From: Duncaniella freteri
Lineage (GTDB): Bacteria; Bacteroidota; Bacteroidia; Bacteroidales; Muribaculaceae
DNA length: 64,000 nt
NCBI RefSeq assembly: GCF_004766125.1
Contig: NZ_SJSA01000001.1
Span: 434,001 to 498,000 of the forward strand
Direction: 5' to 3'
Part shown: positions 1 to 64,000 of the stretch, in pieces
How positions within the stretch are numbered: the first letter of the stretch is position 1
How the letters are laid out: every line of letters starts with the position of its first letter
The notes under the pieces: model-generated
What the model saw: the letters and a program-made list of their open reading frames with translations, nothing else
What the model was told of the DNA's origin: nothing
The model's database searches: none
Position numbers and translations under genes: made by a program

Positions 1-459
1 TATCTGCTGGAAGTCCTTTTCTCCAAAATATGCGCGTGTAGGCTCCGTGAAGCGGAACAGCTTGCTTACCACCTGTGCCACACCGTTGAAGTGGCCGGGA
101 CGCATAGCACCCTCCATCACTTCAGCTACAGGACCGAGGTCAAACTGTCTGTTGTCCGGCTCGGGATACACCTCCTCAACCGAAGGCATGAAAGCATAAT
201 CCACACCTGCACCCTCCATAAGAGCGGCATCGGCCTCCTCGGTGCGCGGATAGGTTGCGAGGTCGGTAGGATTATTGAACTGTGTTGGGTTGACAAAGAC
301 GCTGACCACTACGGTATCGTTCTCTTCACGAGCTCTTTCGATGAGCGAGAGGTGTCCGGCATGGAGAGCACCCATTGTGGGTACAAGACCTATGGTGCCA
401 CGTGAACGTGCTTCACCGAGCTTGGCTTGTAATTCAGCGACAGTGCGAATTATTTCCAT
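1..459 (-). CDS. panC: Pantothenate synthetase, N-terminal part (cut by window edge)
   Basis: PanC joins pantoate and beta-alanine with ATP to make pantothenate, the precursor of coenzyme A, in the cytosol. The visible 153 residues carry the family N-terminus: the ATP-binding [10 protein letters not shown] at residues 27-36, followed by VFVNPTQF at 54-61. The frame stays open through base 1 and is still typical there (YFGEKDFQQ), so the remaining C-terminal half lies outside the window. The start is the ATG at 457-459, preceded by a short AT-rich spacer facing recR, which is transcribed in the opposite direction. The neighbouring panD cannot be seen. Confidence 0.95.
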
Positions 460-560
460 TTCTGTTGGTTACTGAAATTTCATGGATATGGTTTCCAATT
501 CAGAGTGCAAAATTAGGTATAATTATCAATTATCGCAAATCTTTTCTATGCTCGGAGATG

Positions 561-588
561 TTTGTTAGGCAGAAAATGCGTAATTTTG
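561..588 (+). promoter_or_regulatory. Bacteroidota promoter of recR
   Basis: TAATTTTG at 581-588 matches the -7 consensus TAnnTTTG, and TTTG at 561-564 is a -33 candidate, although the 16-base spacer is shorter than the usual 19-21. The box ends only five bases before the recR ATG at 594, so transcription would begin at or next to the start codon. Confidence 0.65.
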
Positions 589-593
589 TAATT

Positions 594-1220
594 ATGCAAC
601 AGGAATTTGCCTCAAGATTATTGGAAGAAGCTGTGACTGAGCTCTCCCGACTCCCTGGTATCGGACGCAAGACCGCCCTGCGCCTCGCCCTGCATATATT
701 GCGCGCCGACGAGTCTGCGGGCACAGCTCTCGGGCAGGCAATAATAAACATGCGCAAAGGTGTGAGATATTGCGGAGTGTGCCACAACATATCCGAGACC
801 GATGTATGCCCGATATGCGCAGACTCCCGCCGCGACCGCAGCTGTGTGTGTGTCGTAGAGAATGTCAAAGACGTGATGAGCTTCGAGAACACCGGACAAT
901 ACACCGGTGTCTACCATGTGCTCGGAGGTGTGATATCCCCAATGGACGGCATAGGCCCTGACGTGCTTGAGATCAATTCACTTGTGGAACGTGTGGCGGC
1001 AGGCGAAGTCAAGGAAGTGATCCTTGCCTTAAGCGCGACTATGGAAGGGGAGACAACCAACTATTACATATACCGACGCCTTGCGCCATATACCGATGTC
1101 AGGATCACACAGCTTGCCCGAGGGGTATCCGTGGGAAATGAGATAGAACACACCGACGAAATCACTTTGGGACGCTCACTGCTCAACCGCACCCTGTTTG
1201 CCGACTCGATCAAAAGGTAG
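594..1220 (+). CDS. recR: Recombination mediator protein RecR
   Basis: RecR acts with RecO/RecF to load RecA at single-strand gaps. The 208-residue product has the family architecture: an N-terminal helix-hairpin-helix ([12 protein letters not shown], residues 18-29), a four-cysteine zinc site (C60, C63, C72, C75), and a Toprim domain from about 83 to 180 beginning CVVENVKD. Its length fits the usual ~200. ATG 594 is chosen because the homologous region starts there; an in-frame ATG at 576 would overlap the promoter box. The 3' end overlaps the converging acetyltransferase gene by 45 bases. Confidence 0.96.
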
Positions 1221-1730
1221 CATCATCTGATAAATAAACGCATCCGAATATGCACCACCGGAGCGGAGCCATGAGCGCAGGCGTCCGGACACCTTGTATC
1301 CCGCCTTCTCAAACAATGATCTGCTCGGCTCATTTTCGGCACCTACCACACAATAAAGCTGATGGAGTGAAAGCCTTTTATGACAATAATCCGCAACACG
1401 GATCAATGCGTCATATGCATACCCCCTGCGGCGATACTCAGGAGCTATCAATATCCCCACCGCACACCTTGAGTTCACAGGGTCGAAATCATAGAGGTCA
1501 ACAGTCCCTACGGTCTCCTTCACCTCGCCATCTTTCCCTGAGGGTATTGTTATCATAAGCCTGAGTTGCCTGGCTGTGAAAATATCTCCGTCATAGGAAT
1601 CCACATAATCCCACAACTGCTTTCGCGAATAAGGAGCCATAGTAGAGCCGACACCCCACACCGCAGGATCATTCTCCCAACGGTACAGAGTGTCGACATC
1701 TATTGGTTCGAGTGCTCGAAAATCAATCAT
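1176..1730 (-). CDS. GNAT-family N-acetyltransferase
   Basis: The 184-residue protein resembles the Acetyltransf_3/SpeG-like GNAT enzymes that move an acetyl group from acetyl-CoA to an amine. The N-terminus has the [21 protein letters not shown] pattern typical of the subgroup (first residues shown only in part), and the acetyl-CoA loop is [10 protein letters not shown] near residue 100. The C-terminal [15 protein letters not shown] motif is also typical. The substrate cannot be told; polyamine or ribosomal-protein acetylation are both possible. Its ATG overlaps the trxB stop (4-base overlap), so it is probably translated from the trxB message. Confidence 0.85.
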
Positions 1731-2671
1731 TGAGCGTGTTCTGAGAGGAAACGCTCCACATCAAGAGCAGCCTTGCAGCCCGATCCCGCTGCGGCAATAG
1801 CCTGACGGTATACCGGATCGGCAACATCGCCGGCAGCGAACACACCCTCTACATTGGTTGCCGTGCCATTGCCCTTGACTTTGACATAACCCTGCTCGTC
1901 ACATTCCACCATGGGACGGAACACATCAGTATTGGGCTTGTGACCTATGGCAAGGAAGAAACCGTCGATGGGAAGATCATAACGACGCTCCTGCTCAGTT
2001 CCCACATGCTCTACAAGGTGTGCTCCCTCCACATACTCTTCACCATAGAGACCCACGGTGTTGGTATTGAAAAGCACCTTTATATTCTCCTTGTTCATGA
2101 CACGTTCAGCCATCACCTTGGAGGCACGCAGATAAGGCTTGCGCACAATCAGATAGACCTCCGATGCGAGATTGCTCAGATAAATAGCTTCTTCACAGGC
2201 TGTGTCACCTCCGCCTACCACAGCCACCTTGCGCTTGCGGTAGAAGAAACCGTCACATGTGGCGCAGGCCGATACGCCCAGACCGTTGTACTTCTTCTCG
2301 TCGGTCAGACCGAGATACTTGGCCGATGCACCTGTCGCGATAATCATTGTTTCAGCTATCACAGTGTCACCGTTGTCAAGCTTGGCTACGAACGGACGCT
2401 TGCTGAGGTCAGCCTCAACGACAAGTCCCGGACGTATGTCCGCTCCGAACCGGAGAGCCTGGTTGCGCAGATCCTCCATGAGTTGCGGACCCTGGACTCC
2501 CTGGGGATAACCGGGGAAATTCTCGACCTCTGTGGTCTGTGTGAGCTGTCCGCCGGGCTGTATGCCCTCGATTACGAGAGGAGAGATGTTGGCACGTGAT
2601 GTGTAGATGGCGGCTGTGTAGCCGGCAGGGCCTGAACCTACAATGAGGCAGCGAGTCTTGATTTCTGACAT
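1727..2671 (-). CDS. trxB: Thioredoxin-disulfide reductase
   Basis: A 314-residue low-molecular-weight thioredoxin reductase, which passes electrons from NADPH through FAD to thioredoxin. The FAD loop GSGPAG is at residues 12-17, the redox-active CATC at 136-139, the NADPH loop GGGDTA at 153-158, and the C-terminal FAD motif (VFAAGDVAD) near 277. All key residues are present and the length is standard. The gene lies 74 bases downstream of lolA and is followed by the GNAT gene with a 4-base overlap. Confidence 0.97.
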   Translation of the reverse strand: MSEIKTRCLIVGSGPAGYTAAIYTSRANISPLVIEGIQPGGQLTQTTEVENFPGYPQGVQGPQLMEDLRNQALRFGADIRPGLVVEADLSKRPFVAKLDNGDTVIAETMIIATGASAKYLGLTDEKKYNGLGVSACATCDGFFYRKRKVAVVGGGDTACEEAIYLSNLASEVYLIVRKPYLRASKVMAERVMNKENIKVLFNTNTVGLYGEEYVEGAHLVEHVGTEQERRYDLPIDGFFLAIGHKPNTDVFRPMVECDEQGYVKVKGNGTATNVEGVFAAGDVADPVYRQAIAAAGSGCKAALDVERFLSEHAQ

Positions 2672-2745
2672 ATTACAGCGTAATTGATGATTTGAAATTT
2701 AGGGTGAATTTTATGATATTAAATTGGTTGACTTACTTATATGTT

Positions 2746-3357
2746 CTATCTCAGATCGATCACCTGGACATTGGGATAACGCTTGGCATCAAACCGGAAA
2801 TTGCTCACCGGCAGCTTGCCTCCCGCTTTCACATTCTTTATATTGATTGTCACTTTCTGACGGTTGGACATCGTAAGGACAATGCGTGTCGGATAAAGCG
2901 TCTTGTCATTGATTGTGACATCAGCCGATGAGATATCGCTCTTCCGGTTATTTGCTGTGAGGCGTAGCGTTGTCACGCCGGCCGACGATGACTTCACCTG
3001 CTCGGATGAATATGAGGATGAGAACGATTTCACAATTGCAAACGGATTTATCTGCTGTACTTCTTCTGCTGTCGGACTGATCACATTCACCTCCCCTATC
3101 TGGTCGGAATACGTCCATTGCGACTTGCCGTCATACCACGACACCATTCCAGGTGTCGATATAGTGAACATCTCCCCCTGGAGCACCAAAAGCCCTTCGG
3201 CAGTATTACCGTCAGCCGATACAGTATAAGTCACGCTAAGGCTCGGCGCACTCTTGATCTTGGCGGCACAACGCTGCAACAGAGCTCCACCGGATGAGGC
3301 TGCACCGACACACAATGCAACCATTAGCAATGATACTATTGAAAACAATCTTCTCAT
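2746..3357 (-). CDS. lolA: LolA-like outer-membrane lipoprotein carrier
   Basis: This 203-residue protein begins with a signal peptide (hydrophobic residues 5-19) and then has the LolA-like fold: a Q/S-rich amphipathic N-terminus, MVSWYDGKSQWTYS near 75, and a C-terminal VTINIKNVKAG strand. LolA ferries lipoproteins across the periplasm from LolCDE to the outer membrane. Similarity was judged by eye, so the family call is good but not certain. The ATG overlaps the ftsK stop (ATGA), indicating translational coupling to the translocase gene. Confidence 0.85.
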   Translation of the reverse strand: MRRLFSIVSLLMVALCVGAASSGGALLQRCAAKIKSAPSLSVTYTVSADGNTAEGLLVLQGEMFTISTPGMVSWYDGKSQWTYSDQIGEVNVISPTAEEVQQINPFAIVKSFSSSYSSEQVKSSSAGVTTLRLTANNRKSDISSADVTINDKTLYPTRIVLTMSNRQKVTINIKNVKAGGKLPVSNFRFDAKRYPNVQVIDLR

Positions 3358-6284
3358 GACGCTTTATTTTCAAGTATACGTTCAAGGGTCATGGGATCTA
3401 CCAGCACCTGGCGCGGCTTTCCACCCTGAGATGGCCCCACTATACCTGCGGCTTCCATCTGGTCCATGATTTTACCTGCACGGTTATAGCCTATGGAGTA
3501 GCGACGCTGCAACGATGACGTTGATGCCGTGTCAGTCGACACAACCAGTCGGGCACACTCGTCAAATAGAGGGTCACGGTCCCCAAGTGAAGCCACCGAT
3601 CCGCTGTCACTGCTCTCAGGAGTGTATTCAGGAAGCTCGTACGCGCTGGCATAGCCCACCTGACGGTCTATGAAGTCACACACAGCCGTAACCTCTGGAG
3701 TATCGATGAATGCACACTGCACACGGTCGATCTTACCGTTATTGCTGAACAGCAGGTCTCCTCGTCCTATAAGCTGATTCGCACCCGGACGGTCTATGAT
3801 TGTACGGGAGTCCACCATCTGGAACACTCGGAAGGCTATACGTCCCGGGAAGTTAGCTTTGATGACACCTGTTATCACGTTGGTGGACGGTCGTTGGGTA
3901 GCAAGAATCATATGGATACCCACCGCACGTGCCATCTGGGCTATACGTGCAATCGGAGTCTCCACCTCTTTTCCTGCGGTGATTATAAGGTCAGCGAACT
4001 CATCGACTATCACCACTATATACGGCAGGTAACGGTGACCTCGCTCCGGATTGAGAGCATGATGCACGAAACGGTCATTATACTCCTTTACATTCCTCAT
4101 CTGCGCATCCTTAAGGAGAGCATAACGGTTCTCCATCTCTATACACAGCGAATTAAGCGTAGCCACCACTTTCTGTGGGTCGGTGATGATGGCGTCCTCC
4201 TCATCGGGAAGCTTGGCGAGGTAATGGCGTTCAAGTTTAGCATACAGGCTGAACTCCACCTTCTTAGGGTCGACCATCACAAACTTGAGTTCCGAAGGAT
4301 GTTTCTTATACAGAAGAGATGTGATTATAGCGTTAAGCCCAACTGATTTACCCATACCGGTAGCTCCTGCCACAAGTAAGTGAGGCATCTTGGTAAGGTC
4401 TGCCATATACACGTCATTGGAGACTGTACGGCCTATTGCCATAGGCAGCTCCATTGTGCTGTTTCGGAACTTGTCGCTCTCAAACACCGAACGCATCGAC
4501 ACCGTCTGCGGGTCCTTGTTAGGAACCTCGATACCGATAGTGCCCTTGCCGGGGATAGGTGCTATGATACGTATACCCAAAGCTGCAAGACTGAGCGCGA
4601 TATCATCCTCAAGATTCTTGATCTTGGCAATCCTGACACCCTCGGCAGGAATTATCTCATATAGGGTTACAGTAGGTCCTACCGTAGCTTTTATATTGGA
4701 AATGGCAATGCCATAGTCGCTAAGTGTCTTGGTGATGCGGGCGTTGTTCTCCTCCATCTCCTCGGCATCAACGCTCTGGCGGGATTCCACATTGTTGAGG
4801 AGATCAAGGGTCGGGAATTCAAATCGCGACAAGTCGGCACGAGGATCATACAACGGTCTGTCACGCGGATCAATGGCTGCCGGATCTCGATCAGCGACAA
4901 CAGCAACAGCCGGCGAGTCATGGAAAAGCGGGGCAAGAGGCTCTGACACCTCTTCCTCCTCTGAGCTCTCACATATCTCATCATCAGAATCGTAATCGGC
5001 TTCCGGTACAATCTCTTCTTTTTTATCAACAACTGCAACAGCCGGAGTGGAAAAGAGTGGCGGCATCTCATTGATGTCCGCTGACACAGCGGCAGGCTTT
5101 GCAGCAGGCTCTTGTACCGCTGACCCCACAATAATGTCTGATACGTTTTTATCAACCGTATTCTCATCAGATGCTACCTGTTCATTCCCCGCAGTCATTG
5201 CTGGTTTAGCCGAAGCAACAGCTGCTACAGGCACCTTGTCAGCCTTCTCGTTTTCAGCTTTCAATTTCTCAAGCCGTTCCTGGGCAAATCTTTCTTTCTC
5301 AGCTCGTTCCTGAGCTATGCGCTCCTGCTCGATGCGTTCTTTTTCGGCCCGCTCCTGAGCAAGACGCTCCATTTCAATAGCTTTTGCTCGTTCTGCCTCT
5401 GCTTTTCGAGCCTCACGCCTCGCTTTTCGCTCTGCCTGTCGCCTACGATAGCCCTCTATTCCGGCTGAAGCCACAGATGCTGCCCGCTTCAGCTCATTCA
5501 GGTAGAGCAATGCCACCATCGAACCAAGTATGAGACTCACAGCCAAAGCTCCCCATATCCCTGAATATGCTATAAGACGCTGATTGAGCACCTGACCATG
5601 CATACCGCCGAGATAAACAGGCGTAGCCACCTCACAGTTTACAAGACCGAGAATCACAGACAATGTAACCGTAAATAGCAGACACCTCATAGTCATCCCC
5701 CAAAATCCTGGACGATAGATACCTATCATTGACAGTCCGCAGGCCCCGATATAAAATATCAGGATGAACGCGCCAATGCCAAGCCACTCATACACAAGCG
5801 TATGAGCAAGCATTGCGCCAAATTTACGTCCTGCGTTCTCATACATTTCAAGAGCTGCCTCACCATTGAGCACCGCACTCTGGTCCGATCCTATGGTGAA
5901 AAAATAGGAGCAACTCACCACAAATGCATACGCAGCAAAGAAGAACAGGATTATACCAAGAAACTTAAATAGCCTTAGGCTATGTATCTTATCCAGAATA
6001 GCCATAAACGACGAAGATGACGCCACATGATTCATCGCAGATACATGTGTCGACCGTCCGTCACCTACCCCGGCACTATTGTCAATCGGGGATGCAGAGG
6101 CTGCCGACACCGGCTGTCCGGTATTTGGCGATGGGGAAGGCCGCTCCTGTGCGACTGATGCTACAGGCTGCTGTGGCGCAATGTTCACATCTCCGGAAAC
6201 ATGCGCATTAAGCATCTCTTCCGGATCAAATGAGCCACTATCGGAGTAGGACGATTCATCTATGGGCGAATAGGATGTAGGCAT
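3354..6284 (-). CDS. ftsK: DNA translocase FtsK/SpoIIIE family
   Basis: A 976-residue, membrane-anchored ATP-driven DNA pump that clears chromosomes from the division septum. Four hydrophobic segments lie between about residues 105 and 270. They are followed by a strongly charged R/E/A/K coiled-coil stretch (about 275-345) and an acidic linker. The motor domain contains Walker A GATGMGKS near 640, VDPKKVEFSLY just after, Walker B VDEFAD near 765 and ATQRPS. The winged-helix gamma domain (SLQRRYSIGYNRAGKIMD) closes the protein. A FtsK-type promoter-proximal gene, it heads the block ftsK-lolA-trxB-GNAT. Confidence 0.96.
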   Translation of the reverse strand: MPTSYSPIDESSYSDSGSFDPEEMLNAHVSGDVNIAPQQPVASVAQERPSPSPNTGQPVSAASASPIDNSAGVGDGRSTHVSAMNHVASSSSFMAILDKIHSLRLFKFLGIILFFFAAYAFVVSCSYFFTIGSDQSAVLNGEAALEMYENAGRKFGAMLAHTLVYEWLGIGAFILIFYIGACGLSMIGIYRPGFWGMTMRCLLFTVTLSVILGLVNCEVATPVYLGGMHGQVLNQRLIAYSGIWGALAVSLILGSMVALLYLNELKRAASVASAGIEGYRRRQAERKARREARKAEAERAKAIEMERLAQERAEKERIEQERIAQERAEKERFAQERLEKLKAENEKADKVPVAAVASAKPAMTAGNEQVASDENTVDKNVSDIIVGSAVQEPAAKPAAVSADINEMPPLFSTPAVAVVDKKEEIVPEADYDSDDEICESSEEEEVSEPLAPLFHDSPAVAVVADRDPAAIDPRDRPLYDPRADLSRFEFPTLDLLNNVESRQSVDAEEMEENNARITKTLSDYGIAISNIKATVGPTVTLYEIIPAEGVRIAKIKNLEDDIALSLAALGIRIIAPIPGKGTIGIEVPNKDPQTVSMRSVFESDKFRNSTMELPMAIGRTVSNDVYMADLTKMPHLLVAGATGMGKSVGLNAIITSLLYKKHPSELKFVMVDPKKVEFSLYAKLERHYLAKLPDEEDAIITDPQKVVATLNSLCIEMENRYALLKDAQMRNVKEYNDRFVHHALNPERGHRYLPYIVVIVDEFADLIITAGKEVETPIARIAQMARAVGIHMILATQRPSTNVITGVIKANFPGRIAFRVFQMVDSRTIIDRPGANQLIGRGDLLFSNNGKIDRVQCAFIDTPEVTAVCDFIDRQVGYASAYELPEYTPESSDSGSVASLGDRDPLFDECARLVVSTDTASTSSLQRRYSIGYNRAGKIMDQMEAAGIVGPSQGGKPRQVLVDPMTLERILENKAS

Positions 6285-6310
6285 ATTTTAGTCTGTGGTG
6301 TTTTGAAAAA

Positions 6311-6342
6311 CAAAATTAGTAATTTAGATTTGCAAATTCAAA
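6311..6342 (-). promoter_or_regulatory. Promoter of the ftsK operon
   Basis: Read on the minus strand, the sequence has TTTG (6339-6342) and TAATTTTG (6311-6318) separated by 20 bases, a full match to the Bacteroidota -33/-7 promoter, about 26 bases upstream of the ftsK start. Confidence 0.75.
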
Positions 6343-6457
6343 CTTTTGGAGAATATTATTTTCCTAAAAGGGACAGCCCATAACTATGAAATATCCCTAC
6401 TCTGAACATCATGACACACATAGATGTTTGTATGGTACGACACATACATCATTTGAC

Positions 6458-6961
6458 ATGAAAAAGATAGGAATTTTCTACGGTTCAACCACCGGCACCA
6501 CCGAAAATGTGGCACACATGATAGCAAAATGTCTCGGAGTGGAGCAATCCGATGTACACAACACCGCATCGACACCACCCTCCGCAACCGCCGGATATGA
6601 CGTGCTTATACTCGGGGCAAGCACATGGGACGCAGGTGACCTTCAGGACGACATGGACACATTCCTTGACGGGCTGCAAGTCATCGATCTCAGCGGCAAG
6701 ATGGTCGCAATATTCGGATGCGGTGACGATTCCATGAGCGACACATTCTGCAATTCAGTAGGCGAGATATACCATCGCCTCCATGACACCCACGCAGAAT
6801 TCTTCGCTCCATTCAACAACGACGGCTACACATACAACAATTCTGAAAGCGACATAAAGGGCATGACCGTCGGGCTGTGCATCGACAATGTGAACCATCC
6901 CGAGGATACCGAGGTCAGAATCAAGGAATGGTGCGCCGACATAAAACAGGAAATTTGTTAA
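6458..6961 (+). CDS. fldA: Flavodoxin
   Basis: A 167-residue long-chain flavodoxin, a soluble FMN electron carrier. The FMN phosphate loop GSTTGTTENVA is at residues 8-18. The first isoalloxazine-contacting loop is STWDAGDLQDD near 55-65, and the second is FGCGDDSMSDTFC near 87-99. The start is ATG 6458 (MKKIGIFYGS); the frame is open 24 codons further upstream, but those residues do not look like flavodoxin. The gene stands alone between ftsK and rpmH. Confidence 0.95.
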   Translation: MKKIGIFYGSTTGTTENVAHMIAKCLGVEQSDVHNTASTPPSATAGYDVLILGASTWDAGDLQDDMDTFLDGLQVIDLSGKMVAIFGCGDDSMSDTFCNSVGEIYHRLHDTHAEFFAPFNNDGYTYNNSESDIKGMTVGLCIDNVNHPEDTEVRIKEWCADIKQEIC

Positions 6962-6976
6962 GAAACATGAAATACA

Positions 6977-7008
6977 CTTGCCTTTATGGGATTTTTTGTT
7001 TAAATTTG
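6977..7008 (+). promoter_or_regulatory. Promoter of rpmH
   Basis: CTTG (6977-6980) and TAAATTTG (7001-7008) are spaced by 20 bases, matching the -33 TTTG and -7 TAnnTTTG pattern. The transcript would carry a leader of about 35-40 bases before the rpmH ATG. Confidence 0.75.
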
Positions 7009-7051
7009 CACCTCAAAATGTGGAATAACAAAAAATAAACCATATACGGCA

Positions 7052-7207
7052 ATGAAAAGAACATTTCAACCTTCTAACAGAAAGAGAGTTAACAAGCACG
7101 GATTCCGTGCCCGCATGGCTACACCCGATGGACGCAAGGTACTTGCGCGTCGTCGTGCCAAAGGTCGTCTCCGCCTCACAGTATCAAGCTCTATAGCAGG
7201 CAAGTAA
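7052..7207 (+). CDS. rpmH: 50S ribosomal protein L34
   Basis: A 51-residue basic protein with the L34 hallmarks: [19 protein letters not shown] at the start, then [18 protein letters not shown], which is essentially the whole family signature. L34 is a small protein of the large ribosomal subunit that contacts 23S rRNA. The gene has its own promoter at 6977-7008 and a hairpin right after it at 7242-7271. In many bacteria rpmH sits next to rnpA and dnaA; neither is present here. Confidence 0.97.
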
Positions 7208-7241
7208 TTCTTATAATTACAGCTTGATAAACTTATTGCTT

Positions 7242-7271
7242 CGGGCTGCTGGATATAAATTCAGCAGCCCG
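7242..7271 (+). terminator. Hairpin after rpmH
   Basis: A perfect 10-bp stem (cgggctgctg, 7242-7251, with cagcagcccg, 7262-7271) closes a 10-base loop 35 bases after the rpmH stop. The tail is T-rich but broken, so this is a probable terminator. Confidence 0.7.
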
Positions 7272-7340
7272 AGTTGCTTTATATACTCAAAGCTAAGCCC
7301 ATCAGCAGCCTCAACAGAAATCGGCATACCCATAAACGTC

Positions 7341-7373
7341 ACATGCCACCGAAACTGAGTTTCGGTGGCATGT
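7341..7373. terminator. Strong hairpin between rpmH and rpsO
   Basis: acatgccaccgaaa (7341-7354) pairs perfectly with 7360-7373, extendable by one C-G pair to a three-base loop. It lies between the converging rpmH and rpsO genes, 45 bases past the rpsO stop, and probably ends rpsO transcription. A clear U-tract is missing on either side. Confidence 0.65.
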
Positions 7374-7417
7374 GTGGTAATCTTCAAGTAATACCCCTGG
7401 ATAAACCCAGGATGAAA

Positions 7418-7693
7418 TTACTTTCTGATACCGAGCTCCTTCTGTGCGATTATGGCACGGTAGCGGTTGATATCCTTGCGGATCAGATAGTCGAGAAGAC
7501 GACGACGCTTACCTACCAAAGCCTTAAGAGCTCGTGCAGTCGTATAATCTTTGTGATTTGCCCGAAGGTGTTCGGTCAAATGAGCAATACGGACAGAGAA
7601 TAATGCAATCTGTGCTTCGGGTGAGCCAGTGTCAGTCTTGCCCTTACCGTACTTCTCAAAGATTTCTACTTTTTCATCAGAATTCAAGTGCAT
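7418..7693 (-). CDS. rpsO: 30S ribosomal protein S15
   Basis: A 91-residue S15, a primary 16S rRNA binder in the central domain of the small subunit. The signature GSPEAQIALFSVRIAHLTEH (about residues 23-42) and the RRRLLDYLIRKD segment near 62-73 are intact, and the length matches the family (about 89). A promoter-like box on the minus strand (7747-7754) lies about 54 bases upstream. The remaining upstream bases show no obvious structure of the kind some bacteria use for S15 autoregulation. Confidence 0.97.
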   Translation of the reverse strand: MHLNSDEKVEIFEKYGKGKTDTGSPEAQIALFSVRIAHLTEHLRANHKDYTTARALKALVGKRRRLLDYLIRKDINRYRAIIAQKELGIRK

Positions 7694-7746
7694 TGATACA
7701 GATGTTTAAAGTGGATGAATATTGATATTATGCTCAAAAGAGCGTG

Positions 7747-7754
7747 CAAATTTA
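7747..7754 (-). promoter_or_regulatory. -7 box of rpsO
   Basis: Minus-strand TAAATTTG matches TAnnTTTG. A TTTG-like -33 (GTTG, around 7775-7778) sits 20 bases further upstream. The implied leader is about 45 bases. Confidence 0.6.
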
Positions 7755-7829
7755 GTAATTAATCCCGAACTATGCAACATTTGCATTCACTTTTTTCGTG
7801 AAGCCACAAAGCGGGGACCCGACCTCCGG

Positions 7830-8162
7830 TCAATCCTGATCTATATCCTTGGAAGGATTGCGGAAATGGACCTTATGCTCAAGATACTCCTGAGTGGCTA
7901 TAAGGGTAGGCTTTGGCAACCGCTCATAGAAACGAGAGATCTCAATCTGCTCGCGGTTCTCGGAAACCTCCTCAAGGTTATCATTGAGGGAGGCAAATTC
8001 CTGAAGCTTCTTCTCAAGGTCATGCTTCATCTCCGAAGCGATCTGATTAGCTCGTTTTGCGATGATGCAGACGGTTTCGTATACGTTGCCGGTGTCCTCG
8101 CTCATTGTGATGAGGTCGCGGGTCTGAGTGTTGAGAGGGGCGTTGGTCTTTTTGTAGTCCAT
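7830..8162 (-). CDS. rpoZ: RNA polymerase omega subunit, Bacteroidota type
   Basis: A 110-residue member of the Rpb6/omega family in the diverged Bacteroidota form. The core is NVYETVCIIAKRANQIA (about residues 26-42), the residues that clamp the beta-prime C-terminus. It is followed by an acidic helix and EISRFYERLPKPTLIATQEY. Translation is placed at ATG 8162 (MDYKKTNAP); the frame runs 17 codons further but into sequence unlike the family. It lies 79 bases downstream of bamD on the same strand and is probably co-transcribed with it. Confidence 0.85.
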   Translation of the reverse strand: MDYKKTNAPLNTQTRDLITMSEDTGNVYETVCIIAKRANQIASEMKHDLEKKLQEFASLNDNLEEVSENREQIEISRFYERLPKPTLIATQEYLEHKVHFRNPSKDIDQD

Positions 8163-8241
8163 TGTTTGGTATATACGATTGTTTTCTTCTTGAATGTTAA
8201 TGAGTGAGAACATGCGGCGAGCAGTCGGCTATAGACCGGCA

Positions 8242-9042
8242 TCACTCCTTTACATATCGGCTGGCTATCTTGAATATATTGTCAGCCTCCTCACGGTTGG
8301 GGGTGTCAGGATAGTTATTGATGAATGAATAGTACTCGTCAATGACCACCGAATAGCGTTCGGCCTTCTTTTCATCAACACTCTCACGAGCCTCCTGATA
8401 TCTGGCTTTCAATATAAGCAGCTCCAGATCCTCCTTATACTTGGAATAGGGATAATCCTTTATGGCATTGCGCGCCACTATCACAGCACTCTCATAGTTA
8501 TTGCCGAGATAAGTCCCGAGATTGTAATAAAGCTGGGCATTCTCAAGCTGCTTAAGGGTGAGCTTGTCCTGAAGCTCGAATATAGCATTCTGCGCGATAG
8601 ACACCTTGTCGCTCCTTGGGAAATAGTCAAGGAACCCCTGCAACTCCTGAATGGCCTTTATAGTCCCCGACTGGTCAAGCTGGGAGTCGGGAGAATCGAG
8701 GTAATAACCGTATCCGGCATAGAACCTTGAAAGCTCGGTGTGCTTCCCTTTCGGGTAACGCTGATAATACTGCTTGAAGTATGTGCCGGCGGTCTCATAA
8801 TCCTTGTTCTCATAATTCGACAGAGCAAGAAGATACAGAGCGTCCTCAGCCTTTTCAGAGCCTTTGAACACCTGCGGCACATTCTCAAGGGCTGTCGCCG
8901 CCTGAGTATATCGTTTCTCTTCAAATGCTCGTTTCGCGAAATCCAAGCGATAGTCAGCATCATTGCTTTTGAGTACACGCTGATACTCGCCACAGGAAGC
9001 CAGGGCGACGGTTGCGAGCAGCACTAAGAGGTATTTGTACAT
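8242..9042 (-). CDS. bamD: Outer-membrane assembly lipoprotein BamD
   Basis: A 266-residue lipoprotein of the BAM complex that inserts beta-barrel proteins into the outer membrane. The signal peptide ends in the lipobox LASC with the lipidated Cys at residue 17. TPR-like repeats follow (AKRAFEEKRYTQAATALENV, then YETAGTYFKQYYQRYPKGKH), and the C-terminus has YSFINNYPDTPNREEADNI. ATG 9042 is preferred over an upstream TTG. The gene precedes rpoZ, and its promoter faces that of the GHL10 gene. Confidence 0.94.
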   Translation of the reverse strand: MYKYLLVLLATVALASCGEYQRVLKSNDADYRLDFAKRAFEEKRYTQAATALENVPQVFKGSEKAEDALYLLALSNYENKDYETAGTYFKQYYQRYPKGKHTELSRFYAGYGYYLDSPDSQLDQSGTIKAIQELQGFLDYFPRSDKVSIAQNAIFELQDKLTLKQLENAQLYYNLGTYLGNNYESAVIVARNAIKDYPYSKYKEDLELLILKARYQEARESVDEKKAERYSVVIDEYYSFINNYPDTPNREEADNIFKIASRYVKE

Positions 9043-9084
9043 ATTTATCAAGGTAGGCTACGAGAGCGTTAGCGTTTCAACTTG

Positions 9085-9092
9085 CAAAATTA
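9085..9092 (-). promoter_or_regulatory. -7 box of bamD-rpoZ
   Basis: Minus-strand TAATTTTG, a TAnnTTTG match, with a TTTG-like CTTG (9113-9116) 20 bases upstream. It lies 42 bases from the bamD ATG and is divergent from the GHL10 promoter. Confidence 0.65.
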
Positions 9093-9146
9093 GTCATTTT
9101 TACGAAAAAGTCCAAGCCCGAGAGTGATAATTGTTGAAAATTGTGT

Positions 9147-9154
9147 TAATTTTG
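9147..9154 (+). promoter_or_regulatory. -7 box of the GHL10 gene
   Basis: TAATTTTG matches TAnnTTTG and ends 16 bases before ATG 9171, giving a leader of only about ten bases. No good -33 box is seen. Confidence 0.6.
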
Positions 9155-9170
9155 CGCTAATTATACCGAC

Positions 9171-10679
9171 ATGAAATCAATCGCACCGCTATTCAGCCTG
9201 AAAAATATAGTTCTATCCCTGTTGTTTATGTCAATGGCGGCATCCGTCGCCGCATCCCCGAAGAGAGAGATGCGAGGCGTGTGGATAGCCACAGTATGGG
9301 GCATAGACTGGCCATCAAAACAAGGGGTCTCCGAGAATATCCGACACCAGCAACAGCAGCAGCTCAGCGACATTCTCGACCGATGCAAGCAGATGAATCT
9401 CACCACAGTCTGTTTCCAGGTAAGAGGGATGGCAGACGTCATGTTCCGCTCCGAATTAGAGCCATGGAGCTCTTTTGTCAGCGGCAAACGCGGCACCGAT
9501 CCCGGATGGGACCCGCTGGAATGGGTCACTGCCGAATGCCACCGACGAGGACTTGAATGCTACGCCTGGGTCAACCCGTTCAGATGGTCATCCGGTACCG
9601 ACTACAGTTCCCCGCAGGACAAAAAATGGAAAGACAATGGCTGGCTCCTGAGCCATGGGAAATACACGGTGTTCAATCCTGGCCTTGAGGAAGCCCGACA
9701 ACACATAGTCGATATATGCCGTGAGATTGTAGAAGGATATGACATCGACGGACTCATTTTCGACGACTATTTCTACCCTAACCGCATACCTGAAACCTCC
9801 GATGCCCCTGACTATCACCTATACCGGAACGAATCTCCATGGATGACATTCGGTGACTGGCGCAGAGCAAACATCCACAAGGCAATAGCCGACGTTAAAA
9901 GCATGATAAGCGACACCAAGCCTTATGTGCGATTTGGCATATCCCCTGCCGGAGTTGCAGGAAAAGACGAGACATCCGCAGCAAAATGGGGTGCCGAATG
10001 TGTAAACGTCAAAGCCTCCGACTGGCAATACAAAGAGATATACTCCGACCCGTTGGGCATGATGTATCAGGGCACAGTCGACTTCGTGTCGCCTCAGATC
10101 TACTGGCCAACAACCCACGACACCGCCCCTTACATACCGCTTGCCAAATGGTGGTACTCCACGGCCAACATGTATGGCTCACATCTTTACACAAGCGTGA
10201 CCCTTGAGCGCATCAACACCGGAAGCCTTGCCGAGCACAGGCGCGACCTCGAACGGCAGATCGACTGCAACCGCCGGTCAAATATCGACGGCAATCAGGG
10301 CATAATGATATACAGCGCGAAATTTCTTCCGAAAGTGTCACACACTCTGTCCGGCGAACTGTTCGCATACCCGTCACTCACTCCGGCAATCAAGTCCGCC
10401 GAAGAGACAACAGAGCCGCCACGCAATCTGAAACTGAGACATGGCTCCCTCTCATGGCACCCCATAAACGGTGTCAGACGCTACACCGTATACGCAGTGC
10501 CCGACGAGGTTTCAATCCTGGAAGCCATGGACGAAAATGGCGACGGCATAGATGGGGCCTTCCTAATAGGAGTGACCTACGAACCTCGATATGAAGTCGG
10601 TACCGAAAAGGGATACCGTTATGCCGTATGCGCATACTCCGGATTCTCAACCGAGGGCACACCTGCCTGGCTCGATTGA
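9171..10679 (+). CDS. Glycosyl hydrolase-like 10 (GHL10/DUF187) exported protein
   Basis: A 502-residue exported protein with a signal peptide (about residues 1-28, ending near AASVAAS). The body matches the GHL10 TIM-barrel family (YngK/YddW-like): KREMRGVWIATVWGIDWP, then CFQVRGMADVMFRS, CYAWVNPFRW, and the acidic DIDGLIFDDYFYP segment near residue 200. DFVSPQIYWP follows near 305. A fibronectin-like C-terminus (about 420-500) completes it. Family members act on polysaccharides, with peptidoglycan-related activity reported for some. The substrate here is unknown. It is transcribed alone. Confidence 0.88.
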   Translation: MKSIAPLFSLKNIVLSLLFMSMAASVAASPKREMRGVWIATVWGIDWPSKQGVSENIRHQQQQQLSDILDRCKQMNLTTVCFQVRGMADVMFRSELEPWSSFVSGKRGTDPGWDPLEWVTAECHRRGLECYAWVNPFRWSSGTDYSSPQDKKWKDNGWLLSHGKYTVFNPGLEEARQHIVDICREIVEGYDIDGLIFDDYFYPNRIPETSDAPDYHLYRNESPWMTFGDWRRANIHKAIADVKSMISDTKPYVRFGISPAGVAGKDETSAAKWGAECVNVKASDWQYKEIYSDPLGMMYQGTVDFVSPQIYWPTTHDTAPYIPLAKWWYSTANMYGSHLYTSVTLERINTGSLAEHRRDLERQIDCNRRSNIDGNQGIMIYSAKFLPKVSHTLSGELFAYPSLTPAIKSAEETTEPPRNLKLRHGSLSWHPINGVRRYTVYAVPDEVSILEAMDENGDGIDGAFLIGVTYEPRYEVGTEKGYRYAVCAYSGFSTEGTPAWLD

Positions 10680-10913
10680 AACCCCAGGCGATCCGCCCGA
10701 CGCCATGGAATCAACGCTTCGCTCCGTGTCATGTACCACATAGAAACGTATCATCGCATAAAGCATGTTCTGCATCGGGGTCAGGGACTCCGAAGGATCG
10801 TTGCCGAGAATGAATTCCGCACTTAAGGCATTGCTTATGGATATGCGGTCCTCTGGCGGAAGAGAGTTTACCGTGTCAATCACTCGTGACGAGATGACAA
10901 ATGGAGTTGCCAT
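10647..10913 (-). CDS. Small conserved-looking protein, 88 aa, function unknown
   Basis: I do not recognise a named domain. The product begins MATPFVISSRVIDTVNSLPP and has the ordered segment LTPMQNMLYAMIRFYVVHDTE near residues 44-65. This suggests a compact helical cytosolic protein, with a less ordered Gly/Ser-rich tail. It is likely real because a minus-strand TAAATTTG box lies at 10940-10947, 27 bases before the ATG, and the helical core reads as coherent protein. The last 33 bases overlap the end of the converging GHL10 gene. Confidence 0.6.
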   Translation of the reverse strand: MATPFVISSRVIDTVNSLPPEDRISISNALSAEFILGNDPSESLTPMQNMLYAMIRFYVVHDTERSVDSMASGGSPGVSIEPGRCALG

Positions 10914-10939
10914 AGGATAAGTATTTTAAGGTTACGGCA

Positions 10940-10947
10940 CAAATTTA
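10940..10947 (-). promoter_or_regulatory. -7 box of the 88-aa gene
   Basis: Minus-strand TAAATTTG matches TAnnTTTG and lies 27 bases upstream of the start codon at 10911-10913. No perfect -33 box was found. Confidence 0.55.
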
Positions 10948-11005
10948 ACCCACCTGATGGGCAACTTCACGGCTCAGTGATCTTAAAAAACGTCAACACC
11001 GCCTC

Positions 11006-12667
11006 TCATGCAAACAGCCTGTGACGGTCCCGGGGAATGGCGGCATCGACAATCTCTTCCGGAACAAATCGCCAGTTCCGTGTCACAACAGGAGATATCA
11101 TCCCCTTTCGCTCTATTGCCTTCATGAGATAGTATCTCAGATCAAGCTCAGTGGCATCAAGCACGCGGCTCTTAAGTTCATCATGCGAGATCCCTGCACC
11201 ACGCGTTATCAGCTCCCCTCCGCCATTGGCCCTGTATGCATTGACCGCCACGCGGTAAGTGCGCTTCAAGTCAAACGGAGTGCCGTCTGCCATGGAGGAT
11301 ATACATATTTTTTGACCCTTGGGACAAGTGACGTCAACCGTATAATTCACACCGAATGCCGAATCAAAATTATATGAAGGGTTTATCAGACGTGAATAAT
11401 CACCCTTCACAGGATTGCCCGAAGCGAATTTCAGTAAAGGGTCACAAGGCGACCCCATCACGGCTGTCCATAGATTATAGCTCATCTCAAGATGATTCTT
11501 CACTTCCTCCCCGGTCATGGCAAGCGTGCAAAGCTGATTCTCATATTTATAGAGGGCAAACATATCGCTCATGCGCAATGTGCCTTTTCTTATCACAGCA
11601 TCAAACGACAACGGTGCTGCAAGCGATATGTCAGCCCCAGATATCTCAAGCTGAAGCGTATGGATAAGCTCCATGAATGCCGACGGACCGAAATAAGCAT
11701 CCCTTACACCGAAATCACCTGTAGCCTCACCTATCACCTTCTCCACAAACTCCTGCGTCAGCTTCCGTTCCGGAGCAAATTCTTCAAGAAAACCCTCATC
11801 GGGTTCATGATCGGCGACAGAGACCACCCTGCCGTCCACATTACAGTCCACCACCCTGCCATAATCATCCTGTTCCACCGTAACAACAGTCTCTGCTACA
11901 TGTGTCGCATAAGCTCCAGGATTGATGAGCAGAGTGCCGTTCTCCTCCCTGATTACAGCTCTGGAATGGTCATGTCCCATGATTATCAGATCAAAGCCAT
12001 CCACCTCGCGGGCCACAATATCCGATGCGTTCTCCATCCATTTCCAGGTGGGATGAGTGCTATGATAACCGGAATGGAACAGCCCTATGACGACATCCGG
12101 ACTCTCCCTCTCCCGTATATGCCTCATCCATCTGCGGGCACTCTCCACCATAGGCTCGACATCAAGCCCTTCCCACAACTTTTCAGGCAGCCATGCCGGA
12201 ATAGCAGATGTAAGAAGCCCGAGCACAGCAAAACGCACACCATTACGCTCCACAACTGTATAAGGCTTGAAATAAGGCTCCCCGGTGGATATATCAGTGA
12301 CATTTGCACCGAGAAGAGGGATGGGCGCAAGGTCGGCACGGAAACGGTCATAGACCGGATGGCCGGTCTCTATATCATGATTCCCTATTGTCATCGCATC
12401 ATATCTCATACGCTTCATCACCCTCGCCACAGGATGAGCTGTCCCAGTCTCTATAAAATTATAGAGATACACGGCAGGCTGCCCCTGCAATATATCGCCA
12501 TTGTCAAGAAGCAGCACACTATCCTCCCCCATTACAGCGCGTTGCGACTCAACATAAGCCGACACCCGCGCCAATGAGCCGGGCGCGGGTGACAGAGTGG
12601 TGAAATCATAGGGGAACAACATTCCGTGGACATCCCCTGTAGATATTATCTTAAAAACTTTCTTCAT
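11006..12667 (-). CDS. 5'-nucleotidase/cyclic phosphodiesterase-like metallophosphatase
   Basis: A 553-residue two-domain UshA/CpdB-type enzyme that removes phosphate from nucleotides. The metallophosphatase half carries the metal ligands: GDVHG (11-15), DNGD (near 56), GNHD (near 95), GLFHSG (near 200) and GHDH (near 231). The C-terminal substrate half carries RVAVNAYRANGGGE. Unlike most relatives, the N-terminus (MKKVFKIISTGD) runs straight into the catalytic motif with no signal peptide, so the enzyme appears cytosolic. It follows the DUF3108 gene after 17 bases and lies in an operon with thymidine kinase. Confidence 0.88.
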   Translation of the reverse strand: MKKVFKIISTGDVHGMLFPYDFTTLSPAPGSLARVSAYVESQRAVMGEDSVLLLDNGDILQGQPAVYLYNFIETGTAHPVARVMKRMRYDAMTIGNHDIETGHPVYDRFRADLAPIPLLGANVTDISTGEPYFKPYTVVERNGVRFAVLGLLTSAIPAWLPEKLWEGLDVEPMVESARRWMRHIRERESPDVVIGLFHSGYHSTHPTWKWMENASDIVAREVDGFDLIIMGHDHSRAVIREENGTLLINPGAYATHVAETVVTVEQDDYGRVVDCNVDGRVVSVADHEPDEGFLEEFAPERKLTQEFVEKVIGEATGDFGVRDAYFGPSAFMELIHTLQLEISGADISLAAPLSFDAVIRKGTLRMSDMFALYKYENQLCTLAMTGEEVKNHLEMSYNLWTAVMGSPCDPLLKFASGNPVKGDYSRLINPSYNFDSAFGVNYTVDVTCPKGQKICISSMADGTPFDLKRTYRVAVNAYRANGGGELITRGAGISHDELKSRVLDATELDLRYYLMKAIERKGMISPVVTRNWRFVPEEIVDAAIPRDRHRLFA

Positions 12668-12684
12668 ATTCCTTTACTTCATCC

Positions 12685-13464
12685 TTAAGGATTCGGTCCG
12701 GTGTACAGAGCCCTCACCTTACCTACCGGCAACTGCCCCTCCACCTTGACAGGTATACGGCGCGAGTCGGCTGTGATCCATCCGTCTATCGGGTCGGACG
12801 ACTGCTTTCCGCGACGCGTGAAAGTGAAATTAATGTGAAACGTCTGAAGGTTCGATCCGTTAAGTGCCACCTTCTGCTTGCCGAGATAAGTTATGGTAAG
12901 CAACTCCTTCTTCGACCCGGAGAAAATGTTTACTGTCGTATTCTGACCGATCTTCATATTATCGAAATCAAGAGTCCTGAGATAGAAAAACGAACTCAAC
13001 ATATCCACGGTCATCCCCTGCGCCTCAAGGCTTATTGTGCTCGAAGTCATGGGCGCGTCAGCCGTCGCACGCTTGTAACGCACAGCCTCGGCTGTAAAGA
13101 TGTTGCCCTGACGCTTGAAGTTGAGAATATCTTTCTTGTACTTCCCCTGCTCATGGGCTATATACACATACTTCACAGGATAAAGACCGCTCTTGGTCAT
13201 TGTCGTGTAAAGGGTGTCACGTAGCATGTATATACTGTTGGCCCAAGGCGCATTCTGGGCATACACCGATGCCCTGTACAGGTCACCGTCATTACGCAGA
13301 CTCATCGTTGCATAACCTGCCACCTTGTTAATAAAGCCCCACTTGTATATCACATCATATGTGAGGGTCTCGTCAACGAGCGACACCACCGGTTCGCCTC
13401 CGGCTCTCAGGACAGGCAGCGAGAGCAGACAGCCTAATATCACACGGATCAACTGATGTTTCAT
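12685..13464 (-). CDS. DUF3108-type exported protein
   Basis: A 259-residue protein with a signal peptide (MKHQLIRVILGCLLSLPVL) and a beta-rich body resembling DUF3108 (ETLTYDVIYKWGFINKVAGYATM at the mature N-terminus, GYATM and TFHINFTFTRRGK as landmarks). The C-terminus DGWITADSRRIPVKVEG also fits that family. Members are predicted periplasmic beta-structures of unknown role. ATG 13464 is chosen so that the signal peptide is at the N-terminus; 13 upstream codons in frame look non-coding. It is the middle gene between tdk and the nucleotidase. Confidence 0.8.
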   Translation of the reverse strand: MKHQLIRVILGCLLSLPVLRAGGEPVVSLVDETLTYDVIYKWGFINKVAGYATMSLRNDGDLYRASVYAQNAPWANSIYMLRDTLYTTMTKSGLYPVKYVYIAHEQGKYKKDILNFKRQGNIFTAEAVRYKRATADAPMTSSTISLEAQGMTVDMLSSFFYLRTLDFDNMKIGQNTTVNIFSGSKKELLTITYLGKQKVALNGSNLQTFHINFTFTRRGKQSSDPIDGWITADSRRIPVKVEGQLPVGKVRALYTGPNP

Positions 13465-13508
13465 AATCACATGTCTTTTTATATAAGACCTCCCCGGAGG
13501 CAAATAGT

Positions 13509-14141
13509 TTATTCAAGCTCACGGAACGGAAGCACCGACCTATAGCTCTGCTCGATCCGCTTGTTGCGCCAGCACTTGCGGCACACCGCTATATAGCGGT
13601 CATCCCCGCCGATCTCAACCTGCTGACCCTCCTCCACAAAGTCTCCATTGCTATCCATCCTGGCATTGATGATGGTCTTGCGTCCGCAAGTGCATGTCGA
13701 CTTGATCTCATCGATAGTGTCGGCAATCTCGAAAAGCCGGCGGGAACCTTCAAACAGGCAGCTGCGGAAATCGGTGCGGAGTCCGTAGCATATCACATTG
13801 CTGCCGAAATCATCCACTATGCGCGCCAACTGGTCCACTTGAGATGCGGTCAGGAACTGTGCCTCATCAACCAGAAACCAATCTATCACAGCCATTGTCT
13901 CCTCAAACATCTGCTGAGCCATCTCATAGAGATCACTTTCGTGATATATCCATCGGCATTCACGCTGAATGCCGATGCGCGAATGTATCACATTGGTTTT
14001 CTCACGAGTGTCGACAATAGGTTTGAGGCACACGTAACGCATGCCCCTCTCCTCAAAATTGTAAGCCGTGGTGAGCAGCAACGCTGTCTTGGCTGAACCC
14101 ATGGTGCCGTAACGGAAGTACAGTTTACCTTTTCTATTCAT
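13509..14141 (-). CDS. tdk: Thymidine kinase (class II)
   Basis: A 210-residue thymidine salvage kinase that makes dTMP from thymidine and ATP. The P-loop GTMGSAKT is at residues 12-19, the Walker B-like DEAQF near 95, and the lasso/zinc cysteines are CTCG and CRKC near 150 and 190. Usually the P-loop reads GxMxSGKT; here Ala replaces Gly, a variant seen in relatives. It heads the operon tdk-DUF3108-nucleotidase (44- and 17-base gaps), so thymidine salvage and nucleotide dephosphorylation may be coexpressed. Confidence 0.95.
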   Translation of the reverse strand: MNRKGKLYFRYGTMGSAKTALLLTTAYNFEERGMRYVCLKPIVDTREKTNVIHSRIGIQRECRWIYHESDLYEMAQQMFEETMAVIDWFLVDEAQFLTASQVDQLARIVDDFGSNVICYGLRTDFRSCLFEGSRRLFEIADTIDEIKSTCTCGRKTIINARMDSNGDFVEEGQQVEIGGDDRYIAVCRKCWRNKRIEQSYRSVLPFRELE

Positions 14142-14166
14142 CCTGATGAATGATTGTATTTCAGGA

Positions 14167-14174
14167 CAAAGTTA
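14167..14174 (-). promoter_or_regulatory. -7 box of the tdk operon
   Basis: Minus-strand TAACTTTG matches TAnnTTTG and is 26 bases from the tdk ATG. The -33 region is a poor match. Confidence 0.6.
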
Positions 14175-14209
14175 ATGATATTTTCCGATAAAACACCACT
14201 TCCCTACAG

Positions 14210-14830
14210 TTATTCACTCTGCCTGGTGAGCACAAAATCCTCTTCGCCCACCTCATATTTCAGCAAAGCACCCTTTATCTTCACGTCATCCATATGTCGA
14301 AGCGATGCATACCTAACGGAGAGAGCCTGCTTTATACCCTCGGCAATACGAGCCCTAACTTCAGGGTTCAGAGCATCAGTGGCGGGATTCCCCATCACCA
14401 TAGGACTGCCGTTGGCAGCAACAGCCTTGGGATCAACATCCACAACAAGCGATGCCACATCCATGCTCAGTGCCATCTCATCATCATCCACCACCGTCCA
14501 GGTGCCCGAGATAGTGGTATGCGCAGCCGCCGAAAGCTGAATCGGCTCCGCAAAAGCACTGTCCACCACCTGGGTAGAGACATTGACCATCCCTGACACA
14601 GTGACAGCCCCGGTGAGAGTCTCATTGGCTGTCATTGATGCAGGTGAAAACTCATAAGTGTCAATTATGGATGCCGAAATGGCAGAATTGTCCGAGATCG
14701 CCTCGGGAGTCCCTTGCCACACACCGGGAATCTCCTTGGCAAACCGTGCTTCACTATTACTACAAGCCACCAGCAATGAGCCGATAGCCAACAACTCCAA
14801 CATCGGAACGAACGATACTAAGGATTTCAT
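14210..14830 (-). CDS. Putative lipoprotein, 206 aa, function unknown
   Basis: The N-terminus has a signal peptide with lipobox LLVAC at about residue 19-23, so the protein is likely lipidated and in the envelope. The remaining sequence alternates small polar and hydrophobic residues (VSGMVNVSTQVVDS, ISGTWTVVDDDEMALSMDV), suggesting a beta-sandwich or lipocalin-like structure that ends in a helix (ARIAEGIKQALSVRYASL). I do not recognise the family. It borders the AT-rich island and its long upstream region shares no box with the next gene. Confidence 0.7.
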   Translation of the reverse strand: MKSLVSFVPMLELLAIGSLLVACSNSEARFAKEIPGVWQGTPEAISDNSAISASIIDTYEFSPASMTANETLTGAVTVSGMVNVSTQVVDSAFAEPIQLSAAAHTTISGTWTVVDDDEMALSMDVASLVVDVDPKAVAANGSPMVMGNPATDALNPEVRARIAEGIKQALSVRYASLRHMDDVKIKGALLKYEVGEEDFVLTRQSE

Positions 14831-14909
14831 AATTCAATAAAAACATACATTATTTACATTAATAACATATAATTATAAAAAATTGTTTCCTAATAATTAA
14901 TAAATTTCA

Positions 14910-14917
14910 TATATTTG
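14910..14917 (+). promoter_or_regulatory. -7 box upstream of the island
   Basis: TATATTTG matches TAnnTTTG 73 bases before ATG 14991 and could drive the transglutaminase-like gene and those after it. The AT-rich context makes chance matches likelier. Confidence 0.45.
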
Positions 14918-14990
14918 CACTTGATAAATCAACTTAAGGACACACAATTTTCTTAATCATTCTTCTAATAATTATTGCTATAAAACACCG

Positions 14991-15941
14991 ATGACAAACA
15001 CACCAATAAAACACATCGTCAGCATAACAATAGCAACAATCTATTTGACCATCCTAAATGGATGCCATGGAAGCTCAGAACTTGAGCGTGCTCTTGACAT
15101 GGCTGGAAATAACCGTCACGAACTTGAGACTGTACTTAATCATTATAGGACTGATTCGTTAAAATATCAAGCCGCGGTATTCCTCATAGAGCACATGCCC
15201 TACCAACGAGGCATAGCATATGAGGATACAATACGTCTGTACACCTATTACAAGGCAATATCATCCTCTCATACAGACCCATGGATATTATGTGACTCCA
15301 TAAGAGAAGCTGATGGGCAATTCAATGCTCAGTTGAAGATAGTCCAGAACGATATCTGCGAGATCTCCTCATCATTCCTTATTGACCATATTGATGCTAT
15401 GTTTGATGCGTGGGCATCTCAACCTTGGGGTGATAAAATTGATTTTGACATGTTCTGTAATCATATTCTTCCTTACCGTCTGCGGGACGAACCACTTATG
15501 CCATGGGCAAGACAACTGTACGAACAATACAATCCAATACTCGACAGCATCAGAAAAAGCCCAGACTCCACTGATATTCGTGCAGCCGCAACAGTTATAT
15601 TGCGATATCTTCAACACCAGCGCATTATATTCACTCACGCAATACCTCAAGGTGTTAATGTTGGCATCAAGAATGTGGATTGGAAGATCGGAGACTGCAA
15701 GGAATTTACAGATATCCTTACATGGGTGCTTCGTTCGCTTGCCATACCTTGCGGATGCGACATGATGCCGGTACGTGGCGATAACAATGTGCCTCATTAC
15801 TGGAATTATATCATTGATAACGATGGTCAGTCATGGTATGGCTCAATAGGCTATGCCGAAAGTGAATACAAAGCACCTAACACATATTGGATCCCAAAGG
15901 GAAAGTATGGAGAGAATGTTACGCTCTCAACAGAGGATTGA
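14991..15941 (+). CDS. Transglutaminase-like lipoprotein, upstream half (frameshifted)
   Basis: The 316-residue product starts with a lipoprotein signal (LTILNGC, Cys near residue 24). It has a transglutaminase-like core: the nucleophile motif GDCKEF near 242, LRSLAIPCGCDMMPVRG, then HYWNYI near 268 with the catalytic His. The full-length family continues into a discoidin-like domain, but here the frame ends at 15939-15941. The continuation is in the -1 frame at 15887-16951. Just before the end the DNA reads C CCA AAG GGA AAG, three overlapping slippery heptamers in phase. So this is either an inactivated gene, a sequencing error, or a frameshift-expressed one. Confidence 0.85.
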   Translation: MTNTPIKHIVSITIATIYLTILNGCHGSSELERALDMAGNNRHELETVLNHYRTDSLKYQAAVFLIEHMPYQRGIAYEDTIRLYTYYKAISSSHTDPWILCDSIREADGQFNAQLKIVQNDICEISSSFLIDHIDAMFDAWASQPWGDKIDFDMFCNHILPYRLRDEPLMPWARQLYEQYNPILDSIRKSPDSTDIRAAATVILRYLQHQRIIFTHAIPQGVNVGIKNVDWKIGDCKEFTDILTWVLRSLAIPCGCDMMPVRGDNNVPHYWNYIIDNDGQSWYGSIGYAESEYKAPNTYWIPKGKYGENVTLSTED

Positions 15942-16951
15942 GCAGGAAAATGCATGCCATGACTAACAGTAGAAATATACATCCTGCATTTCGCTATCCT
16001 ACCATACAGGATGTTACTGCTTTATATGCCAATCCCAAATGTTTAAGTTTTAATATTCATGCAGATCGTTTATATAGATTACCCGTCAATGACGAGCCTT
16101 TGTATCTATGCATGTCGAGTTCCGACAAGTGGATACCTGTTGATGTGATTGAATTTGCAGCAAAAGATAGTACTGTCAGAATCAAAGATGTTGAGGGAGA
16201 TGTGGTATTTCGTATAGCCACGTCTTCAGGCGACCGATTGAATTTCATTGCACCACCATTTCTTGTCGATCGCAGGACTGGCGAATTACATTGGTATGAA
16301 ACGTCCTCTTCAGATAAAGAACAGGTATGCCTTCTTCATAAATTTAATCTTCGTACCGAGCCATTTGGACAAAATATGATTGGAGGCATTTTCGAGGGTA
16401 GTAATAATGCTGATTTCCATTTAAGTGACACACTGCACATTATAAATAAATTTCCTGATAGACTTTATAACCTAGCACATATCACACATTCGAGCAAATA
16501 TCGATATGCCCGATACAGAGGAATCAAAAGCGGCTCATCTGACATTTCGGAACTGACATTCATTAATGATAAAGATCTTCCCATAAAAGGGAAACCTATA
16601 TGCAATATAAATGAACTGACACTAGTGAACGCATTTGACGGAGATCCCTACACATCATTTCATACTGTAGAGAAAGATGCTTGGATAGGACTTGAATTTG
16701 ATGAGCCATGCATCATTTCGTCAATAATATTCACCCCTCGAAATCGCAAAAACTATATACAACCTGGCAACAGATATGAACTGTTCTATTGCAATAATGA
16801 GGGATGGGCAAGTGTTGGATCATACACGGCGAAAAGTGATTCACTGTTATACGATGTACCAAGAGGTTCTCTGCTCTTCCTGAAAAATCATACAGAAGGT
16901 AACCAGGAACGCATATTCGAGTACCGTAATGGAAAGCAAATATGGTGGTAA
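15887..16951 (+). CDS. Transglutaminase-like lipoprotein, downstream half (discoidin-like)
   Basis: This frame continues the previous gene. It runs from DPKGKVWRECYALNRG and RYPTIQDVTALYAN, which fit the middle of the family, to a C-terminal discoidin-like (F5/8 C) sandwich: NAFDGDPYTSFHT near 245-257, WIGLEFDEPCIISSI, GNRYELFYC, then the typical end LLFLKNHTEGNQERIFEYRNG. It has no signal peptide, and the first in-frame codon that could initiate is a TTG inside the overlap. It is thus probably not an independent gene. The overlap of the two frames is at least 55 bases. Confidence 0.8.
   Translation: MDPKGKVWRECYALNRGLSRKMHAMTNSRNIHPAFRYPTIQDVTALYANPKCLSFNIHADRLYRLPVNDEPLYLCMSSSDKWIPVDVIEFAAKDSTVRIKDVEGDVVFRIATSSGDRLNFIAPPFLVDRRTGELHWYETSSSDKEQVCLLHKFNLRTEPFGQNMIGGIFEGSNNADFHLSDTLHIINKFPDRLYNLAHITHSSKYRYARYRGIKSGSSDISELTFINDKDLPIKGKPICNINELTLVNAFDGDPYTSFHTVEKDAWIGLEFDEPCIISSIIFTPRNRKNYIQPGNRYELFYCNNEGWASVGSYTAKSDSLLYDVPRGSLLFLKNHTEGNQERIFEYRNGKQIWW
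15893..15905 (+). other. Triple overlapping slippery run at the frame switch
   Basis: The bases CCCAAAGGGAAAG occur in the zero frame as C CCA AAG GGA AAG. They therefore contain CCCAAAG, AAAGGGA and GGGAAAG, each of the X XXY YYZ form, and a -1 slip at any of them enters the downstream frame. A weak 5-bp stem (gagag 15910-15914 with ctctc 15924-15928) starts 4 to 10 bases after the possible slip sites, the distance of known stimulatory structures. Confidence 0.5.
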
Positions 16952-16972
16952 ATCTTAATTAATACTCAATAT

Positions 16973-17839
16973 ATGAAACATCTAATATATTTATCTATTC
17001 TAATACTTACTATCATTGTCACATCATGTGCTCAAAATGATAAAGCAAGAGTAATGGAGCATGTCGGACAGTGGTTTGGTCGACATTTACATCTGCCTAC
17101 ACATATCATTGATGCCTTAACAGGCGACACTATCAGTATGTCTGATTCAGAGTTCACAATACTTACATACATCGACAGCCTTGGATGTACGAGATGTAAG
17201 ATGAAACTACATCTATGGAATGAATTTCTCGGCTCGTTGGATTCTATAACTGAATCCGATGTAGTCGCGCTCATGGTGATACACACCTCCGATTCTCGTG
17301 GCATCAGATATCAACTTAAAATTGACGGCTATGAATATCCTTCATACATTGATAGTACCGACATAATAAACAAGCACAACGCATTCCCTTCCGAACTGAT
17401 GCTTCAGACGTTTCTCCTCGACTCCTCTCATCACGTGATTGCCGTCGGGAATCCGGTATACAACAATAGAATAGCCAATCTTTATAGAGATATCATATCT
17501 GGAGGGAAAATAGTTACTCAAGCAGGCTCCATCGGTATTATGGTCAACGTAAGGTCACTTGATATCGGAGATATACATCTCGGAGAGACTGCAAATCATA
17601 ACTTTGTGTTAAAGAATGTGAGTGGTGACACAGTAAACATACGCAAAATGATATCATCCTGCGATTGCACGGTTGCGGAAGTTGAAAATACTTTGATTGT
17701 TCCTGGAGACAGTGCTACCATATATGTCTCGTTCAAAGAAGACTCTATAACAGGACGGTTTAACCGCACTGTTCACGTTTTTTACGATCAATTCACAAAT
17801 CCGACAAAACTTGAAATCACAGGAAACGTAATAAAGTAA
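16973..17839 (+). CDS. Lipoprotein with thioredoxin-like region and DUF1573 domain
   Basis: A 288-residue lipoprotein (lipobox IVTSC near residues 15-19). The middle section resembles a thioredoxin/peroxiredoxin-like fold with a redox-type CTRCK near residue 73. The C-terminal third is a DUF1573 (HYDIN-like Ig) domain: LDIGDIHLGETANHNFVLKN, then the hallmark SSCDCTVAE near 228 and GDSATIYVSF. DUF1573 proteins are Bacteroidota envelope proteins, often beside propeller lipoproteins as here. It starts 21 bases after the discoidin-like half, consistent with one operon. Confidence 0.82.
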   Translation: MKHLIYLSILILTIIVTSCAQNDKARVMEHVGQWFGRHLHLPTHIIDALTGDTISMSDSEFTILTYIDSLGCTRCKMKLHLWNEFLGSLDSITESDVVALMVIHTSDSRGIRYQLKIDGYEYPSYIDSTDIINKHNAFPSELMLQTFLLDSSHHVIAVGNPVYNNRIANLYRDIISGGKIVTQAGSIGIMVNVRSLDIGDIHLGETANHNFVLKNVSGDTVNIRKMISSCDCTVAEVENTLIVPGDSATIYVSFKEDSITGRFNRTVHVFYDQFTNPTKLEITGNVIK

Positions 17840-17959
17840 TCTTAAATAATCCTATAAAATATGTAATACTCATAATCTATTATCTCGTCTTAACATAAGG
17901 CTTCCGTTGAAATGATACATACGGAAAAACAGTTTAAATCATCACAAAATAAAAATCGT

Positions 17960-18274
17960 ATGAAAAAAATCTTCATTCCCGCATTATTAGCATTAGCTAC
18001 AACAAGCGGAATTATGGGATATCACTCCCAAATCAATAATATTGAATCACTTAGCGATCTTGCCTTAATTAATATAGAGGCTCTTGCTGATGGAGAAAAT
18101 GTGTCTCCAGGATTTTCATGGGAATATTCAGATGGCAAGCCAATGCTTTTTGATTGTAACGCTAAAATTGGAGAATATATTTTTGGCATATCTAAAGAAT
18201 GTGGATTTCAAGTGGTCATGTGCCAAGGCGGAGGATCTGGATGTAATGAAAGAAGATGTCCTGAGCACGGATAA
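17960..18274 (+). CDS. NVEALA-family secreted peptide precursor
   Basis: A 104-residue precursor: a hydrophobic leader (MKKIFIPALLALATTSG), a short linker, LSDLALINIEALADGE with the NVEALA-type motif at residues 38-43, then a mature-like segment with five cysteines (66, 81, 88, 95, 100) and Gly/Arg-rich tail. The family is Bacteroidota-specific and of unknown function; NVEALA peptides commonly neighbour propeller and DUF1573 lipoproteins. The start is ATG 17960; upstream codons in frame lack a leader. The odd cysteine count would leave one free or intermolecular. Confidence 0.85.
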   Translation: MKKIFIPALLALATTSGIMGYHSQINNIESLSDLALINIEALADGENVSPGFSWEYSDGKPMLFDCNAKIGEYIFGISKECGFQVVMCQGGGSGCNERRCPEHG

Positions 18275-18289
18275 TCAAGTAATTATATA

Positions 18290-18298
18290 TATTTAATA
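18290..18298 (+). repeat. Left target-site duplication of decayed element
   Basis: TATTTAATA at 18290-18298 recurs exactly at 18977-18985, immediately outside the two inverted ends, as expected for a 9-bp target duplication. Confidence 0.65.
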
Positions 18299-18976
18299 CA
18301 TGTTGGTTGAATTAAATTCATGAATATTTATCTGCCCAATTGGACGATGATTAACGAAATTGACATATTGCATGAAAGCCAAGCTGCAATTTTACCTGCC
18401 ATACTAGTAAAAAGACCTTAGAACTGTTTTTCATTGTTTCGTGTCATCATAAGATTGTCGCTGATCTGAGAAAAAATATAGTTTCGATGCGTTTGCAGAA
18501 TTTCTTGTAGTCCCATGTTGGAGAACGCTAGTTCTTCTGATTCAATCCATATAGAATCTCAAGAGTTATGTTTGCGATCTCATATAGATTTTTCTAAACT
18601 ATGGCATTTAGACATCCTTTGTCTCCAAGCATCGGCATTGTCTCTTCCCATGATACAGCGTTTGGCTCTGTCGTTTTGACAAACTTTGACAAGCATTGAG
18701 TTTATGCAGAACACACCTTTGTAACCATCACAGCAACAACTTTGAAGTCAGAAAACTTCGAAACAATACCACTTCTTGACACATTTTCAAGTTCATTGGC
18801 ACGATTTCCGGCTAAATCCTTTCAGACTCCAAGTATTCTGACAAAACTTACCATGAAGTCGCGCATAAACCGAGGAATAGTAGTTAACGATATGGTTACC
18901 TCTGATTTACTAATAATCTGCAAGGTTATAGAACTTTTTATTTATCGATATTTATAAATTTAATTCAACCAACAAG
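18299..18976. mobile_element. Decayed insertion element with 29-bp inverted ends
   Basis: The left end CATGTTGGTTGAATTAAATT (18299-18318) continues to 18327. The reverse complement of 18948-18976 matches it at 26 of 29 positions, 18 of them in one unbroken run. The 9-bp repeat TATTTAATA flanks both ends. The 678-bp interior has no intact transposase: the longest coherent minus-strand reading, near 18600-18730, has several Cys residues but is short and interrupted. Its length and duplication size resemble IS1 relatives, but no transposase motif confirms that. It occupies most of the gap between the NVEALA and propeller genes. Confidence 0.75.
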
Positions 18977-18985
18977 TATTTAATA
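18977..18985 (+). repeat. Right target-site duplication of decayed element
   Basis: Second copy of TATTTAATA, directly adjoining the right inverted end at 18976. Confidence 0.65.
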
Positions 18986-18999
18986 TTTGACTCTATTAT

Positions 19000-19103
19000 A
19001 GCAAGTAGATAAATTAGAGAGAGCATATCATATGCAACATTAATTATACATAATATAAATGAATTTACTTAACATGTATTCGATTCTAATTCATTTACTT
19101 GCT
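19000..19103. repeat. Imperfect inverted repeat before the propeller gene
   Basis: agcaagtagataaattaga (19000-19018) and the reverse complement of 19085-19103 agree at 17 of 19 positions, closing a 66-base AT-rich loop. It lies about 46 bases before ATG 19150. It may be a transcript fold, a small element, or an operator; nothing else in it is recognisable. Confidence 0.5.
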
Positions 19104-19149
19104 CTTTCAATTATAATAATCTCTCTATTATATGCTAACAACTAATATA

Positions 19150-20268
19150 ATGAAAAATAGAATTGTCAAAGCATTAATTATGCTGACATGCATGACATCC
19201 TGTACACACAATCATAATGGCGATTATAATTATACAGAGGAGTATATTAATCTCAACAAAGTGACCGATGCCATTACTAATGATGTGGTTGACTCGATCA
19301 GCTATCTTGGATTGCCTGATATAAACGGCAACATACCGGTCAATGTTAACAAGCTGTATGTGGTCAACGGCACCATATACATCGGTGACTGCTGGCGTAG
19401 TAAGGTATTCGCATACGACCGGAAATCAGGAGTGCCGAAATTTGTGCTTGACAGCAGAGGATCCGGACCTGAGGAATATCTCGAAATAAGAAGCATCGCT
19501 ATCGATACAGCAGCTATATACATTGTGGATAATTACACACAACGCATGATGGTCTACGACAGTAATGACGGCAGCTATATCAGAACCATGAAAATGCCTG
19601 TGATAGCAGATGATGTGGAGACACTCGACGATGGTGGATTTATATTTGCATATATTCCGATGAAAGGGGTTAAGCTCGCAATCGACCAGCCGGAAAGCCG
19701 ACTGTTTGTAGTCGACAAAGACCTCAAAATACATGACTCATATCAAGAGGTTAAGGATGGAATTTATGATGCAATCGGCCAGCGGACAATATTCTCACGA
19801 TGCGATCAAGGCATAGTATTCAGCACGGCATCGATAGACGGATTCTTTATAATAGACCCCAAAGACCCGTCAAAGCAGACTTTGATCCGGCTGCCTTTCA
19901 CCAATGGGCTTGAAGGGAAATGGGATGTAGTTCCTGATGAAATATCAGGTTATCAGCATTTGTCATCCGTGCCGTATGTTTGTGGAGATAATATCTATAT
20001 ATCCTACACATCCGACAAGGGTTATGGTGAAAGTGTATTATGGAACTCCCGATACAACGGCATCCTACAGAATTCAAGTGACGACCTTAGCAAAGCTCTC
20101 ATTCCTATAGTCGGTACTTACGACGGATGCCTCATCGGGATGGTTGACGATTATGAGACTTACTCATACATGATTGAACAGGGCTTTGCGAAAGCACCCG
20201 ACAACGTATCGCAGCTCCTGAAAGATGGCAGTGGCATAGCCTTGGTGTTCTATAAAATGAAAAAATAG
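19150..20268 (+). CDS. Six-bladed beta-propeller lipoprotein
   Basis: A 372-residue lipoprotein (lipobox LTCMTSC near residues 11-17) of the Bacteroidota six-bladed beta-propeller type (PF17170-like). The blades recur as NKLYVVNGTIYIGDCWRSKV, AIDTAAIYIVDNYTQRMMVY, ESRLFVVDKDLKI and GDNIYISYTS. KFVLDSRGSGPEEYLEIRS is the characteristic family loop. Such proteins commonly neighbour NVEALA peptides, which suggests but does not prove that it binds or processes the peptide. Its 5' region is separated from the peptide gene by the decayed element, so it probably has its own promoter. ATG 19150 puts the signal at the N-terminus. Confidence 0.85.
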   Translation: MKNRIVKALIMLTCMTSCTHNHNGDYNYTEEYINLNKVTDAITNDVVDSISYLGLPDINGNIPVNVNKLYVVNGTIYIGDCWRSKVFAYDRKSGVPKFVLDSRGSGPEEYLEIRSIAIDTAAIYIVDNYTQRMMVYDSNDGSYIRTMKMPVIADDVETLDDGGFIFAYIPMKGVKLAIDQPESRLFVVDKDLKIHDSYQEVKDGIYDAIGQRTIFSRCDQGIVFSTASIDGFFIIDPKDPSKQTLIRLPFTNGLEGKWDVVPDEISGYQHLSSVPYVCGDNIYISYTSDKGYGESVLWNSRYNGILQNSSDDLSKALIPIVGTYDGCLIGMVDDYETYSYMIEQGFAKAPDNVSQLLKDGSGIALVFYKMKK

Positions 20269-20393
20269 CGATTCGACACTGAAAGCCAAATGACGTGTCA
20301 ATTATAAAATATCGATCTGACAAATGCCAAATAACTGAACAGAAAGATTACTTTTTATTCCATAATTTATGCGGTATTCTCACTGATTCTGCG

Positions 20394-20401
20394 TACATTT
20401 G
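20394..20401 (+). promoter_or_regulatory. -7 box of the arabinofuranosidase gene
   Basis: TACATTTG matches TAnnTTTG, 24 bases before ATG 20425. The -33 region is only AT-rich. Confidence 0.6.
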
Positions 20402-20424
20402 TGTGACACATTAATATATATAAT

Positions 20425-21972
20425 ATGAACCGAAAAATCTCATCTATGCTACTTGCCGCAGGTCTATTTTGCCCTGTGGTTGCGTCAGCCGACACAGTGA
20501 CGCTCAGAATGGACCAAATCAACCCTGAAGAAGTGATAATGCCGGAAATATACGGACAATTCGCCGAACATCTCGGAGCCTGTATATACGGCGGTCTGTG
20601 GGTAGGTCCGGAATCACCCATTCCAAACACACAAGGCTACCGCAATGATGTGCTCCAGGCACTGCGCGACCTCAAAGTCCCTGTGATGCGATGGCCGGGA
20701 GGATGCTTTGCCGATGAATACCATTGGCGCGACGGCATCGGTCCGGCTAAGGATCGTCCCACACAGGTCAACAACAACTGGGGAGGCACAATCGAGGACA
20801 ATTCATTCGGCACAAACGAGTTCTTCAACCTCTGTGAGCTCCTCGGATGCGAACCATACCTAAGCGGCAACGTCGGGAGCGGATCAGTTGAAGAGCTTGC
20901 CCAATGGGTGGAATACATCACCGCAGAGGACGGCCCTATGGCACGCCTGCGCAAAGAGAACGGACGCGAGAAGCCATGGAAGCTCAAATATCTCGGCGTC
21001 GGAAACGAAAGCTGGGGCTGCGGCGGCAACTTCACTCCCGAATATTACTCCGACGTATATCGCCGCTATCAGACCTACTGCCGCGAATTTTCAGGCAACA
21101 AGCTCTACAAGATTGCATCCGGCGCAAGTGATTACGACTACAACTGGACCGATATAGTTATGAAGAAAGCCCACTCCCACATGCACGGCATATCGCTCCA
21201 CTACTACACCGTGACAGGATGGAACGGCTCCAAAGGCTCTGCTACAGTATTCACCCCCGAGGACTATTACTGGACCCTCGGAAAATGCCTTGAGATCGAG
21301 CCTGTGATCGAAAAGCACGCCGCGATCATGGACAAATACGACGAAAAGAAACGCATCGGACTTCTTGTAGACGAATGGGGCACATGGTGGGACGTTGAAC
21401 CAGGCACCAATCCCGGACACCTGTACCAGCAGAACACCATGCGCGACGCGATGGTCGCAGCCCTGTCGCTCAACGTATTCCAGCGTCACACCGACCGTGT
21501 AAAGATGACCAATATAGCCCAGGTAGCCAACGTGCTTCAGTCCATGGTGCTCACACGTGGCGACAAAATGGTGCTTACACCCACCTATTATGTCTTCAAA
21601 ATGTACATCCCTCATCAGGGTGCCACACCGATACCTCTGGATGTCACCACAGTACGCAAGGATGTCCGCGACGGACGGTCCGTCGACATGCTTCAGGCAA
21701 CAGCCTCACGCAAGGACGGAAAGATCACCGTATCCCTCTCAAATGTCGACCTCGACAAAGAGATGGAAGTGACGATTGCTCTCGGCAACGAATCCAAGGC
21801 GAAGAACATCTCCGGAAATATCCTGACTGCCGGCTCGATTGACGACTACAATGACTTCGATAAGCCCGAAAAAGTAACCCTCAAGCCTTTCTCCGGGGCA
21901 AAAGCCGCCAAAGGCTCCATCAAAGTAAAACTCCCGGCAAAATCCATCGTCACACTCACATTTGAAATCTAA
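20425..21972 (+). CDS. Alpha-L-arabinofuranosidase, GH51
   Basis: A 515-residue secreted GH51 enzyme that removes terminal arabinofuranosyl residues from arabinan, arabinoxylan or similar glycans. A signal peptide covers residues 1-21 (ending VASA). The barrel has YGQFAEHLGACIYGG, PVMRWPGGCFADEYHWRDGIGP, the acid/base GNES (E195), and the nucleophile LVDEWG (E317). A C-terminal beta-sandwich follows. All catalytic residues are present and the length is typical. It has its own promoter and a strong terminator, with no polysaccharide-utilization partners in view. Confidence 0.95.
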   Translation: MNRKISSMLLAAGLFCPVVASADTVTLRMDQINPEEVIMPEIYGQFAEHLGACIYGGLWVGPESPIPNTQGYRNDVLQALRDLKVPVMRWPGGCFADEYHWRDGIGPAKDRPTQVNNNWGGTIEDNSFGTNEFFNLCELLGCEPYLSGNVGSGSVEELAQWVEYITAEDGPMARLRKENGREKPWKLKYLGVGNESWGCGGNFTPEYYSDVYRRYQTYCREFSGNKLYKIASGASDYDYNWTDIVMKKAHSHMHGISLHYYTVTGWNGSKGSATVFTPEDYYWTLGKCLEIEPVIEKHAAIMDKYDEKKRIGLLVDEWGTWWDVEPGTNPGHLYQQNTMRDAMVAALSLNVFQRHTDRVKMTNIAQVANVLQSMVLTRGDKMVLTPTYYVFKMYIPHQGATPIPLDVTTVRKDVRDGRSVDMLQATASRKDGKITVSLSNVDLDKEMEVTIALGNESKAKNISGNILTAGSIDDYNDFDKPEKVTLKPFSGAKAAKGSIKVKLPAKSIVTLTFEI

Positions 21973-22016
21973 AGCCAAAATCTCAACGACCGCGTCATAA
22001 TGCCCAATCATAAAGA

Positions 22017-22052
22017 TCTGTCCCTGCTACAGCTATCTGTAGCAGGGACAGA
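22017..22052 (+). terminator. Terminator of the arabinofuranosidase gene
   Basis: A perfect 15-bp stem, tctgtccctgctaca (22017-22031) with 22038-22052, closes a six-base loop 44 bases after the stop and is followed by ttcttc. Confidence 0.8.
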
Positions 22053-22178
22053 TTCTTCAAATACTACGTTGGGATGACACATCCCCATCCCATTAGTTTC
22101 TTGCAAATCCCTATAAAAGCAAGAGGCTGTGTCAAAATAGGCGCAGCCTCTTTTTTATAACCTGTTGAAAAACATAAA

Positions 22179-22212
22179 ACAAAGCCCTGACTTTCACAAG
22201 CCGGGGCTTTGT
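22179..22212. terminator. Internal hairpin near the IS1182 left end
   Basis: acaaagccc (22179-22187) pairs with gggctttgt (22204-22212) over a 16-base loop. It lies between the left end and the transposase start and may add to transcriptional insulation. Confidence 0.5.
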
Positions 22213-22256
22213 CATGTCAGAAAGTTTTTGTAACTTAGTGACAAATAACAAATTAA

Positions 22257-22312
22257 ATGCCCACAAAGTTACATACAAAATCTTACACTAACAACGACAG
22301 GCTGTTTTTTCT
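22257..22312 (+). pseudogene. IS1182 transposase, 5' fragment
   Basis: ATG 22257 begins MPTKLHTKSYTNNDRLFF and is cut at codon 19 by the ISAs1 insertion at base 22313. Joining 22312 to 23551 (dropping the insert and one duplication) restores the frame as NDRLFFLLNPNEAIAEND, giving a 555-residue transposase with the expected IS1182-family start. Confidence 0.85.
22304..22312 (+). repeat. Left target-site duplication of the ISAs1-type element
   Basis: GTTTTTTCT at 22304-22312 is repeated exactly at 23542-23550, directly outside the element ends. Confidence 0.9.
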
Positions 22313-23541
22313 CAGGGCTGGCGCATGAGATTTAACTCAAATTCAGTCAAAAATTCACCTGATTATGTGAAATAAACTTTCATATATTGCATATATTGCT
22401 GAAAATGGTTATATTAGAGGTATGCAAATAGAAATTTTCAGCAAAGTAAAAGACCCGCGCGACTTGGGCAAGGTTAAACATGAGCTTGAGGATGTGCTCC
22501 GAATGGCACTCATCGGCGTGTTGTGTGATTGTGAGGACTGTGACGACATATCGGATATGGTTACAGACCGAGAGGAAGAATTCAAGGCCACTGGATTGCT
22601 GAAGCTTGGCAACGGTGTCCCGTGTGGTGACACGATACTTCGTGTTGTAGAGTCTGTCAATCCCGCTCAGCTCCGGGCAAGTCTTGATTGCTGCCGAGGC
22701 CACATAATCGAATCCCTGTGCGGCAATCAGGTCATCATTGACGGTAAGAAACTGCGGGGTGAAAATCCCAGGAGTCCCGGATGCCACGGACTGTATATCC
22801 TCAATGCGTGGGTATCTGAAACAGAAATCTGCGTTGCCGAAAAGCCGGTGGATGGCAAGACCAACGAACTTACGGTTCTGCCGTCCGTATTGTCCTCTTT
22901 ATGGCTTACAGGGGCATTGGTTTCAGTCGACGCAATGGGGACCCACCGTAATATCGCAGAACAGATCATGCTCCAGGGCGGCGACTATCTGATGGCGCTT
23001 AAAGACAATCAGCCGATACTCAAGGGCTTGACGGAGAGTATCTTTAGTAGCACTACTCCAATATCGGTATACACAACCGAGGAAAAGGGGCACGGAAGAG
23101 TTGAGAAGAGAACCTGTTCAATTATGGATACGACACTTTTGGAACAGGAGGGAATGTACGAGAAGTGGCCCGGTCTTAAACGTATCATAAAGATGGAGCG
23201 TGAGCGTACTGAGAACGGTGCCCGCTCGCGTGAAACAATCTACTATCTCAGCAGCGTGGAGAAAGATGAGGCTTCTTACTATGCGATGCGTATTCGTGCG
23301 CACTGGGGTATCGAGAACAAACTGCACTGGCATCTCGACGTGACGTTTCGGGAAGATATGTGCCGCGTACGCGCCAAGAATGGCGCTGTCAATTTTTCAG
23401 CGATGCGCAAGTATGCATTGGAAATGCTTAAAAAGCAGAACGATAAACTCAGCCTTAAACGAAGACGCAAAAAATGTATGTGGAGCACTGAATATCTGTA
23501 CAAAGTCTTTAAGGATAGTTAAATCTCATGCGTCAGCCCTG
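22313..23541 (+). mobile_element. ISAs1-family insertion sequence
   Basis: A complete 1,229-bp element. The left end CAGGGCTGGCGCATGAGATT (22313-22332, continuing to 22337) matches the reverse complement of 23517-23541 at 24 of 25 positions. A 9-bp duplication flanks it. It carries a single transposase gene and lies inside the IS1182 transposase, so it is the younger insertion. Confidence 0.93.
22422..23522 (+). CDS. ISAs1-family transposase
   Basis: A 366-residue DDE transposase, intact from MQIEIFSKVKDPRD to the stop just inside the right repeat. Landmarks are the N-terminal ELEDVLRMALIGVLCDCED, the first catalytic Asp region VIIDGKKLRG, VSVDAMGTHRNIA, YLMALKDNQ, and the C-terminal HWGIENKLHWHLDVTFRED that holds the catalytic Glu. 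The length is typical and the element ends are intact, so it may still be mobile. Confidence 0.95.
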   Translation: MQIEIFSKVKDPRDLGKVKHELEDVLRMALIGVLCDCEDCDDISDMVTDREEEFKATGLLKLGNGVPCGDTILRVVESVNPAQLRASLDCCRGHIIESLCGNQVIIDGKKLRGENPRSPGCHGLYILNAWVSETEICVAEKPVDGKTNELTVLPSVLSSLWLTGALVSVDAMGTHRNIAEQIMLQGGDYLMALKDNQPILKGLTESIFSSTTPISVYTTEEKGHGRVEKRTCSIMDTTLLEQEGMYEKWPGLKRIIKMERERTENGARSRETIYYLSSVEKDEASYYAMRIRAHWGIENKLHWHLDVTFREDMCRVRAKNGAVNFSAMRKYALEMLKKQNDKLSLKRRRKKCMWSTEYLYKVFKDS

Positions 23542-23550
23542 GTTTTTTCT
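23542..23550 (+). repeat. Right target-site duplication of the ISAs1-type element
   Basis: Second copy of GTTTTTTCT, adjoining the right end at 23541. Confidence 0.9.
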
Positions 23551-25162
23551 GCTGAATCCCAACGAGGCCATCGCGGAAAACGACCCTGTGCGCGTTGTCG
23601 ATGCCGTTGTCGAGAGTCTTGACCTTAAGGAGTTTAAGAAGCTGTACAGTGAGCGTGGCCGCTGCCCTTACCATCCGAAGATGATGCTCAAAATCATTCT
23701 GTACGCCTACATGAACAATATCTATTCGTGCCGCAAGATTGAGCGTGTGGTGCAGCGCGACATCCATTACATATGGCTGGCGGCGCAGGAGCGTCCCGAC
23801 TTCGTGACCATCAACCGCTTCCGCAACCGTGTGAAAAAAGAGATAAACAATATCTTCACGCAGGTTGTGCTGCTGTTGTCCGAGCGCGGTTTTATCACAC
23901 TGGACGTGGAGTATATCGACGGAACAAAGATAGAGTCCAAAGCCAACAAATACACCTTCGTCTGGCGGAAGACCGTAGAAAAGAACCGTGCAAAACTACA
24001 GGAGAAAATACGCGTCCTTCTGCAACAGATAGACGAGATTATAGCGCAGGATAAAGCTGCAGAGTCTGAGCCGGTGGAGTTCACTCCCGAAACCCTTGAT
24101 ACCCTTATCGGTGAACTCAAAGACGCACTCGCGGCAGAGCCCGCCCCTGTGTATAATGAGCAGAAGAAGCAACGTCGCCGACAAAAGAAGCAGATAAAGG
24201 AACTGGAGAAGCATCGCGACAAGCTCGAGGAATATGACAGCCGTCTTGAACAGATCGGCGAGCGCAACTCCATATCCAAGACCGACCCCGACGCCACGTT
24301 CATGCGCATGAAGGAAGACGCCATGAACAACGGCCAGACCAAGCCTGGATACAATCTTCAGATCTCTGCCGAAAACCAGTTCATCACCGACTTTGCCCTG
24401 TTCCCCAATCCCACCGACACACTGACACTGATACCGTTCTTCAACGCCTTCCTTGACCGCTACGGACATCTGCCCTCTGTCGCCGTCGCCGACTCCGGCT
24501 ATGGCTCGGAAGAGAACTACCGCTTCATGGACGAGGCCGGCATGGAGGCTTACGTCAAGTACAACCGCTTCCATCTGGAACAGCGTCCGCGCTACAAACC
24601 TAATCCATTCCATCACGACAACTTCCACTACAACGCCACCGAGGACTATTACGTATGCCCGATGGGGCAGCACATGACCCGCATCGGCACCTCCCACACA
24701 AAGACCGCAAGCGGCTACCGCAGTGAAAACGCGCGATACCGCGCTCACAACTGCAAGGGCTGTCCACTGCGATGTATGTGCTACAAGGCCAAAGGCGACC
24801 GACGTATAATCGAAGTTAACCACCGACTCAACGAATACAAACATAAAGCCCGCGAGCTACTCACTTCGGAGGAAGGCATCCGACATCGCGGACGACGATG
24901 TATCGAGCCCGAGGCTGTCTTCGGACAAATGAAGTTCAACATGGCATACCGCCGCTTCCGGCACTTCGGCAAAGACAAGGTCACGATGGACTTTGCCTTC
25001 TTCGCCATAGCCTTCAACATCAAGAAAATGTGTTCAAAAATAGCGAAACAGACCAAAAACGGGGGAAATACGCCCCATTTTGGCCTGTTTTTACATATAT
25101 ACCCGATTTTAGACTCAGAGAATCGGATATTTTGGACAAATCCTCAAAAATCAGTCGCCTGA
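23551..25162 (+). pseudogene. IS1182 transposase, 3' part
   Basis: The remaining 536 codons of the IS1182-family DDE transposase. NEAIAENDPVRVVDAVVESL opens the conserved N-terminal domain, GRCPYHPKMMLKIILYAYM and RPDFVTINRFRNR follow, then YIDGTKIESKANKYTFVWRK with a catalytic Asp, AVADSGYGSEENY, and the C-terminal RRCIEPEAVFGQMK with the catalytic Glu. A local start inside the duplicated bases could give a product lacking only about 19 residues, but the intact N-terminus is lost, so it is called a pseudogene. Confidence 0.88.
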
Positions 25163-25193
25163 AAAATATCCAATCCTCAGCCCGGCAAAAAGA

Positions 25194-25230
25194 GAGGCTG
25201 CGCCGTAAAACTGAATTACGACACAGCCTC
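25194..25230 (-). terminator. IS1182 right-end hairpin after rpmA
   Basis: gaggctg (25194-25200) pairs with cagcctc (25224-25230). On the minus strand the stem is followed by CTTTTT, so it can act as terminator for rplU-rpmA, whose stop is only 26 bases away. Confidence 0.6.
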
Positions 25231-25256
25231 TTAATCTTTTTCGGCTGCTATCAACG

Positions 25257-25517
25257 TTAAGCCTGTGCTGGCTCCACGTTGATGAACTTACGTCCCTCCT
25301 TGCCCTCGGTGAATACTACTACACCGTCGATGAGAGCGAAGATAGTGTGGTCCTTGCCCATACCAACGTTAAGACCGGGATGGTGCTGTGTGCCACGCTG
25401 ACGCTTGATGATGTTGCCGGCTTTGCAATGCTGACCGCCGAAAATCTTTACTCCGAGTCGTTTGCTTTCTGACTCACGGCCGTTCTTAGAACTGCCGACA
25501 CCTTTTTTATGTGCCAT
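25257..25517 (-). CDS. rpmA: 50S ribosomal protein L27
   Basis: An 86-residue L27, which sits near the peptidyl-transferase centre. It begins [20 protein letters not shown] and contains [19 protein letters not shown] and the [16 protein letters not shown] signature. It lies 22 bases downstream of rplU on the same strand, the classic L21-L27 pair. The next sequence downstream is the end of the IS1182 element. Confidence 0.97.
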
Positions 25518-25539
25518 TTCTTTTTTGTGATTTAGGGGG

Positions 25540-25860
25540 TTAAGCTACAACTTCTTTGATTAACACTTTAGTGAAGCACTGGCGATGACCGTTCTTACGA
25601 CGATAGCCCTTGCGACGCTTCTTCTTAAAGACGATTACCTTGTCACCCTTCACGAGAGGTGTGAGCACCTGGCAAACGACCTTGGCACCCTCAAGTGTAG
25701 GGGCACCTACCTTAACTTCATTGTCGGCTTCGGCGAGGAGCACACGGTCAAATTCTACGGTGTCTCCTTCTTTGAGCGCGTCGCCGAGATAGTGAACATA
25801 CAGGAACTTGTCGGCCTCTGCCTTGAACTGCTGTCCCTGGATTTCTACGATAGCGTACAT
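25540..25860 (-). CDS. rplU: 50S ribosomal protein L21
   Basis: A 106-residue L21 of the large subunit. The start [19 protein letters not shown], the middle [18 protein letters not shown] and the end [19 protein letters not shown] are all diagnostic. The leader between the promoter at about 25960 and the ATG is about 90 bases, long for this genome, and may hold a ribosomal-protein regulatory site, but no structure was confirmed. Confidence 0.97.
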
Positions 25861-25959
25861 CTGTTATTTTGTTGTGTTACAGGTTATACCGCCGGGCGAA
25901 CGGATGTAGGTCAAATCCCTTTCCATTGCTTAACGTGCCCGGTGAGGCTAAATCGACTG

Positions 25960-25991
25960 CAAAATTAGCACTTTATACCCAATCAGCCAAA
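25960..25991 (-). promoter_or_regulatory. Promoter of rplU-rpmA
   Basis: Minus-strand TTTG (25988-25991) and TAATTTTG (25960-25967) are spaced by exactly 20 bases, a full consensus Bacteroidota promoter. Confidence 0.8.
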
Positions 25992-26041
25992 TATTTGTGT
26001 TAAAAATTATCATCGGTCGGATTTAATTGCGATTTTTTTGG

Positions 26042-26049
26042 TTACTTTG
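26042..26049 (+). promoter_or_regulatory. -7-like box of the MATE gene
   Basis: TTACTTTG agrees with TAnnTTTG at all fixed positions but one. It ends 17 bases before ATG 26067. Divergent from the rplU promoter. Confidence 0.45.
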
Positions 26050-26066
26050 CACCGAAAACGCATTGC

Positions 26067-27467
26067 ATGAACCGAACAGACACCGAAAAACTTGAAGAGC
26101 TCAGCCACGAATCCGTAGGCAGACTGCTCTGGCGTTACAGCCTCCCTGCCGTCGTAGGGATGCTTGTCATGTCATTATATAATGTGATCGACCGCATATT
26201 CATTGGTCAGGGCGTAGGCCCGGAAGCAATCGCCGGACTCGCCATAACATTCCCGGTAATGAACCTCTCTGCCGCATTGGGCGTCCTTATAGGAGCCGGC
26301 GGATCTGCCAGGATATCCATCCTTCTCGGGGCAAAGGACTATGCAGGAGCACGCAGGGCATTAGGCAATGCCCTGGTGACTCTCTCGGTCATAGTCCTCG
26401 CCTATCTGATCATATTCGGCATCTTCATCGACGACATCCTCATGGCGTTCGGAGCCAGCGAGGTCACCCTGCCTTATGCTCGCGACTTCATGCTCTACAT
26501 TCTCCCGGGAATGTTCATGACCAACTTTGCCTTCACCTTCAACAACTTCATGCGCGTGTCAGGCTATCCGGTCAAGGCTATGGTGACAATGTTCATCGGC
26601 GCAGGCGTCAATGTCATACTCGCCCCGATATTCATTTTCTGGCTCGGCTGGGGCATAAAGGGAGCTGCGATAGCTACCGACATATCCATGACAGTATCTG
26701 CACTCTTCGTCATGAGCCACTTCTTCAACCGTTCATCAGTGCTGCATTTCGAGCACGACAGCTGTATGTACCGCCCCTCATGGCGCGTGATCGCATCCAT
26801 AATATCCATCGGAGCGGCTCCATCCCTGGTGAATGCCGCCGCATGCTTCATTAATGTCATAATCAACAAATCGCTCTACACCTATGGAGGTGACATAGCA
26901 GTGGGAGCGGCAGGAATATTCACATCCTACACATCACTGATGACAATGGTGATCGTGGGCATGTGCCAGGGCATGCAGCCGATCATCGGCTATAACTACG
27001 GAGCCGGGATGCTCGGCAGGCTCAAACGCACATATTGGCTTGCAGTCGGGGCTGCTACAGTCATTGTCGCCATCGGACAGATAGGAGGCCTCGGGTTCCC
27101 ATGGCACATAGCACGCGCCTTCACATCCGACTCCGAACTGATCGACCAGACTGTCCGCTGCCTCCACATCTCACTCCTTGCATTCACCGTAGTAGGATTC
27201 CAGGTCATATCCACCACACTGTTCCAGTCACTCGGCAAGGCAACAGCCTCAATATTCCTGTCTCTCGCTCGTCAGGTCATATTCCTGATACCCCTTCTCC
27301 TGTTCCTCCCGGGTCGATTCGGGCTCGACGGAATATGGATGTCATTCCCAATCTCCGACATGCTTGCCACCGCTGTCACCATTGTGATGGTAGCCGTGCA
27401 GATCTCACGCCTTGGCAAAGCCACAAGCCAGCCTCGCAATCTTTGCCCCGAATCTTTGGAATCATAG
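26067..27467 (+). CDS. MATE-family multidrug/metabolite exporter
   Basis: A 466-residue inner-membrane transporter with about twelve hydrophobic segments in two similar halves, each with the MATE start pattern: LLWRYSLPAVVGMLVMSLYN near 20-39 and SIISIGAAPSLVNAAACF near 230. GQGVGPEAIAGLAITFPV and GAGGSARISILLGAKD are typical of NorM-like exporters, which expel cationic drugs or metabolites with Na+ or H+. The substrate cannot be read from sequence. Transcribed alone and divergent from rplU-rpmA. Confidence 0.93.
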   Translation: MNRTDTEKLEELSHESVGRLLWRYSLPAVVGMLVMSLYNVIDRIFIGQGVGPEAIAGLAITFPVMNLSAALGVLIGAGGSARISILLGAKDYAGARRALGNALVTLSVIVLAYLIIFGIFIDDILMAFGASEVTLPYARDFMLYILPGMFMTNFAFTFNNFMRVSGYPVKAMVTMFIGAGVNVILAPIFIFWLGWGIKGAAIATDISMTVSALFVMSHFFNRSSVLHFEHDSCMYRPSWRVIASIISIGAAPSLVNAAACFINVIINKSLYTYGGDIAVGAAGIFTSYTSLMTMVIVGMCQGMQPIIGYNYGAGMLGRLKRTYWLAVGAATVIVAIGQIGGLGFPWHIARAFTSDSELIDQTVRCLHISLLAFTVVGFQVISTTLFQSLGKATASIFLSLARQVIFLIPLLLFLPGRFGLDGIWMSFPISDMLATAVTIVMVAVQISRLGKATSQPRNLCPESLES

Positions 27468-27487
27468 GAGAGAATTGCTTACCTTTG
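27455..27487 (+). promoter_or_regulatory. Promoter of DUF5606-hemerythrin genes
   Basis: TTTG (27455-27458) and TACCTTTG (27480-27487) are separated by 21 bases, overlapping the end of the MATE gene and 49 bases before ATG 27537. Confidence 0.75.
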
Positions 27488-27536
27488 CACTGCTTAAATT
27501 TTTAGACACGCTCTAAACTTAAAAATCATAACCATT

Positions 27537-27959
27537 ATGCTAAAGACCATACTTTCCATATCCGGTCGTCCCGGTCTGTTCCGCCTCGTCAACCGCGGCA
27601 AAGGAATGCTGATCGTCGAGGACATCGCATCAGGAAAACGCACACCGGCTTACGCTCGCGACAAAGTGATCTCACTCGGCGACATCTCTATCTACACCGA
27701 CGAAGGCGACACCCCCCTCAGCGGAGTGCTTGATGCCGTAAAGACCAAAAACGAAGGCAACCCCGTCGACATCAAATCTCTCGGAAAGGACGACGCGGTG
27801 CGCGCTTACTTCGCCGAGATACTCCCCAACTTCGATCAGGAGAAAGTCTACACCACCGACATCAAGAAACTGCTGTCATGGTACAACCTCCTCATCTCGG
27901 CAGGCATCACCGACTTCCTTCCCGAAGAACCCACCGAACAGGAAGAAACCAAAGAATAA
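27537..27959 (+). CDS. DUF5606 protein
   Basis: A 140-residue cytosolic protein with the DUF5606 start MLKTILSISGRPGLFRLV, then GMLIVEDIASGKRTPAYARD and KVISLGDISIYTDEGDTPL. The family is Bacteroidota-specific and has no assigned function. The second half (LKDDAVRAYFAEILPNFDQ-like region and LLSWYNLLISAGITDF) suggests a helical domain. Seven bases separate its stop from the hemerythrin start, so the two are probably co-transcribed. Confidence 0.85.
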   Translation: MLKTILSISGRPGLFRLVNRGKGMLIVEDIASGKRTPAYARDKVISLGDISIYTDEGDTPLSGVLDAVKTKNEGNPVDIKSLGKDDAVRAYFAEILPNFDQEKVYTTDIKKLLSWYNLLISAGITDFLPEEPTEQEETKE

Positions 27960-27966
27960 TCCTTAC

Positions 27967-28653
27967 GTGAAGATATCACACACATTCACAGAACAGGACA
28001 GTGTCGTAGACCTCATCAATGAGGACTACGACATTTTGCCTGTGTTAAGCCGCTTCTCCCTCCCCCTCGGATTCGGCTCAAAGACCATAGGGGAACTATG
28101 CGTCGAGTCCGACATCAACGTCGAAGTCTTCCTGCTTATAGTCAACTTCCTCCTGTCTGGCGACATCGACTCCCACAGGCTATCAGTTGTGACTGCCCGC
28201 GAAGTGGCACAGTTCCTCCACAACTCTCACAACTACTATCTCCAATACAAATATCCTCACATACGCACCAACCTCCTCTCGTCGCTCGACCCTGCTCACG
28301 CCGACATAAATCCAATCATCATCAAATACTTCGATGACTATGTAAGTGAAGTAGAAGCTCACTTCCACTACGAAGAGTCAACCGTCTTCCCCTACGTCAA
28401 ATCCCTCTCCGAAGGCAAACACGACAGCTCCTACAATATCAGCATATTCTCACGCCGTCACGACCATCAGGTAGAAAGCCGCCTCGCAGAACTCAAGAAC
28501 ATCATACTACGTTACTACTCCACCTCAGTCCCCTACAGGATGTACGACGTACTCGTTGATCTGTACAATTGCGAAGAGGACCTCAAGCAACATGCCCACA
28601 TCGAGGACCACATACTCGTACCGCTTATAACACGGCTCGAATCCGCAAAATAA
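27967..28653 (+). CDS. Hemerythrin-type di-iron protein (ScdA/YtfE-like)
   Basis: A 228-residue protein with an N-terminal ScdA-like segment (DSVVDLINEDYDILPVLSRF, which replaces the usual CxC type) and a HHE four-helix domain. Candidate iron ligands are NSHNYYLQYKYPHIR, EVEAHFHYEESTVFPYV, SRRHDHQ and HAHIEDHILVPLI. Family members repair or sense iron-sulfur clusters and react with NO or O2. The start is GTG 27967. It is followed 35 bases later by a LuxR-type regulator, a pairing that suggests a stress-sensing unit. Confidence 0.85.
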   Translation: MKISHTFTEQDSVVDLINEDYDILPVLSRFSLPLGFGSKTIGELCVESDINVEVFLLIVNFLLSGDIDSHRLSVVTAREVAQFLHNSHNYYLQYKYPHIRTNLLSSLDPAHADINPIIIKYFDDYVSEVEAHFHYEESTVFPYVKSLSEGKHDSSYNISIFSRRHDHQVESRLAELKNIILRYYSTSVPYRMYDVLVDLYNCEEDLKQHAHIEDHILVPLITRLESAK

Positions 28654-28688
28654 CACTCACACCCACCCAACCATAACTCCGACAGAAT

Positions 28689-29261
28689 ATGCGCAACCAC
28701 ACAATAGCACTACTGCTCAGTTCACCCGTCATCACAGAAGGAGTGAAAGCAGTGTTGCGCGGTATAACCGGAGTCACGTTCCTCGAAATCACACCAGAGG
28801 CAAAAGAGCCCCACCCAGCGTCCGAAAAGATCGCCGCCGCACACCCCTCGCTGACAATAGTGGACATATTCACAGCCCAAACGTGCCAGCCCGACACCCC
28901 CACCCTACTCCTCACATCCGCACAGATACCCGACACATCGACAAGATGCCACACAGCCACAGTCTCCATCTACGAACCCGCCGAGGCACTGAGAGAAAAA
29001 ATAAGACAACTCCTCCAGCCATCCGACCGGGAAGAGACATCACGCGGCAACGACCTCTCGCCTCGTGAAAAAGAAGTGATACTCGGCATTGTCAAAGGAC
29101 TTGCCAACAAAGAAATTGCAGCCGAAATGAACGTCTCTGTCAACACTATAATGACACATCGACGCAACATAGCCGCCAAACTACAGATCCACTCACCTGC
29201 CGGCCTCACCATCTTCGCGATAGCCACTGGCATGATAAAGATCGACGACGTAAAGATATAA
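28689..29261 (+). CDS. LuxR-type response regulator
   Basis: A 190-residue regulator. The N-terminal half is receiver-like (IALLLSSPVITEGVKAVL, TIVDIF with a possible phospho-Asp near 57) but lacks a clear full set of phosphorylation residues, so it may respond to something other than a kinase. The C-terminal LuxR helix-turn-helix spans about 122-170: LSPREKEVILGIVKGLANKE, then VSVNTIMTHRRNIAAKL. It lies directly after the hemerythrin gene and may respond to nitrosative or redox stress. No kinase is nearby. Confidence 0.88.
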   Translation: MRNHTIALLLSSPVITEGVKAVLRGITGVTFLEITPEAKEPHPASEKIAAAHPSLTIVDIFTAQTCQPDTPTLLLTSAQIPDTSTRCHTATVSIYEPAEALREKIRQLLQPSDREETSRGNDLSPREKEVILGIVKGLANKEIAAEMNVSVNTIMTHRRNIAAKLQIHSPAGLTIFAIATGMIKIDDVKI

Positions 29262-29359
29262 CAACCACTCTTCGCACCCTCCCGAAAAGCTGTTCCAAAG
29301 ACTTATTTCAGCTAAAAAAGCACAAATATCATATTTCTACGAAAAAAATCCGCTAAAAA

Positions 29360-29391
29360 CTTGCACGGATACAAAAAAATGCATAATTTTG
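29360..29391 (+). promoter_or_regulatory. Promoter of the CAT tRNA
   Basis: CTTG (29360-29363) and TAATTTTG (29384-29391) are spaced by 20 bases. Transcription would start about 50 bases before the tRNA. Confidence 0.7.
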
Positions 29392-29445
29392 CACTGCTGA
29401 AAACGTAAAGCCAACCGGTACTAAAAACCGTAAGCCGAATCGTTC

Positions 29446-29519
29446 GGTCCTATAGCTCAGTTGGTTAGAGCAACAGACTCATAATCTGTGGGTCCTAGGT
29501 TCAAGCCCTAGTGGGACCA
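29446..29519 (+). tRNA. tRNA with anticodon CAT, probably tRNA-Ile2
   Basis: A 74-base cloverleaf: acceptor GGTCCTA with TGGGACC, a normal D arm (GCTC AGTTGGTTA GAGC), anticodon stem ACAGA/TCTGT around loop CTCATAA, and T arm CTAGG TTCAAGC CCTAG. The anticodon is CAT, used by Met and by Ile2 (where C34 becomes lysidine). C4-G69 and C5-G68 and the acceptor resemble Ile2 rather than elongator Met, so Ile2 is preferred; initiator Met is unlikely because the first pair is G-C. CCA is not encoded. Confidence 0.85.
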
Positions 29520-29541
29520 CTTATTTTAATGTTAAATTAAG

Positions 29542-29583
29542 GCAAAACGCTGATTATCAACATAATCGGCGTTTTGCTTTTTT
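29542..29583 (+). terminator. Terminator of the CAT tRNA
   Basis: A 16-bp stem with one G-T pair (29542-29557 with 29562-29577) closes a four-base loop and is followed by six T: a classical intrinsic terminator. Confidence 0.92.
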
Positions 29584-29722
29584 ATTGCCCTATGCACGCC
29601 GATGAAGAACGATGAGGAATGAAGGTGGGGCATGGTAAAAAACGGTTCCCCGTTGGAGCCAAAGGGGGTCAAGCCGAAATTCCGGTGCATTTGTTAAAAT
29701 TCGAGAGCTGAAATGTTAAAGT

Positions 29723-30235
29723 TTAGGCGTAGAGTTTGACGAGCCGGAAGATAAAGAAATCACGGTCACGGACCCCTCGCATCTGCGAACGGAAGATTTT
29801 GACTTTGGAGTTGAATGCTTCGGCCGAGGCATTAGTTGCGCGACGTCGGAAATAATTGAGGATAGTCGGGGCGTGGTTCTTGAACGTCTTGATGACAGAG
29901 CGGAAGTTGTTGTTGCCCAATGCCATTACTTTTTCATACCACTTGTTCATCCGACCCATTGCTTTGGTGGGTGATATCTTTGCGTTGAAGATTTGGCGCA
30001 GTTCCATAGCCAGATGGTATGCAGCTTTCAGTATCGGATAGTGTTTGAACAGAATGTTTGCGCGATGACGCTGTATGTCAGTCCATTTGTTCTGCGACAT
30101 CATCAGGGTGTGTTTGCTGCGGGCAAGGATCTGGCGCATGGTCTCGCCGTTTGAGTAAGTCACCGGTGGCACGGACTTGTCGCGGGCATTGATTTTATAA
30201 TCTGCATCAATAGGCAAGTCAAGAAGTTCCCACAC
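29723..30235 (-). pseudogene. ISL3-type transposase remnant, C-terminal
   Basis: A 170-residue piece with the C-terminal features of ISL3-family transposases: RANILFKHYPILKAAYHLA, then HAPTILNYFRRRATNASAEA and NSKVKIFRSQMRGVRDRDFF. The catalytic N-terminal two thirds are absent; the sequence upstream (30236-30446) shows no transposase residues, and it begins at a weak start. It is an inactive relic lying just past the tRNA terminator. Confidence 0.8.
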
Positions 30236-30446
30236 ATCATTGCTTCACCTCACGCTCATTAACAAAATTTGGGCAAAAGCACAAAACATGCTCAACAACA
30301 TATAAAATTTGAAAACCATCCTTAACAGCATATGTTGATTTTTTATATCCATCGCACCTCCCGGCCCACGGCTCCGGACCGGCAAGTGATGGCAAAGCCA
30401 CATTCTTCAACAACTCTAATCTACAACCCTTTAACCCAATTCTCAC

Positions 30447-31274
30447 ATGAAGAATCTACATGTTTCAACTCTCCGCAACGCCACATGCATCATATGCCTC
30501 GCCGTTGCCACCCTCTTTTCATCTGCACAGGACGCAGTACCTGCCAAAAAGATCAAAGACCACCGCACCAACCCCGAACTCTTTTTCCTTCAGGAAGGAG
30601 ATGTCCCCAACAGCTACCTGTTGCTGCCTCCCCCGCCTGACGGTGCATCAATCACATTCCTCAATGACCAGGCTCGCTACACATGGGGCAAAACCATGCG
30701 CAACACCCCCCGGGGCGACCAGGCAGTCACCGATGCACGCGTTGATGGCAACGGCGTACCCGAAGCCTTCTCTGAAGCTTTCGGAGTGGAAATCGACGAG
30801 AACACACCCGAAATCCTGAAGCTCGTTATCGGAATGCGCGAAGATGCCGGCGACCTCGGCACCCGTGAGGCAAAAAACTACTACAACCGTCAGCGGCCAT
30901 TCTCCTTCTACGATGAGGACACCTGCAACCCCGAGCAGCAGGAAGAGCTATCAACCAACGGCTCCTACCCTTCAGGACACACATCCATCGGATGGGCTAC
31001 AGCCTTGGTCCTCGCCGAAATCAATCCCGAACGTCAGAACGAGATACTCAAACGCGGATATGAAATGGGCGAAAGCCGCGTGATATGCGGCTACCACTTC
31101 CAGAGCGACGTCGATGCCGGACGCATCACAGGAGCAGTCACAGTCGCACGCCTCCACGCCGATCCCGCCTTCCAGGAACAGCTCAGTAAAGCCAAAGCCG
31201 AATTCAGCCGGCTGAAGAAGCAAGGCAAAGTGGCAAAAGGCACCCCGGTCCCAACAAAGACCACCACCGACTGA
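30447..31274 (+). CDS. Class A acid phosphatase (PAP2 superfamily)
   Basis: A 275-residue secreted phosphatase, signal peptide about residues 1-28. It has the three PAP2 motifs in order: KNYYNRQRP (KX6RP), GSYPSGHTS, and GESRVICGYHFQSDVDAGR (SRX5HXXXD). The spacing is that of class A non-specific acid phosphatases (PhoN/PhoC). It frees phosphate from esters in the periplasm. It lies 50 bases before a phosphate-type porin gene, suggesting a phosphate-scavenging pair. No Pho-box was looked for successfully. Confidence 0.92.
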   Translation: MKNLHVSTLRNATCIICLAVATLFSSAQDAVPAKKIKDHRTNPELFFLQEGDVPNSYLLLPPPPDGASITFLNDQARYTWGKTMRNTPRGDQAVTDARVDGNGVPEAFSEAFGVEIDENTPEILKLVIGMREDAGDLGTREAKNYYNRQRPFSFYDEDTCNPEQQEELSTNGSYPSGHTSIGWATALVLAEINPERQNEILKRGYEMGESRVICGYHFQSDVDAGRITGAVTVARLHADPAFQEQLSKAKAEFSRLKKQGKVAKGTPVPTKTTTD

Positions 31275-31324
31275 CCTGCCGTAATACACTATGACACTTC
31301 ACCACACAAAACACGCACACTATT

Positions 31325-32497
31325 ATGAAAAATATCATACTGGCACTCACAGCTGCTGCAATAAGCATCCTTCCGGCAACCGCTGCTGACGATGACGACG
31401 CTCCTAAGTTCTCAGTGAAGCCCACTGGCAGAATCCTTATGGACGGAGCGGTATATATGGGTGGCAACGGAAACATCCAGGAGGATGAGGACACACGGTT
31501 TGTCGACGGCGTAGCGATACCCGACCTCCGTCTCGGAGTAAAGGCAAGCTACGGAAAATGGAAAGCCAAAGTCGATGTCGGATTCGGATACGGCAAAGTC
31601 GGGCTGAAAGACACATATCTTGAATACGACTTCAACCCCTCCAACCTCCTGCGCGTGGGATATTTCGTCCCGCAATGGGGACTCAACTCCGAGACGAGCT
31701 CATCTATGAAGCAGACCTATGAAGAGCCTACCTCCAATGAATTTTTCTATGCCAACCCCCGACTGCTCGCCGCCATGTGGGTCTACGACAAGGACCGGTT
31801 CTTCGCTGGCACAAGCATATTCGCCGAAGCAAATGCCATGACCCAGAACGCCACAGCCATGGGCAAGCAGGCATGGGGAGCGCAGACCCGACTCGTATGG
31901 CGTCCGCGACACAGCGACGGCGATGTATTCCAGATAGGCTCATCCTTCAATTACTCGACACCTACAGCCGACGACCATTCAGCATTTGATTACACCGCCA
32001 ATTTTCCGAGCCGTGTATCCAAAGTACCGGTGCTCTCCGCAGGCATCGACCATGCACGAGGACTCTTCAAGATGACACCTGAACTGCTCTTCATCAAGAG
32101 CAATTTCGCCCTCGAAGCCCAATACTACTACATGAACGTCGCCCGCAAGGACGGTTTCAGCAACTACACAGCTCAAGGTGCCTACGGAATGGTGCGCACT
32201 CTGCTTATAGGGTCGCAATACACCTATTCTCATGCCGATGCCGGAGTAGCCACACCGGCAAAAGGCTCTCTTGAATTTGTGCTCGGCTACAACTACACCA
32301 ATGCCTCCGACTCCAAAGCAGGCATAATGGGCGGCATAATGAACGACATCAACTGCACATTCAATTACTACATAAATTCATGGATGCTGGCACGCCTGCG
32401 CTACTCCTACAGCACCGTACGCCACCGCGACGTCGAAAACCTCCTCCCAAAACGTCACGTCAACATCCTTGAAGCACGCCTGCAAATCATATTCTGA
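31325..32497 (+). CDS. Porin_O_P-type outer-membrane porin
   Basis: A 390-residue outer-membrane beta-barrel with a signal peptide (residues 1-20, ending ATAA). It resembles the phosphate-selective OprP/OprO porin family: KASYGKWKAKVDVGFGYGKV and TYLEYDFNPSNLLRVGYFVP near the N-terminal half, alternating strands throughout, and a C-terminal strand ending ILEARLQIIF with the aromatic terminal residue. Phosphate selectivity is inferred from family and from the adjacent phosphatase. A hairpin at 32519-32550 follows. Confidence 0.85.
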   Translation: MKNIILALTAAAISILPATAADDDDAPKFSVKPTGRILMDGAVYMGGNGNIQEDEDTRFVDGVAIPDLRLGVKASYGKWKAKVDVGFGYGKVGLKDTYLEYDFNPSNLLRVGYFVPQWGLNSETSSSMKQTYEEPTSNEFFYANPRLLAAMWVYDKDRFFAGTSIFAEANAMTQNATAMGKQAWGAQTRLVWRPRHSDGDVFQIGSSFNYSTPTADDHSAFDYTANFPSRVSKVPVLSAGIDHARGLFKMTPELLFIKSNFALEAQYYYMNVARKDGFSNYTAQGAYGMVRTLLIGSQYTYSHADAGVATPAKGSLEFVLGYNYTNASDSKAGIMGGIMNDINCTFNYYINSWMLARLRYSYSTVRHRDVENLLPKRHVNILEARLQIIF

Positions 32498-32518
32498 AGC
32501 AGCGATATATCAGCAATA

Positions 32519-32550
32519 AACCCTGAGAGCCATAACCATCTCTCAGGGTT
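32519..32550. terminator. Hairpin between porin and hydrolase genes
   Basis: aaccctgaga (32519-32528) pairs with tctcagggtt (32541-32550), one further G-C pair at 32529/32540. It lies 22 bases past the porin stop and 38 bases past the stop of the opposing hydrolase gene, so it can serve both. Confidence 0.75.
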
Positions 32551-32587
32551 CATTACTGTCCGCGACACCGGTCACAGCCCACAAGCA

Positions 32588-33607
32588 TCATTTCGGCAAC
32601 TCCTTGCCGAGCCATGAGAATATGCGCGGATACAGGACCGACAGAAGCCTCTGATTCGACAACATCAGATCATGCAGCCCGCCATCCACCCTCAGGCAAG
32701 TGACATCCGGCCCCAGCATTCGTCCGTAGCGGCGTATGTCATTGACATCAAGGACACCGTCCGCACGATTATGGGCTGGAGTCCATTCGTCACCGTTCAC
32801 GCTCTCCGACGAATACATCAGCAATATAGGCACCTTGATATCCGCTTTACCGTCACGCAATGACTTCTGCGCCCTGTCGATAGCCCTCACCCATCCCGCC
32901 GTGACATCAGGCGACTGCGACAGCTTCCATCTCGTGTCATAGCTCCAGTCACCATGATGCTCCTTTAGCAGACTCTCCGCATAGGCAGTTGACTCCCCCT
33001 GCGCCACAGGCATATCCGGAACAATGCCACCGAGCCACGAGATCAGTGGCACAAGTCTCTCCTTCCATCCGAGATTCCAGTCGAGGAAAGGACTGTTGAG
33101 CACAAGCGCATCCACCTTGGCTCCCGGATTCGATGCCATGAAGCAGGCAGTGATCAACCCTCCTGTGGAATGTCCCATAAGTGCTATCTCGTCAACCCCA
33201 GACCTCCTCATCACACTAAGTGCAGAATCTATATCGGCAAAATATTCACTCACATCACGCATCTCAAACATCCTCTGCCCCTTCATTACCGACCGTCCGT
33301 ATTTCCGCAGATCAACGGCATAAAAATCATAGCCCTGGGCAACAAACCTGTCACCCATATCCGCATTAAAGAAATAATCGTTGAACCCGTGCACATACAA
33401 TACGCCACGCCGTCTCTCAGCCGACGTATCAGGCACACACTTACGCACTATCGTCGACACCACCGCTCCCGAATAGTCCGACCCCTGATCCACATAACGC
33501 ATCTCATAGCCGTCACCCAACACATCCTGCTGCCACACGGACTTCACAGCACCCCTCATCGGCAGCACACATTGAATAAGCAGAACGAGTATCAGAATTA
33601 TTTTCAT
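32588..33607 (-). CDS. Exported alpha/beta hydrolase (lysophospholipase-like)
   Basis: A 339-residue serine hydrolase with a signal peptide (residues 1-20). The oxyanion region is VLYVHGFNDYFF, the nucleophile elbow GHSTGG near residue 146, and a C-terminal acid-His pair fits EWTPAH and GGLHDLMLS. The similarity is to S33 aminopeptidase/monoacylglycerol lipase-like proteins. The substrate is unknown. Transcribed alone from a region between 33608 and 33690 without a clear promoter box. Confidence 0.85.
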   Translation of the reverse strand: MKIILILVLLIQCVLPMRGAVKSVWQQDVLGDGYEMRYVDQGSDYSGAVVSTIVRKCVPDTSAERRRGVLYVHGFNDYFFNADMGDRFVAQGYDFYAVDLRKYGRSVMKGQRMFEMRDVSEYFADIDSALSVMRRSGVDEIALMGHSTGGLITACFMASNPGAKVDALVLNSPFLDWNLGWKERLVPLISWLGGIVPDMPVAQGESTAYAESLLKEHHGDWSYDTRWKLSQSPDVTAGWVRAIDRAQKSLRDGKADIKVPILLMYSSESVNGDEWTPAHNRADGVLDVNDIRRYGRMLGPDVTCLRVDGGLHDLMLSNQRLLSVLYPRIFSWLGKELPK

Positions 33608-33690
33608 AAATAGTTTTTTCAGTTATAACGCACCGGAATCAAAAAAGGATGTATCCCCACCCTTTCCGCAAAAAAATCACACCCCGCCAC

Positions 33691-33756
33691 AACAAAAAAG
33701 AAACAACCCGGTCAGACATCAGCCCTGCGTTCCCCGCAGTCTGCCGATCGGGTTGC
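33691..33756 (-). terminator. Terminator of glyA
   Basis: The pair aacccg... near 33705 and cgggtt near 33754 closes an imperfect stem with an internal hairpin (ctgcg/cgcag). On the minus strand it is followed by a T-rich run (TTTCTTTTTTG), and it lies 44 bases past the glyA stop. Confidence 0.75.
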
Positions 33757-33799
33757 TCCCTTTTACTTTGGTTGGATACCTGTATCCTGTTGCCTGAAA

Positions 33800-35080
33800 T
33801 TAGTATGCAAACATCGGATAGTCAGCCATTACAGCATTCACCTTCGCGCGCACGGCAGCAATAGTGTCAGCATCGGCAGGCGTACGGAGCACTGTATCGA
33901 TCATCTCGGCGATCTCACCCATGAGAGGCTCCTTCGCGCCGCGGGTGGTGATAGCCGGTGTGCCAAGTCGTATGCCCGATGTCTGGAAAGGCGAGCGGCT
34001 GTCAAAAGGCACCATATTCTTATTGGCAGTGATGTCAGCCTCCACAAGAGCCTTCTCGGCAACCTTGCCGGTAAGATCAGGGAACTTCGAACGGAGGTCC
34101 ACAAGGATGCAATGGTTATCTGTACCGCCCGACACTATATTGTACCCCATCGACACAAGTGCCGACGCCAGAGCCGATGCATTCTTCTTCACCTGCATCT
34201 GATACTCCTTGAACTCCGGCTGAAGAGCCTCGCCGAAAGCGACAGCCTTGGCTGCGATGACATGCTCAAGAGGTCCGCCCTGAACACCCGGGAACACAGC
34301 CGAGTCAAGCAGCGACGACATCATCCTCACCACACCCTTGGGAGTGGTCTTGCCCCATGGGTTCTCGAAATCCTTGCCCATCATGATCACACCCCCGCGC
34401 GGACCGCGAAGAGTCTTGTGGGTCGTGGATGTCACAATGTGGGCATACTTCACAGGATTGTCAAGAATACCTGCGGCAATGAGTCCGGCAGGGTGAGCCA
34501 TATCCACCATAAAGATGGCACCGATCTCATCGGCGAGACGACGCATGCGTGCGTAATCCCACTCACGGCTGTAGGCACTTGCTCCGCCCACTATCAGACG
34601 GGGACGTTCCCTGCGGGCTACCTCCTCCATCTGCTCATAGTCCACACGTCCGGTCTCGGCATCTACGTTATACTCAAGAGCCTGGAACATCAGTCCGGAG
34701 AAATTCACAGGGCTTCCGTGGCTCAGGTGACCGCCATGGCTCAGGTTGAGGCCGAGGAACTTGTCGCCGGGCTTCAGGCATGCCATGAACACAGCCATAT
34801 TGGCCTGCGCTCCCGAATGAGGCTGCACGTTGGCCCACTCCGCTCCAAAAAGCTGCTTAAGCCTCTCTATAGCCAGAGTCTCTGCCTCGTCAACCACCTC
34901 GCAGCCGCCATAGTAACGGTGCCCGGGATAGCCTTCTGCATACTTGTTGGTGAGGCACGACCCCATAGCCTGCATCACTTGGTCACTGACGAAATTCTCT
35001 GAGGCAATCAGCTCTATGCCTTTTTTCTGTCGCTGATGTTCACGTTCGATGATCTCGAAGATGGCGTTGTCTCTTGTCAT
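33800..35080 (-). CDS. glyA: Serine hydroxymethyltransferase
   Basis: A 426-residue PLP enzyme that interconverts serine and glycine with tetrahydrofolate. The PLP-lysine motif [12 protein letters not shown] is near residue 222-233, and the N-terminal [18 protein letters not shown] and [14 protein letters not shown] match. Its length is standard. It is the last gene of the row pyrB-pyrI-flavin reductase-glyA, starting 22 bases after the flavin reductase, so one-carbon units, glycine and pyrimidines are made from one transcript. Confidence 0.97.
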
Positions 35081-35102
35081 TTTTATTTTATTAAATTAAG
35101 GT

Positions 35103-35663
35103 TTATTTCTTCTTTACCGACCAGCCGAAACGGCCTATCGGTGCCCCCTGCTCAAAATATTGACCATGGGAATAGTTGAGCAGACCTGCGGCGGCAAGAT
35201 CGAATGCTCCGGTGGACGGGTCCATAAACTTCTCGTCGGCAAGCACGTTCACCACGTCCGCGACAAACATGTCATGGCTTCCGAGATGCACCACCTCCTT
35301 GACCCGGCACTCTATCGACAGGGGGGATTCCGCTATCGAAGGGCACGACACCTTCACCCCGGGCTCAGGCGTAAGCCCTGTCTCTTCCCACTTGTCATAA
35401 TCGGCACCCGACCTCACCCCGGCCCAGTCCGTGGCCCGGGCCATTGACGAAGTTGTGAGATTGATGGTAAACTCCATATTCTCCCTGATGAGAGGATAGG
35501 AATGACGCTCCGGACGCACCGATATATAACACATCGGAGGATTCGTACACAATGTCCCGGTCCATGCCACAGTGAGGATATTGCTGTGTTCCATAGTGCC
35601 ACAGCTCACCAGCACCGCAGGCAGCGGATATATCATTGTGCCTGGTTTCCAGGATACTTTCAC
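35103..35663 (-). CDS. Flavin reductase-like FMN-binding protein
   Basis: A 186-residue split-barrel flavoprotein of the flavoredoxin type: PLPAVLVSCGTMEHSNILTV, then YISVRPERHSYPLIREN and EFTINLTTSSMARATDWAG. Such proteins bind FMN and pass electrons to partners not identifiable here. The gene lies 22 bases after pyrI and 22 before glyA. The end (FGWSVKKK) is normal for the group. Confidence 0.85.
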   Translation of the reverse strand: MKVSWKPGTMIYPLPAVLVSCGTMEHSNILTVAWTGTLCTNPPMCYISVRPERHSYPLIRENMEFTINLTTSSMARATDWAGVRSGADYDKWEETGLTPEPGVKVSCPSIAESPLSIECRVKEVVHLGSHDMFVADVVNVLADEKFMDPSTGAFDLAAAGLLNYSHGQYFEQGAPIGRFGWSVKKK

Positions 35664-35685
35664 TTTATTGATATTATAGGGGCTA

Positions 35686-36156
35686 TTATATCTGTATTAT
35701 CTGTGCATCCGCACTCTTTACAGTATGCGAACAATAATGGCACGAGATGGTCACATCCTCGCGGTCTACCACATGAAAACGTGTGCGCATCGGCTCATTA
35801 TTTGTGATGCATTTGGGATTGCCGCACTTCACCAGTCCGAGGATCGTGTCGGGAAGAGTCACGGGATACTTCTCCACCACCTCATAATCCCTTATGATGT
35901 TCACCACCGCCGAAGGGGCTATCAGGGCTATACGGTTGAGCGTAGCCTCAGGGAAATACACATCGGCTACCTTTATGATCCCTTTATGCCCAAGCTTCTT
36001 GCTCTCAAGGTTGTTCCCTATGGTCACTGCCGACCTCACATGCTCGATGCCTAATATTTTTACAGCTTTGAACAGGACCTCCGAAGGGATATGGTCTATC
36101 ACAGTACCGTTGCGCAATGCAGCCACAGCGAGCTCGGCTTTTGATATATTGGTCAT
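35686..36156 (-). CDS. pyrI: Aspartate carbamoyltransferase regulatory chain
   Basis: A 156-residue PyrI. N-terminal nucleotide-binding half (IDHIPSEVLFKAVKILGIE), and a zinc domain with the four cysteines CGNPKC and CHYC near residues 110-115 and 140-143. PyrI binds ATP or CTP and adjusts the activity of PyrB. Its start lies 11 bases after pyrB, so the two are cotranslated from the same message, as in enteric bacteria. Confidence 0.96.
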   Translation of the reverse strand: MTNISKAELAVAALRNGTVIDHIPSEVLFKAVKILGIEHVRSAVTIGNNLESKKLGHKGIIKVADVYFPEATLNRIALIAPSAVVNIIRDYEVVEKYPVTLPDTILGLVKCGNPKCITNNEPMRTRFHVVDREDVTISCHYCSHTVKSADAQIIQI

Positions 36157-36167
36157 TGGATTAATGT

Positions 36168-37088
36168 TTAGTCGTTAACTTCGATACCCAGCGAGCGGCA
36201 TATTATAGCCTGGCGGGCATACAGTCCGTTACGCGCCTGCTCGAAATAATAAGCCTTGGGATTGTCATCCACATCCTGCGCTATCTCATTGACGCGCGGA
36301 AGCGGATGGAGTATGCGCAGATTGTCGCGGGCATCAGCAAGCATGGCATTGTTAAGGTTATAGAGATCCTTCACACGCTCATACTCCATGATGTCAGCGA
36401 AACGCTCTCTCTGAACCCTGGTCATATATATGATATCGCTGGTATTGATCACCTCTGGCGAAAAATCGGTATGTTCCGTATATCGTATGCCATTCTCACG
36501 GCAGAACGCCTTGTATTCCTCTGGCATATCGAGCTCCTTGCAGGCAACAAACCGGAATGTGGGATTGAAGTACTTCATCGCCATTATGAGCGAATGCACG
36601 GTGCGCCCGTACTTAAGGTCACCCACAAGAGTTATGGTAAGATTCTCAAGTGTGCCCTGGGTCTTGTAGATCGAGTACAGGTCGAGCATCGTCTGCGACG
36701 GATGCTGGTGAGCTCCGTCACCGGCATTGATTATAGGCACATCGGAGACCTCTGTGGCATACAGCGCAGCCCCCTCAAGAAAATGGCGCATCACTATGAG
36801 GTCCGCATAATTGCTCACCATCTTTATGGTGTCCTTCAGGGTCTCACCCTTGGATGTTGATGTATTGGATGCATCGGAGAATCCTATCACACGCCCGCCC
36901 AAGCGGTTGACTGCGGTCTCAAAACTCAGGCGAGTGCGGGTCGACGGCTCAAAAAAGAGTGTCGCCACTACTTTGCCTTCAAGGAGACGGCGGTTGGGCT
37001 TCTCCTCAAACTTTCTGGCGGTGTCGAGCAGACTAAGTATCTCCTCACGACTTAAGTCGCTGATTGACACAAGACTTTTGGTATTCAT
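36168..37088 (-). CDS. pyrB: Aspartate carbamoyltransferase catalytic chain
   Basis: A 306-residue PyrB that makes carbamoyl aspartate, the committed step of pyrimidine synthesis. Carbamoyl-phosphate motif [13 protein letters not shown] near residue 47-59, [19 protein letters not shown] near 130, and [12 protein letters not shown] near 264-275. ATG 37088 is chosen because the family starts there ([16 protein letters not shown]). A consensus box lies at 37123-37130, 34 bases upstream. It heads the operon pyrB-pyrI-flavin reductase-glyA. Confidence 0.97.
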
Positions 37089-37122
37089 TGCAGTGAAATA
37101 TGAAGTACACGTGAGTACTCTG

Positions 37123-37130
37123 CAAAGGTA
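37123..37130 (-). promoter_or_regulatory. -7 box of the pyrBI operon
   Basis: Minus-strand TACCTTTG matches TAnnTTTG. A CTTG-like -33 lies near 37151-37154 at 20 bases. The transcript leader is about 30 bases, with no attenuator seen. Confidence 0.7.
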
Positions 37131-37140
37131 AATAGAAAAT

Positions 37141-37701
37141 TCAACTTTCGCAAGCAAGTTGGCTCTTCATTTCTCGCAATAGTTTCGTAGTGCGCCTGTT
37201 CACAGCTATGCCCACCACACACCCTGCCACCAGTCCCAGCAGACAGCACGGAAGCATATACACGTCATAGCTGTCGGCAAACGACATCACCATATACACC
37301 ATCAGCGGCACCATCAGCGTAAGCCCTATCATGCGGCGCGTACGGCGGAACAACTCAAGCCTGCACACCATGCCCAAAGCCTCAATCACTGTGGCGGCGG
37401 AAAGATCCAGGCGCGACAGCATCCGGTACTGTACCGCATGCATCACACCCATCACCACAAAGAAAGCCGACACAAGGACCACAAGCAGCACATGATCCGA
37501 CACAAGCGGTATCAGGCATAGGGCACCTATCACACACTCGGCAGTGAGCCTCAGGCTGATACGTTTCAGTCGGTCACGAAGAGAGTGCGCCCCTTTCCCC
37601 GAAGCCACCTTGCGCTCCAGCTCCCGGGTCGCCTCCTTGCAGGGAGGCACCTCGATCGATTTCCATTCCTGTCGCAGATTGTCTATATCCATCGTCATCA
37701 T
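37141..37701 (-). CDS. Membrane protein beside ECF sigma factor (possible anti-sigma)
   Basis: A 186-residue protein: a charged N-terminal stretch (residues 1-50), two pairs of transmembrane segments (about 52-85 and 125-160), and a short charged tail. The N-terminal start [19 protein letters not shown] lies on the stop of the sigma-factor gene. Position and topology suggest an anti-sigma factor, but no recognised anti-sigma motif (such as HXXXCXXC) is visible. Confidence 0.6.
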
Positions 37702-38195
37702 TCATCTTTGTTTCGTTCGGTCAATCTCTGTTTTATACGGTAAAGACGCGTAGCCACCGTATTGCGCGGCAGCCCCGTAAGCTCCGATATCTCCTCATAG
37801 CTCTTCTCGTCAAGCCACATAAGTATGATAGCCTTATCCATCTTGTCAAGACATGAGATAAGACGGTACATATGCCTGAGCTTCTCGCCGCGGCCGCTGT
37901 CCTCCCACTGCACATCCGTGACATCATCGAGTGCCACACGGCCATTGCCATGCTTGGCGTTATGGCGTATATATGTGACACACGTGTTGAACGCCACACG
38001 ATATATCCATGTCGACATGCGCGAATCCCCGCGATAACTGTCAAGTCCCTGCCACAGATTGGCGAGCACTTCCTGATACAGGTCGTTAAGCTCCTCCGGG
38101 TCCGAGGCATACATATAGCACACCTTATAGATCATCGGGCGGTTGTCACTGACAATCGCCATGAATCGAGACTCTTTTTCGCCGGATGTTGACAT
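37698..38195 (-). CDS. ECF-type RNA polymerase sigma factor
   Basis: A 165-residue sigma-70 relative of the ECF class. Region 2 has DLYQEVLANLWQGLDSYRG and MSTWIYRVAFNTCVTYIR, and region 4 has DKAIILMWLDEKSYEEISEL and NTVATRLYRIKQRL. The stop overlaps the start of the membrane protein gene. It likely directs an envelope-related regulon, controlled by the next gene. The promoter region upstream (38196-38286) contains no clear -33/-7 of the usual type for it. Confidence 0.9.
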   Translation of the reverse strand: MSTSGEKESRFMAIVSDNRPMIYKVCYMYASDPEELNDLYQEVLANLWQGLDSYRGDSRMSTWIYRVAFNTCVTYIRHNAKHGNGRVALDDVTDVQWEDSGRGEKLRHMYRLISCLDKMDKAIILMWLDEKSYEEISELTGLPRNTVATRLYRIKQRLTERNKDE

Positions 38196-38286
38196 ATATT
38201 CAATCTGACGCGAAATTACTGCAAAAGTTTCAGAATTTCCGGAACTTTTTCACTAATTTTACGTCTCATTGTATAAAACTTTCGAT

Positions 38287-39234
38287 ATGGATATATTACA
38301 GGTCAGGAATGTCAGTAAATCATACTCTTCCCATCTCGCGCTTGATGATGTGAGCATCAGTGTCCCCGAAGGGAAAGTCTACGGGCTTCTCGGACCGAAC
38401 GGAGCAGGAAAGACCACCCTCATACGCATCATCAACCACATCACCGCCCCCGACAAGGGATGCGTCATGTTCCAGGGACACCGGCTCACCGAGGACGATG
38501 TACGTCACATCGGCTACCTCCCCGAAGAACGCGGGCTGTATAAGAAGATGAAAGTGGGCGAACAAGCAATGTTCTTTGCACGCCTCAAAGGGCTGTCACG
38601 ATCGGACGCCTCAAGAGAACTCCGCAAATGGTTCGAGAAATTCGACATCCTTTCATGGTGGGACAAACGCGTGGAGGAGCTCTCTAAAGGCATGGCACAG
38701 AAAGTACAGTTCATCGTCACTGTGCTCCACCGTCCCGCACTGCTCATATTCGACGAGCCCTTCTCGGGATTCGACCCCATCAACGCCGGATTGCTCAAAA
38801 AAGAAATCCTTGACCTGCGCGACCAGGGTTCAACCGTCATCTTCTCTACCCACAACATGTCGTCGGTCGAAGAGATATGCGATAACATCACTCTCATAAA
38901 CAAAAGTCGGAACATCCTTAGCGGAAATGTCGAAGAGCTGCGCCGGCAATACTTCGGCAACCGCTACGACATCACATTTACCGGCGACTGCGACAGCCTG
39001 ACATCAGGATTGAGTGCCATAGCCCACTCATTCCACATGTCACCACCCGACGGACAGGGACGCTCCAGAATCTCCCTGCAACTTGCCGACACAGCATCTC
39101 TCCGGGACATGATATCCATAGCCAACGACACTGTCACAATAGCTGCGATCCACGAAAGCCTCGCATCCATGAACGACATCTTCATCCGTGCAGTAAGCTC
39201 GGATGCCGAGCCAATGGGCATTGACCAGGCATGA
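38287..39234 (+). CDS. ABC transporter ATPase (NatA-like)
   Basis: A 315-residue ATPase. Walker A GPNGAGKT near 38-45, the signature LSKGMAQKVQF near 133-143, Walker B ALLIFDEPFSGFDP near 155-168, and an H-loop FSTHNMSS. A C-terminal region of about 90 residues follows the nucleotide domain. ATG 38287 is chosen over an upstream TTG. It pairs with the permease 72 bases on, forming an ABC-2-type exporter that resembles NatAB. A TAATTTTA box (38253-38260) stands 26 bases upstream. Confidence 0.9.
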   Translation: MDILQVRNVSKSYSSHLALDDVSISVPEGKVYGLLGPNGAGKTTLIRIINHITAPDKGCVMFQGHRLTEDDVRHIGYLPEERGLYKKMKVGEQAMFFARLKGLSRSDASRELRKWFEKFDILSWWDKRVEELSKGMAQKVQFIVTVLHRPALLIFDEPFSGFDPINAGLLKKEILDLRDQGSTVIFSTHNMSSVEEICDNITLINKSRNILSGNVEELRRQYFGNRYDITFTGDCDSLTSGLSAIAHSFHMSPPDGQGRSRISLQLADTASLRDMISIANDTVTIAAIHESLASMNDIFIRAVSSDAEPMGIDQA

Positions 39235-39306
39235 CCTCGGCTCCGGCAAGACTGACATCACCCTTTTAACACATCACAACAACCCTCTCTACACCCCCAT
39301 AGACCT

Positions 39307-40623
39307 ATGTCGAAGATAGGAATCGTAATCGAACGCGAATACCTCGAACGCGTCAAAAAGAAAAGCTTCATATTCACCACCCTTCTCATGCCGGTGCTCA
39401 TGCTCGCACTTATGGCAATGCCGGCGCTGATCATGAACTACGTCGACAGCAGCGTCACATCCGTGCTCGTGATCGACAACAACGGACTCATCGCCCCGAA
39501 ACTGACCGACACCCCAGAAATCCGGTTCACAGACAACAGCTCACTGACCATCGACTCCGCACTGACGCGCACCGATGTCGATGCCGTGCTCGTGATACCT
39601 CACAACATAATCTCATCCCGCCGCAGCTCACTACAGCTGTTCAGCAACGGACCGTCATCCTACACCGCTGAGAACGCCATCACCTCACAGATCAACAAGA
39701 TCGTCGAAAACGAACGCCTCAAACAGCACAACATAGCCGACCTCGACAGCATCCTTGCCGACGTCAACTCATCAGTCGCCATAAGCACCGTCCGCAACGA
39801 CCGTGACAGCGAGGACAGCGAGATACTCTCCTCAGGCGTAAGCTACGGCATCGGCATCGGCATGTCATTCGTCCTATACATGTTCCTGCTCATATACGGA
39901 CAGATGGTGATGACATCCATCATAGAAGAGAAAAGCAACCGGGTCCTCGAAGTGGTGGTATCCTCCGTAAAACCCATGCAGCTCATGATGGGTAAAATCA
40001 TCGGAGTGGCACTCGTCGCAGTGACCCAGATGATACTCTGGGGCATACTGCTCGTCATAATGTCAGCATGGGTGCTCCCGGCGATAATCCCGGCAGAATC
40101 AATGGCTGACATAACCGCCCTCCGGGCAGGCAACCTCGAAGCAGTCAGCACAACCGGCTCCATTGATATGATCAACGTCCTCGCATCGCTCACCCAGGCA
40201 GGCAACATACTCGGGCTTATAGGGATGATGACAGTATTCCTCGTGCTCGGGTTCCTCATCTACTCATCTATTTTTGCCGCCATCGGATCAGCGGTCGACA
40301 ACATCCAGGACGCATCCCAGATGACATCATTTGCGTTATTCCCCATAATCTTCGGACTCATTTTCGCCCTTATAGCTGCAGCCGACCCCATGGGAAGCAT
40401 CGCATTCTGGGCATCGCTGTTCCCACTCACCGCCCCAATGGTGATGGTAGCGCGCATCCCCTTCGACATCCCCGCATGGGAGATATGGCTGTCACTCTCA
40501 CTGCTGCTCCTGAGCTTCATTGCCATGGTATGGATAGCCGGAAAGATCTACCGCATCGGCATATTCATGTACGGAAAGAAACCATCCCTCAAGGAAATAA
40601 TCCGATGGATTTCCTATAAATAG
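39307..40623 (+). CDS. ABC-2-type exporter permease (NatB-like)
   Basis: A 438-residue membrane protein with one N-terminal segment (residues about 20-45), an extracytoplasmic domain of about 130 residues, and five to six C-terminal segments from about 180. This is the ABC2_membrane_3 layout. MVMTSIIEEKSNRVLEVVVSS is the diagnostic cytoplasmic loop. It is probably the partner of the ATPase before it. The transported substrate (sodium in NatAB) cannot be inferred. Confidence 0.9.
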   Translation: MSKIGIVIEREYLERVKKKSFIFTTLLMPVLMLALMAMPALIMNYVDSSVTSVLVIDNNGLIAPKLTDTPEIRFTDNSSLTIDSALTRTDVDAVLVIPHNIISSRRSSLQLFSNGPSSYTAENAITSQINKIVENERLKQHNIADLDSILADVNSSVAISTVRNDRDSEDSEILSSGVSYGIGIGMSFVLYMFLLIYGQMVMTSIIEEKSNRVLEVVVSSVKPMQLMMGKIIGVALVAVTQMILWGILLVIMSAWVLPAIIPAESMADITALRAGNLEAVSTTGSIDMINVLASLTQAGNILGLIGMMTVFLVLGFLIYSSIFAAIGSAVDNIQDASQMTSFALFPIIFGLIFALIAAADPMGSIAFWASLFPLTAPMVMVARIPFDIPAWEIWLSLSLLLLSFIAMVWIAGKIYRIGIFMYGKKPSLKEIIRWISYK

Positions 40624-40635
40624 CAATTTTTTGTG

Positions 40636-40643
40636 TAACTTTG
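40636..40643 (+). promoter_or_regulatory. -7 box of argS
   Basis: TAACTTTG matches TAnnTTTG, 44 bases before ATG 40688. The -33 region is AT-rich without a perfect TTTG. Confidence 0.6.
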
Positions 40644-40687
40644 CACATTAATTCAGTTATAACTCAAAAAACATATCATACAAGGAA

Positions 40688-42475
40688 ATGTCGATTGATA
40701 GCATCATATCCGAAGCCGTGTCACGTGCAGTCAAAGAGCTGTACGCTACCGACACTCCCGCCGACAGTATCGTACCTCAAGCCACCCGCAAGGAGTTTGA
40801 AGGCAATGTCACTGTGGTAGTGTTCCCATGGGTCAAGGCGGCACGCAAATCACCCGAGGCTGTCGGGACTGAGATAGGCGAATGGCTTGTGAACAATGAG
40901 CCGGCAGTTGAAAAATTCAACGTCGTGAAAGGCTTCCTTAACCTCACCATCGCTCCCGGATTCTGGAACTCAGTGCTCGCACATATAGCCGACACCCCCG
41001 ACTACGGAATGAAAGCGGCTGATGAGAACTCCCCACTTGTTATGGTGGAATACTCATCACCGAACACCAACAAGCCTCTCCACCTGGGGCATATACGCAA
41101 CAATCTCCTCGGATTCAGCCTCGCCGAGATACTCAAGGCATGCGGCAACCGCGTAGTAAAGACCAACATCGTAAATGACCGTGGCATACACATCTGCAAA
41201 TCGATGCTCGCATGGCAGAAGTGGGGCGACGGCGTAACCCCTGAATCTTCAGGAAAAAAAGGCGACCATCTGATCGGCGACTTCTACGTCCTTTTCGACA
41301 AGCATTTCAAGGCTGAGGTCAAGAGCCTCATGGAGAAAGGCATGTCCGAGGACGAGGCTAAGGCAGAATCTCCGCTCATGAAGGAGGCTCGTGAAATGCT
41401 CGTGAAATGGGAACAGAAGGACCCCGAAATCCGTGGACTCTGGCAGAAAATGAACGAATGGGTATACGCCGGATTTGACGAGACCTACAAGCGCATGGGT
41501 GTCGACTTCGATAAGATATACTACGAGAGCGAGACCTATCTCGAAGGTAAAGAGAAAGTGCTCGAAGGGCTCGATGCAGGCAAGATGTACCGCAAAGAGG
41601 ACGGATCGGTATGGGCCGACCTCACCGGCGACGGACTCGACCACAAGCTACTCCTGCGCAGCGACGGCACATCGGTCTACATGACACAGGACATCGGAAC
41701 AGCCAAACTGCGTTTCCAGGACTTCCCTATCGACAAGATGATATACGTCGTGGGCAACGAACAGAACTACCATTTCCAGGTGCTCTCGATCCTTCTCGAC
41801 CGCCTCGGATTCAAATGGGGCAAGGACCTTGTTCATTTCTCTTACGGAATGGTCGAACTCCCCGAAGGAAAAATGAAGTCACGCGAAGGCACCGTGGTAG
41901 ATGCCGACGACCTTATGGACGATATGGTGTCAACAGCCCGCTCTGTATCCGCCGAACTCGGCAAGCTCGACGGTCTCACCGATGAGGAGACCGCCGCTAT
42001 CAGCGAGATGGTAGGACTCGGCGCGCTCAAATACTTTCTACTCAAGGTTGATCCCCGAAAGAACATCACCTTCAATCCAAAGGAATCCATCGACTTCAAC
42101 GGCAACACCGGACCCTTTATACAGTACACCTACGCACGTATCCGCTCAGTGCTGCGCAAGGCTGCCGAAGAGGGAATGCAGGTCGAGGACCACTCAGCCG
42201 TGACACCTGGCGAACGTGAGATCACACTCATCCAGGCTCTCGCCGACTATCCGTCGGTTGTGGCAGCTGCCGGTCAGAGCTACAGCCCTGCTCTGATAGC
42301 CAACTATGTATACGACCTTGTAAAACTCTACAACCAGTTCTACCACGACTGCTCGATACTCAAGGAAACCGACACCGCGGTTCGCTCACTCAGGCTCAGA
42401 CTCAGCTCGCAGACCGCACGCGTCATCGAGTCAGGCATGAAACTCCTCGGCATCAGGGTACCCGAACGCATGTAA
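40688..42475 (+). CDS. argS: Arginine-tRNA ligase
   Basis: A 595-residue class I synthetase that charges tRNA-Arg. The HIGH-like signature is HLGHIRNNLLG near residue 130, and the KMSKS-equivalent KMKSREG lies near 397. The anticodon-binding domain ends with LLGIRVPERM. ArgRS is one of the few synthetases that needs its tRNA for amino-acid activation. It stands alone with its own promoter and a following hairpin. Confidence 0.97.
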   Translation: MSIDSIISEAVSRAVKELYATDTPADSIVPQATRKEFEGNVTVVVFPWVKAARKSPEAVGTEIGEWLVNNEPAVEKFNVVKGFLNLTIAPGFWNSVLAHIADTPDYGMKAADENSPLVMVEYSSPNTNKPLHLGHIRNNLLGFSLAEILKACGNRVVKTNIVNDRGIHICKSMLAWQKWGDGVTPESSGKKGDHLIGDFYVLFDKHFKAEVKSLMEKGMSEDEAKAESPLMKEAREMLVKWEQKDPEIRGLWQKMNEWVYAGFDETYKRMGVDFDKIYYESETYLEGKEKVLEGLDAGKMYRKEDGSVWADLTGDGLDHKLLLRSDGTSVYMTQDIGTAKLRFQDFPIDKMIYVVGNEQNYHFQVLSILLDRLGFKWGKDLVHFSYGMVELPEGKMKSREGTVVDADDLMDDMVSTARSVSAELGKLDGLTDEETAAISEMVGLGALKYFLLKVDPRKNITFNPKESIDFNGNTGPFIQYTYARIRSVLRKAAEEGMQVEDHSAVTPGEREITLIQALADYPSVVAAAGQSYSPALIANYVYDLVKLYNQFYHDCSILKETDTAVRSLRLRLSSQTARVIESGMKLLGIRVPERM

Positions 42476-42481
42476 CAACCC

Positions 42482-42526
42482 ACAACCGGAATGCCGGAAA
42501 TTAAACTTTTGGTCATTTCCGGTTGT
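42482..42526 (+). terminator. Hairpin after argS
   Basis: acaaccggaa (42482-42491) pairs with ttccggttgt (42517-42526), with the loop containing a further ccgg. It begins 7 bases after the argS stop and probably ends transcription. Confidence 0.7.
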
Positions 42527-42558
42527 CTAATAATAAACTTAACATAGCTTATTTTAAT

Positions 42559-43284
42559 ATGTACAACGAAACTCCGACCCCTCCCCCATATAACGGCGGA
42601 GGTTACCAGTCTGCCTCACAGATCGCGTCCACCACATCATCAGTGATGAAACGTGTCTACCTAAAGATGACTCTTGGACTGCTCGTCACAGCATTCATCT
42701 CCATGTTCTGTGCGGGAAGCGCATCCTATATGCAGTTCATGCTCACACACTCATGGTTCTATTGGGGACTATTCATCGCCGAACTCGTATTGGTGTTCAC
42801 CCTTTCAGCCCGCATATCCAAGATGGCGTCCGGCACAGCCACACTGCTCTTCTATGCATTCGCGGCAATCAACGGCATGGCATTAGCACCCATATTCCTG
42901 CTCTACACGGCAACATCCATTGCCAAGACATTCTTCATCTGCGCCGGCACATTCGGAGCAATGAGCATCTATGGATATTTCACCACCCAGGATCTCACCA
43001 AATGGGGCAACTTCCTTTTCTATGCCCTCATAGGTCTCATCATTGCATCCGTTGTGAACATCTTCACCAAAAGCACCGGCCTTGATTGGGTGATCTCCTG
43101 TGCGGGTGTGCTTATATTCGTAGGTCTGACAGCCTGGGACACTCAGAAGATCAAGCAGATGGCACTCTATGCTCCCTCCAATATGATTGGTCATCTCGCC
43201 ACTCTGGGCGCGCTCTCCCTCTATCTCGACTTCATCAACCTCTTCCTCTATCTGCTGCGTTTCTTCGGAAGCTCACGCGATTGA
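42559..43284 (+). CDS. Bax inhibitor-1/YccA family membrane protein
   Basis: A 241-residue inner-membrane protein with seven hydrophobic segments. The N-terminus is Pro-rich (NETPTPPPYNGGG), and SVMKRVYLKMTLGLLVTAF opens the first segment. GLTAWDTQKIKQM near residue 200 is the typical BI-1 signature. YccA-type proteins modulate FtsH proteolysis or ion leakage. ATG 42559 is used because the TTG 12 codons earlier gives no useful residues and lies within the argS terminator region. Confidence 0.92.
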   Translation: MYNETPTPPPYNGGGYQSASQIASTTSSVMKRVYLKMTLGLLVTAFISMFCAGSASYMQFMLTHSWFYWGLFIAELVLVFTLSARISKMASGTATLLFYAFAAINGMALAPIFLLYTATSIAKTFFICAGTFGAMSIYGYFTTQDLTKWGNFLFYALIGLIIASVVNIFTKSTGLDWVISCAGVLIFVGLTAWDTQKIKQMALYAPSNMIGHLATLGALSLYLDFINLFLYLLRFFGSSRD

Positions 43285-43305
43285 TCCCAAGAAAAAACGA
43301 CGTGA

Positions 43306-43345
43306 AATGGCGGGTGATCATCACCTGTGAAGGTCACCTGCCATT
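43306..43345 (+). terminator. Hairpin after the BI-1 gene
   Basis: A 12-base arm at 43306-43317 pairs with 43334-43345, one G-T pair, over a 16-base loop. It lies 21 bases after the stop; there is no T-run. Confidence 0.55.
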
Positions 43346-43393
43346 CCCCTAACCTTATAACCCTATAACAATCGCCCTCGGGCGAATAATAAA

Positions 43394-44590
43394 ATGGCAA
43401 AAGTAGTAATCATAGGTTGCGGCGGCGTCGGCACCGTCGTTGCCCACAAATGCGCCCAGCACCCCGACGTGTTCAGCGAGATAGTGATCGCTTCGCGCAC
43501 CCGTTCAAAGTGTGAGGCTGTGGTTGAAACCATCGGCAAGCCAAATGTAAGTGCTGATGTCGTGGACGCCGACAGCGTTCCCCAGCTCGTAGAGCTCTTC
43601 AACCGTCACAAGCCTCAGCTCGTCATCAATGTGGCACTCCCCTATCAGGACCTCACAATTATGGATGCATGCCTCATATGCGGAGTGAACTACCTCGACA
43701 CAGCCAACTATGAGCCAAAAGATGTGGCACACTTCGAATACTCATGGCAGTGGGCATACAAGCAGCGTTTCGAGGAAGCAGGTCTTACTGCCATTCTCGG
43801 TTGCGGTTTCGACCCCGGAGTGTCAGGAGTATTCACAGCATATGCCGCCAAGCACCATTTCTCGGAGATGGAGTACCTCGACATAGTGGACTGCAACGCC
43901 GGAGACCACGGCAAGGCATTCGCCACCAACTTCAACCCTGAGATCAACATCCGCGAGATCACTCAGAACGGACGCTACTATCAGGACGGCAAATGGGTTA
44001 CAACCGGACCGCTCGAAATCCACAAGACACTCACATATCCCAACATAGGCGGGCGTGAAAGCTACCTCCTGTACCACGAAGAACTGGAGTCGCTCGTCAA
44101 GAACTTCCCCTCAATCAAGAGAGCTCGTTTCTGGATGACATTCGGACAGGAATACCTCACCCACCTGCGCGTGATCCAGGACATAGGCATGGCACGTATC
44201 GACGAGATCGACTACAACGGACAGAAGATAGTGCCGCTCCAGTTCCTTAAGGCAGTCCTCCCCAATCCTCAGGACCTCGGCGAGAACTACCATGGCGAGA
44301 CATCTATCGGATGCCGCATATCAGGCAAGGACAAGGAAGGCAAGCCTCTGACCTACTATATATGGAACAACTGCTCTCACGAGGCAGCCTATAAAGAGAC
44401 CGGAATGCAGGCTGTAAGCTACACCACCGGCGTGCCGGCAATGGTCGGAGCCATGATGTTCCTTACCGGCAAGTGGGTAAAACCTGGCGTGAACAACGTC
44501 GAGGAATTCGATCCCGATCCGTTCCTTGCCGAGCTTGCAAAGGACGGTCTCCCTTGGAACGAGACCTTCAATCAGGATCTCGAAGTATAG
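43394..44590 (+). CDS. Carboxynorspermidine dehydrogenase-like (saccharopine dehydrogenase family)
   Basis: A 398-residue NADPH enzyme. The Rossmann motif is IIGCGGVGTVVAHKC near residues 6-20. NVALPYQDLTIMDAC, CGVNYLDTANYEPKD and LGCGFDPGVSGVFTAY are typical of carboxyspermidine/carboxynorspermidine synthase, which condenses aspartate semialdehyde with a diamine in the alternative polyamine pathway. The decarboxylase partner is not in the window. The final YTTGVPAMVGAMMFLTGKW agrees with the group. Transcribed alone, with a hairpin after it. Confidence 0.88.
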   Translation: MAKVVIIGCGGVGTVVAHKCAQHPDVFSEIVIASRTRSKCEAVVETIGKPNVSADVVDADSVPQLVELFNRHKPQLVINVALPYQDLTIMDACLICGVNYLDTANYEPKDVAHFEYSWQWAYKQRFEEAGLTAILGCGFDPGVSGVFTAYAAKHHFSEMEYLDIVDCNAGDHGKAFATNFNPEINIREITQNGRYYQDGKWVTTGPLEIHKTLTYPNIGGRESYLLYHEELESLVKNFPSIKRARFWMTFGQEYLTHLRVIQDIGMARIDEIDYNGQKIVPLQFLKAVLPNPQDLGENYHGETSIGCRISGKDKEGKPLTYYIWNNCSHEAAYKETGMQAVSYTTGVPAMVGAMMFLTGKWVKPGVNNVEEFDPDPFLAELAKDGLPWNETFNQDLEV

Positions 44591-44612
44591 CAAAAAACAT
44601 CCTACAGCACCG

Positions 44613-44649
44613 CAGGACCATGAAATCGCACCACAGATTCATGGTCCTG
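44613..44649 (+). terminator. Terminator of the carboxynorspermidine dehydrogenase gene
   Basis: caggaccatgaa (44613-44624) pairs perfectly with ttcatggtcctg (44638-44649) over a 13-base loop, followed by tggtctttta. Confidence 0.75.
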
Positions 44650-44758
44650 TGGTCTTTTATACACTAAGCCGTTTATTCCATCTAAAAAAATTTTGCAGTT
44701 CGGCAAATAGTTATTACTTTCGCGGTAGTAATGTTAAACTCACGAAATACTCCAAGAT

Positions 44759-45310
44759 ATGATATACAATTTCCGCATAGTCTCTGATGAAGTCGACAAT
44801 TTCAAGCGCGAAATACAGATTGATGCCGACGCTACATTTCTTGACCTTCGCAATGCCATATGTGACAGCGTAGGATACGACAAGACCCAGTTCAGCTCGT
44901 TCTTCATGTGCGATGAAGGATGGGAGCGCGAACAAGAGATATGCCTGGAGGATATGGGAAGCGACTCTTCCCAGGATGTGTATCTGATGGAGGACACTCC
45001 TCTGAGCGACTTTATAGAGGATGAGGGCCAGCGTCTTGTATGGGTGTTCGACTATCTCACTGACCGTTCATTCTTTATTGAAATGAAGCGATCTGTACCA
45101 GGGAAGCATCTTATCGATCCCCTATGCTCCGTGTCCATGGGAGAAGCACCGTCGCAGACAGTGGATATGGATGACTTTGATGCAAAGATCGATGCCAAAG
45201 CCGCACAGCAGGCGACCACCGATCTTGACGACGAATTCTACGGCTCCACCGAATACAATGAGGACGAATTCGAAGCAGCAGGCTTCGACGAAATGACCTT
45301 CGACGAATAA
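44759..45310 (+). CDS. Plasmid pRiA4b ORF-3-type protein
   Basis: A 183-residue protein with the PRiA4_ORF3 fold pattern: FRIVSDEVDNFKREIQIDAD, TFLDLRNAICDSVGYDKTQF, SFFMCDEGW and WVFDYLTDRSFFIEM. The C-terminal third is very acidic and low in complexity (DLDDEFYGSTEYNEDEF). The family appears on chromosomes and plasmids with no confirmed function. It stands alone, converging on tsaC. A possible -7 box (TTACTTTC) lies near 44712. Confidence 0.8.
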   Translation: MIYNFRIVSDEVDNFKREIQIDADATFLDLRNAICDSVGYDKTQFSSFFMCDEGWEREQEICLEDMGSDSSQDVYLMEDTPLSDFIEDEGQRLVWVFDYLTDRSFFIEMKRSVPGKHLIDPLCSVSMGEAPSQTVDMDDFDAKIDAKAAQQATTDLDDEFYGSTEYNEDEFEAAGFDEMTFDE

Positions 45311-45336
45311 TCCTCCATTCCAAGAAATATCATAAG

Positions 45337-45379
45337 AGTCATCGCGACACACTTTCCAGGAAAGTGCCTTGCGATGACT
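45337..45379. terminator. Hairpin between converging genes
   Basis: agtcatcgc (45337-45345) pairs with gcgatgact (45371-45379); the loop itself contains a second stem (cactttcc with ggaaagtg). A T-rich run follows on the plus strand. It probably ends both the pRiA4b-ORF3 and tsaC transcripts. Confidence 0.75.
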
Positions 45380-45395
45380 TTGTTATTTTACAGCA

Positions 45396-45995
45396 TCATA
45401 TCAGTTCGCCTTTTCCATCTCTGACGATTTCAGGATCGCGGCTGTCAGTGAGGTCGACCACCGTGGACGGGATGCCGTCACCCTCCCCTCCGTCAATTAG
45501 CAGCGATGCAATCCCGGCATACTCATCGGCAAATGCCGAAGGGTCACCGCACTCCTCATCCTGAGGGATGGAAGTGGAAAGCACCGGATGACCGAGGCGT
45601 TCGGACAGGGCTCGCGATATAGGGTTGTCAGGGATGCGCACACCCACTGTACGCCTCCCCTTAAATACCTTAGGCAATGTGGTTGCAGCAGGGAGAATGA
45701 AAGTGAACGGTCCCGGAAGATTGGAACGCAGTATCCTGAAAGCCTCATTGTCGATTCTTGCATACTCGCTTGCCATCGACAGTCCGTCACACACTATGGA
45801 CAGGGTCTGCTTCTGAGGATTCACACCTTTCACCTTGCATAGCCGTTCGATCGCCCCATTGTTCAATGCATCACACCCCATGGCATACAGGGTGTCGGTA
45901 GGATAAATGATTATTCCTCCTTTCTCAAGGACATCCACAGCCTCGTCAAGGAACCTTTCATTCAGGCTTGTGGGATACATGCGGAGTGTTTTCAT
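45396..45995 (-). CDS. tsaC: Threonylcarbamoyl-AMP synthase (TsaC/Sua5, YrdC domain)
   Basis: A 199-residue YrdC-type protein that makes threonylcarbamoyl-AMP for the t6A37 modification of ANN-reading tRNAs. KGGIIIYPTDTLYAMGCDA near residue 25-43, PGPFTFILPA near 94-103, and RTVGVRIPDNP near 115-125 are the family motifs. The start overlaps the stop of the B3/4 gene by 4 bases, so they are coupled. The Ile2-type tRNA seen at 29.4 kb is one of the tRNAs whose relatives need t6A. Confidence 0.92.
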   Translation of the reverse strand: MKTLRMYPTSLNERFLDEAVDVLEKGGIIIYPTDTLYAMGCDALNNGAIERLCKVKGVNPQKQTLSIVCDGLSMASEYARIDNEAFRILRSNLPGPFTFILPAATTLPKVFKGRRTVGVRIPDNPISRALSERLGHPVLSTSIPQDEECGDPSAFADEYAGIASLLIDGGEGDGIPSTVVDLTDSRDPEIVRDGKGELI

Positions 45996-46657
45996 GGGCG
46001 GTAATAATTAATCGTTATATTCTTAGCGTCAGCAAATCTCTCAAGGGAATCGACAATCATCCTCACAGTGTCCTCCACCGGCATCTCTTCGCCATAGACA
46101 TTGACGCACATCAGAAGCCTCCGTGTGGAGAGGTCGAGCTTTGTGCGCTCATTGTCGCTTGTCGGGGTCCCTATCCCACCTATGCTGTCACGATAGACAG
46201 GCATGCAGGCTATGTTGAGCACCCCTCGTCCGATGGCTTCGAACGGCTCACCTTCGCGACCGACACCCAGAGAGAGCACCTCGCCCTGAATCCTGTCGGC
46301 ATCAAAGCCGCCTATAGAGTAGCCCGAAAGGAGCGACACAAGATTGATCAAATCCACAAGCGCATTGATCCTGTATAGCTCCATACCTTTGACCACCCTG
46401 CGGCACAGAGCCTCGGCCGACGGGCGGTAACGGTTAGGCTCCTTGCCCAATGCCTTGTAGGCATCACGCGTGGCACGTATCCCAGGACGCCTGTTGATGT
46501 CGGGCAGTTCGGTAATGTCCCTTATGTCAGCGGCAGCACGGTTGAGCAGAGCCCATAATTCCTCGGAGGTCTCGCCGTTGGTCACGTCAGCCTCAATCGC
46601 CACTACAAGCAGCCCCGGAGCCGCTTGCCTTATTGTATCTTCAATCCGAATATCCAT
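45992..46657 (-). CDS. B3/4 domain protein
   Basis: A 221-residue protein with the B3/4 fold of phenylalanyl-tRNA synthetase beta chain: ELPDINRRPGIRATRDAYKA, then RVVKGMELYRINALVDLINL and SIGGFDADRI, ending EEMPVEDTVRMIVDSL. Stand-alone B3/4 proteins are thought to edit or bind tRNA or to act on D-amino acids; the exact role here is open. It is coupled to tsaC, a tRNA-modification gene. A promoter box lies only seven bases before its ATG. Confidence 0.82.
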   Translation of the reverse strand: MDIRIEDTIRQAAPGLLVVAIEADVTNGETSEELWALLNRAAADIRDITELPDINRRPGIRATRDAYKALGKEPNRYRPSAEALCRRVVKGMELYRINALVDLINLVSLLSGYSIGGFDADRIQGEVLSLGVGREGEPFEAIGRGVLNIACMPVYRDSIGGIGTPTSDNERTKLDLSTRRLLMCVNVYGEEMPVEDTVRMIVDSLERFADAKNITINYYRP

Positions 46658-46664
46658 AGCTCCG

Positions 46665-46697
46665 CAAAATTACAGAAAATAGTATGAATATATCAAA
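46665..46697 (-). promoter_or_regulatory. Promoter of the B3/4-tsaC pair
   Basis: Minus-strand TTTG (46694-46697) and TAATTTTG (46665-46672) are 21 bases apart. The -7 box ends seven bases before ATG 46657, which implies a leader of zero to four bases. Confidence 0.7.
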
Positions 46698-46706
46698 AAT
46701 AAATCG

Positions 46707-46714
46707 TAATTTTG
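46707..46714 (+). promoter_or_regulatory. -7 box of the waaA operon
   Basis: TAATTTTG matches TAnnTTTG and lies about 73 bases before ATG 46788, divergent from the B3/4 promoter. Confidence 0.6.
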
Positions 46715-46787
46715 TCGATTGTAATGCAAAAGGCACATTGCCACCGATTCGGTCATTAACCACATTAGTTTGCCCCTCAAGCATCTT

Positions 46788-48062
46788 ATGCTACAAATAT
46801 ACGATTTAGCTATGCGTTTTGCAAGATGCGTCGCACTTGGCGTATCCACCTTCGTATCGGAGGACAGTACCGCCAAGATAAAACGCTTTGTACGCGGCCA
46901 ACGCTGTGCCGTGGATAAAGTCGTAAAAGGCATGCAGGGCCTTGACCGGAGCAAACCGACCGTATGGCTCCATGCCGCATCGTTAGGGGAATACGGCATT
47001 GCACGACCTATCATAACGTCGATCAAGGAACAGCTTGACTGCAATATCGTGGTGACGTTCTTCTCCCCTACTGGCTACGAGGCTGTCACCAAGCACCCGG
47101 GAATGATCGACAGGGTGTTCTATCTGCCACTCGACACAAGCAGCAACGCATCGAAGTTTCTTGATGCCGTCAAGCCTGACTGTGCAGTGTTCATGGTGTC
47201 GGAGTACTGGCACAATTACCTGAACCAGCTTAAGAAACTTGGAATACCATCATTCCTGATGTCAGCCATCATACGTGATGACGGACCGTTCTTCCGTTGG
47301 TACGGCAAGCTGTACCGCGATTCCATAGCCGGATTCTCGAAGGTGTTCACGCTTGACGAGAACTCTGTCAGGAATCTTCATTCCATCGGTGTAGACAATG
47401 CAACGGTGAACGGCGACCCACTGTTTGACAACGTAGCCCTGGTCGCCTCCACACCATGGAAAGACGAGAGGATCGAAAGGTTTGCCGGGAAAGAGAAGAT
47501 ATTCCTTGCAGGGAGCATCCATGACGACGAAGACCTTGAGATGGTGACAGAGCTCGCCAACCGACATCCTGGGACGCGCTTCATAATCGTCCCCCACGAG
47601 ATTGACGAGGACACCATCAAGAAGATAGAGGACAAGGTGAAACGCAGGAGCCTCAGGTACACCCATTGCAGCGCGAGCGACGACATGAGCGACGCGCAGG
47701 TGATGATAGTGGACTTCGTGGGTGCGCTTGCCTACATATACCGCTATGCTTCGTGGGCATATGTGGGAGGAGGGTTCACACGCCTGCTCCATAGCGTGAT
47801 CGAGCCTGCCGTGTACGGGATACCGGTGTCGTTCGGTCCGAACATAAGGCGCAAGGTCACCCCGACGGAGATGGAGCGTCTCGGCATAGGCAAGGTGGTG
47901 CATGACATAGAGGAGCTCGACATATGGTTCAAGCGACTGAAGTCGGACACAGCTCGCCAGCAGTACATAGCCAAACGCGCAGCGAAATATGTGAGCCAGA
48001 ACACAGGTGCAACACCACGTGTAGTGCAACAAATACTCAGGACATTATGCGAGAAAAACTGA
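46788..48062 (+). CDS. waaA: Kdo transferase (GT30)
   Basis: A 424-residue inner-membrane-associated enzyme that adds Kdo from CMP-Kdo to lipid A precursor. WLHAASLGEYGIARPII near residue 60 holds the catalytic Glu. FTLDENSVRNLHSIGVDN and AYVGGGFTRLLHSVIEPAVY near 330 are GT30 features. ATG 46788 is preferred over the TTG 46770. It heads a five-gene envelope operon; the next gene starts inside its last codons (16-base overlap). Confidence 0.94.
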   Translation: MLQIYDLAMRFARCVALGVSTFVSEDSTAKIKRFVRGQRCAVDKVVKGMQGLDRSKPTVWLHAASLGEYGIARPIITSIKEQLDCNIVVTFFSPTGYEAVTKHPGMIDRVFYLPLDTSSNASKFLDAVKPDCAVFMVSEYWHNYLNQLKKLGIPSFLMSAIIRDDGPFFRWYGKLYRDSIAGFSKVFTLDENSVRNLHSIGVDNATVNGDPLFDNVALVASTPWKDERIERFAGKEKIFLAGSIHDDEDLEMVTELANRHPGTRFIIVPHEIDEDTIKKIEDKVKRRSLRYTHCSASDDMSDAQVMIVDFVGALAYIYRYASWAYVGGGFTRLLHSVIEPAVYGIPVSFGPNIRRKVTPTEMERLGIGKVVHDIEELDIWFKRLKSDTARQQYIAKRAAKYVSQNTGATPRVVQQILRTLCEKN

Positions 48063-48919
48063 AATACGCACTGTACAGAGTGCTGTTCACCACACTCGCT
48101 CTGCTACCGTTCAGGGTGCTTTACTGCATCAGTGACGGCGTGCGTATGATCCTACAGCATGTGATGAAATACCGTCGAGGTGTCATACGCATGAATCTCC
48201 GCAACTCATTCCCGGAAAAGACGGATGAGGAGCTAAGAGAGATCGAGCAGGACTTCTACAAACAGTTCGCGGACAATATCGTGGAGACCGCGAAGCTGCT
48301 TCACATAAGCGACAAGCAGGTCGACAGGAGGATTAAGGTCGAGTGTGGAGAAATCGTGGACCGTCTCATTGAGGAGGGTCATCCTGTAGTGATGTACCTG
48401 GGTCATTACGCCAACTGGGAGTATGTCCCGGCAGTGGTGCGTCATTTCAGCAAGCCGCGCCTATGCGCCCAGGTGTACAAGCCACTTCACGACAAAGCGT
48501 TCGACCGGCTCATGCTGAAGGTGCGTTCGCGATTCAACCCAGTGTCACTGCCGCAGGAGAGGGTGTTCAGGACCATGGTGCGCTGGCACCGCGACAATGT
48601 TCCGTTCATAATAGGCTTCGTTGCCGACCACCGGTCGAACAGCAGTGTGTCACACCATGCCACCACTTTCCTGGGACAGCATACCCCATTCAATCCCGGA
48701 GGCGAGGAGATAGGGAAGCATGTAAATGCCGCCTATCTGTATCTCGATATGGAGAAGACCGGACGTGGACATTACCGAATGACACTGAAGCCCATCAAGC
48801 CCCGCAGCCTTGAGGGGGATTCGCCATACACCCGACGCTACTATGAAATGCTTGAAGAGACTATACGCCGACGCCCAGGACTGTGGCTCTGGTCACACCG
48901 CCGCTGGCTATACCAGTGA
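48047..48919 (+). CDS. Lipid A lauroyl/myristoyl acyltransferase (LpxL/HtrB-like)
   Basis: A 290-residue LpxL/M-type acyltransferase. The catalytic HX4E box is HYANWE near residue 122, RRGVIRMNLRNSFPEKTDEE is the family N-terminal region, and GFVADHRSNS follows. A hydrophobic segment at residues 10-30 anchors it in the inner membrane. It transfers a secondary acyl chain to Kdo-lipid A, fitting its place just after waaA. ATG 48047 overlaps the waaA end. Confidence 0.92.
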   Translation: MREKLKYALYRVLFTTLALLPFRVLYCISDGVRMILQHVMKYRRGVIRMNLRNSFPEKTDEELREIEQDFYKQFADNIVETAKLLHISDKQVDRRIKVECGEIVDRLIEEGHPVVMYLGHYANWEYVPAVVRHFSKPRLCAQVYKPLHDKAFDRLMLKVRSRFNPVSLPQERVFRTMVRWHRDNVPFIIGFVADHRSNSSVSHHATTFLGQHTPFNPGGEEIGKHVNAAYLYLDMEKTGRGHYRMTLKPIKPRSLEGDSPYTRRYYEMLEETIRRRPGLWLWSHRRWLYQ

Positions 48920-48964
48920 GAGCATTAGTGCAAACCATTTTGAAAACATTTATCCGAAAAAGAT

Positions 48965-49690
48965 ATGAAAATAATATGCGTGATCCCGGCACGTGCCGAG
49001 TCGTCAAGATTCTTTGAGAAACCTCTTGCCCTCATACTCGGCAAACCTATGATCCAATGGGTCTACGAACACTGCAAGGAGGTAGAGGTGTTCGAAGAGG
49101 TCTATGTCGCCACCGACAGCGAGAAAATCAAGTCGAAGGCAGAGAGCTTCGGAGCGAAGGTGATCATGACACGTGATGACCACGACACAGCCACCGAACG
49201 GCTCTATGAGGTGTCGACACGCATCGATGCGGACCTTTACGTGATGGTGAACGGAGATGAGCCACTGCTCACCCGCGATGCCATAGTGCAGTGCATACCT
49301 GACGGACTTCAGCCCGGGGATTTCTTTGTGTCGAACCTCATGACCGACTTCTCGAATCCTGTGGAGGTTGTTGACGCAACCAACCTGAAGATCGTGACCG
49401 CTGCCGATGACCGCTGCCTGTTCATATCCCGCTCACCTATCCCCTATCCGAAGGGGGCGATGGACTATGTGTTCCACAAGTTTGTGGGAGTGGGCGCATT
49501 CACACGCAAGGCTCTCGACTTCTACCACAACACACCCCGCGGGCCTATCGAGAAGATCGAGGAGAACGATTCGTTCCGTTTCCTTGAGAACCATATGCCT
49601 ATCTACTATTACAACTGCCACTGCAAGTCGCTGTCGGTGGACAACCGCAAGGACATCGACGGAGTGGAGGCATACCTCAGAAATCTCTAA
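48965..49690 (+). CDS. kdsB: CMP-Kdo synthetase
   Basis: A 241-residue cytidylyltransferase that activates Kdo with CTP. PARAESSRFFEKPLALILGK near residues 8-27 is the nucleotide-binding start, VATDSEKI near 50, VNGDEPLL near 99, then ISRSPIPYP near 151. It makes the donor used by waaA two genes upstream. The start lies 45 bases after the acyltransferase stop. Confidence 0.97.
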   Translation: MKIICVIPARAESSRFFEKPLALILGKPMIQWVYEHCKEVEVFEEVYVATDSEKIKSKAESFGAKVIMTRDDHDTATERLYEVSTRIDADLYVMVNGDEPLLTRDAIVQCIPDGLQPGDFFVSNLMTDFSNPVEVVDATNLKIVTAADDRCLFISRSPIPYPKGAMDYVFHKFVGVGAFTRKALDFYHNTPRGPIEKIEENDSFRFLENHMPIYYYNCHCKSLSVDNRKDIDGVEAYLRNL

Positions 49691-49711
49691 AAGCGGAGTC
49701 AGAAAGTGTCA

Positions 49712-50740
49712 ATGGCAGAAAGCACACGGAGAAAGCGACTGGTGGCACTGCGGTTCTCCGCCCTCGGGGACATCGCAATGACGGTGCCTGTGATCTACTC
49801 GGTGGCGAGGAGCCATCCCGAGATGGATATCTATGTGGCGACACGTCCGTTCTTCGGGCGAATGTTTGTCAACGCGCCATCCAACGTTACTGTGATGCCC
49901 TTTGACCTGAAAGGTGAGCACAAAGGGGTCAGAGGCGTGTTCAGGATAGCCCGTGAGCTTGCAAGACTGAAAGCTGACTATGTGGCGGACCTTCACGACA
50001 TACTGCGCACACGCCTCATAGGGATGTACCTGAGGATGAGAGGTGCGCGTGTGGCGCGCGTAGACAAGGCGCGCGGCATACGCAGAGCGGTGTTTGCGGG
50101 AGGGGAGCCACAAAGACAGTACATAGACCGGTATTTCGATGTGTTCAGGAAGCTCGGGGCAGATGCGTCAATGAACTTCTCGTCGATATACCAGAGTGCC
50201 GAGCCAGTGAAGCTGCCGGCAGAGATATCGTGTCCGGCAGTAGGCATAGCACCGTTTGCCCGCTACAGCACCAAGACGTATCCTCCTGAGAAGATGAGGC
50301 GTGTAGCCCGGATGCTTGCAAGGGAGGGGATGAACGTGTATCTGTTCGGAGGGCGCGGAACAGAAGCTGAGACCCTTGACTCATGGCAGGAGAATCCGGA
50401 TGCCGGGAGAGGGGAGATAGTGTCATTAGCAGGACGCTACCCACTCGAAGAAGAGCTTGCGCTGATGAGCCGCCTTGAGGTGATGGTGAGCATGGACTCA
50501 GCCAACCAGCATCTCGCAGGGCTTGCCGGCACGAAGGTGGTATCGGTGTGGGGCGGCACAACACCTGCCTGCGGATTTCTGGGCTTCGGACAGGAGGGCA
50601 GGAATGCCGTGGTGCTGAACATAGCCTGCCAGCCCTGCACTATCGCCGGGAGCAAGAGCTGCCCGCTCGGACATATGGACTGCCTCAACAAAATATCAGA
50701 AGAGACCATCGTCAATAAAGTCAAAGAGCTGTGCAGATAG
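49712..50740 (+). CDS. GT9 glycosyltransferase, heptosyltransferase-like
   Basis: A 342-residue GT9-family protein related to ADP-heptose:LPS heptosyltransferases. LVALRFSALGDIAMTVPVIY starts the donor domain; GIAPFARYSTKTYPPEKMRR near residue 176 and MSRLEVMVSMDSANQHLAGL near 250 are the GT9 acceptor/donor signatures. It likely adds a core-oligosaccharide sugar to Kdo-lipid A. ATG 49712 is favoured over a GTG two codons earlier. The gene overlaps nothing and lies 21 bases after kdsB. Confidence 0.88.
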   Translation: MAESTRRKRLVALRFSALGDIAMTVPVIYSVARSHPEMDIYVATRPFFGRMFVNAPSNVTVMPFDLKGEHKGVRGVFRIARELARLKADYVADLHDILRTRLIGMYLRMRGARVARVDKARGIRRAVFAGGEPQRQYIDRYFDVFRKLGADASMNFSSIYQSAEPVKLPAEISCPAVGIAPFARYSTKTYPPEKMRRVARMLAREGMNVYLFGGRGTEAETLDSWQENPDAGRGEIVSLAGRYPLEEELALMSRLEVMVSMDSANQHLAGLAGTKVVSVWGGTTPACGFLGFGQEGRNAVVLNIACQPCTIAGSKSCPLGHMDCLNKISEETIVNKVKELCR

Positions 50741-50797
50741 GGAGCCAGACAGCATGTCCTTTCCCTTTCCGATGCAGCGACAGAGATCGTTTCAACC

Positions 50798-52633
50798 GTG
50801 GAAAAATTCATACTATTCATAGTCTGCTACTATGCCTCCTGGCTCCTGTATTTCCAGATGTTCCAGCGTCCGCTGTTCCTACTATACAACCGCAAGCTCT
50901 CCACCCGCCCGATATCTGTGCATGATTTGCCCGACATGTGGAGGTACGGACTGAAAACGGATGTGATAGTGTGTGCATACCTAACATCAGTCCCTCTACT
51001 CGCATCCATATCACAGGCGTTCATACAGACCGATTTCCTGCCTCAGTTCATGACATTCTACAATGCGGCAACGGCTATCGTGGCAGGGCTGATGGTCATA
51101 GCCGATACGGCTCTATATTCGTTCTGGCAACATAAGATAGATGCATCGGTACTGGCTTACCTAAAGACGCTGAAGTGGGCTATAGCAAGCGTGAGCACGC
51201 TCTATATTGCAGGATCGATATTTGCATTGCTCATGGTGGCAGGCTGCACATACTGCTGGCTTGAGCTTGTATGTGCAGTGTCAATGTCGCATGGCACGTT
51301 CATTGCACACGGCATCGCAGAGAGCATCGTGACCGCACTTACGGGTACCGCGCTCATAGGGGTCCTTGTGGTGCTGATACGCGGTATGCGCCGCCGTCCC
51401 AACAATCCGAGCCTGTCGTACTACAGCAACAACCAGTTCTTCAACCATGCGGCACTAAACCCGGTGTATGCTTTCATATATTCTCTCGGTGTCAATGACA
51501 AAATAGAGGGGGCATTCCATTACACAGACAGCGATGAATGCGGGAAAGAGTTCAATGATCTTTACCCTGCAAGCCATGGGACAAGCGAGAAAGCTCTCAA
51601 CACGAACCGCCCCAACGTGCTCTTCATAATCTGGGAGAGCCTTTCGGCGCGTTTTGTAGAGGAACTCGGGGGGGAGAAGGATGTGACCCCCAACATCAAC
51701 CGTCTGTCACACGAAGGGTTGTTCTTCACACGCGTAGACAGCAACAGTTTCCGCACGGACCGGGGGCTCGTGGCATTGCTTAGCGGTTATCTCGCCCAGC
51801 CTACCACCAGTGTGATACGCATGACCAACAAGCTTCCCAATCTGCCGGCTTTTCCAAAGAAATTCAAGGATGCGGGCTATGAGACCACAGCCGTGCACGG
51901 AGGAGACCTTATGGTGTTTCACATGTCGGAATATTTCCTGACCATAGGCCATGACCACATAGTATCGGAACCGGACTTCCCGCCGTCAATGTCGAGAGGC
52001 AAATGGGGAGTGCCTGACGGAGAGGTATTCGAGTGGGTGTACGAGGATATACAAAACAAGCATAAAGAAGGGAGGCAATGGTACACATCGCTGCTCACAC
52101 TCAGCTCGCACGAGGACTGGAAGGTGCCTTACAACCGTATACCTGATGACGAGATAGCCAACTCATTCGCCTATGTAGACGATGCATTCGGAAGACTGGT
52201 TGACAGGCTCAGGCAGACTCCTGCCTGGGACAACCTGCTCATAGTGGTCACCGGTGACCACGGATGCAATGCGGGTGAGCCTCTGAGCCACGACAAGTAC
52301 TCCCATATACCGCTGCTCATGCTCGGCGGTGCTGTAAAGGCTCCCCGAAGGATAGACACAATAATGTCGCAGAGTGATATAGCGTCCACGATACTCGGAC
52401 AGCTTGACATGCCTCACGATGAATTCATATTCAGCCGTGATGTCATGTCGGAGTCATACAAGTATCCGTTCTCGTACCATACGTTCATCAACGGGTTCAT
52501 GTTCCGCGATGCCACAGGGTTCACGGTGGTAGACAATGTGACAGATTCCGCCATATCCAATCCGGATAAAGACCGGGAGCATAAGGGGAGGATTATACTC
52601 CAGTACCTTTATGAAGATCTCGCAAAGAGGTAG
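50798..52633 (+). CDS. LTA-synthase-like phosphotransferase
   Basis: A 611-residue membrane enzyme of the sulfatase/alkaline phosphatase superfamily. Several membrane segments lie in residues 1-200, followed by a linker and the catalytic domain: RPNVLFIIWESLSARFVEEL near 270, the nucleophile Thr in SFRTDRGLVALLSGYL near 320, and the metal motif TGDHGCNAGEPLSHDKYSH near 486. Relatives add phosphoglycerol or phosphoethanolamine to envelope glycans. Here, in a Kdo/lipid A operon, it may decorate LPS. The start is GTG 50798, 57 bases after the GT9 gene. Confidence 0.85.
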   Translation: MEKFILFIVCYYASWLLYFQMFQRPLFLLYNRKLSTRPISVHDLPDMWRYGLKTDVIVCAYLTSVPLLASISQAFIQTDFLPQFMTFYNAATAIVAGLMVIADTALYSFWQHKIDASVLAYLKTLKWAIASVSTLYIAGSIFALLMVAGCTYCWLELVCAVSMSHGTFIAHGIAESIVTALTGTALIGVLVVLIRGMRRRPNNPSLSYYSNNQFFNHAALNPVYAFIYSLGVNDKIEGAFHYTDSDECGKEFNDLYPASHGTSEKALNTNRPNVLFIIWESLSARFVEELGGEKDVTPNINRLSHEGLFFTRVDSNSFRTDRGLVALLSGYLAQPTTSVIRMTNKLPNLPAFPKKFKDAGYETTAVHGGDLMVFHMSEYFLTIGHDHIVSEPDFPPSMSRGKWGVPDGEVFEWVYEDIQNKHKEGRQWYTSLLTLSSHEDWKVPYNRIPDDEIANSFAYVDDAFGRLVDRLRQTPAWDNLLIVVTGDHGCNAGEPLSHDKYSHIPLLMLGGAVKAPRRIDTIMSQSDIASTILGQLDMPHDEFIFSRDVMSESYKYPFSYHTFINGFMFRDATGFTVVDNVTDSAISNPDKDREHKGRIILQYLYEDLAKR

Positions 52634-52653
52634 CGTCCAGAACCGGATGGGTG

Positions 52654-52701
52654 TTTTTCGACGAAGGCATTTTTCAACGAGGTGGTTTTTCGACGAGGGA
52701 G
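52654..52701 (+). repeat. Three tandem 16-base repeats
   Basis: Units at 52654-52669, 52670-52685 and 52686-52701 all begin TTTTTC(G/A)ACGA(A/G)G. They start 20 bases after the phosphotransferase stop and end in the GC palindrome. Confidence 0.75.
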
Positions 52702-52720
52702 GCGGGGGCACGCCCCCGCC
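52701..52720. terminator. Perfect GC palindrome
   Basis: GGCGGGGGC (52701-52709) pairs with GCCCCCGCC (52712-52720) across two bases. It could end the envelope operon, but no T-run follows directly. Confidence 0.6.
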
Positions 52721-52731
52721 GTACAAACGTC

Positions 52732-52844
52732 AAAATTTGCGATAAGATGCCAATTTAGGGCGGCTCGGATTTTTGCGATAATATGCCAATTTTATCGCGG
52801 TGTCGGATTTTTGTAACAAGATGTCAATTTGCTCTTGCCGGGCG
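52732..52844. repeat. Three tandem 37-38-base repeats
   Basis: Units of 37-38 bases begin at about 52732, 52769 and 52807. Each has a TTTGCGATAAGATGCCAATT-like core with two to four changes, then a GC-rich tail ending CGG. The third unit is the most diverged and reaches into the end of the hypothetical gene. Confidence 0.75.
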
Positions 52845-53708
52845 GTTTAGCTTTGGGCTGCGGAGCACGGCGCACCGCTTGAGACTGTGGGGCGGAGGTG
52901 TGTAACGGCATACTGTGAACTGACCTCGCATCTGTGAGAAGAGATAGTATGCCGAAACGGAAATGACGAGCGTGGATGACGGAACGGATATGACGATCTC
53001 TTTCAGGACAGATGTGCGGCTGACCGGCGATATGGTTTCCGGAGATGGACGGAGTGTCGCAATAGCTTGCGGAATTGCCGGCGGCTTACGCCGGCGCGGT
53101 CTCCTTGTGTGTTGGCGCGGGTGGTTCACATCAGATATGACAGATGCTTCCGTAACCGAGGAAGAGGGTGACGGAAGCGGTGGCGGGACTTTGCCGGACG
53201 AGGCATGGATGATGACGAAACCCGAGGGTGTGAGAGTGGGAAGTACGGCTGCGAGAAGACGCTCCCATCGCCTGGTGTTGCTGCACCATGGGGAGTATTT
53301 ACTGTAACGCTCGACATTAAGAAGCAGCGTGCAGTAAGGTGACCGACCACGAATGAAGTCGGGATGGGAATGCGTGATAAGGTATATGTTGCCAGGGAGC
53401 TGCCTACGCGGATGATCGCGCAAGTCGCTGACAGGGATGATGAGAACTCCTTCTGCCCGAGAAAGGTTGCTGAGCCTGTACTCCTGATATTTCATGAGCA
53501 ACGGAGCGGAATCGAATCCCGGAGGATCGAGAACAAACACAGGGGATGAGGAACCAGTGGCACGCTGCCGCTCCAAGGGGGATATGACGGAGATCTCGAC
53601 AGGGGTCAAAGGCCTTCCGAGATAACGCGCGAAATGAATGTGCCACGGAGTCCCGGGTGGTCGGAGCATTCGCTGAGGCTGTAGGATGCGGTGGGTAAGC
53701 TTCGTCAT
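52824..53708 (-). CDS. Hypothetical protein, 294 aa
   Basis: I do not recognise the family. The N-terminal half looks like coherent protein (GVLIIPVSDLRDHP, NIYLITHSHPDFIRG, SPYCTLLLNVERYSKYSPWC). The C-terminal third is Pro/Arg/Ser-rich (NHPRQHTRRPRRRKPPAIPQ) and includes a short hydrophobic stretch near residue 255, so the end may be translated or may be decayed. A TATCTTTG box lies just before ATG 53708. The last bases overlap the third unit of the repeat cluster. Confidence is limited. Confidence 0.5.
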   Translation of the reverse strand: MTKLTHRILQPQRMLRPPGTPWHIHFARYLGRPLTPVEISVISPLERQRATGSSSPVFVLDPPGFDSAPLLMKYQEYRLSNLSRAEGVLIIPVSDLRDHPRRQLPGNIYLITHSHPDFIRGRSPYCTLLLNVERYSKYSPWCSNTRRWERLLAAVLPTLTPSGFVIIHASSGKVPPPLPSPSSSVTEASVISDVNHPRQHTRRPRRRKPPAIPQAIATLRPSPETISPVSRTSVLKEIVISVPSSTLVISVSAYYLFSQMRGQFTVCRYTPPPHSLKRCAVLRSPKLNRPARAN

Positions 53709-53717
53709 ATCAACGGA

Positions 53718-53725
53718 CAAAGATA
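53718..53725 (-). promoter_or_regulatory. -7 box before the 294-aa hypothetical gene
   Basis: Minus-strand TATCTTTG matches TAnnTTTG and ends nine bases before ATG 53708, so the leader would be five bases or fewer. No clear -33 box. Confidence 0.5.
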
Positions 53726-53757
53726 CGCGCTACGGACTCCCGGAAAGTGCGATAATG

Positions 53758-54765
53758 TCAGAGAGAGGAAAGGGGGACTTTAGAGAAACGAATAATGGTC
53801 CCGAGCATCGGGAATCTGAATGTGAGAAGTGCGTAATTACCATCAAGCACGGCACTTAAGTCACCTGTGATACGCAGGAAGGAGGAGTCAACCCATTCCA
53901 TATCGTAATGACCGTCAAAAATGACAGGACGCAGTAGCCCTTTCAGCATCATAGGCTTCCATCTGTCACCACAGACCTGCGCCCCGGACACATAAACAAT
54001 GTCGTAGACCAGAGGAGAATCCGCATTTCTTCTTACCACTGCCAAGGTGTATTTCCCGCCCAGACGTGCATAGTCAGGATCGTTATCGCGGTCAAAATAG
54101 GTCCAGAACCCTTCGACGAGATCATTGGACTTACGGAACCGTTCCTTAAGGCTCTCCATAGTGAACTCCGACGCAAGCACGTCGCCCGGAGGACGGCTCA
54201 CCTCAGCCGAAAACACCGGCACGGACAGGCTGCCCACACTCCAAACGGATGCGTCAAGTGGAACAAACCCATCAGGGACAGGCAACGATAACAGGTGCAG
54301 GCACCTGTGCCCTCCGCCACTGACTGACAAAATCCCGGATGACAAAGAGAGTGACAAGGAGTTGTATCCGCGAGGGGCAGTGTTGAATCCGCCGACCTCC
54401 TGTTCAGCCACAATGACATCGTTATGCCGGACCTCCACAACCGCTATACGGCGGTCGAGGAGGTCGCCGAAGTCGGTATTGCCGAAACGGAGAGACACTT
54501 TGAGGGTATCGCCAGGGGAGGAAAGGGAGACACCCCACCATGAGGAGGACATACCGGTGTGCTCCCTGACATCAGCCAACGAAGCCCTCACCTCCACCAT
54601 CAATGAGGAGAGGGACTGCCCCTGGTCAAGAAGATGCAGAGACAACTCGCCATTGTCCACTATCCCCGGAACATCACAGTAATGGAAACGACGGCAATCG
54701 TCCACGGCATAAAGTGACACCGCACCTGCCGACAGGACCATGATAATTATAAAAAGACGGAGCAT
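53758..54765 (-). CDS. Exported hypothetical protein, 335 aa
   Basis: A signal peptide (residues 1-20, ending SLYA) precedes a beta-rich body with many short strands (LSSLMVEVRASLADVRE, WWGVSLSSPGDTLKVSLRFG, RRIAVVEVRHNDVIV), consistent with a carbohydrate-binding or adhesin-like sandwich. I could not assign a family. It follows the PurF-like gene by 45 bases on the same strand, which makes it the third gene of that operon. Confidence 0.7.
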   Translation of the reverse strand: MLRLFIIIMVLSAGAVSLYAVDDCRRFHYCDVPGIVDNGELSLHLLDQGQSLSSLMVEVRASLADVREHTGMSSSWWGVSLSSPGDTLKVSLRFGNTDFGDLLDRRIAVVEVRHNDVIVAEQEVGGFNTAPRGYNSLSLSLSSGILSVSGGGHRCLHLLSLPVPDGFVPLDASVWSVGSLSVPVFSAEVSRPPGDVLASEFTMESLKERFRKSNDLVEGFWTYFDRDNDPDYARLGGKYTLAVVRRNADSPLVYDIVYVSGAQVCGDRWKPMMLKGLLRPVIFDGHYDMEWVDSSFLRITGDLSAVLDGNYALLTFRFPMLGTIIRFSKVPLSSL

Positions 54766-54810
54766 AGAGGATAGAGTATCAATAGAGAGGAGGAGAGGAG
54801 GAAAATGTGG

Positions 54811-56700
54811 CTAACGCTTGTCGGTGTTGCCTTCGTAATAGTTGATGAAAGCGCGGTTGACAAGGCGCGTGCCTCCGGGAGTGGGGTAATCACCGGAGAA
54901 ATACCAGTCGCCCGGATGACCGGGAATAGCCTCATGCAGCCCTTCGACCGTCTGGTAGATAATGTCGACATCGGCATTTATGGAGCCGTCGGCTGTGAGC
55001 ATCTCAACCATCTTATGCGAAATCTCGTCCTGAGTGAAGGGGGCATACACAGCTTTCACGCAATTGACAAGCTCAGAGTCAGGCTTAGACTCCTGCTCAA
55101 TGCAGTGACGGTAGGTATCGTCGAGGATATGCTCCATGCCACGCTCCCTGAGCAGCTGTACCGCTGCCCGGAATGCGATGAACTCGCCCATCCGCGACAT
55201 GTCGATGCCATAGTAATCGGGGTAACGCACCTGAGGGGAGGAGGACACCACGACAATCTTAGCGGGATGCAGGCGGTCGAGCATACGGAGGATGGACTGC
55301 TTAAGGGTGGTGCCACGCACAATGCTGTCGTCAATGACCACAAGATTATCCACGCCATTCTCGACAATGCCGTAGGTGACATCGTAGACGTGAGCCGCAA
55401 GATCGTTGCGCGACTCGCCTTCGGCAATGAATGTGCGGAGCTTTATATCCTTTATGGCGACCTTCTCGACCCTCAGGTTCTGACTCATTATCTCCTTAAG
55501 CCGTTGCTCATTGAGGGTGCCTGCCATCTGAGCATTGAGTATCTGTGTGGTCTTGATACGGCCGAGCTCCTTTTCAAAGCCTGACACCATGCCTATGAAA
55601 GCCACCTCGGCTGTGTTAGGGATGAATGAGAAAACGGTGTGGGATATGTCATCTCCGATGCTCTTCATAATTGCAGGGACCAGGTTGCTACCGAGCTTCT
55701 TGCGTTCGCGGTATATGTCGGCATCGCTTCCGCGCGAGAAATATATGCGCTCGAAGGAGCACCGCTCATTGGTGTCCTCGCCCAGTATGTTCCGGATGCT
55801 TACATTGCCAGCCTTGTCGACTATAAGCGCGCTGCCAGGAGCAAGCTCACAGACCTGACGTCGCGCGACGTTGAGGACGGTCTGAATCACCGGCCGCTCG
55901 GAAGCGAGCACTACAATCTCATCATCGCAGTAGTAGAACGCCGGACGTATGCCATGACGGTCCCTGAGGGCAAACATATCGCCTGAGCCTGTGGCACCGC
56001 ATATGACGAAACCGCCGTCCCACTTCACGGCTGTGGATGAAAGTATCCTCGACATGTCGATATTGTCCTCAATAGCGTCAGTGAGGACTGTGCCGGAAAG
56101 GGTGTCGCGGTACTGCCTGTAGATACGGTGGTTCTCCTTGTCGAGGGCGTCGCCAAGCTGCTCAAGCAGGATGACTGTGTCGCTGTAGATGCGGGGATGC
56201 TGACCGTTGCCGACCACCTCGTTGAAAATGGAGTCGACATTGGTCATATTGAAGTTGCCACACATGAGGAGGTTGCGTGAACGCCAGTTGTTGCGACGCA
56301 GGAACGGATGGCAATATGATATGCCGCTCTTCCCTGTGGTGGAATATCTGAGATGCCCCATATATATGTCGCCAATGAACGGAGCATCCATATCCACTTC
56401 GTCGGGGGTGTGGGAATTGACATCGTAATGGGCAATCTTATCCCTCACGGTGTCGAATATCTCCTGGATGGCGTCCTTGCCGAGAGCACGCTCACGGAAT
56501 ACGTATTCGGTGCCGGGGAGGGAATGTCTCTTCACGACCCCTATGCCTGCGCCTTCCTGACCGCGGTTGTGCTGCTTCTCCATGAGGAGATAGAGTCTGT
56601 TAAGACCATAGGCATATGTGCCGTACTTTTCTTTATAGTATTCAAGCGGTTTGAGCAGGCGAATCATAGCCACGCCACACTCGTGTCTGAGTATCTCCAT
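54811..56700 (-). CDS. Long amidophosphoribosyltransferase-like protein
   Basis: A 629-residue relative of PurF, longer than the usual 470-505. The Ntn nucleophile is Cys8 in RHECGVAMIRLL, with QHNRGQEGAGIG near 43-54 and GHLRYSTTGKSG near 114. The phosphoribosyl site is NLVVIDDSIVRGTT near 450-463. Extra length comes from insertions in the glutaminase half and a C-terminal tail of about 100 residues. In Bacteroidota this long form is found beside a canonical PurF, so it may be a paralog of uncertain role. It follows the DUF1846 gene by 31 bases. Confidence 0.85.
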   Translation of the reverse strand: MEILRHECGVAMIRLLKPLEYYKEKYGTYAYGLNRLYLLMEKQHNRGQEGAGIGVVKRHSLPGTEYVFRERALGKDAIQEIFDTVRDKIAHYDVNSHTPDEVDMDAPFIGDIYMGHLRYSTTGKSGISYCHPFLRRNNWRSRNLLMCGNFNMTNVDSIFNEVVGNGQHPRIYSDTVILLEQLGDALDKENHRIYRQYRDTLSGTVLTDAIEDNIDMSRILSSTAVKWDGGFVICGATGSGDMFALRDRHGIRPAFYYCDDEIVVLASERPVIQTVLNVARRQVCELAPGSALIVDKAGNVSIRNILGEDTNERCSFERIYFSRGSDADIYRERKKLGSNLVPAIMKSIGDDISHTVFSFIPNTAEVAFIGMVSGFEKELGRIKTTQILNAQMAGTLNEQRLKEIMSQNLRVEKVAIKDIKLRTFIAEGESRNDLAAHVYDVTYGIVENGVDNLVVIDDSIVRGTTLKQSILRMLDRLHPAKIVVVSSSPQVRYPDYYGIDMSRMGEFIAFRAAVQLLRERGMEHILDDTYRHCIEQESKPDSELVNCVKAVYAPFTQDEISHKMVEMLTADGSINADVDIIYQTVEGLHEAIPGHPGDWYFSGDYPTPGGTRLVNRAFINYYEGNTDKR

Positions 56701-56731
56701 AGGTAATCTTCTGAGTTGTTTTCTTATCAGG

Positions 56732-58195
56732 CTACACTTTGCGCACGGGGTCGCATGTCAGCCCTACGCCGAGTTTCTTGAAAATCTTGTGGTCCACCTC
56801 CCCGAGCATTACAGTGGAATGGACCTGACATCCATAGAGCTGCGGCAGGCATTCCAGGGCATGCAGGCAGTCGTCGTTGGTGGTGCTGAGCACTGAGAGA
56901 GCAACAAGGACCTCGTCGGTGTGAAGTCGGGGATTTATAGAGCGCAGATGGCATATCTTGGTGTGCTGTATAGGCTCTATCATCTCCTGAGGTATGAGTT
57001 TTACGCTGTGGTCGATACCAGCGAGATGCTTTATGGCATTGAGGATGAGTGCCGCGCTCGGGCCGAGAAGTGTGCTTGACTCGGCTGTGATGATGGTGCC
57101 GTCGGCAAGCTCGATAGCCGAACAGGGAACGCCACTCCTCTCCGCCCTGTCGCGTGCCGCCTTAACAGGCCTTCGGTAAGAGAGGTCGATCTTAGCTTGC
57201 TTGAGAAGAAGAGCTATCTTATTGACCTCATTGTCGTTGCAATCGCCGCAAGCCATGCGGTTGAGGGCGTAGAAATAACGGCGTATTATCTCGTCTCTGG
57301 AGGCTTCGCAGCATGCCTCATCGTCGGAGATACAGAAGCCTACCATGTTGACGCCCATGTCGGTTGGGGACTTGTAGGGGCTCTCGCCATATATTCCTTC
57401 AAAGAGGGCGTTGAGCACCGGGAAAATCTCAATGTCGCGGTTGTAGTTGATGGCTGTCTTTCCGTATGCCTCAAGGTGGAAGGGATCGATCATGTTGACG
57501 TCATTGAGATCGGCGGTAGCCGCCTCATATGCGATGTTGACCGGATGCTTAAGAGGGAGGCTCCATACAGGGAATGTCTCGAACTTGGCATATCCCGCCT
57601 CGATGCCCCGCTTGTGCTCGTTGTAGAGCTGGCTGAGGCATACCGCCATCTTGCCGCTTCCTGGCCCCGGGGCTGTCACTATGACGAGCGGACGAGAGGT
57701 AACCACATAATCGTTCTTCCCGAAGCCTTCATCGGAGTCGATGAGATCGACATTGGTGGGGTATCCGTCAATGATGTAGTGAACGTAGGTGGTGATGCCG
57801 ATCCGGGCAAGCTTCTGGCGGAAAGCGTCGGCACTGCTCTGCCCATTATAATGGGTAACGACAACCGAGCCGACCATAAAACCGCGGCTCTGGAACTCTT
57901 TACGCAGGCGAATGACATCCTCGTCGTAGGTGATGCCGAGGTCGTTGCGAATCTTGTTCTTTTCGATGTCGAATGCAGAGATGACTATCACTATCTCAGC
58001 CTTGTCGGCGAGCTGTGAGAGCATTCTTAACTTGCTGTCGGGCTGGAATCCAGGGAGCACGCGGCTTGCGTGATAGTCGTCAAAAAGTTTTCCACCAAGT
58101 TCCAGATAAAGCTTGTTGCCGAACTGCGCTATGCGTTCCTTGATATGCTCAGACTGTATTCTGAGATATTTCTCATTGTCGAATCCGTATTTCAT
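56732..58195 (-). CDS. DUF1846 (UPF0371) protein
   Basis: A 487-residue soluble protein: MKYGFDNEKYLRIQSEHIKE starts it, with YLELGGKLFDDYHASRVLPG and APGPGSGKMAVCLSQLYNE near 195 as landmarks. The latter resembles a P-loop, and the family is thought to bind ATP. No function is established. It lies at the head of the operon with the PurF-like enzyme and an exported hypothetical; a consensus -7 box lies at 58205-58212, only nine bases upstream. Confidence 0.9.
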   Translation of the reverse strand: MKYGFDNEKYLRIQSEHIKERIAQFGNKLYLELGGKLFDDYHASRVLPGFQPDSKLRMLSQLADKAEIVIVISAFDIEKNKIRNDLGITYDEDVIRLRKEFQSRGFMVGSVVVTHYNGQSSADAFRQKLARIGITTYVHYIIDGYPTNVDLIDSDEGFGKNDYVVTSRPLVIVTAPGPGSGKMAVCLSQLYNEHKRGIEAGYAKFETFPVWSLPLKHPVNIAYEAATADLNDVNMIDPFHLEAYGKTAINYNRDIEIFPVLNALFEGIYGESPYKSPTDMGVNMVGFCISDDEACCEASRDEIIRRYFYALNRMACGDCNDNEVNKIALLLKQAKIDLSYRRPVKAARDRAERSGVPCSAIELADGTIITAESSTLLGPSAALILNAIKHLAGIDHSVKLIPQEMIEPIQHTKICHLRSINPRLHTDEVLVALSVLSTTNDDCLHALECLPQLYGCQVHSTVMLGEVDHKIFKKLGVGLTCDPVRKV

Positions 58196-58204
58196 AACGG
58201 GTTA

Positions 58205-58212
58205 CAAAGTTA
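58205..58212 (-). promoter_or_regulatory. -7 box of the DUF1846 operon
   Basis: Minus-strand TAACTTTG matches TAnnTTTG. It ends nine bases before ATG 58195, so the leader would be very short. Confidence 0.65.
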
Positions 58213-58289
58213 ATAATTTTTACAAGGGAAATCACAATGCGGAGGAATATTTTTTTCGGAAAAATTCGTGATAATAGAACGCCAAGCCC

Positions 58290-58297
58290 TAAATTTG
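58290..58297 (+). promoter_or_regulatory. -7 box of the antiporter gene
   Basis: TAAATTTG matches TAnnTTTG, with a TTTG-like TTCG about 21 bases upstream. ATG 58338 is 40 bases away. Confidence 0.65.
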
Positions 58298-58337
58298 CAT
58301 AAAAATTACGTATCCACCCCTAACCTAATATAACCAT

Positions 58338-59843
58338 ATGGAATATCTGTCGTCGGAGAGTGTAATGCTCGTAGGCTCGATACTGCTGATAGCAGGTGTG
58401 CTGATAGGAAAATCAAGCTACCGGATAGGTCTGCCCATCCTTCTCATCTTCCTGCTTGTGGGGATGGGATTCGGGACAGACGGAGCGGGCATACAGTTCA
58501 GCGACATGCACACAGCACAGAGCATAGGCATGGTGGCACTCTGCATCATACTGTTCTCGGGAGGCATGGGCACAAAAATCTCTGCCATACGTCCGGTGAT
58601 AATGCCGGGGATAGCACTCTCCACAGCGGGTGTGCTCATGACCGCTTTCATAACCGGAGGGTTCATATGGCTGCTGTCGGGGATGGAGTGGACGAATATA
58701 CATTTCGCATTCCTACCGTCGCTGCTGCTTGCGGCAACGATGTCGTCGACCGACTCGGCATCGGTGTTCGGGATACTCGGCTCGCAGAAGGTGGCTATGC
58801 GCAACAATCTGCGCCCTCTGCTGGAACTGGAGAGCGGCTCGAATGACCCTATGGCCTATATGCTCACCATAATCCTCATAGAGACCATAACAATGGGGAG
58901 CGAACTGTCGGGGTGGAGCGTGATATGGCAGCTGTCGCTTCAGTTCGGAATAGGTGGACTGATGGGTGTGGCTATGGGTAAAACAACATCTCGGCTGATA
59001 GCCTTCTACCGCACCTGGGGGAATGCCAAGGGTGCAGGCGAGGACCCGTCACAGGCCACTGCGATGATATCCATAATGATACTCGGGGCTGTGTTCCTGA
59101 CATTCTCCGCGACAACAGCCCTTGCTGGGAACGGATATCTGGCTGTGTACATATGCGGCATACTCCTGGGCAACGAGCGTCTGCCCAACCATCGCGGTAT
59201 ATCGAAATTCATGGACGGCATGACCTGGCTCATGCAGATAGTGGTGTTCCTGATGCTCGGGCTTCTTGTGAACCCCCATGAGATGCTTGACGTGGCAGCC
59301 GTGTCGCTGCTCATAGGTGTATTCATGATAGCGATAGGCAGACCGCTGAGCGTGTTCCTGTCACTCGCGCCTTTCCGCGGCATCACACTGCGCTCCAAAC
59401 TGTGGGTGTCGTGGGTGGGTCTGCGCGGTGCGGTGCCAATAATCTTCGCCACCTATCCAGTGGTGGAGAATGTGCAGGGGGCGGGAGAGATATTCAACAT
59501 AGTGTTCTTCGTGACACTGCTGTCGCTGCTCATACAGGGGACAAGTGTGATAAGCTCCGCCCGCAAGCTCGACCTTATCGACACTGACGCGGCTCCAGAG
59601 GAGGATTTCGGCGTAGAGCTTGCCGACGAGCTGCCGACATCGCTCCACACAATAGAGCTATCGGAGAGGGAGCTGACAAAAGGGAACACTCTGAGAGAGA
59701 TGTCGCTCCCAAAGGGCTCCCTTGTGATGATGGTGAAACGCGGCGGACGCTATATGGTGCCAAACGGCACTCTGAAACTTGTGCCGGGTGACAGGCTGCT
59801 GGTGATACAGGAGGATGTCACTCCCGATAGTAGACACGCTTGA
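58338..59843 (+). CDS. K+/H+ antiporter, NhaP2/CPA1 type
   Basis: A 501-residue cation/proton antiporter. Twelve or more membrane segments in residues 1-400, with the CPA1 ion site TMSSTDSASVFG near 137-148 and LELESGSNDPMAYML near 163-177, then WVGLRGAVPIIFATYP near 359. A C-terminal TrkA_C-like domain (SLPKGSLVMMVKRGGRYMVP) is cytosolic and could bind a nucleotide. Its last 26 bases overlap the end of murF-alr, which converges. Confidence 0.9.
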   Translation: MEYLSSESVMLVGSILLIAGVLIGKSSYRIGLPILLIFLLVGMGFGTDGAGIQFSDMHTAQSIGMVALCIILFSGGMGTKISAIRPVIMPGIALSTAGVLMTAFITGGFIWLLSGMEWTNIHFAFLPSLLLAATMSSTDSASVFGILGSQKVAMRNNLRPLLELESGSNDPMAYMLTIILIETITMGSELSGWSVIWQLSLQFGIGGLMGVAMGKTTSRLIAFYRTWGNAKGAGEDPSQATAMISIMILGAVFLTFSATTALAGNGYLAVYICGILLGNERLPNHRGISKFMDGMTWLMQIVVFLMLGLLVNPHEMLDVAAVSLLIGVFMIAIGRPLSVFLSLAPFRGITLRSKLWVSWVGLRGAVPIIFATYPVVENVQGAGEIFNIVFFVTLLSLLIQGTSVISSARKLDLIDTDAAPEEDFGVELADELPTSLHTIELSERELTKGNTLREMSLPKGSLVMMVKRGGRYMVPNGTLKLVPGDRLLVIQEDVTPDSRHA

Positions 59844-62298
59844 CGCGCTGAGAGATCGATGTGAGGACCTCGTAGGGGATGGTGCCGAGGGTGTCGGCTA
59901 TGGCTTCAACAGGGACGCTGTCGCCGAATATCTCGACCCTGTCGCCGGGCTGGACTCCGGGGATTCCGGTGACATCGATCATACAGGAGTCCATACATAT
60001 GCTGCCGACTGTGGGACAGAGGACTCCGCGCACGCAGAAAGATGCGTTGCCGTAGCCGAGGTGACGGTTTATGCCGTCGGCATAGCCCACAGGGACTGTG
60101 GCTATCACGGAGTCGCGGCTGAGTATGCCTCGGCGGTTGTAGCCTATGGTGGTGCCTGCCTCCCAGTGTTTTACCGATATTACAGATGTGCTGAGTGAGG
60201 ATATGGGGCGTAGCTCGTCCTGGGAGCCGTCGTGCATGGTGCGTATGCCGTAGAGCCCTATGCCGAGACGCACCATGTCGCGCTGCTGCCCGGGGAAACG
60301 TGTGATGCCTGTGGAGTTGAGGATGTGGCTCAGTATCCTGCGCCCGGGGAATGCCGAACGGAGCATGACGCAGCAGCGTTCGAAATAGTCGAACTGACGG
60401 AGGGTGTATTCGTCCTCGGAGGGGTCGTCGGCGGCACAGAGATGAGAGAATATGCTTGAGGGTGACACACAGTCCTGACTGCGCAGGACTTCTATGACCT
60501 CGGGAAGAGTGTCGAGACGGAAACCGAGACGGTGCATGCCGGAATCAATCTTGATGTGGACCGGATAGTCCTTTATGCCCCGGCGGCGTGCCTCGGCGAT
60601 GAGGCTGCGGAGGAAGTCGACGGAGTAGATCTCCGGCTCCAGATGGCTGTCGAAGATGGCGTTGAGGTCGTCGACCGCGGGGTTGAGGACTATGATGGGC
60701 ATGGTGATGCCTGCCTGGCGCAGATCCACGCCTTCGTCGTGGACGGCTACTGCCAGATAGCTTGCGCCCTGGCTCTGGAGGGTCTTTGCGAGTTCGTGGG
60801 AGCCGGCACCGTAGCCTGATGCCTTGATCATGCATACCATGCCGGTGTCGGGCCTGACGCGGGAACGGAAAAAGTTGAAGTTGTCGACAACGGCGTCGAG
60901 GTTTATCTCAAGGACGGTGCCGTTGCGGCGTTTCTCAAGGAGGCGTGCGACGTTGCCGAGAGGTTCGTCCTGAGAGCCTTTGATGAGTATGAGCTCGGAT
61001 CGGAAATCGTCGGGGGTGACGCTGCCGAGAAATTCCTCAACAGAGGGATAGGTAACAGAACCTGCCGGAAGGGATGATGAACGGGAATTGATCTCCGGAC
61101 CTATGCCTATGATGCGGTCGATGTGCCTGAGACGCAGCATGGCGGCGGCGCGGGCGTACACGTCGGCAGCGGGCAGCCCCTCCGTGTCGATATCCCCGAG
61201 GATGACTGTGAGGGTGTGATCGGGGGTGACACGACGCGACATGAAGTCGAGAGAGAGGGAGAGGGATGCGATGCCGGAGGAGAAGGTGTCGTGAATCATC
61301 TGGCAATCATTCACTCCGTCAGCAACATCGAGACGGGTGCGGACCGGACGCAATAAGGGCATACGGTCGGCTATGGTGGCGGGGTCGGTGCCGAGAAGGA
61401 GCATCACCGCCAATGAGGTGACGGCATTCTCTATATCCCTCTCGGATGTGAAAGGGATGGTGAACTGTCCGGACAATGCTCCTGGGACCCAATGATAGTC
61501 AATGGTGGATGAGCCGTCAGCCTTAGAAACCCTGACTATGCGCAGTGCGGCTCCTGGGGTGTCAAGGCGGGTCCACCCTACCCTATCGGGCCCTTGGGGG
61601 AGGGAGTCGGAGATAAGCCGGTTGTCGGCACAGTAGACGGCATAGCGGCACCGGCGCATAAGCGAAGCCTTCTCTCGGCATTTCTGTGCTATGTCGGAAA
61701 AGCCGTGGCTATGTGCCGCGCCGATGTTGGTGAAGATTCCTATCTCGGGGGATATGACTGACTCCAGACGGTCCATCTCACCGGGAAGGGATATACCTGC
61801 CTCAATGATTGCCATCTCCGTGCCGCTGTCGATGGCGCACAGGGACAGCGGGACACCTGTCTGGGAATTATAGCTGCGCGGTGACCTCACGACCCTGAGG
61901 TCAGGGGATATGAGGCGGTAGAGCCATTCCTTGACTGTGGTCTTGCCCCGGCTCCCGGTAATGGCGATGACACGCGCTCCGGACTTTGCACGATGGGAGG
62001 CTGCCAACTTCTGGAGGGCGTCGATGACAGAAGGGACTTTGAGGAAGTTGGCCTGAGGCATGGATGAGGCGTCGGCGGGAATGGTGTCGACCACAAAGTC
62101 GCGCACACCACCATGGGCATATAGGGAGGCGATGTAGTTGTTACCGTCGCCCGAGGGGGTGCGTAGGGCAAAGAAGAGTGTGCCGGACGGATCAAGGAGG
62201 GAACGGCTGTCGGTGAGGAGGGAGGTTATTCTATGGTCAGGAAATGCCGGTGAGCCGGCATTGATGATGCGGGCTATCTCGGAAATGCTATAATCCAT
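59818..62298 (-). CDS. MurF-alanine racemase fusion
   Basis: An 826-residue bifunctional enzyme. The MurF part (about 1-455) has P-loop ITGSRGKT (113-120) and adds D-Ala-D-Ala to UDP-MurNAc-tripeptide. The alanine racemase part (about 458-826) has the PLP lysine in MIKASGYGAGS near 490, GIGLYGIR near 680, IGYNRRGIL near 715 and SICMDSCMIDVTG near 760. The fusion lets one protein both make D-Ala and use it. It overlaps the GSCFA gene by 11 bases and converges on the antiporter. Confidence 0.93.
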   Translation of the reverse strand: MDYSISEIARIINAGSPAFPDHRITSLLTDSRSLLDPSGTLFFALRTPSGDGNNYIASLYAHGGVRDFVVDTIPADASSMPQANFLKVPSVIDALQKLAASHRAKSGARVIAITGSRGKTTVKEWLYRLISPDLRVVRSPRSYNSQTGVPLSLCAIDSGTEMAIIEAGISLPGEMDRLESVISPEIGIFTNIGAAHSHGFSDIAQKCREKASLMRRCRYAVYCADNRLISDSLPQGPDRVGWTRLDTPGAALRIVRVSKADGSSTIDYHWVPGALSGQFTIPFTSERDIENAVTSLAVMLLLGTDPATIADRMPLLRPVRTRLDVADGVNDCQMIHDTFSSGIASLSLSLDFMSRRVTPDHTLTVILGDIDTEGLPAADVYARAAAMLRLRHIDRIIGIGPEINSRSSSLPAGSVTYPSVEEFLGSVTPDDFRSELILIKGSQDEPLGNVARLLEKRRNGTVLEINLDAVVDNFNFFRSRVRPDTGMVCMIKASGYGAGSHELAKTLQSQGASYLAVAVHDEGVDLRQAGITMPIIVLNPAVDDLNAIFDSHLEPEIYSVDFLRSLIAEARRRGIKDYPVHIKIDSGMHRLGFRLDTLPEVIEVLRSQDCVSPSSIFSHLCAADDPSEDEYTLRQFDYFERCCVMLRSAFPGRRILSHILNSTGITRFPGQQRDMVRLGIGLYGIRTMHDGSQDELRPISSLSTSVISVKHWEAGTTIGYNRRGILSRDSVIATVPVGYADGINRHLGYGNASFCVRGVLCPTVGSICMDSCMIDVTGIPGVQPGDRVEIFGDSVPVEAIADTLGTIPYEVLTSISQRVKRVYYRE

Positions 62299-63250
62299 TG
62301 GAAATGTATCTGTCTATGATTGGAGCCAGGAGAGGATGGGCTTTGGTGAATTCTTCTATGATCTGTGAGGTGTCGTCAGCCGGGGTGCCTCCCATGGGAC
62401 GATGGGCGAGACGGCGTGTGAGACGGCGGGATTGTGAGGCAAGGTCACGTGTGGAGGGGGAGAAATATGTGGCTGAGAATATGTCGTAGATGTATCTGAC
62501 AGCCTGGTCGGTGGGGTGCTTCATGTCGTCGGCATAGAAGCGATAGTCGCGCAGGTCGTCCATCATTATCTCGAACGACGGAAAATAGTGGGTGGATGGA
62601 AAGGTCCTGACTACGGAGTCAATTGCAAGAAGGAGGGTTGCCTTGGATATGGAGTTGATGTGCGCACCCTGCCCCAAATAGCGCAAAGGGCTTACTGTAA
62701 ATATTATATGTATGTCGGGATTGACGGTACGGACCATACTGACCAAAGACTCCAAATCGTCGGTGCACTGATCGAGTGAAAGGGTCTCTTCACGGAATGA
62801 AGATGACGGCAGCCTGTGGCAGTTGGCTACAACCATGCCTTGTTGACGGTGGCGGAACACCCGGGTGGTGCCAAGGGTGACGATAAGGGAGGAGGCGTGC
62901 AGGAGGGCCTCGCGGGCAAGATGTATCTGACGTGTCATCGCCTGGGCTGCCGCCTCACGGTCGCAGCCTGAGTAGCGGGAATGGAAGAGGTGGCTGTGGA
63001 AACGCCCTTCGTGAGGGAACAGATCGCCGGGGCTTATACTGATGCCGTCGACTATGGAGGAGACAGCGCGACGCACCGACGACGGATTGTAGATGGGTCC
63101 GAAGGGGTTGACTATGACATCGAAGAGGTCGTCGCGCATGCATGCCCCTATATTGTCGGTGAAGCATGATCCGACAAGCACAACAGGGGTGCCGTGCGAG
63201 AGCAGCCCTTCAAGGCCTTTTTCGGGAGAAACCTCAGTACGGAATATCAT
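62288..63250 (-). CDS. GSCFA domain protein
   Basis: A 320-residue protein starting with the family hallmark VVLVGSCFTDNIG near 22-34, followed by NPFGPIYNPSSVRRAV and SLIVTLGTTRVFRH. GSCFA is a GDSL/SGNH-like domain of unconfirmed activity, probably an acyl-ester hydrolase or transferase. It overlaps both neighbours: its ATG by one base with the lipoprotein stop (TGATG) and its end with the murF-alr start. It may therefore act on the cell envelope. Confidence 0.9.
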   Translation of the reverse strand: MIFRTEVSPEKGLEGLLSHGTPVVLVGSCFTDNIGACMRDDLFDVIVNPFGPIYNPSSVRRAVSSIVDGISISPGDLFPHEGRFHSHLFHSRYSGCDREAAAQAMTRQIHLAREALLHASSLIVTLGTTRVFRHRQQGMVVANCHRLPSSSFREETLSLDQCTDDLESLVSMVRTVNPDIHIIFTVSPLRYLGQGAHINSISKATLLLAIDSVVRTFPSTHYFPSFEIMMDDLRDYRFYADDMKHPTDQAVRYIYDIFSATYFSPSTRDLASQSRRLTRRLAHRPMGGTPADDTSQIIEEFTKAHPLLAPIIDRYISNGL

Positions 63251-63639
63251 CAGTGGATCGCATTCAGGACAATGGGGTTGCCGTAATCGGGGTAAAGATA
63301 GAGTGTGCTACCCTGGACTGACCATGAGTAGTATTCCACGTCACCTCCGCCGTAGTCAATGGTGAGAGACGAGCCGCTGACCCACCAGGAGAACTCGTAA
63401 TAATCCGCTCCATATCTCGGATCGTCGACGATGTAATTGCCGTAACCGTCTTCGTAAAACTCGTAATAGACGTATTCGCGAGTGGGCGGAGCTACCTGCT
63501 CCCAGCTGCCCTCTACGGTGTAGTACCATTCATCGTCGTCATCGTCACACGATGTGAAAGATGTCATGGCTATCAGTGCTACGATCATTAAAGACAATGC
63601 CTTGACGGCTTTGCGTGAGGATGGTGTAAGTAGGCTCAT
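63250..63639 (-). CDS. Small lipoprotein, 129 aa, function unknown
   Basis: Signal peptide with lipobox TSFTSC, lipidated Cys near residue 31, followed by five Asp residues and an aromatic, Gly/Tyr-rich beta domain (EYVYYEFYEDGYGNYIVDD, TIDYGGGDVEYYSWSVQG). The Asp run after the Cys matches lipoprotein export signals typical of this phylum, placing it at the cell surface perhaps. ATG 63639 is chosen because it places the signal at the N-terminus. It heads the operon with GSCFA and murF-alr. Confidence 0.75.
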   Translation of the reverse strand: MSLLTPSSRKAVKALSLMIVALIAMTSFTSCDDDDDEWYYTVEGSWEQVAPPTREYVYYEFYEDGYGNYIVDDPRYGADYYEFSWWVSGSSLTIDYGGGDVEYYSWSVQGSTLYLYPDYGNPIVLNAIH

Positions 63640-63721
63640 AATAGTTGAATCTATGATGGTGGGGGAAACTGTTAACACTTAATGAAACAACAGAGGTGCC
63701 GACAGTGTTTTTTTCCACGCG

Positions 63722-63753
63722 CAAAAATACAATATTATTCGCAGCCATGCAAA
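63722..63753 (-). promoter_or_regulatory. Promoter of the lipoprotein-GSCFA-murF-alr operon
   Basis: Minus-strand TTTG (63750-63753) and TATTTTTG (63722-63729) are 20 bases apart, a full match. The leader before ATG 63639 is about 75 bases. Confidence 0.75.
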
Positions 63754-63758
63754 TGCTG

Positions 63759-64000
63759 TCACAATGGCGGAGAGGGCGGATATGATATTGAGAAGGGGGC
63801 TGGGCGGAGGGAGCGGTGGGGGATGGAGGCTGCGGTCAGTTCGCGACAGTAGCGGTCGTGGCGACGGCGGTCGAGATCGGCACTGAGCAGGATGGTGTCG
63901 GGACGGATCCCGGAGGCGAGCTTACGGACATCTGCCGTGAATCCGCGGCACACCACTGCATAGGTGATGCGTGCGGATGCCGGGAGTGTGTGGCTCTTCG
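63759..64000 (-). CDS. C-terminal end of a probable ComEC/Rec2-like protein (cut)
   Basis: The last 79 residues of a larger protein that begins beyond the window. The reading SHTLPASARITYAVVCRGFT and then IRPDTILLSADLDRRRHDRY resembles the final metallo-beta-lactamase-like part of Bacteroidota ComEC DNA-uptake channels, where a similar VVLS/VILS strand and a short-side-chain end recur. The match is weak, and other exported or membrane proteins are possible. It is co-oriented with the lipoprotein operon, but that has its own promoter near this stop. Confidence 0.45.
   Translation of the reverse strand, partial: KSHTLPASARITYAVVCRGFTADVRKLASGIRPDTILLSADLDRRRHDRYCRELTAASIPHRSLRPAPFSISYPPSPPL

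Follow-up and report, generated by a model that had tools for sequence, protein, structure and literature searches.

A hypervariable NVEALA peptide and its matched propeller lipoprotein in Duncaniella freteri: an apparent peptide system for rivalry or signalling in Bacteroidales

What might a short cysteine-rich peptide do in an AT-rich island that it shares with three lipoprotein genes? The question is raised by a 64,000-nucleotide stretch of Duncaniella freteri DNA (hereafter the window; contig NZ_SJSA01000001.1, positions 434,001 to 498,000), in which a first-pass annotation had noted a peptide with a NIEALA motif and had supposed that it is oxidised or cross-linked and then recognised at the outer membrane. 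From comparisons of sequence, we give an even chance to the reading that this locus is a partly decayed cassette of a widespread Bacteroidales exported-peptide system, which would be bacteriocin-like and in which the propeller would protect the producer. The island is laid out as follows, with the basis of each assignment in brackets.

14755..20487, no strand assigned: AT-rich insertion relative to the relative G184, outer limits (DNA comparison)
14991..15941, + strand: transglutaminase-like lipoprotein, first frame, with lipobox, helical part and a core with Cys-His-Asp candidates at residues 236, 269 and 276 (ORF)
15881..15941, + strand: frame-change interval of the transglutaminase-like gene, with GGGAAAG at 15899-15905 (flanking stops)
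15887..16951, + strand: transglutaminase-like gene, second (-1) frame, with the C-terminal F5/8-type-C (CBM32-like) part (PF00754)
16973..17839, + strand: thioredoxin-like/DUF1573 lipoprotein, CxxC at 17186-17197 and CxC at 17660-17668 (PF07610, profile, alignment)
17960..18274, + strand: NVEALA peptide precursor, 104 aa (PF14055; start by comparison with relatives)
18071..18088, + strand: NIEALA motif, proposed leader cleavage site (motif statistics)
18089..18271, + strand: hypervariable core, 61 aa with 5 Cys, ending GGGSGCNERRCPEHG (sequence comparison)
18289..18986, no strand assigned: element of 698 bp whose 39-bp terminal inverted repeats are 90% complementary (sequence)
19132..20268, + strand: propeller lipoprotein with six blades, cognate to the peptide core (PF17170; covariation)

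DNA similarity to G184 ends at position 14754 and restarts at 20488, and the flanking genes are 7.8 kb apart in the window compared with 2.4 kb in G184, the single informative relative, which does not have the island at the equivalent site. The local AT richness remarked on at first reading was borne out gene by gene, with a GC content of 0.35-0.43 in the island genes as opposed to 0.52 and 0.53 in the two genes on either side. The transfer that had been suggested from it stands less firmly: low GC and the absence of the island from G184 fit horizontal gain, but loss in G184 is the alternative. None of the 7 proteins compared with PADLOC-DB for anti-phage defence gave a match. A scan with P0030 yielded no match.

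The short leader peptide itself was correctly recognised. It matches PF14055 (NVEALA) at 31.8 bits, over the cut-off of 27 (32.2 bits in the genome search), and five cysteines lie in its 61-residue core; because relatives begin at MKK, its start is most likely at 17960 and not at 17912, where the earlier ORF was opened. The leader of peptides in this family is conserved and ends in N-x-E-A-L-[AST]; the core that follows is hypervariable, and cysteine makes up 8.5% of it, compared with 0.9% of the leader. At motif position -1, 116 of 120 peptides have A, S, T, G or C, while the A at -3 was demanded by the search pattern and carries no evidential weight. The number of cysteines is even in 89 of the 120, and the core class of the window has an odd number. 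Leader and core vary almost independently, their similarities being correlated at r about 0 in a first set and 0.15 in an enlarged one. The best reading of this architecture is that the peptides would be exported, probably disulfide-bonded and released at the NVEALA motif. These data are compatible with a leader and with disulfide-type chemistry, as implied by the earlier notion of an oxidised peptide.

The adjoining thioredoxin-like lipoprotein with its CxxC was likewise confirmed. It matches PF07610 at 72.9 bits, all 17 aligned relatives keep both cysteines of the CxxC, and its profile matches the thiol-disulfide oxidoreductase StoA (3erw, E 1.5e-4); Redoxin matches were under the cut-off in the two relatives scanned.

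Relatives and structures favour the transglutaminase-like assignment for the family, but the gene is not intact in the window. The window copy scores 15.3 bits in Pfam, under the cut-off of 23, and its C-terminal part 23.4 bits for PF00754, under the cut-off of 28.2. Of 34 relatives, 19 match Transglut_core (best 5e-7) and 30 match PF00754 at E<=0.01, and the family profile matches the transglutaminase structures 6g49 (E 0.0019) and 3isr (E 0.0076). The Cys and His of the candidate triad are invariant in 34/34 relatives, and the Asp is present in the consensus only. An invariant core Cys and His and the structure matches are shared with transglutaminase-core proteins bearing an F5/8-type-C domain, whereas the family described here consists of Bacteroidales lipoproteins with an N-terminal helical part. 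Full-length relatives are mostly single ORFs of about 580-690 aa; in the window, stops fall at 15878 in the -1 frame and at 15939 in the 0 frame. The heptamer GGGAAAG, which is used for frameshifting in phage, lies there in the right phase, but the window has 7 matches to it against a chance mean of 6.5, and 11 intact homologues read through the corresponding site in one frame. We regard the gene as broken, with a programmed frameshift as the less probable alternative. An assembly error in the window also appears less likely: no intact full-length relative is closer than 72% identity, although the DUF1573 protein of the window represents 33 member sequences. This argument is indirect, as the clusters were formed at 90% identity and split pieces fall outside the length range searched. 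As the gene is frameshifted, the cross-linking of the peptide that had been envisaged is doubtful at this locus.

Across genomes, a transglutaminase match of at least 120 bits was found in 23 of the 31 with NVEALA peptides and in 25 of the 266 others (Fisher p 9.7e-15); the profile was built from peptide-linked members, and with its 8 source genomes removed the association is 15/23. Members of the family occur both with and without NVEALA peptides, and their tree contains no single peptide-linked clade, with 10 label changes compared with 16.8-16.9 in shuffles (one row labelled as linked, L123, depends on a motif-less peptide match). One peptide-free branch holds a fixed position adjoining a ribB-like gene.

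The beta-propeller lipoprotein was also correctly named (PF17170, 84.2 bits), and it is the gene that changes together with the core. In the first set (58 cassettes, 1,549 between-genome pairs), similarity between cores tracked similarity between partner ORFs with r 0.79. In the enlarged set of 120 cassettes, the core-propeller correlation was 0.80 in the source family (Muribaculaceae) and 0.53 in other families, and 500 trials each with partners reshuffled inside the genomes gave maxima of 0.34 and 0.48, respectively. A third set, drawn from named records of Bacteroides and Phocaeicola plus further relatives and comprising 21 cassettes, gave r 0.54, against a maximum of 0.26 in 2,000 permutations. 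The other genes follow the core weakly (r 0.15 for DUF1573, 0.19 for the transglutaminase, 0.15 for the S26 signal peptidase, -0.12 for the O-antigen-ligase-like protein and 0.28 for a TPR protein). On the other side, the best core match is also the best propeller match in only 26 of 58 cassettes of the first set and 10 of 21 of the third, and in a small subset with an O-antigen-ligase-like neighbour the core-propeller correlation is only 0.28. With the window propeller as the sole query, a Phocaeicola plasmid propeller was matched that follows a peptide of the window's own core type. This tracking, together with the independence of leader and core, shows that each core has a cognate propeller passed on with it as a unit, atop shared machinery. 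Such covariation is the specific, co-inherited partner gene expected of a bacteriocin and its immunity protein. The matched pairs had been missed at first reading, as had the signal peptidase that the wider islands encode for themselves.

That the four genes belong together had been put forward on the understanding that they should co-occur elsewhere. The set does recur across Bacteroidales, including other families and a Phocaeicola plasmid, often accompanied by a signal peptidase and an O-antigen-ligase-like protein, and since it recurs in many loci it is more than a chance assembly. On the Phocaeicola plasmid, the annotation lists side by side NVEALA, propeller, redoxin, signal peptidase I, O-antigen ligase and transglutaminase, and several cassettes lie on one plasmid; OY726023 and OY726033 are plasmids according to their records but are unannotated, and carry little weight as plasmids. 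The S26 signal peptidase of the larger islands matches PF10502 at 82.1 bits, and its Ser and Lys boxes are present in all 14 sequences inspected of the 22 aligned. No ABC peptide exporter or C39 transporter was found among the recurrent neighbour clusters labelled or scanned, and the window has no signal peptidase or O-antigen-ligase-like gene within the labelled 25 kb.

Taken as an exported-peptide system, these parts suggest the following course. The precursor would carry a membrane-targeting leader ending in N-x-E-A-L-[AST], which would be cut at the motif, most likely by the S26 signal peptidase of the larger islands. The thioredoxin-like/DUF1573 lipoprotein would handle the core cysteines. 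Two further proteins, the transglutaminase-like lipoprotein and the O-antigen-ligase-like membrane protein, may act as shared machinery on the peptide or its carrier. The hypervariable core would be the active part, targeting rival Bacteroidales, and the adjoining propeller its dedicated partner, swapped along with the core and shielding the producer. The larger picture, to which we give somewhat less than an even chance, is a polymorphic peptide-warfare system in which cassettes, each of a hypervariable core and a private propeller immunity lipoprotein, draw on one shared leader and on a shared kit for maturation and secretion that brings its own signal peptidase, and move from genome to genome and by plasmid. 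Among 141 propellers, 50 do not directly follow a peptide, which is expected if they are orphan immunity genes. Conversely, for 24 of 148 peptides the rule used found no partner, despite at least 1.8 kb of downstream sequence (13 of the 24 were dropped because their motif was unclear or their core too short); peptides without protection are not expected under strict toxin-immunity, and these count against a bacteriocin-like role. The odd cysteine number of the window core class, the lack of an ABC peptide exporter among the recurrent neighbours clustered, the broken transglutaminase and the local absence of signal peptidase and ligase-like genes also speak against it.

Compared with known systems, the peptides share with bacteroidetocins an exported Bacteroidales leader peptide and a neighbouring thiol oxidoreductase gene (PMC6671954). 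Bacteroidetocins are described there with mature peptides of about 42 aa holding four cysteines and with leaders of 15-16 aa, which an ABC transporter that has a peptidase domain removes after GG, and no immunity protein is reported there (PMC6671954). Unlike them, the present peptides have leaders ending in NxEAL[AST] (ALA in the window, in place of a double glycine), recurrent island S26 signal peptidases and a matched propeller for each core. BcpT, a proteolytically activated toxin (PMC9308784), is likewise antibacterial and borne by a Phocaeicola plasmid; it is, however, a lipoprotein of 499 aa, unlike the small leader peptide here, and the words NVEALA, propeller and transglutaminase are absent from that paper. 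The window peptide is a member of PF14055, whose public annotation shows equal neighbours (6-bladed beta-propeller, BF3164 family lipoprotein, redoxin). Our literature searches returned no paper with the word NVEALA and no described function, and neither core-propeller matching nor the leader/core split was found described in them.

Matched ligand-receptor pairs would give identical covariation, and the mature peptide may be a pheromone whose dedicated propeller receptor feeds the TPR protein that heads many islands. This protein is found in 20 of 52 labelled Muribaculaceae loci, often first in order; however, its Pfam scan gave weak repeats only and no DNA-binding domain, and its variation follows the core weakly. 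The many cores per genome (16 NVEALA matches in G055 alone) would further imply as many parallel signals, and we consider a pheromone system unlikely. Equally improbable, in our judgement, is a propeller that has no immunity function and serves as a dedicated chaperone or scaffold, helping its own core to fold, to pair its disulfides or to be exported. It would explain why the propeller covaries with the core and not with the leader, and since the thiol protein is shared, core-specific guidance would need another source. An acidic stretch after the lipobox is a surface-export signal of lipoproteins, and no obvious one was seen in the lipoproteins here; this agrees with a chaperone, and it weakens the earlier suggestion of recognition at the outer membrane surface. 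The propellers that do not directly follow a peptide are, however, unexplained by a pure chaperone, and no comparable propeller chaperone is known to us. The least probable alternative is a structural or nutrient role, in which the peptide would be processed and then cross-linked by the transglutaminase-like protein to serve as a ligand carrier or as decoration of the surface. This is in keeping with the carbohydrate-binding-like C-terminal parts of that family and with its peptide-free branch but not with hypervariable cores, matched partners and cassette exchange, all unusual in structural proteins, or with peptide and propeller frames that are open in the window beside a broken transglutaminase.

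With the bacteriocin-like reading still preferred, these interchangeable cysteine-rich peptides and matched propellers of Bacteroides-group gut bacteria look like an undescribed system for rivalry or signalling. A peptide family known by its motif only gains a testable logic, in which the core would be recognition, the adjoining propeller its matching half and the leader the means of release. If the propellers are immunity proteins, the family would supply many candidate gut antimicrobials of narrow spectrum whose resistance genes are known; should they be receptors, common gut bacteria would possess a signalling code. For P. vulgatus CL10T00C06, which carries the plasmid island at NZ_CP096966.1 41696-51167, a barcoded transposon library and RNA-seq are published (PMC13114119). 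In the window, the 698-bp inverted-repeat element sits between the peptide and propeller genes, and partial copies of it occur in 6 of 60 other genomes searched.

The AT-rich island lies within a genome of 3.55 Mb in five contigs, of which the window covers 64 kb, and the four-gene locus described in the first-pass annotation is present, between a 206-aa gene on one side and an alpha-L-arabinofuranosidase gene on the other:

14991-16951, plus strand, transglutaminase-like (TG-like) lipoprotein gene
16973-17839, plus strand, thioredoxin-like/DUF1573 lipoprotein gene
17960-18274, plus strand, NVEALA peptide gene
18289-18986, 698-bp element between peptide and propeller, with 39-bp inverted ends (90%) and without a long ORF
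19132-20268, plus strand, six-bladed propeller lipoprotein gene

The AT richness noted there is borne out (GC 0.35-0.43 in the island genes versus 0.52 and 0.53 in the two flanking genes). The transfer that it was taken to suggest is also consistent with an empty site in the relative G184; among 26 other genomes of the genus, both flanks were seen near each other in this one alone. The flanking genes are 7.8 kb apart in the window and 2.4 kb apart in G184, and DNA similarity between the two ends at 14754 and starts again at 20488. Loss from G184 would give the same picture, but gain in the window is likelier. Downstream of the island, adjacent ISAs1-family and IS1182-family transposase genes occupy 22422-25162.

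The peptides combine a conserved leader, terminating in N-x-E-A-L-[AST], with a core that varies in both sequence and length. Cysteine makes up 8.5% of core residues versus 0.9% of leader residues, and its count is even in 89 of 120 cores (81 of 110 once similar cores are removed); the core class of the window (GGGxGCN..CPxH ending) has five. Glutamate stands at +3 after the motif in 92 of 120 peptides. Two loci, L046 and L055, share one core, each behind a different leader.

Our main result is that the core and the adjacent propeller are a matched pair. Among the 58 cassettes of the first set, pairwise similarities of core and propeller correlated at r=0.76 (leader and propeller, 0.21; core and leader, 0.05), and between genomes at 0.79 (0.07 and 0.00, respectively), whereas propellers re-dealt within each genome reached 0.51 at most. 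The top core match in another genome was also the top propeller match in 26 of 58 cassettes, against no more than 14 in the within-genome deal. For an enlarged set of 144 peptides, 13 with a short core or without a clear motif were dropped, and 120 of the 131 kept had an ORF of 280-520 aa within 1 kb downstream, which was taken as the partner; 94 of these ORFs were profile-labelled as propellers and the other 26 were counted although unlabelled. The correlation was 0.80 within the same family (2,513 pairs), 0.53 in other families (963 pairs) and 0.20 across them (3,404 pairs), versus maxima over 500 within-genome deals of 0.34, 0.48 and 0.13. Because pairs reuse the same sequences, the shuffles rather than the pair counts bear the weight. 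A third set of 11 loci, fetched separately or taken from plasmid records, yielded 28 peptides, of which 21 were tested (four dropped, three without a partner); r was 0.54 versus at most 0.26 over 2,000 permutations, and best core and best propeller matches agreed in 10 of 21. For the six cores closest to that of the window, itself counted, the closest propellers rank in the same order. The core correlated weakly with the shared proteins; the leader correlated with the transglutaminase (0.67) and the O-antigen-ligase-like protein (0.45), which may reflect shared ancestry.

A condition set in the first-pass annotation was that the four genes also stand together elsewhere, and the gene set does recur in the family and in other families. 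PF14055, the NVEALA family, has matches in 31 of the 297 family genomes (E≤0.01). At the level of the order the count is 23 of 393 (E≤1e-4), and at that of the phylum 2 of 296, which both belong to the order; the highest copy number is 16, in G055. The 41 loci gathered first (the window and 40 fetched ones) and 36 loci of other families were selected for the peptide, mostly by score rank, and gene labels come from profiles trained on these same loci. The former contain the peptide in 40, a propeller (≥280 aa) in 37, a DUF1573 protein (≥180 aa) in 26 and a TG ORF (≥390 aa) in 10; the latter contain the peptide in all 36, a propeller in 29, a DUF1573 protein in 19, a TG-like gene in 10, an S26 signal peptidase in 10 and an O-antigen-ligase-like gene in 11. 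Across 52 family loci, for 11 of which the transglutaminase had been the bait, S26 occurs in 11, the O-antigen-ligase-like gene in 13 and a TPR protein in 20.

The 92.5-kb plasmid pPvulCL10_1 of P. vulgatus CL10T00C06 (NZ_CP096966.1) carries, in a row, NVEALA, propeller, redoxin, signal peptidase I, O-antigen ligase, hypothetical, transglutaminase and propeller genes; a peptide of the window's core type, absent from the gene table, stands unannotated before the last propeller, and two further NVEALA-lipoprotein cassettes lie close by; in all, several NVEALA-propeller cassettes (L178, L183) are dispersed on this one plasmid. A P. dorei plasmid has that same island, 99.9% identical and with a transposase inserted in it. 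Islands with TG and peptide also occur on chromosomes or contigs of B. cellulosilyticus DSM 14838, B. bouchesdurhonensis, B. faecalis and B. faecichinchillae.

A candidate cleavage site, A-x-[AST], which resembles a signal-peptidase site, sits about 20 residues past the hydrophobic stretch, its A at -3 being demanded by the search pattern; an S26 peptidase that has both catalytic boxes is often encoded within the islands themselves. We infer that the peptide would be released at NxEAL[AST], its core cysteines handled by the thioredoxin-like/DUF1573 lipoprotein, and modification carried out by the TG-like and O-antigen-ligase-like proteins. Lipobox-like starts were found in 124 of 150 propeller, 49 of 59 TG-like and 25 of 44 DUF1573 distinct sequences. 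An acidic stretch behind the lipobox Cys is a surface-export signal; as acidic residues there are few (0.83-1.02 of six), all three may face the periplasm. In one account, Bacteroides are said to be without general disulfide machinery and bacteroidetocins supply their own thiol oxidoreductase (PMC6671954), which fits the processing proposed here.

Matched partners, genomes with multiple cassettes, carriage on plasmids and propellers that lack a peptide (50 of 141, 24 in tandem with another propeller) lead us to favour a putative toxin with its immunity protein. The 24 of 148 peptides that lack a partner (dropped ones included) speak against strict pairing.

The window's TG-like gene shifts frame between 15881 and 15941, at or near GGGAAAG. 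The phase would fit a -1 programmed shift, but plain decay is the most likely explanation; intact relatives exist, the nearest 72% identical over the full length. The 698-bp element, present in pieces in 6 of the 60 other genomes searched, reads as MITE-like or a transposon remnant. The second NVEALA locus of this genome (L037, G000:C2:986000-1003000) is likewise damaged: of a TG gene it has the C-terminal half, its peptide is intact, and a DUF4372/DDE transposase follows the start of a propeller whose remainder was unconfirmed by Pfam. Elsewhere, 87-aa ORFs directly preceding a peptide gene (L042:7778-8041, L056:7781-8044) match the TG-like start and very end, and read as internally deleted copies.

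A literature search on NVEALA found no description, subscription papers and preprints lying outside it, so that a prior account may exist there; the papers listed for PF14055 deal with Plasmodium or general enzyme prediction. By term counts, a Bacteroidales RiPP survey (PMC10352776) leaves propeller, transglutaminase, DUF1573, redoxin, thioredoxin and signal peptidase unmentioned. An iron-response table for B. thetaiotaomicron places BT0662 (O-antigen ligase) near BT0664 (6-bladed beta-propeller) (PMC10434189).

Related genes also occur without the peptide. A branch of 12 TG-like genes (L085-L090, L093, L094, L096, L099, L120, L122) has no NVEALA neighbours; it adjoins a ribB-like gene at a fixed place in the loci inspected (L087, L093, L096, L099), possibly an ancestral role. 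At L168-L171, L173 and L177, the gene after TG is O-antigen-ligase-like and NVEALA is absent, making a separate two-gene module.
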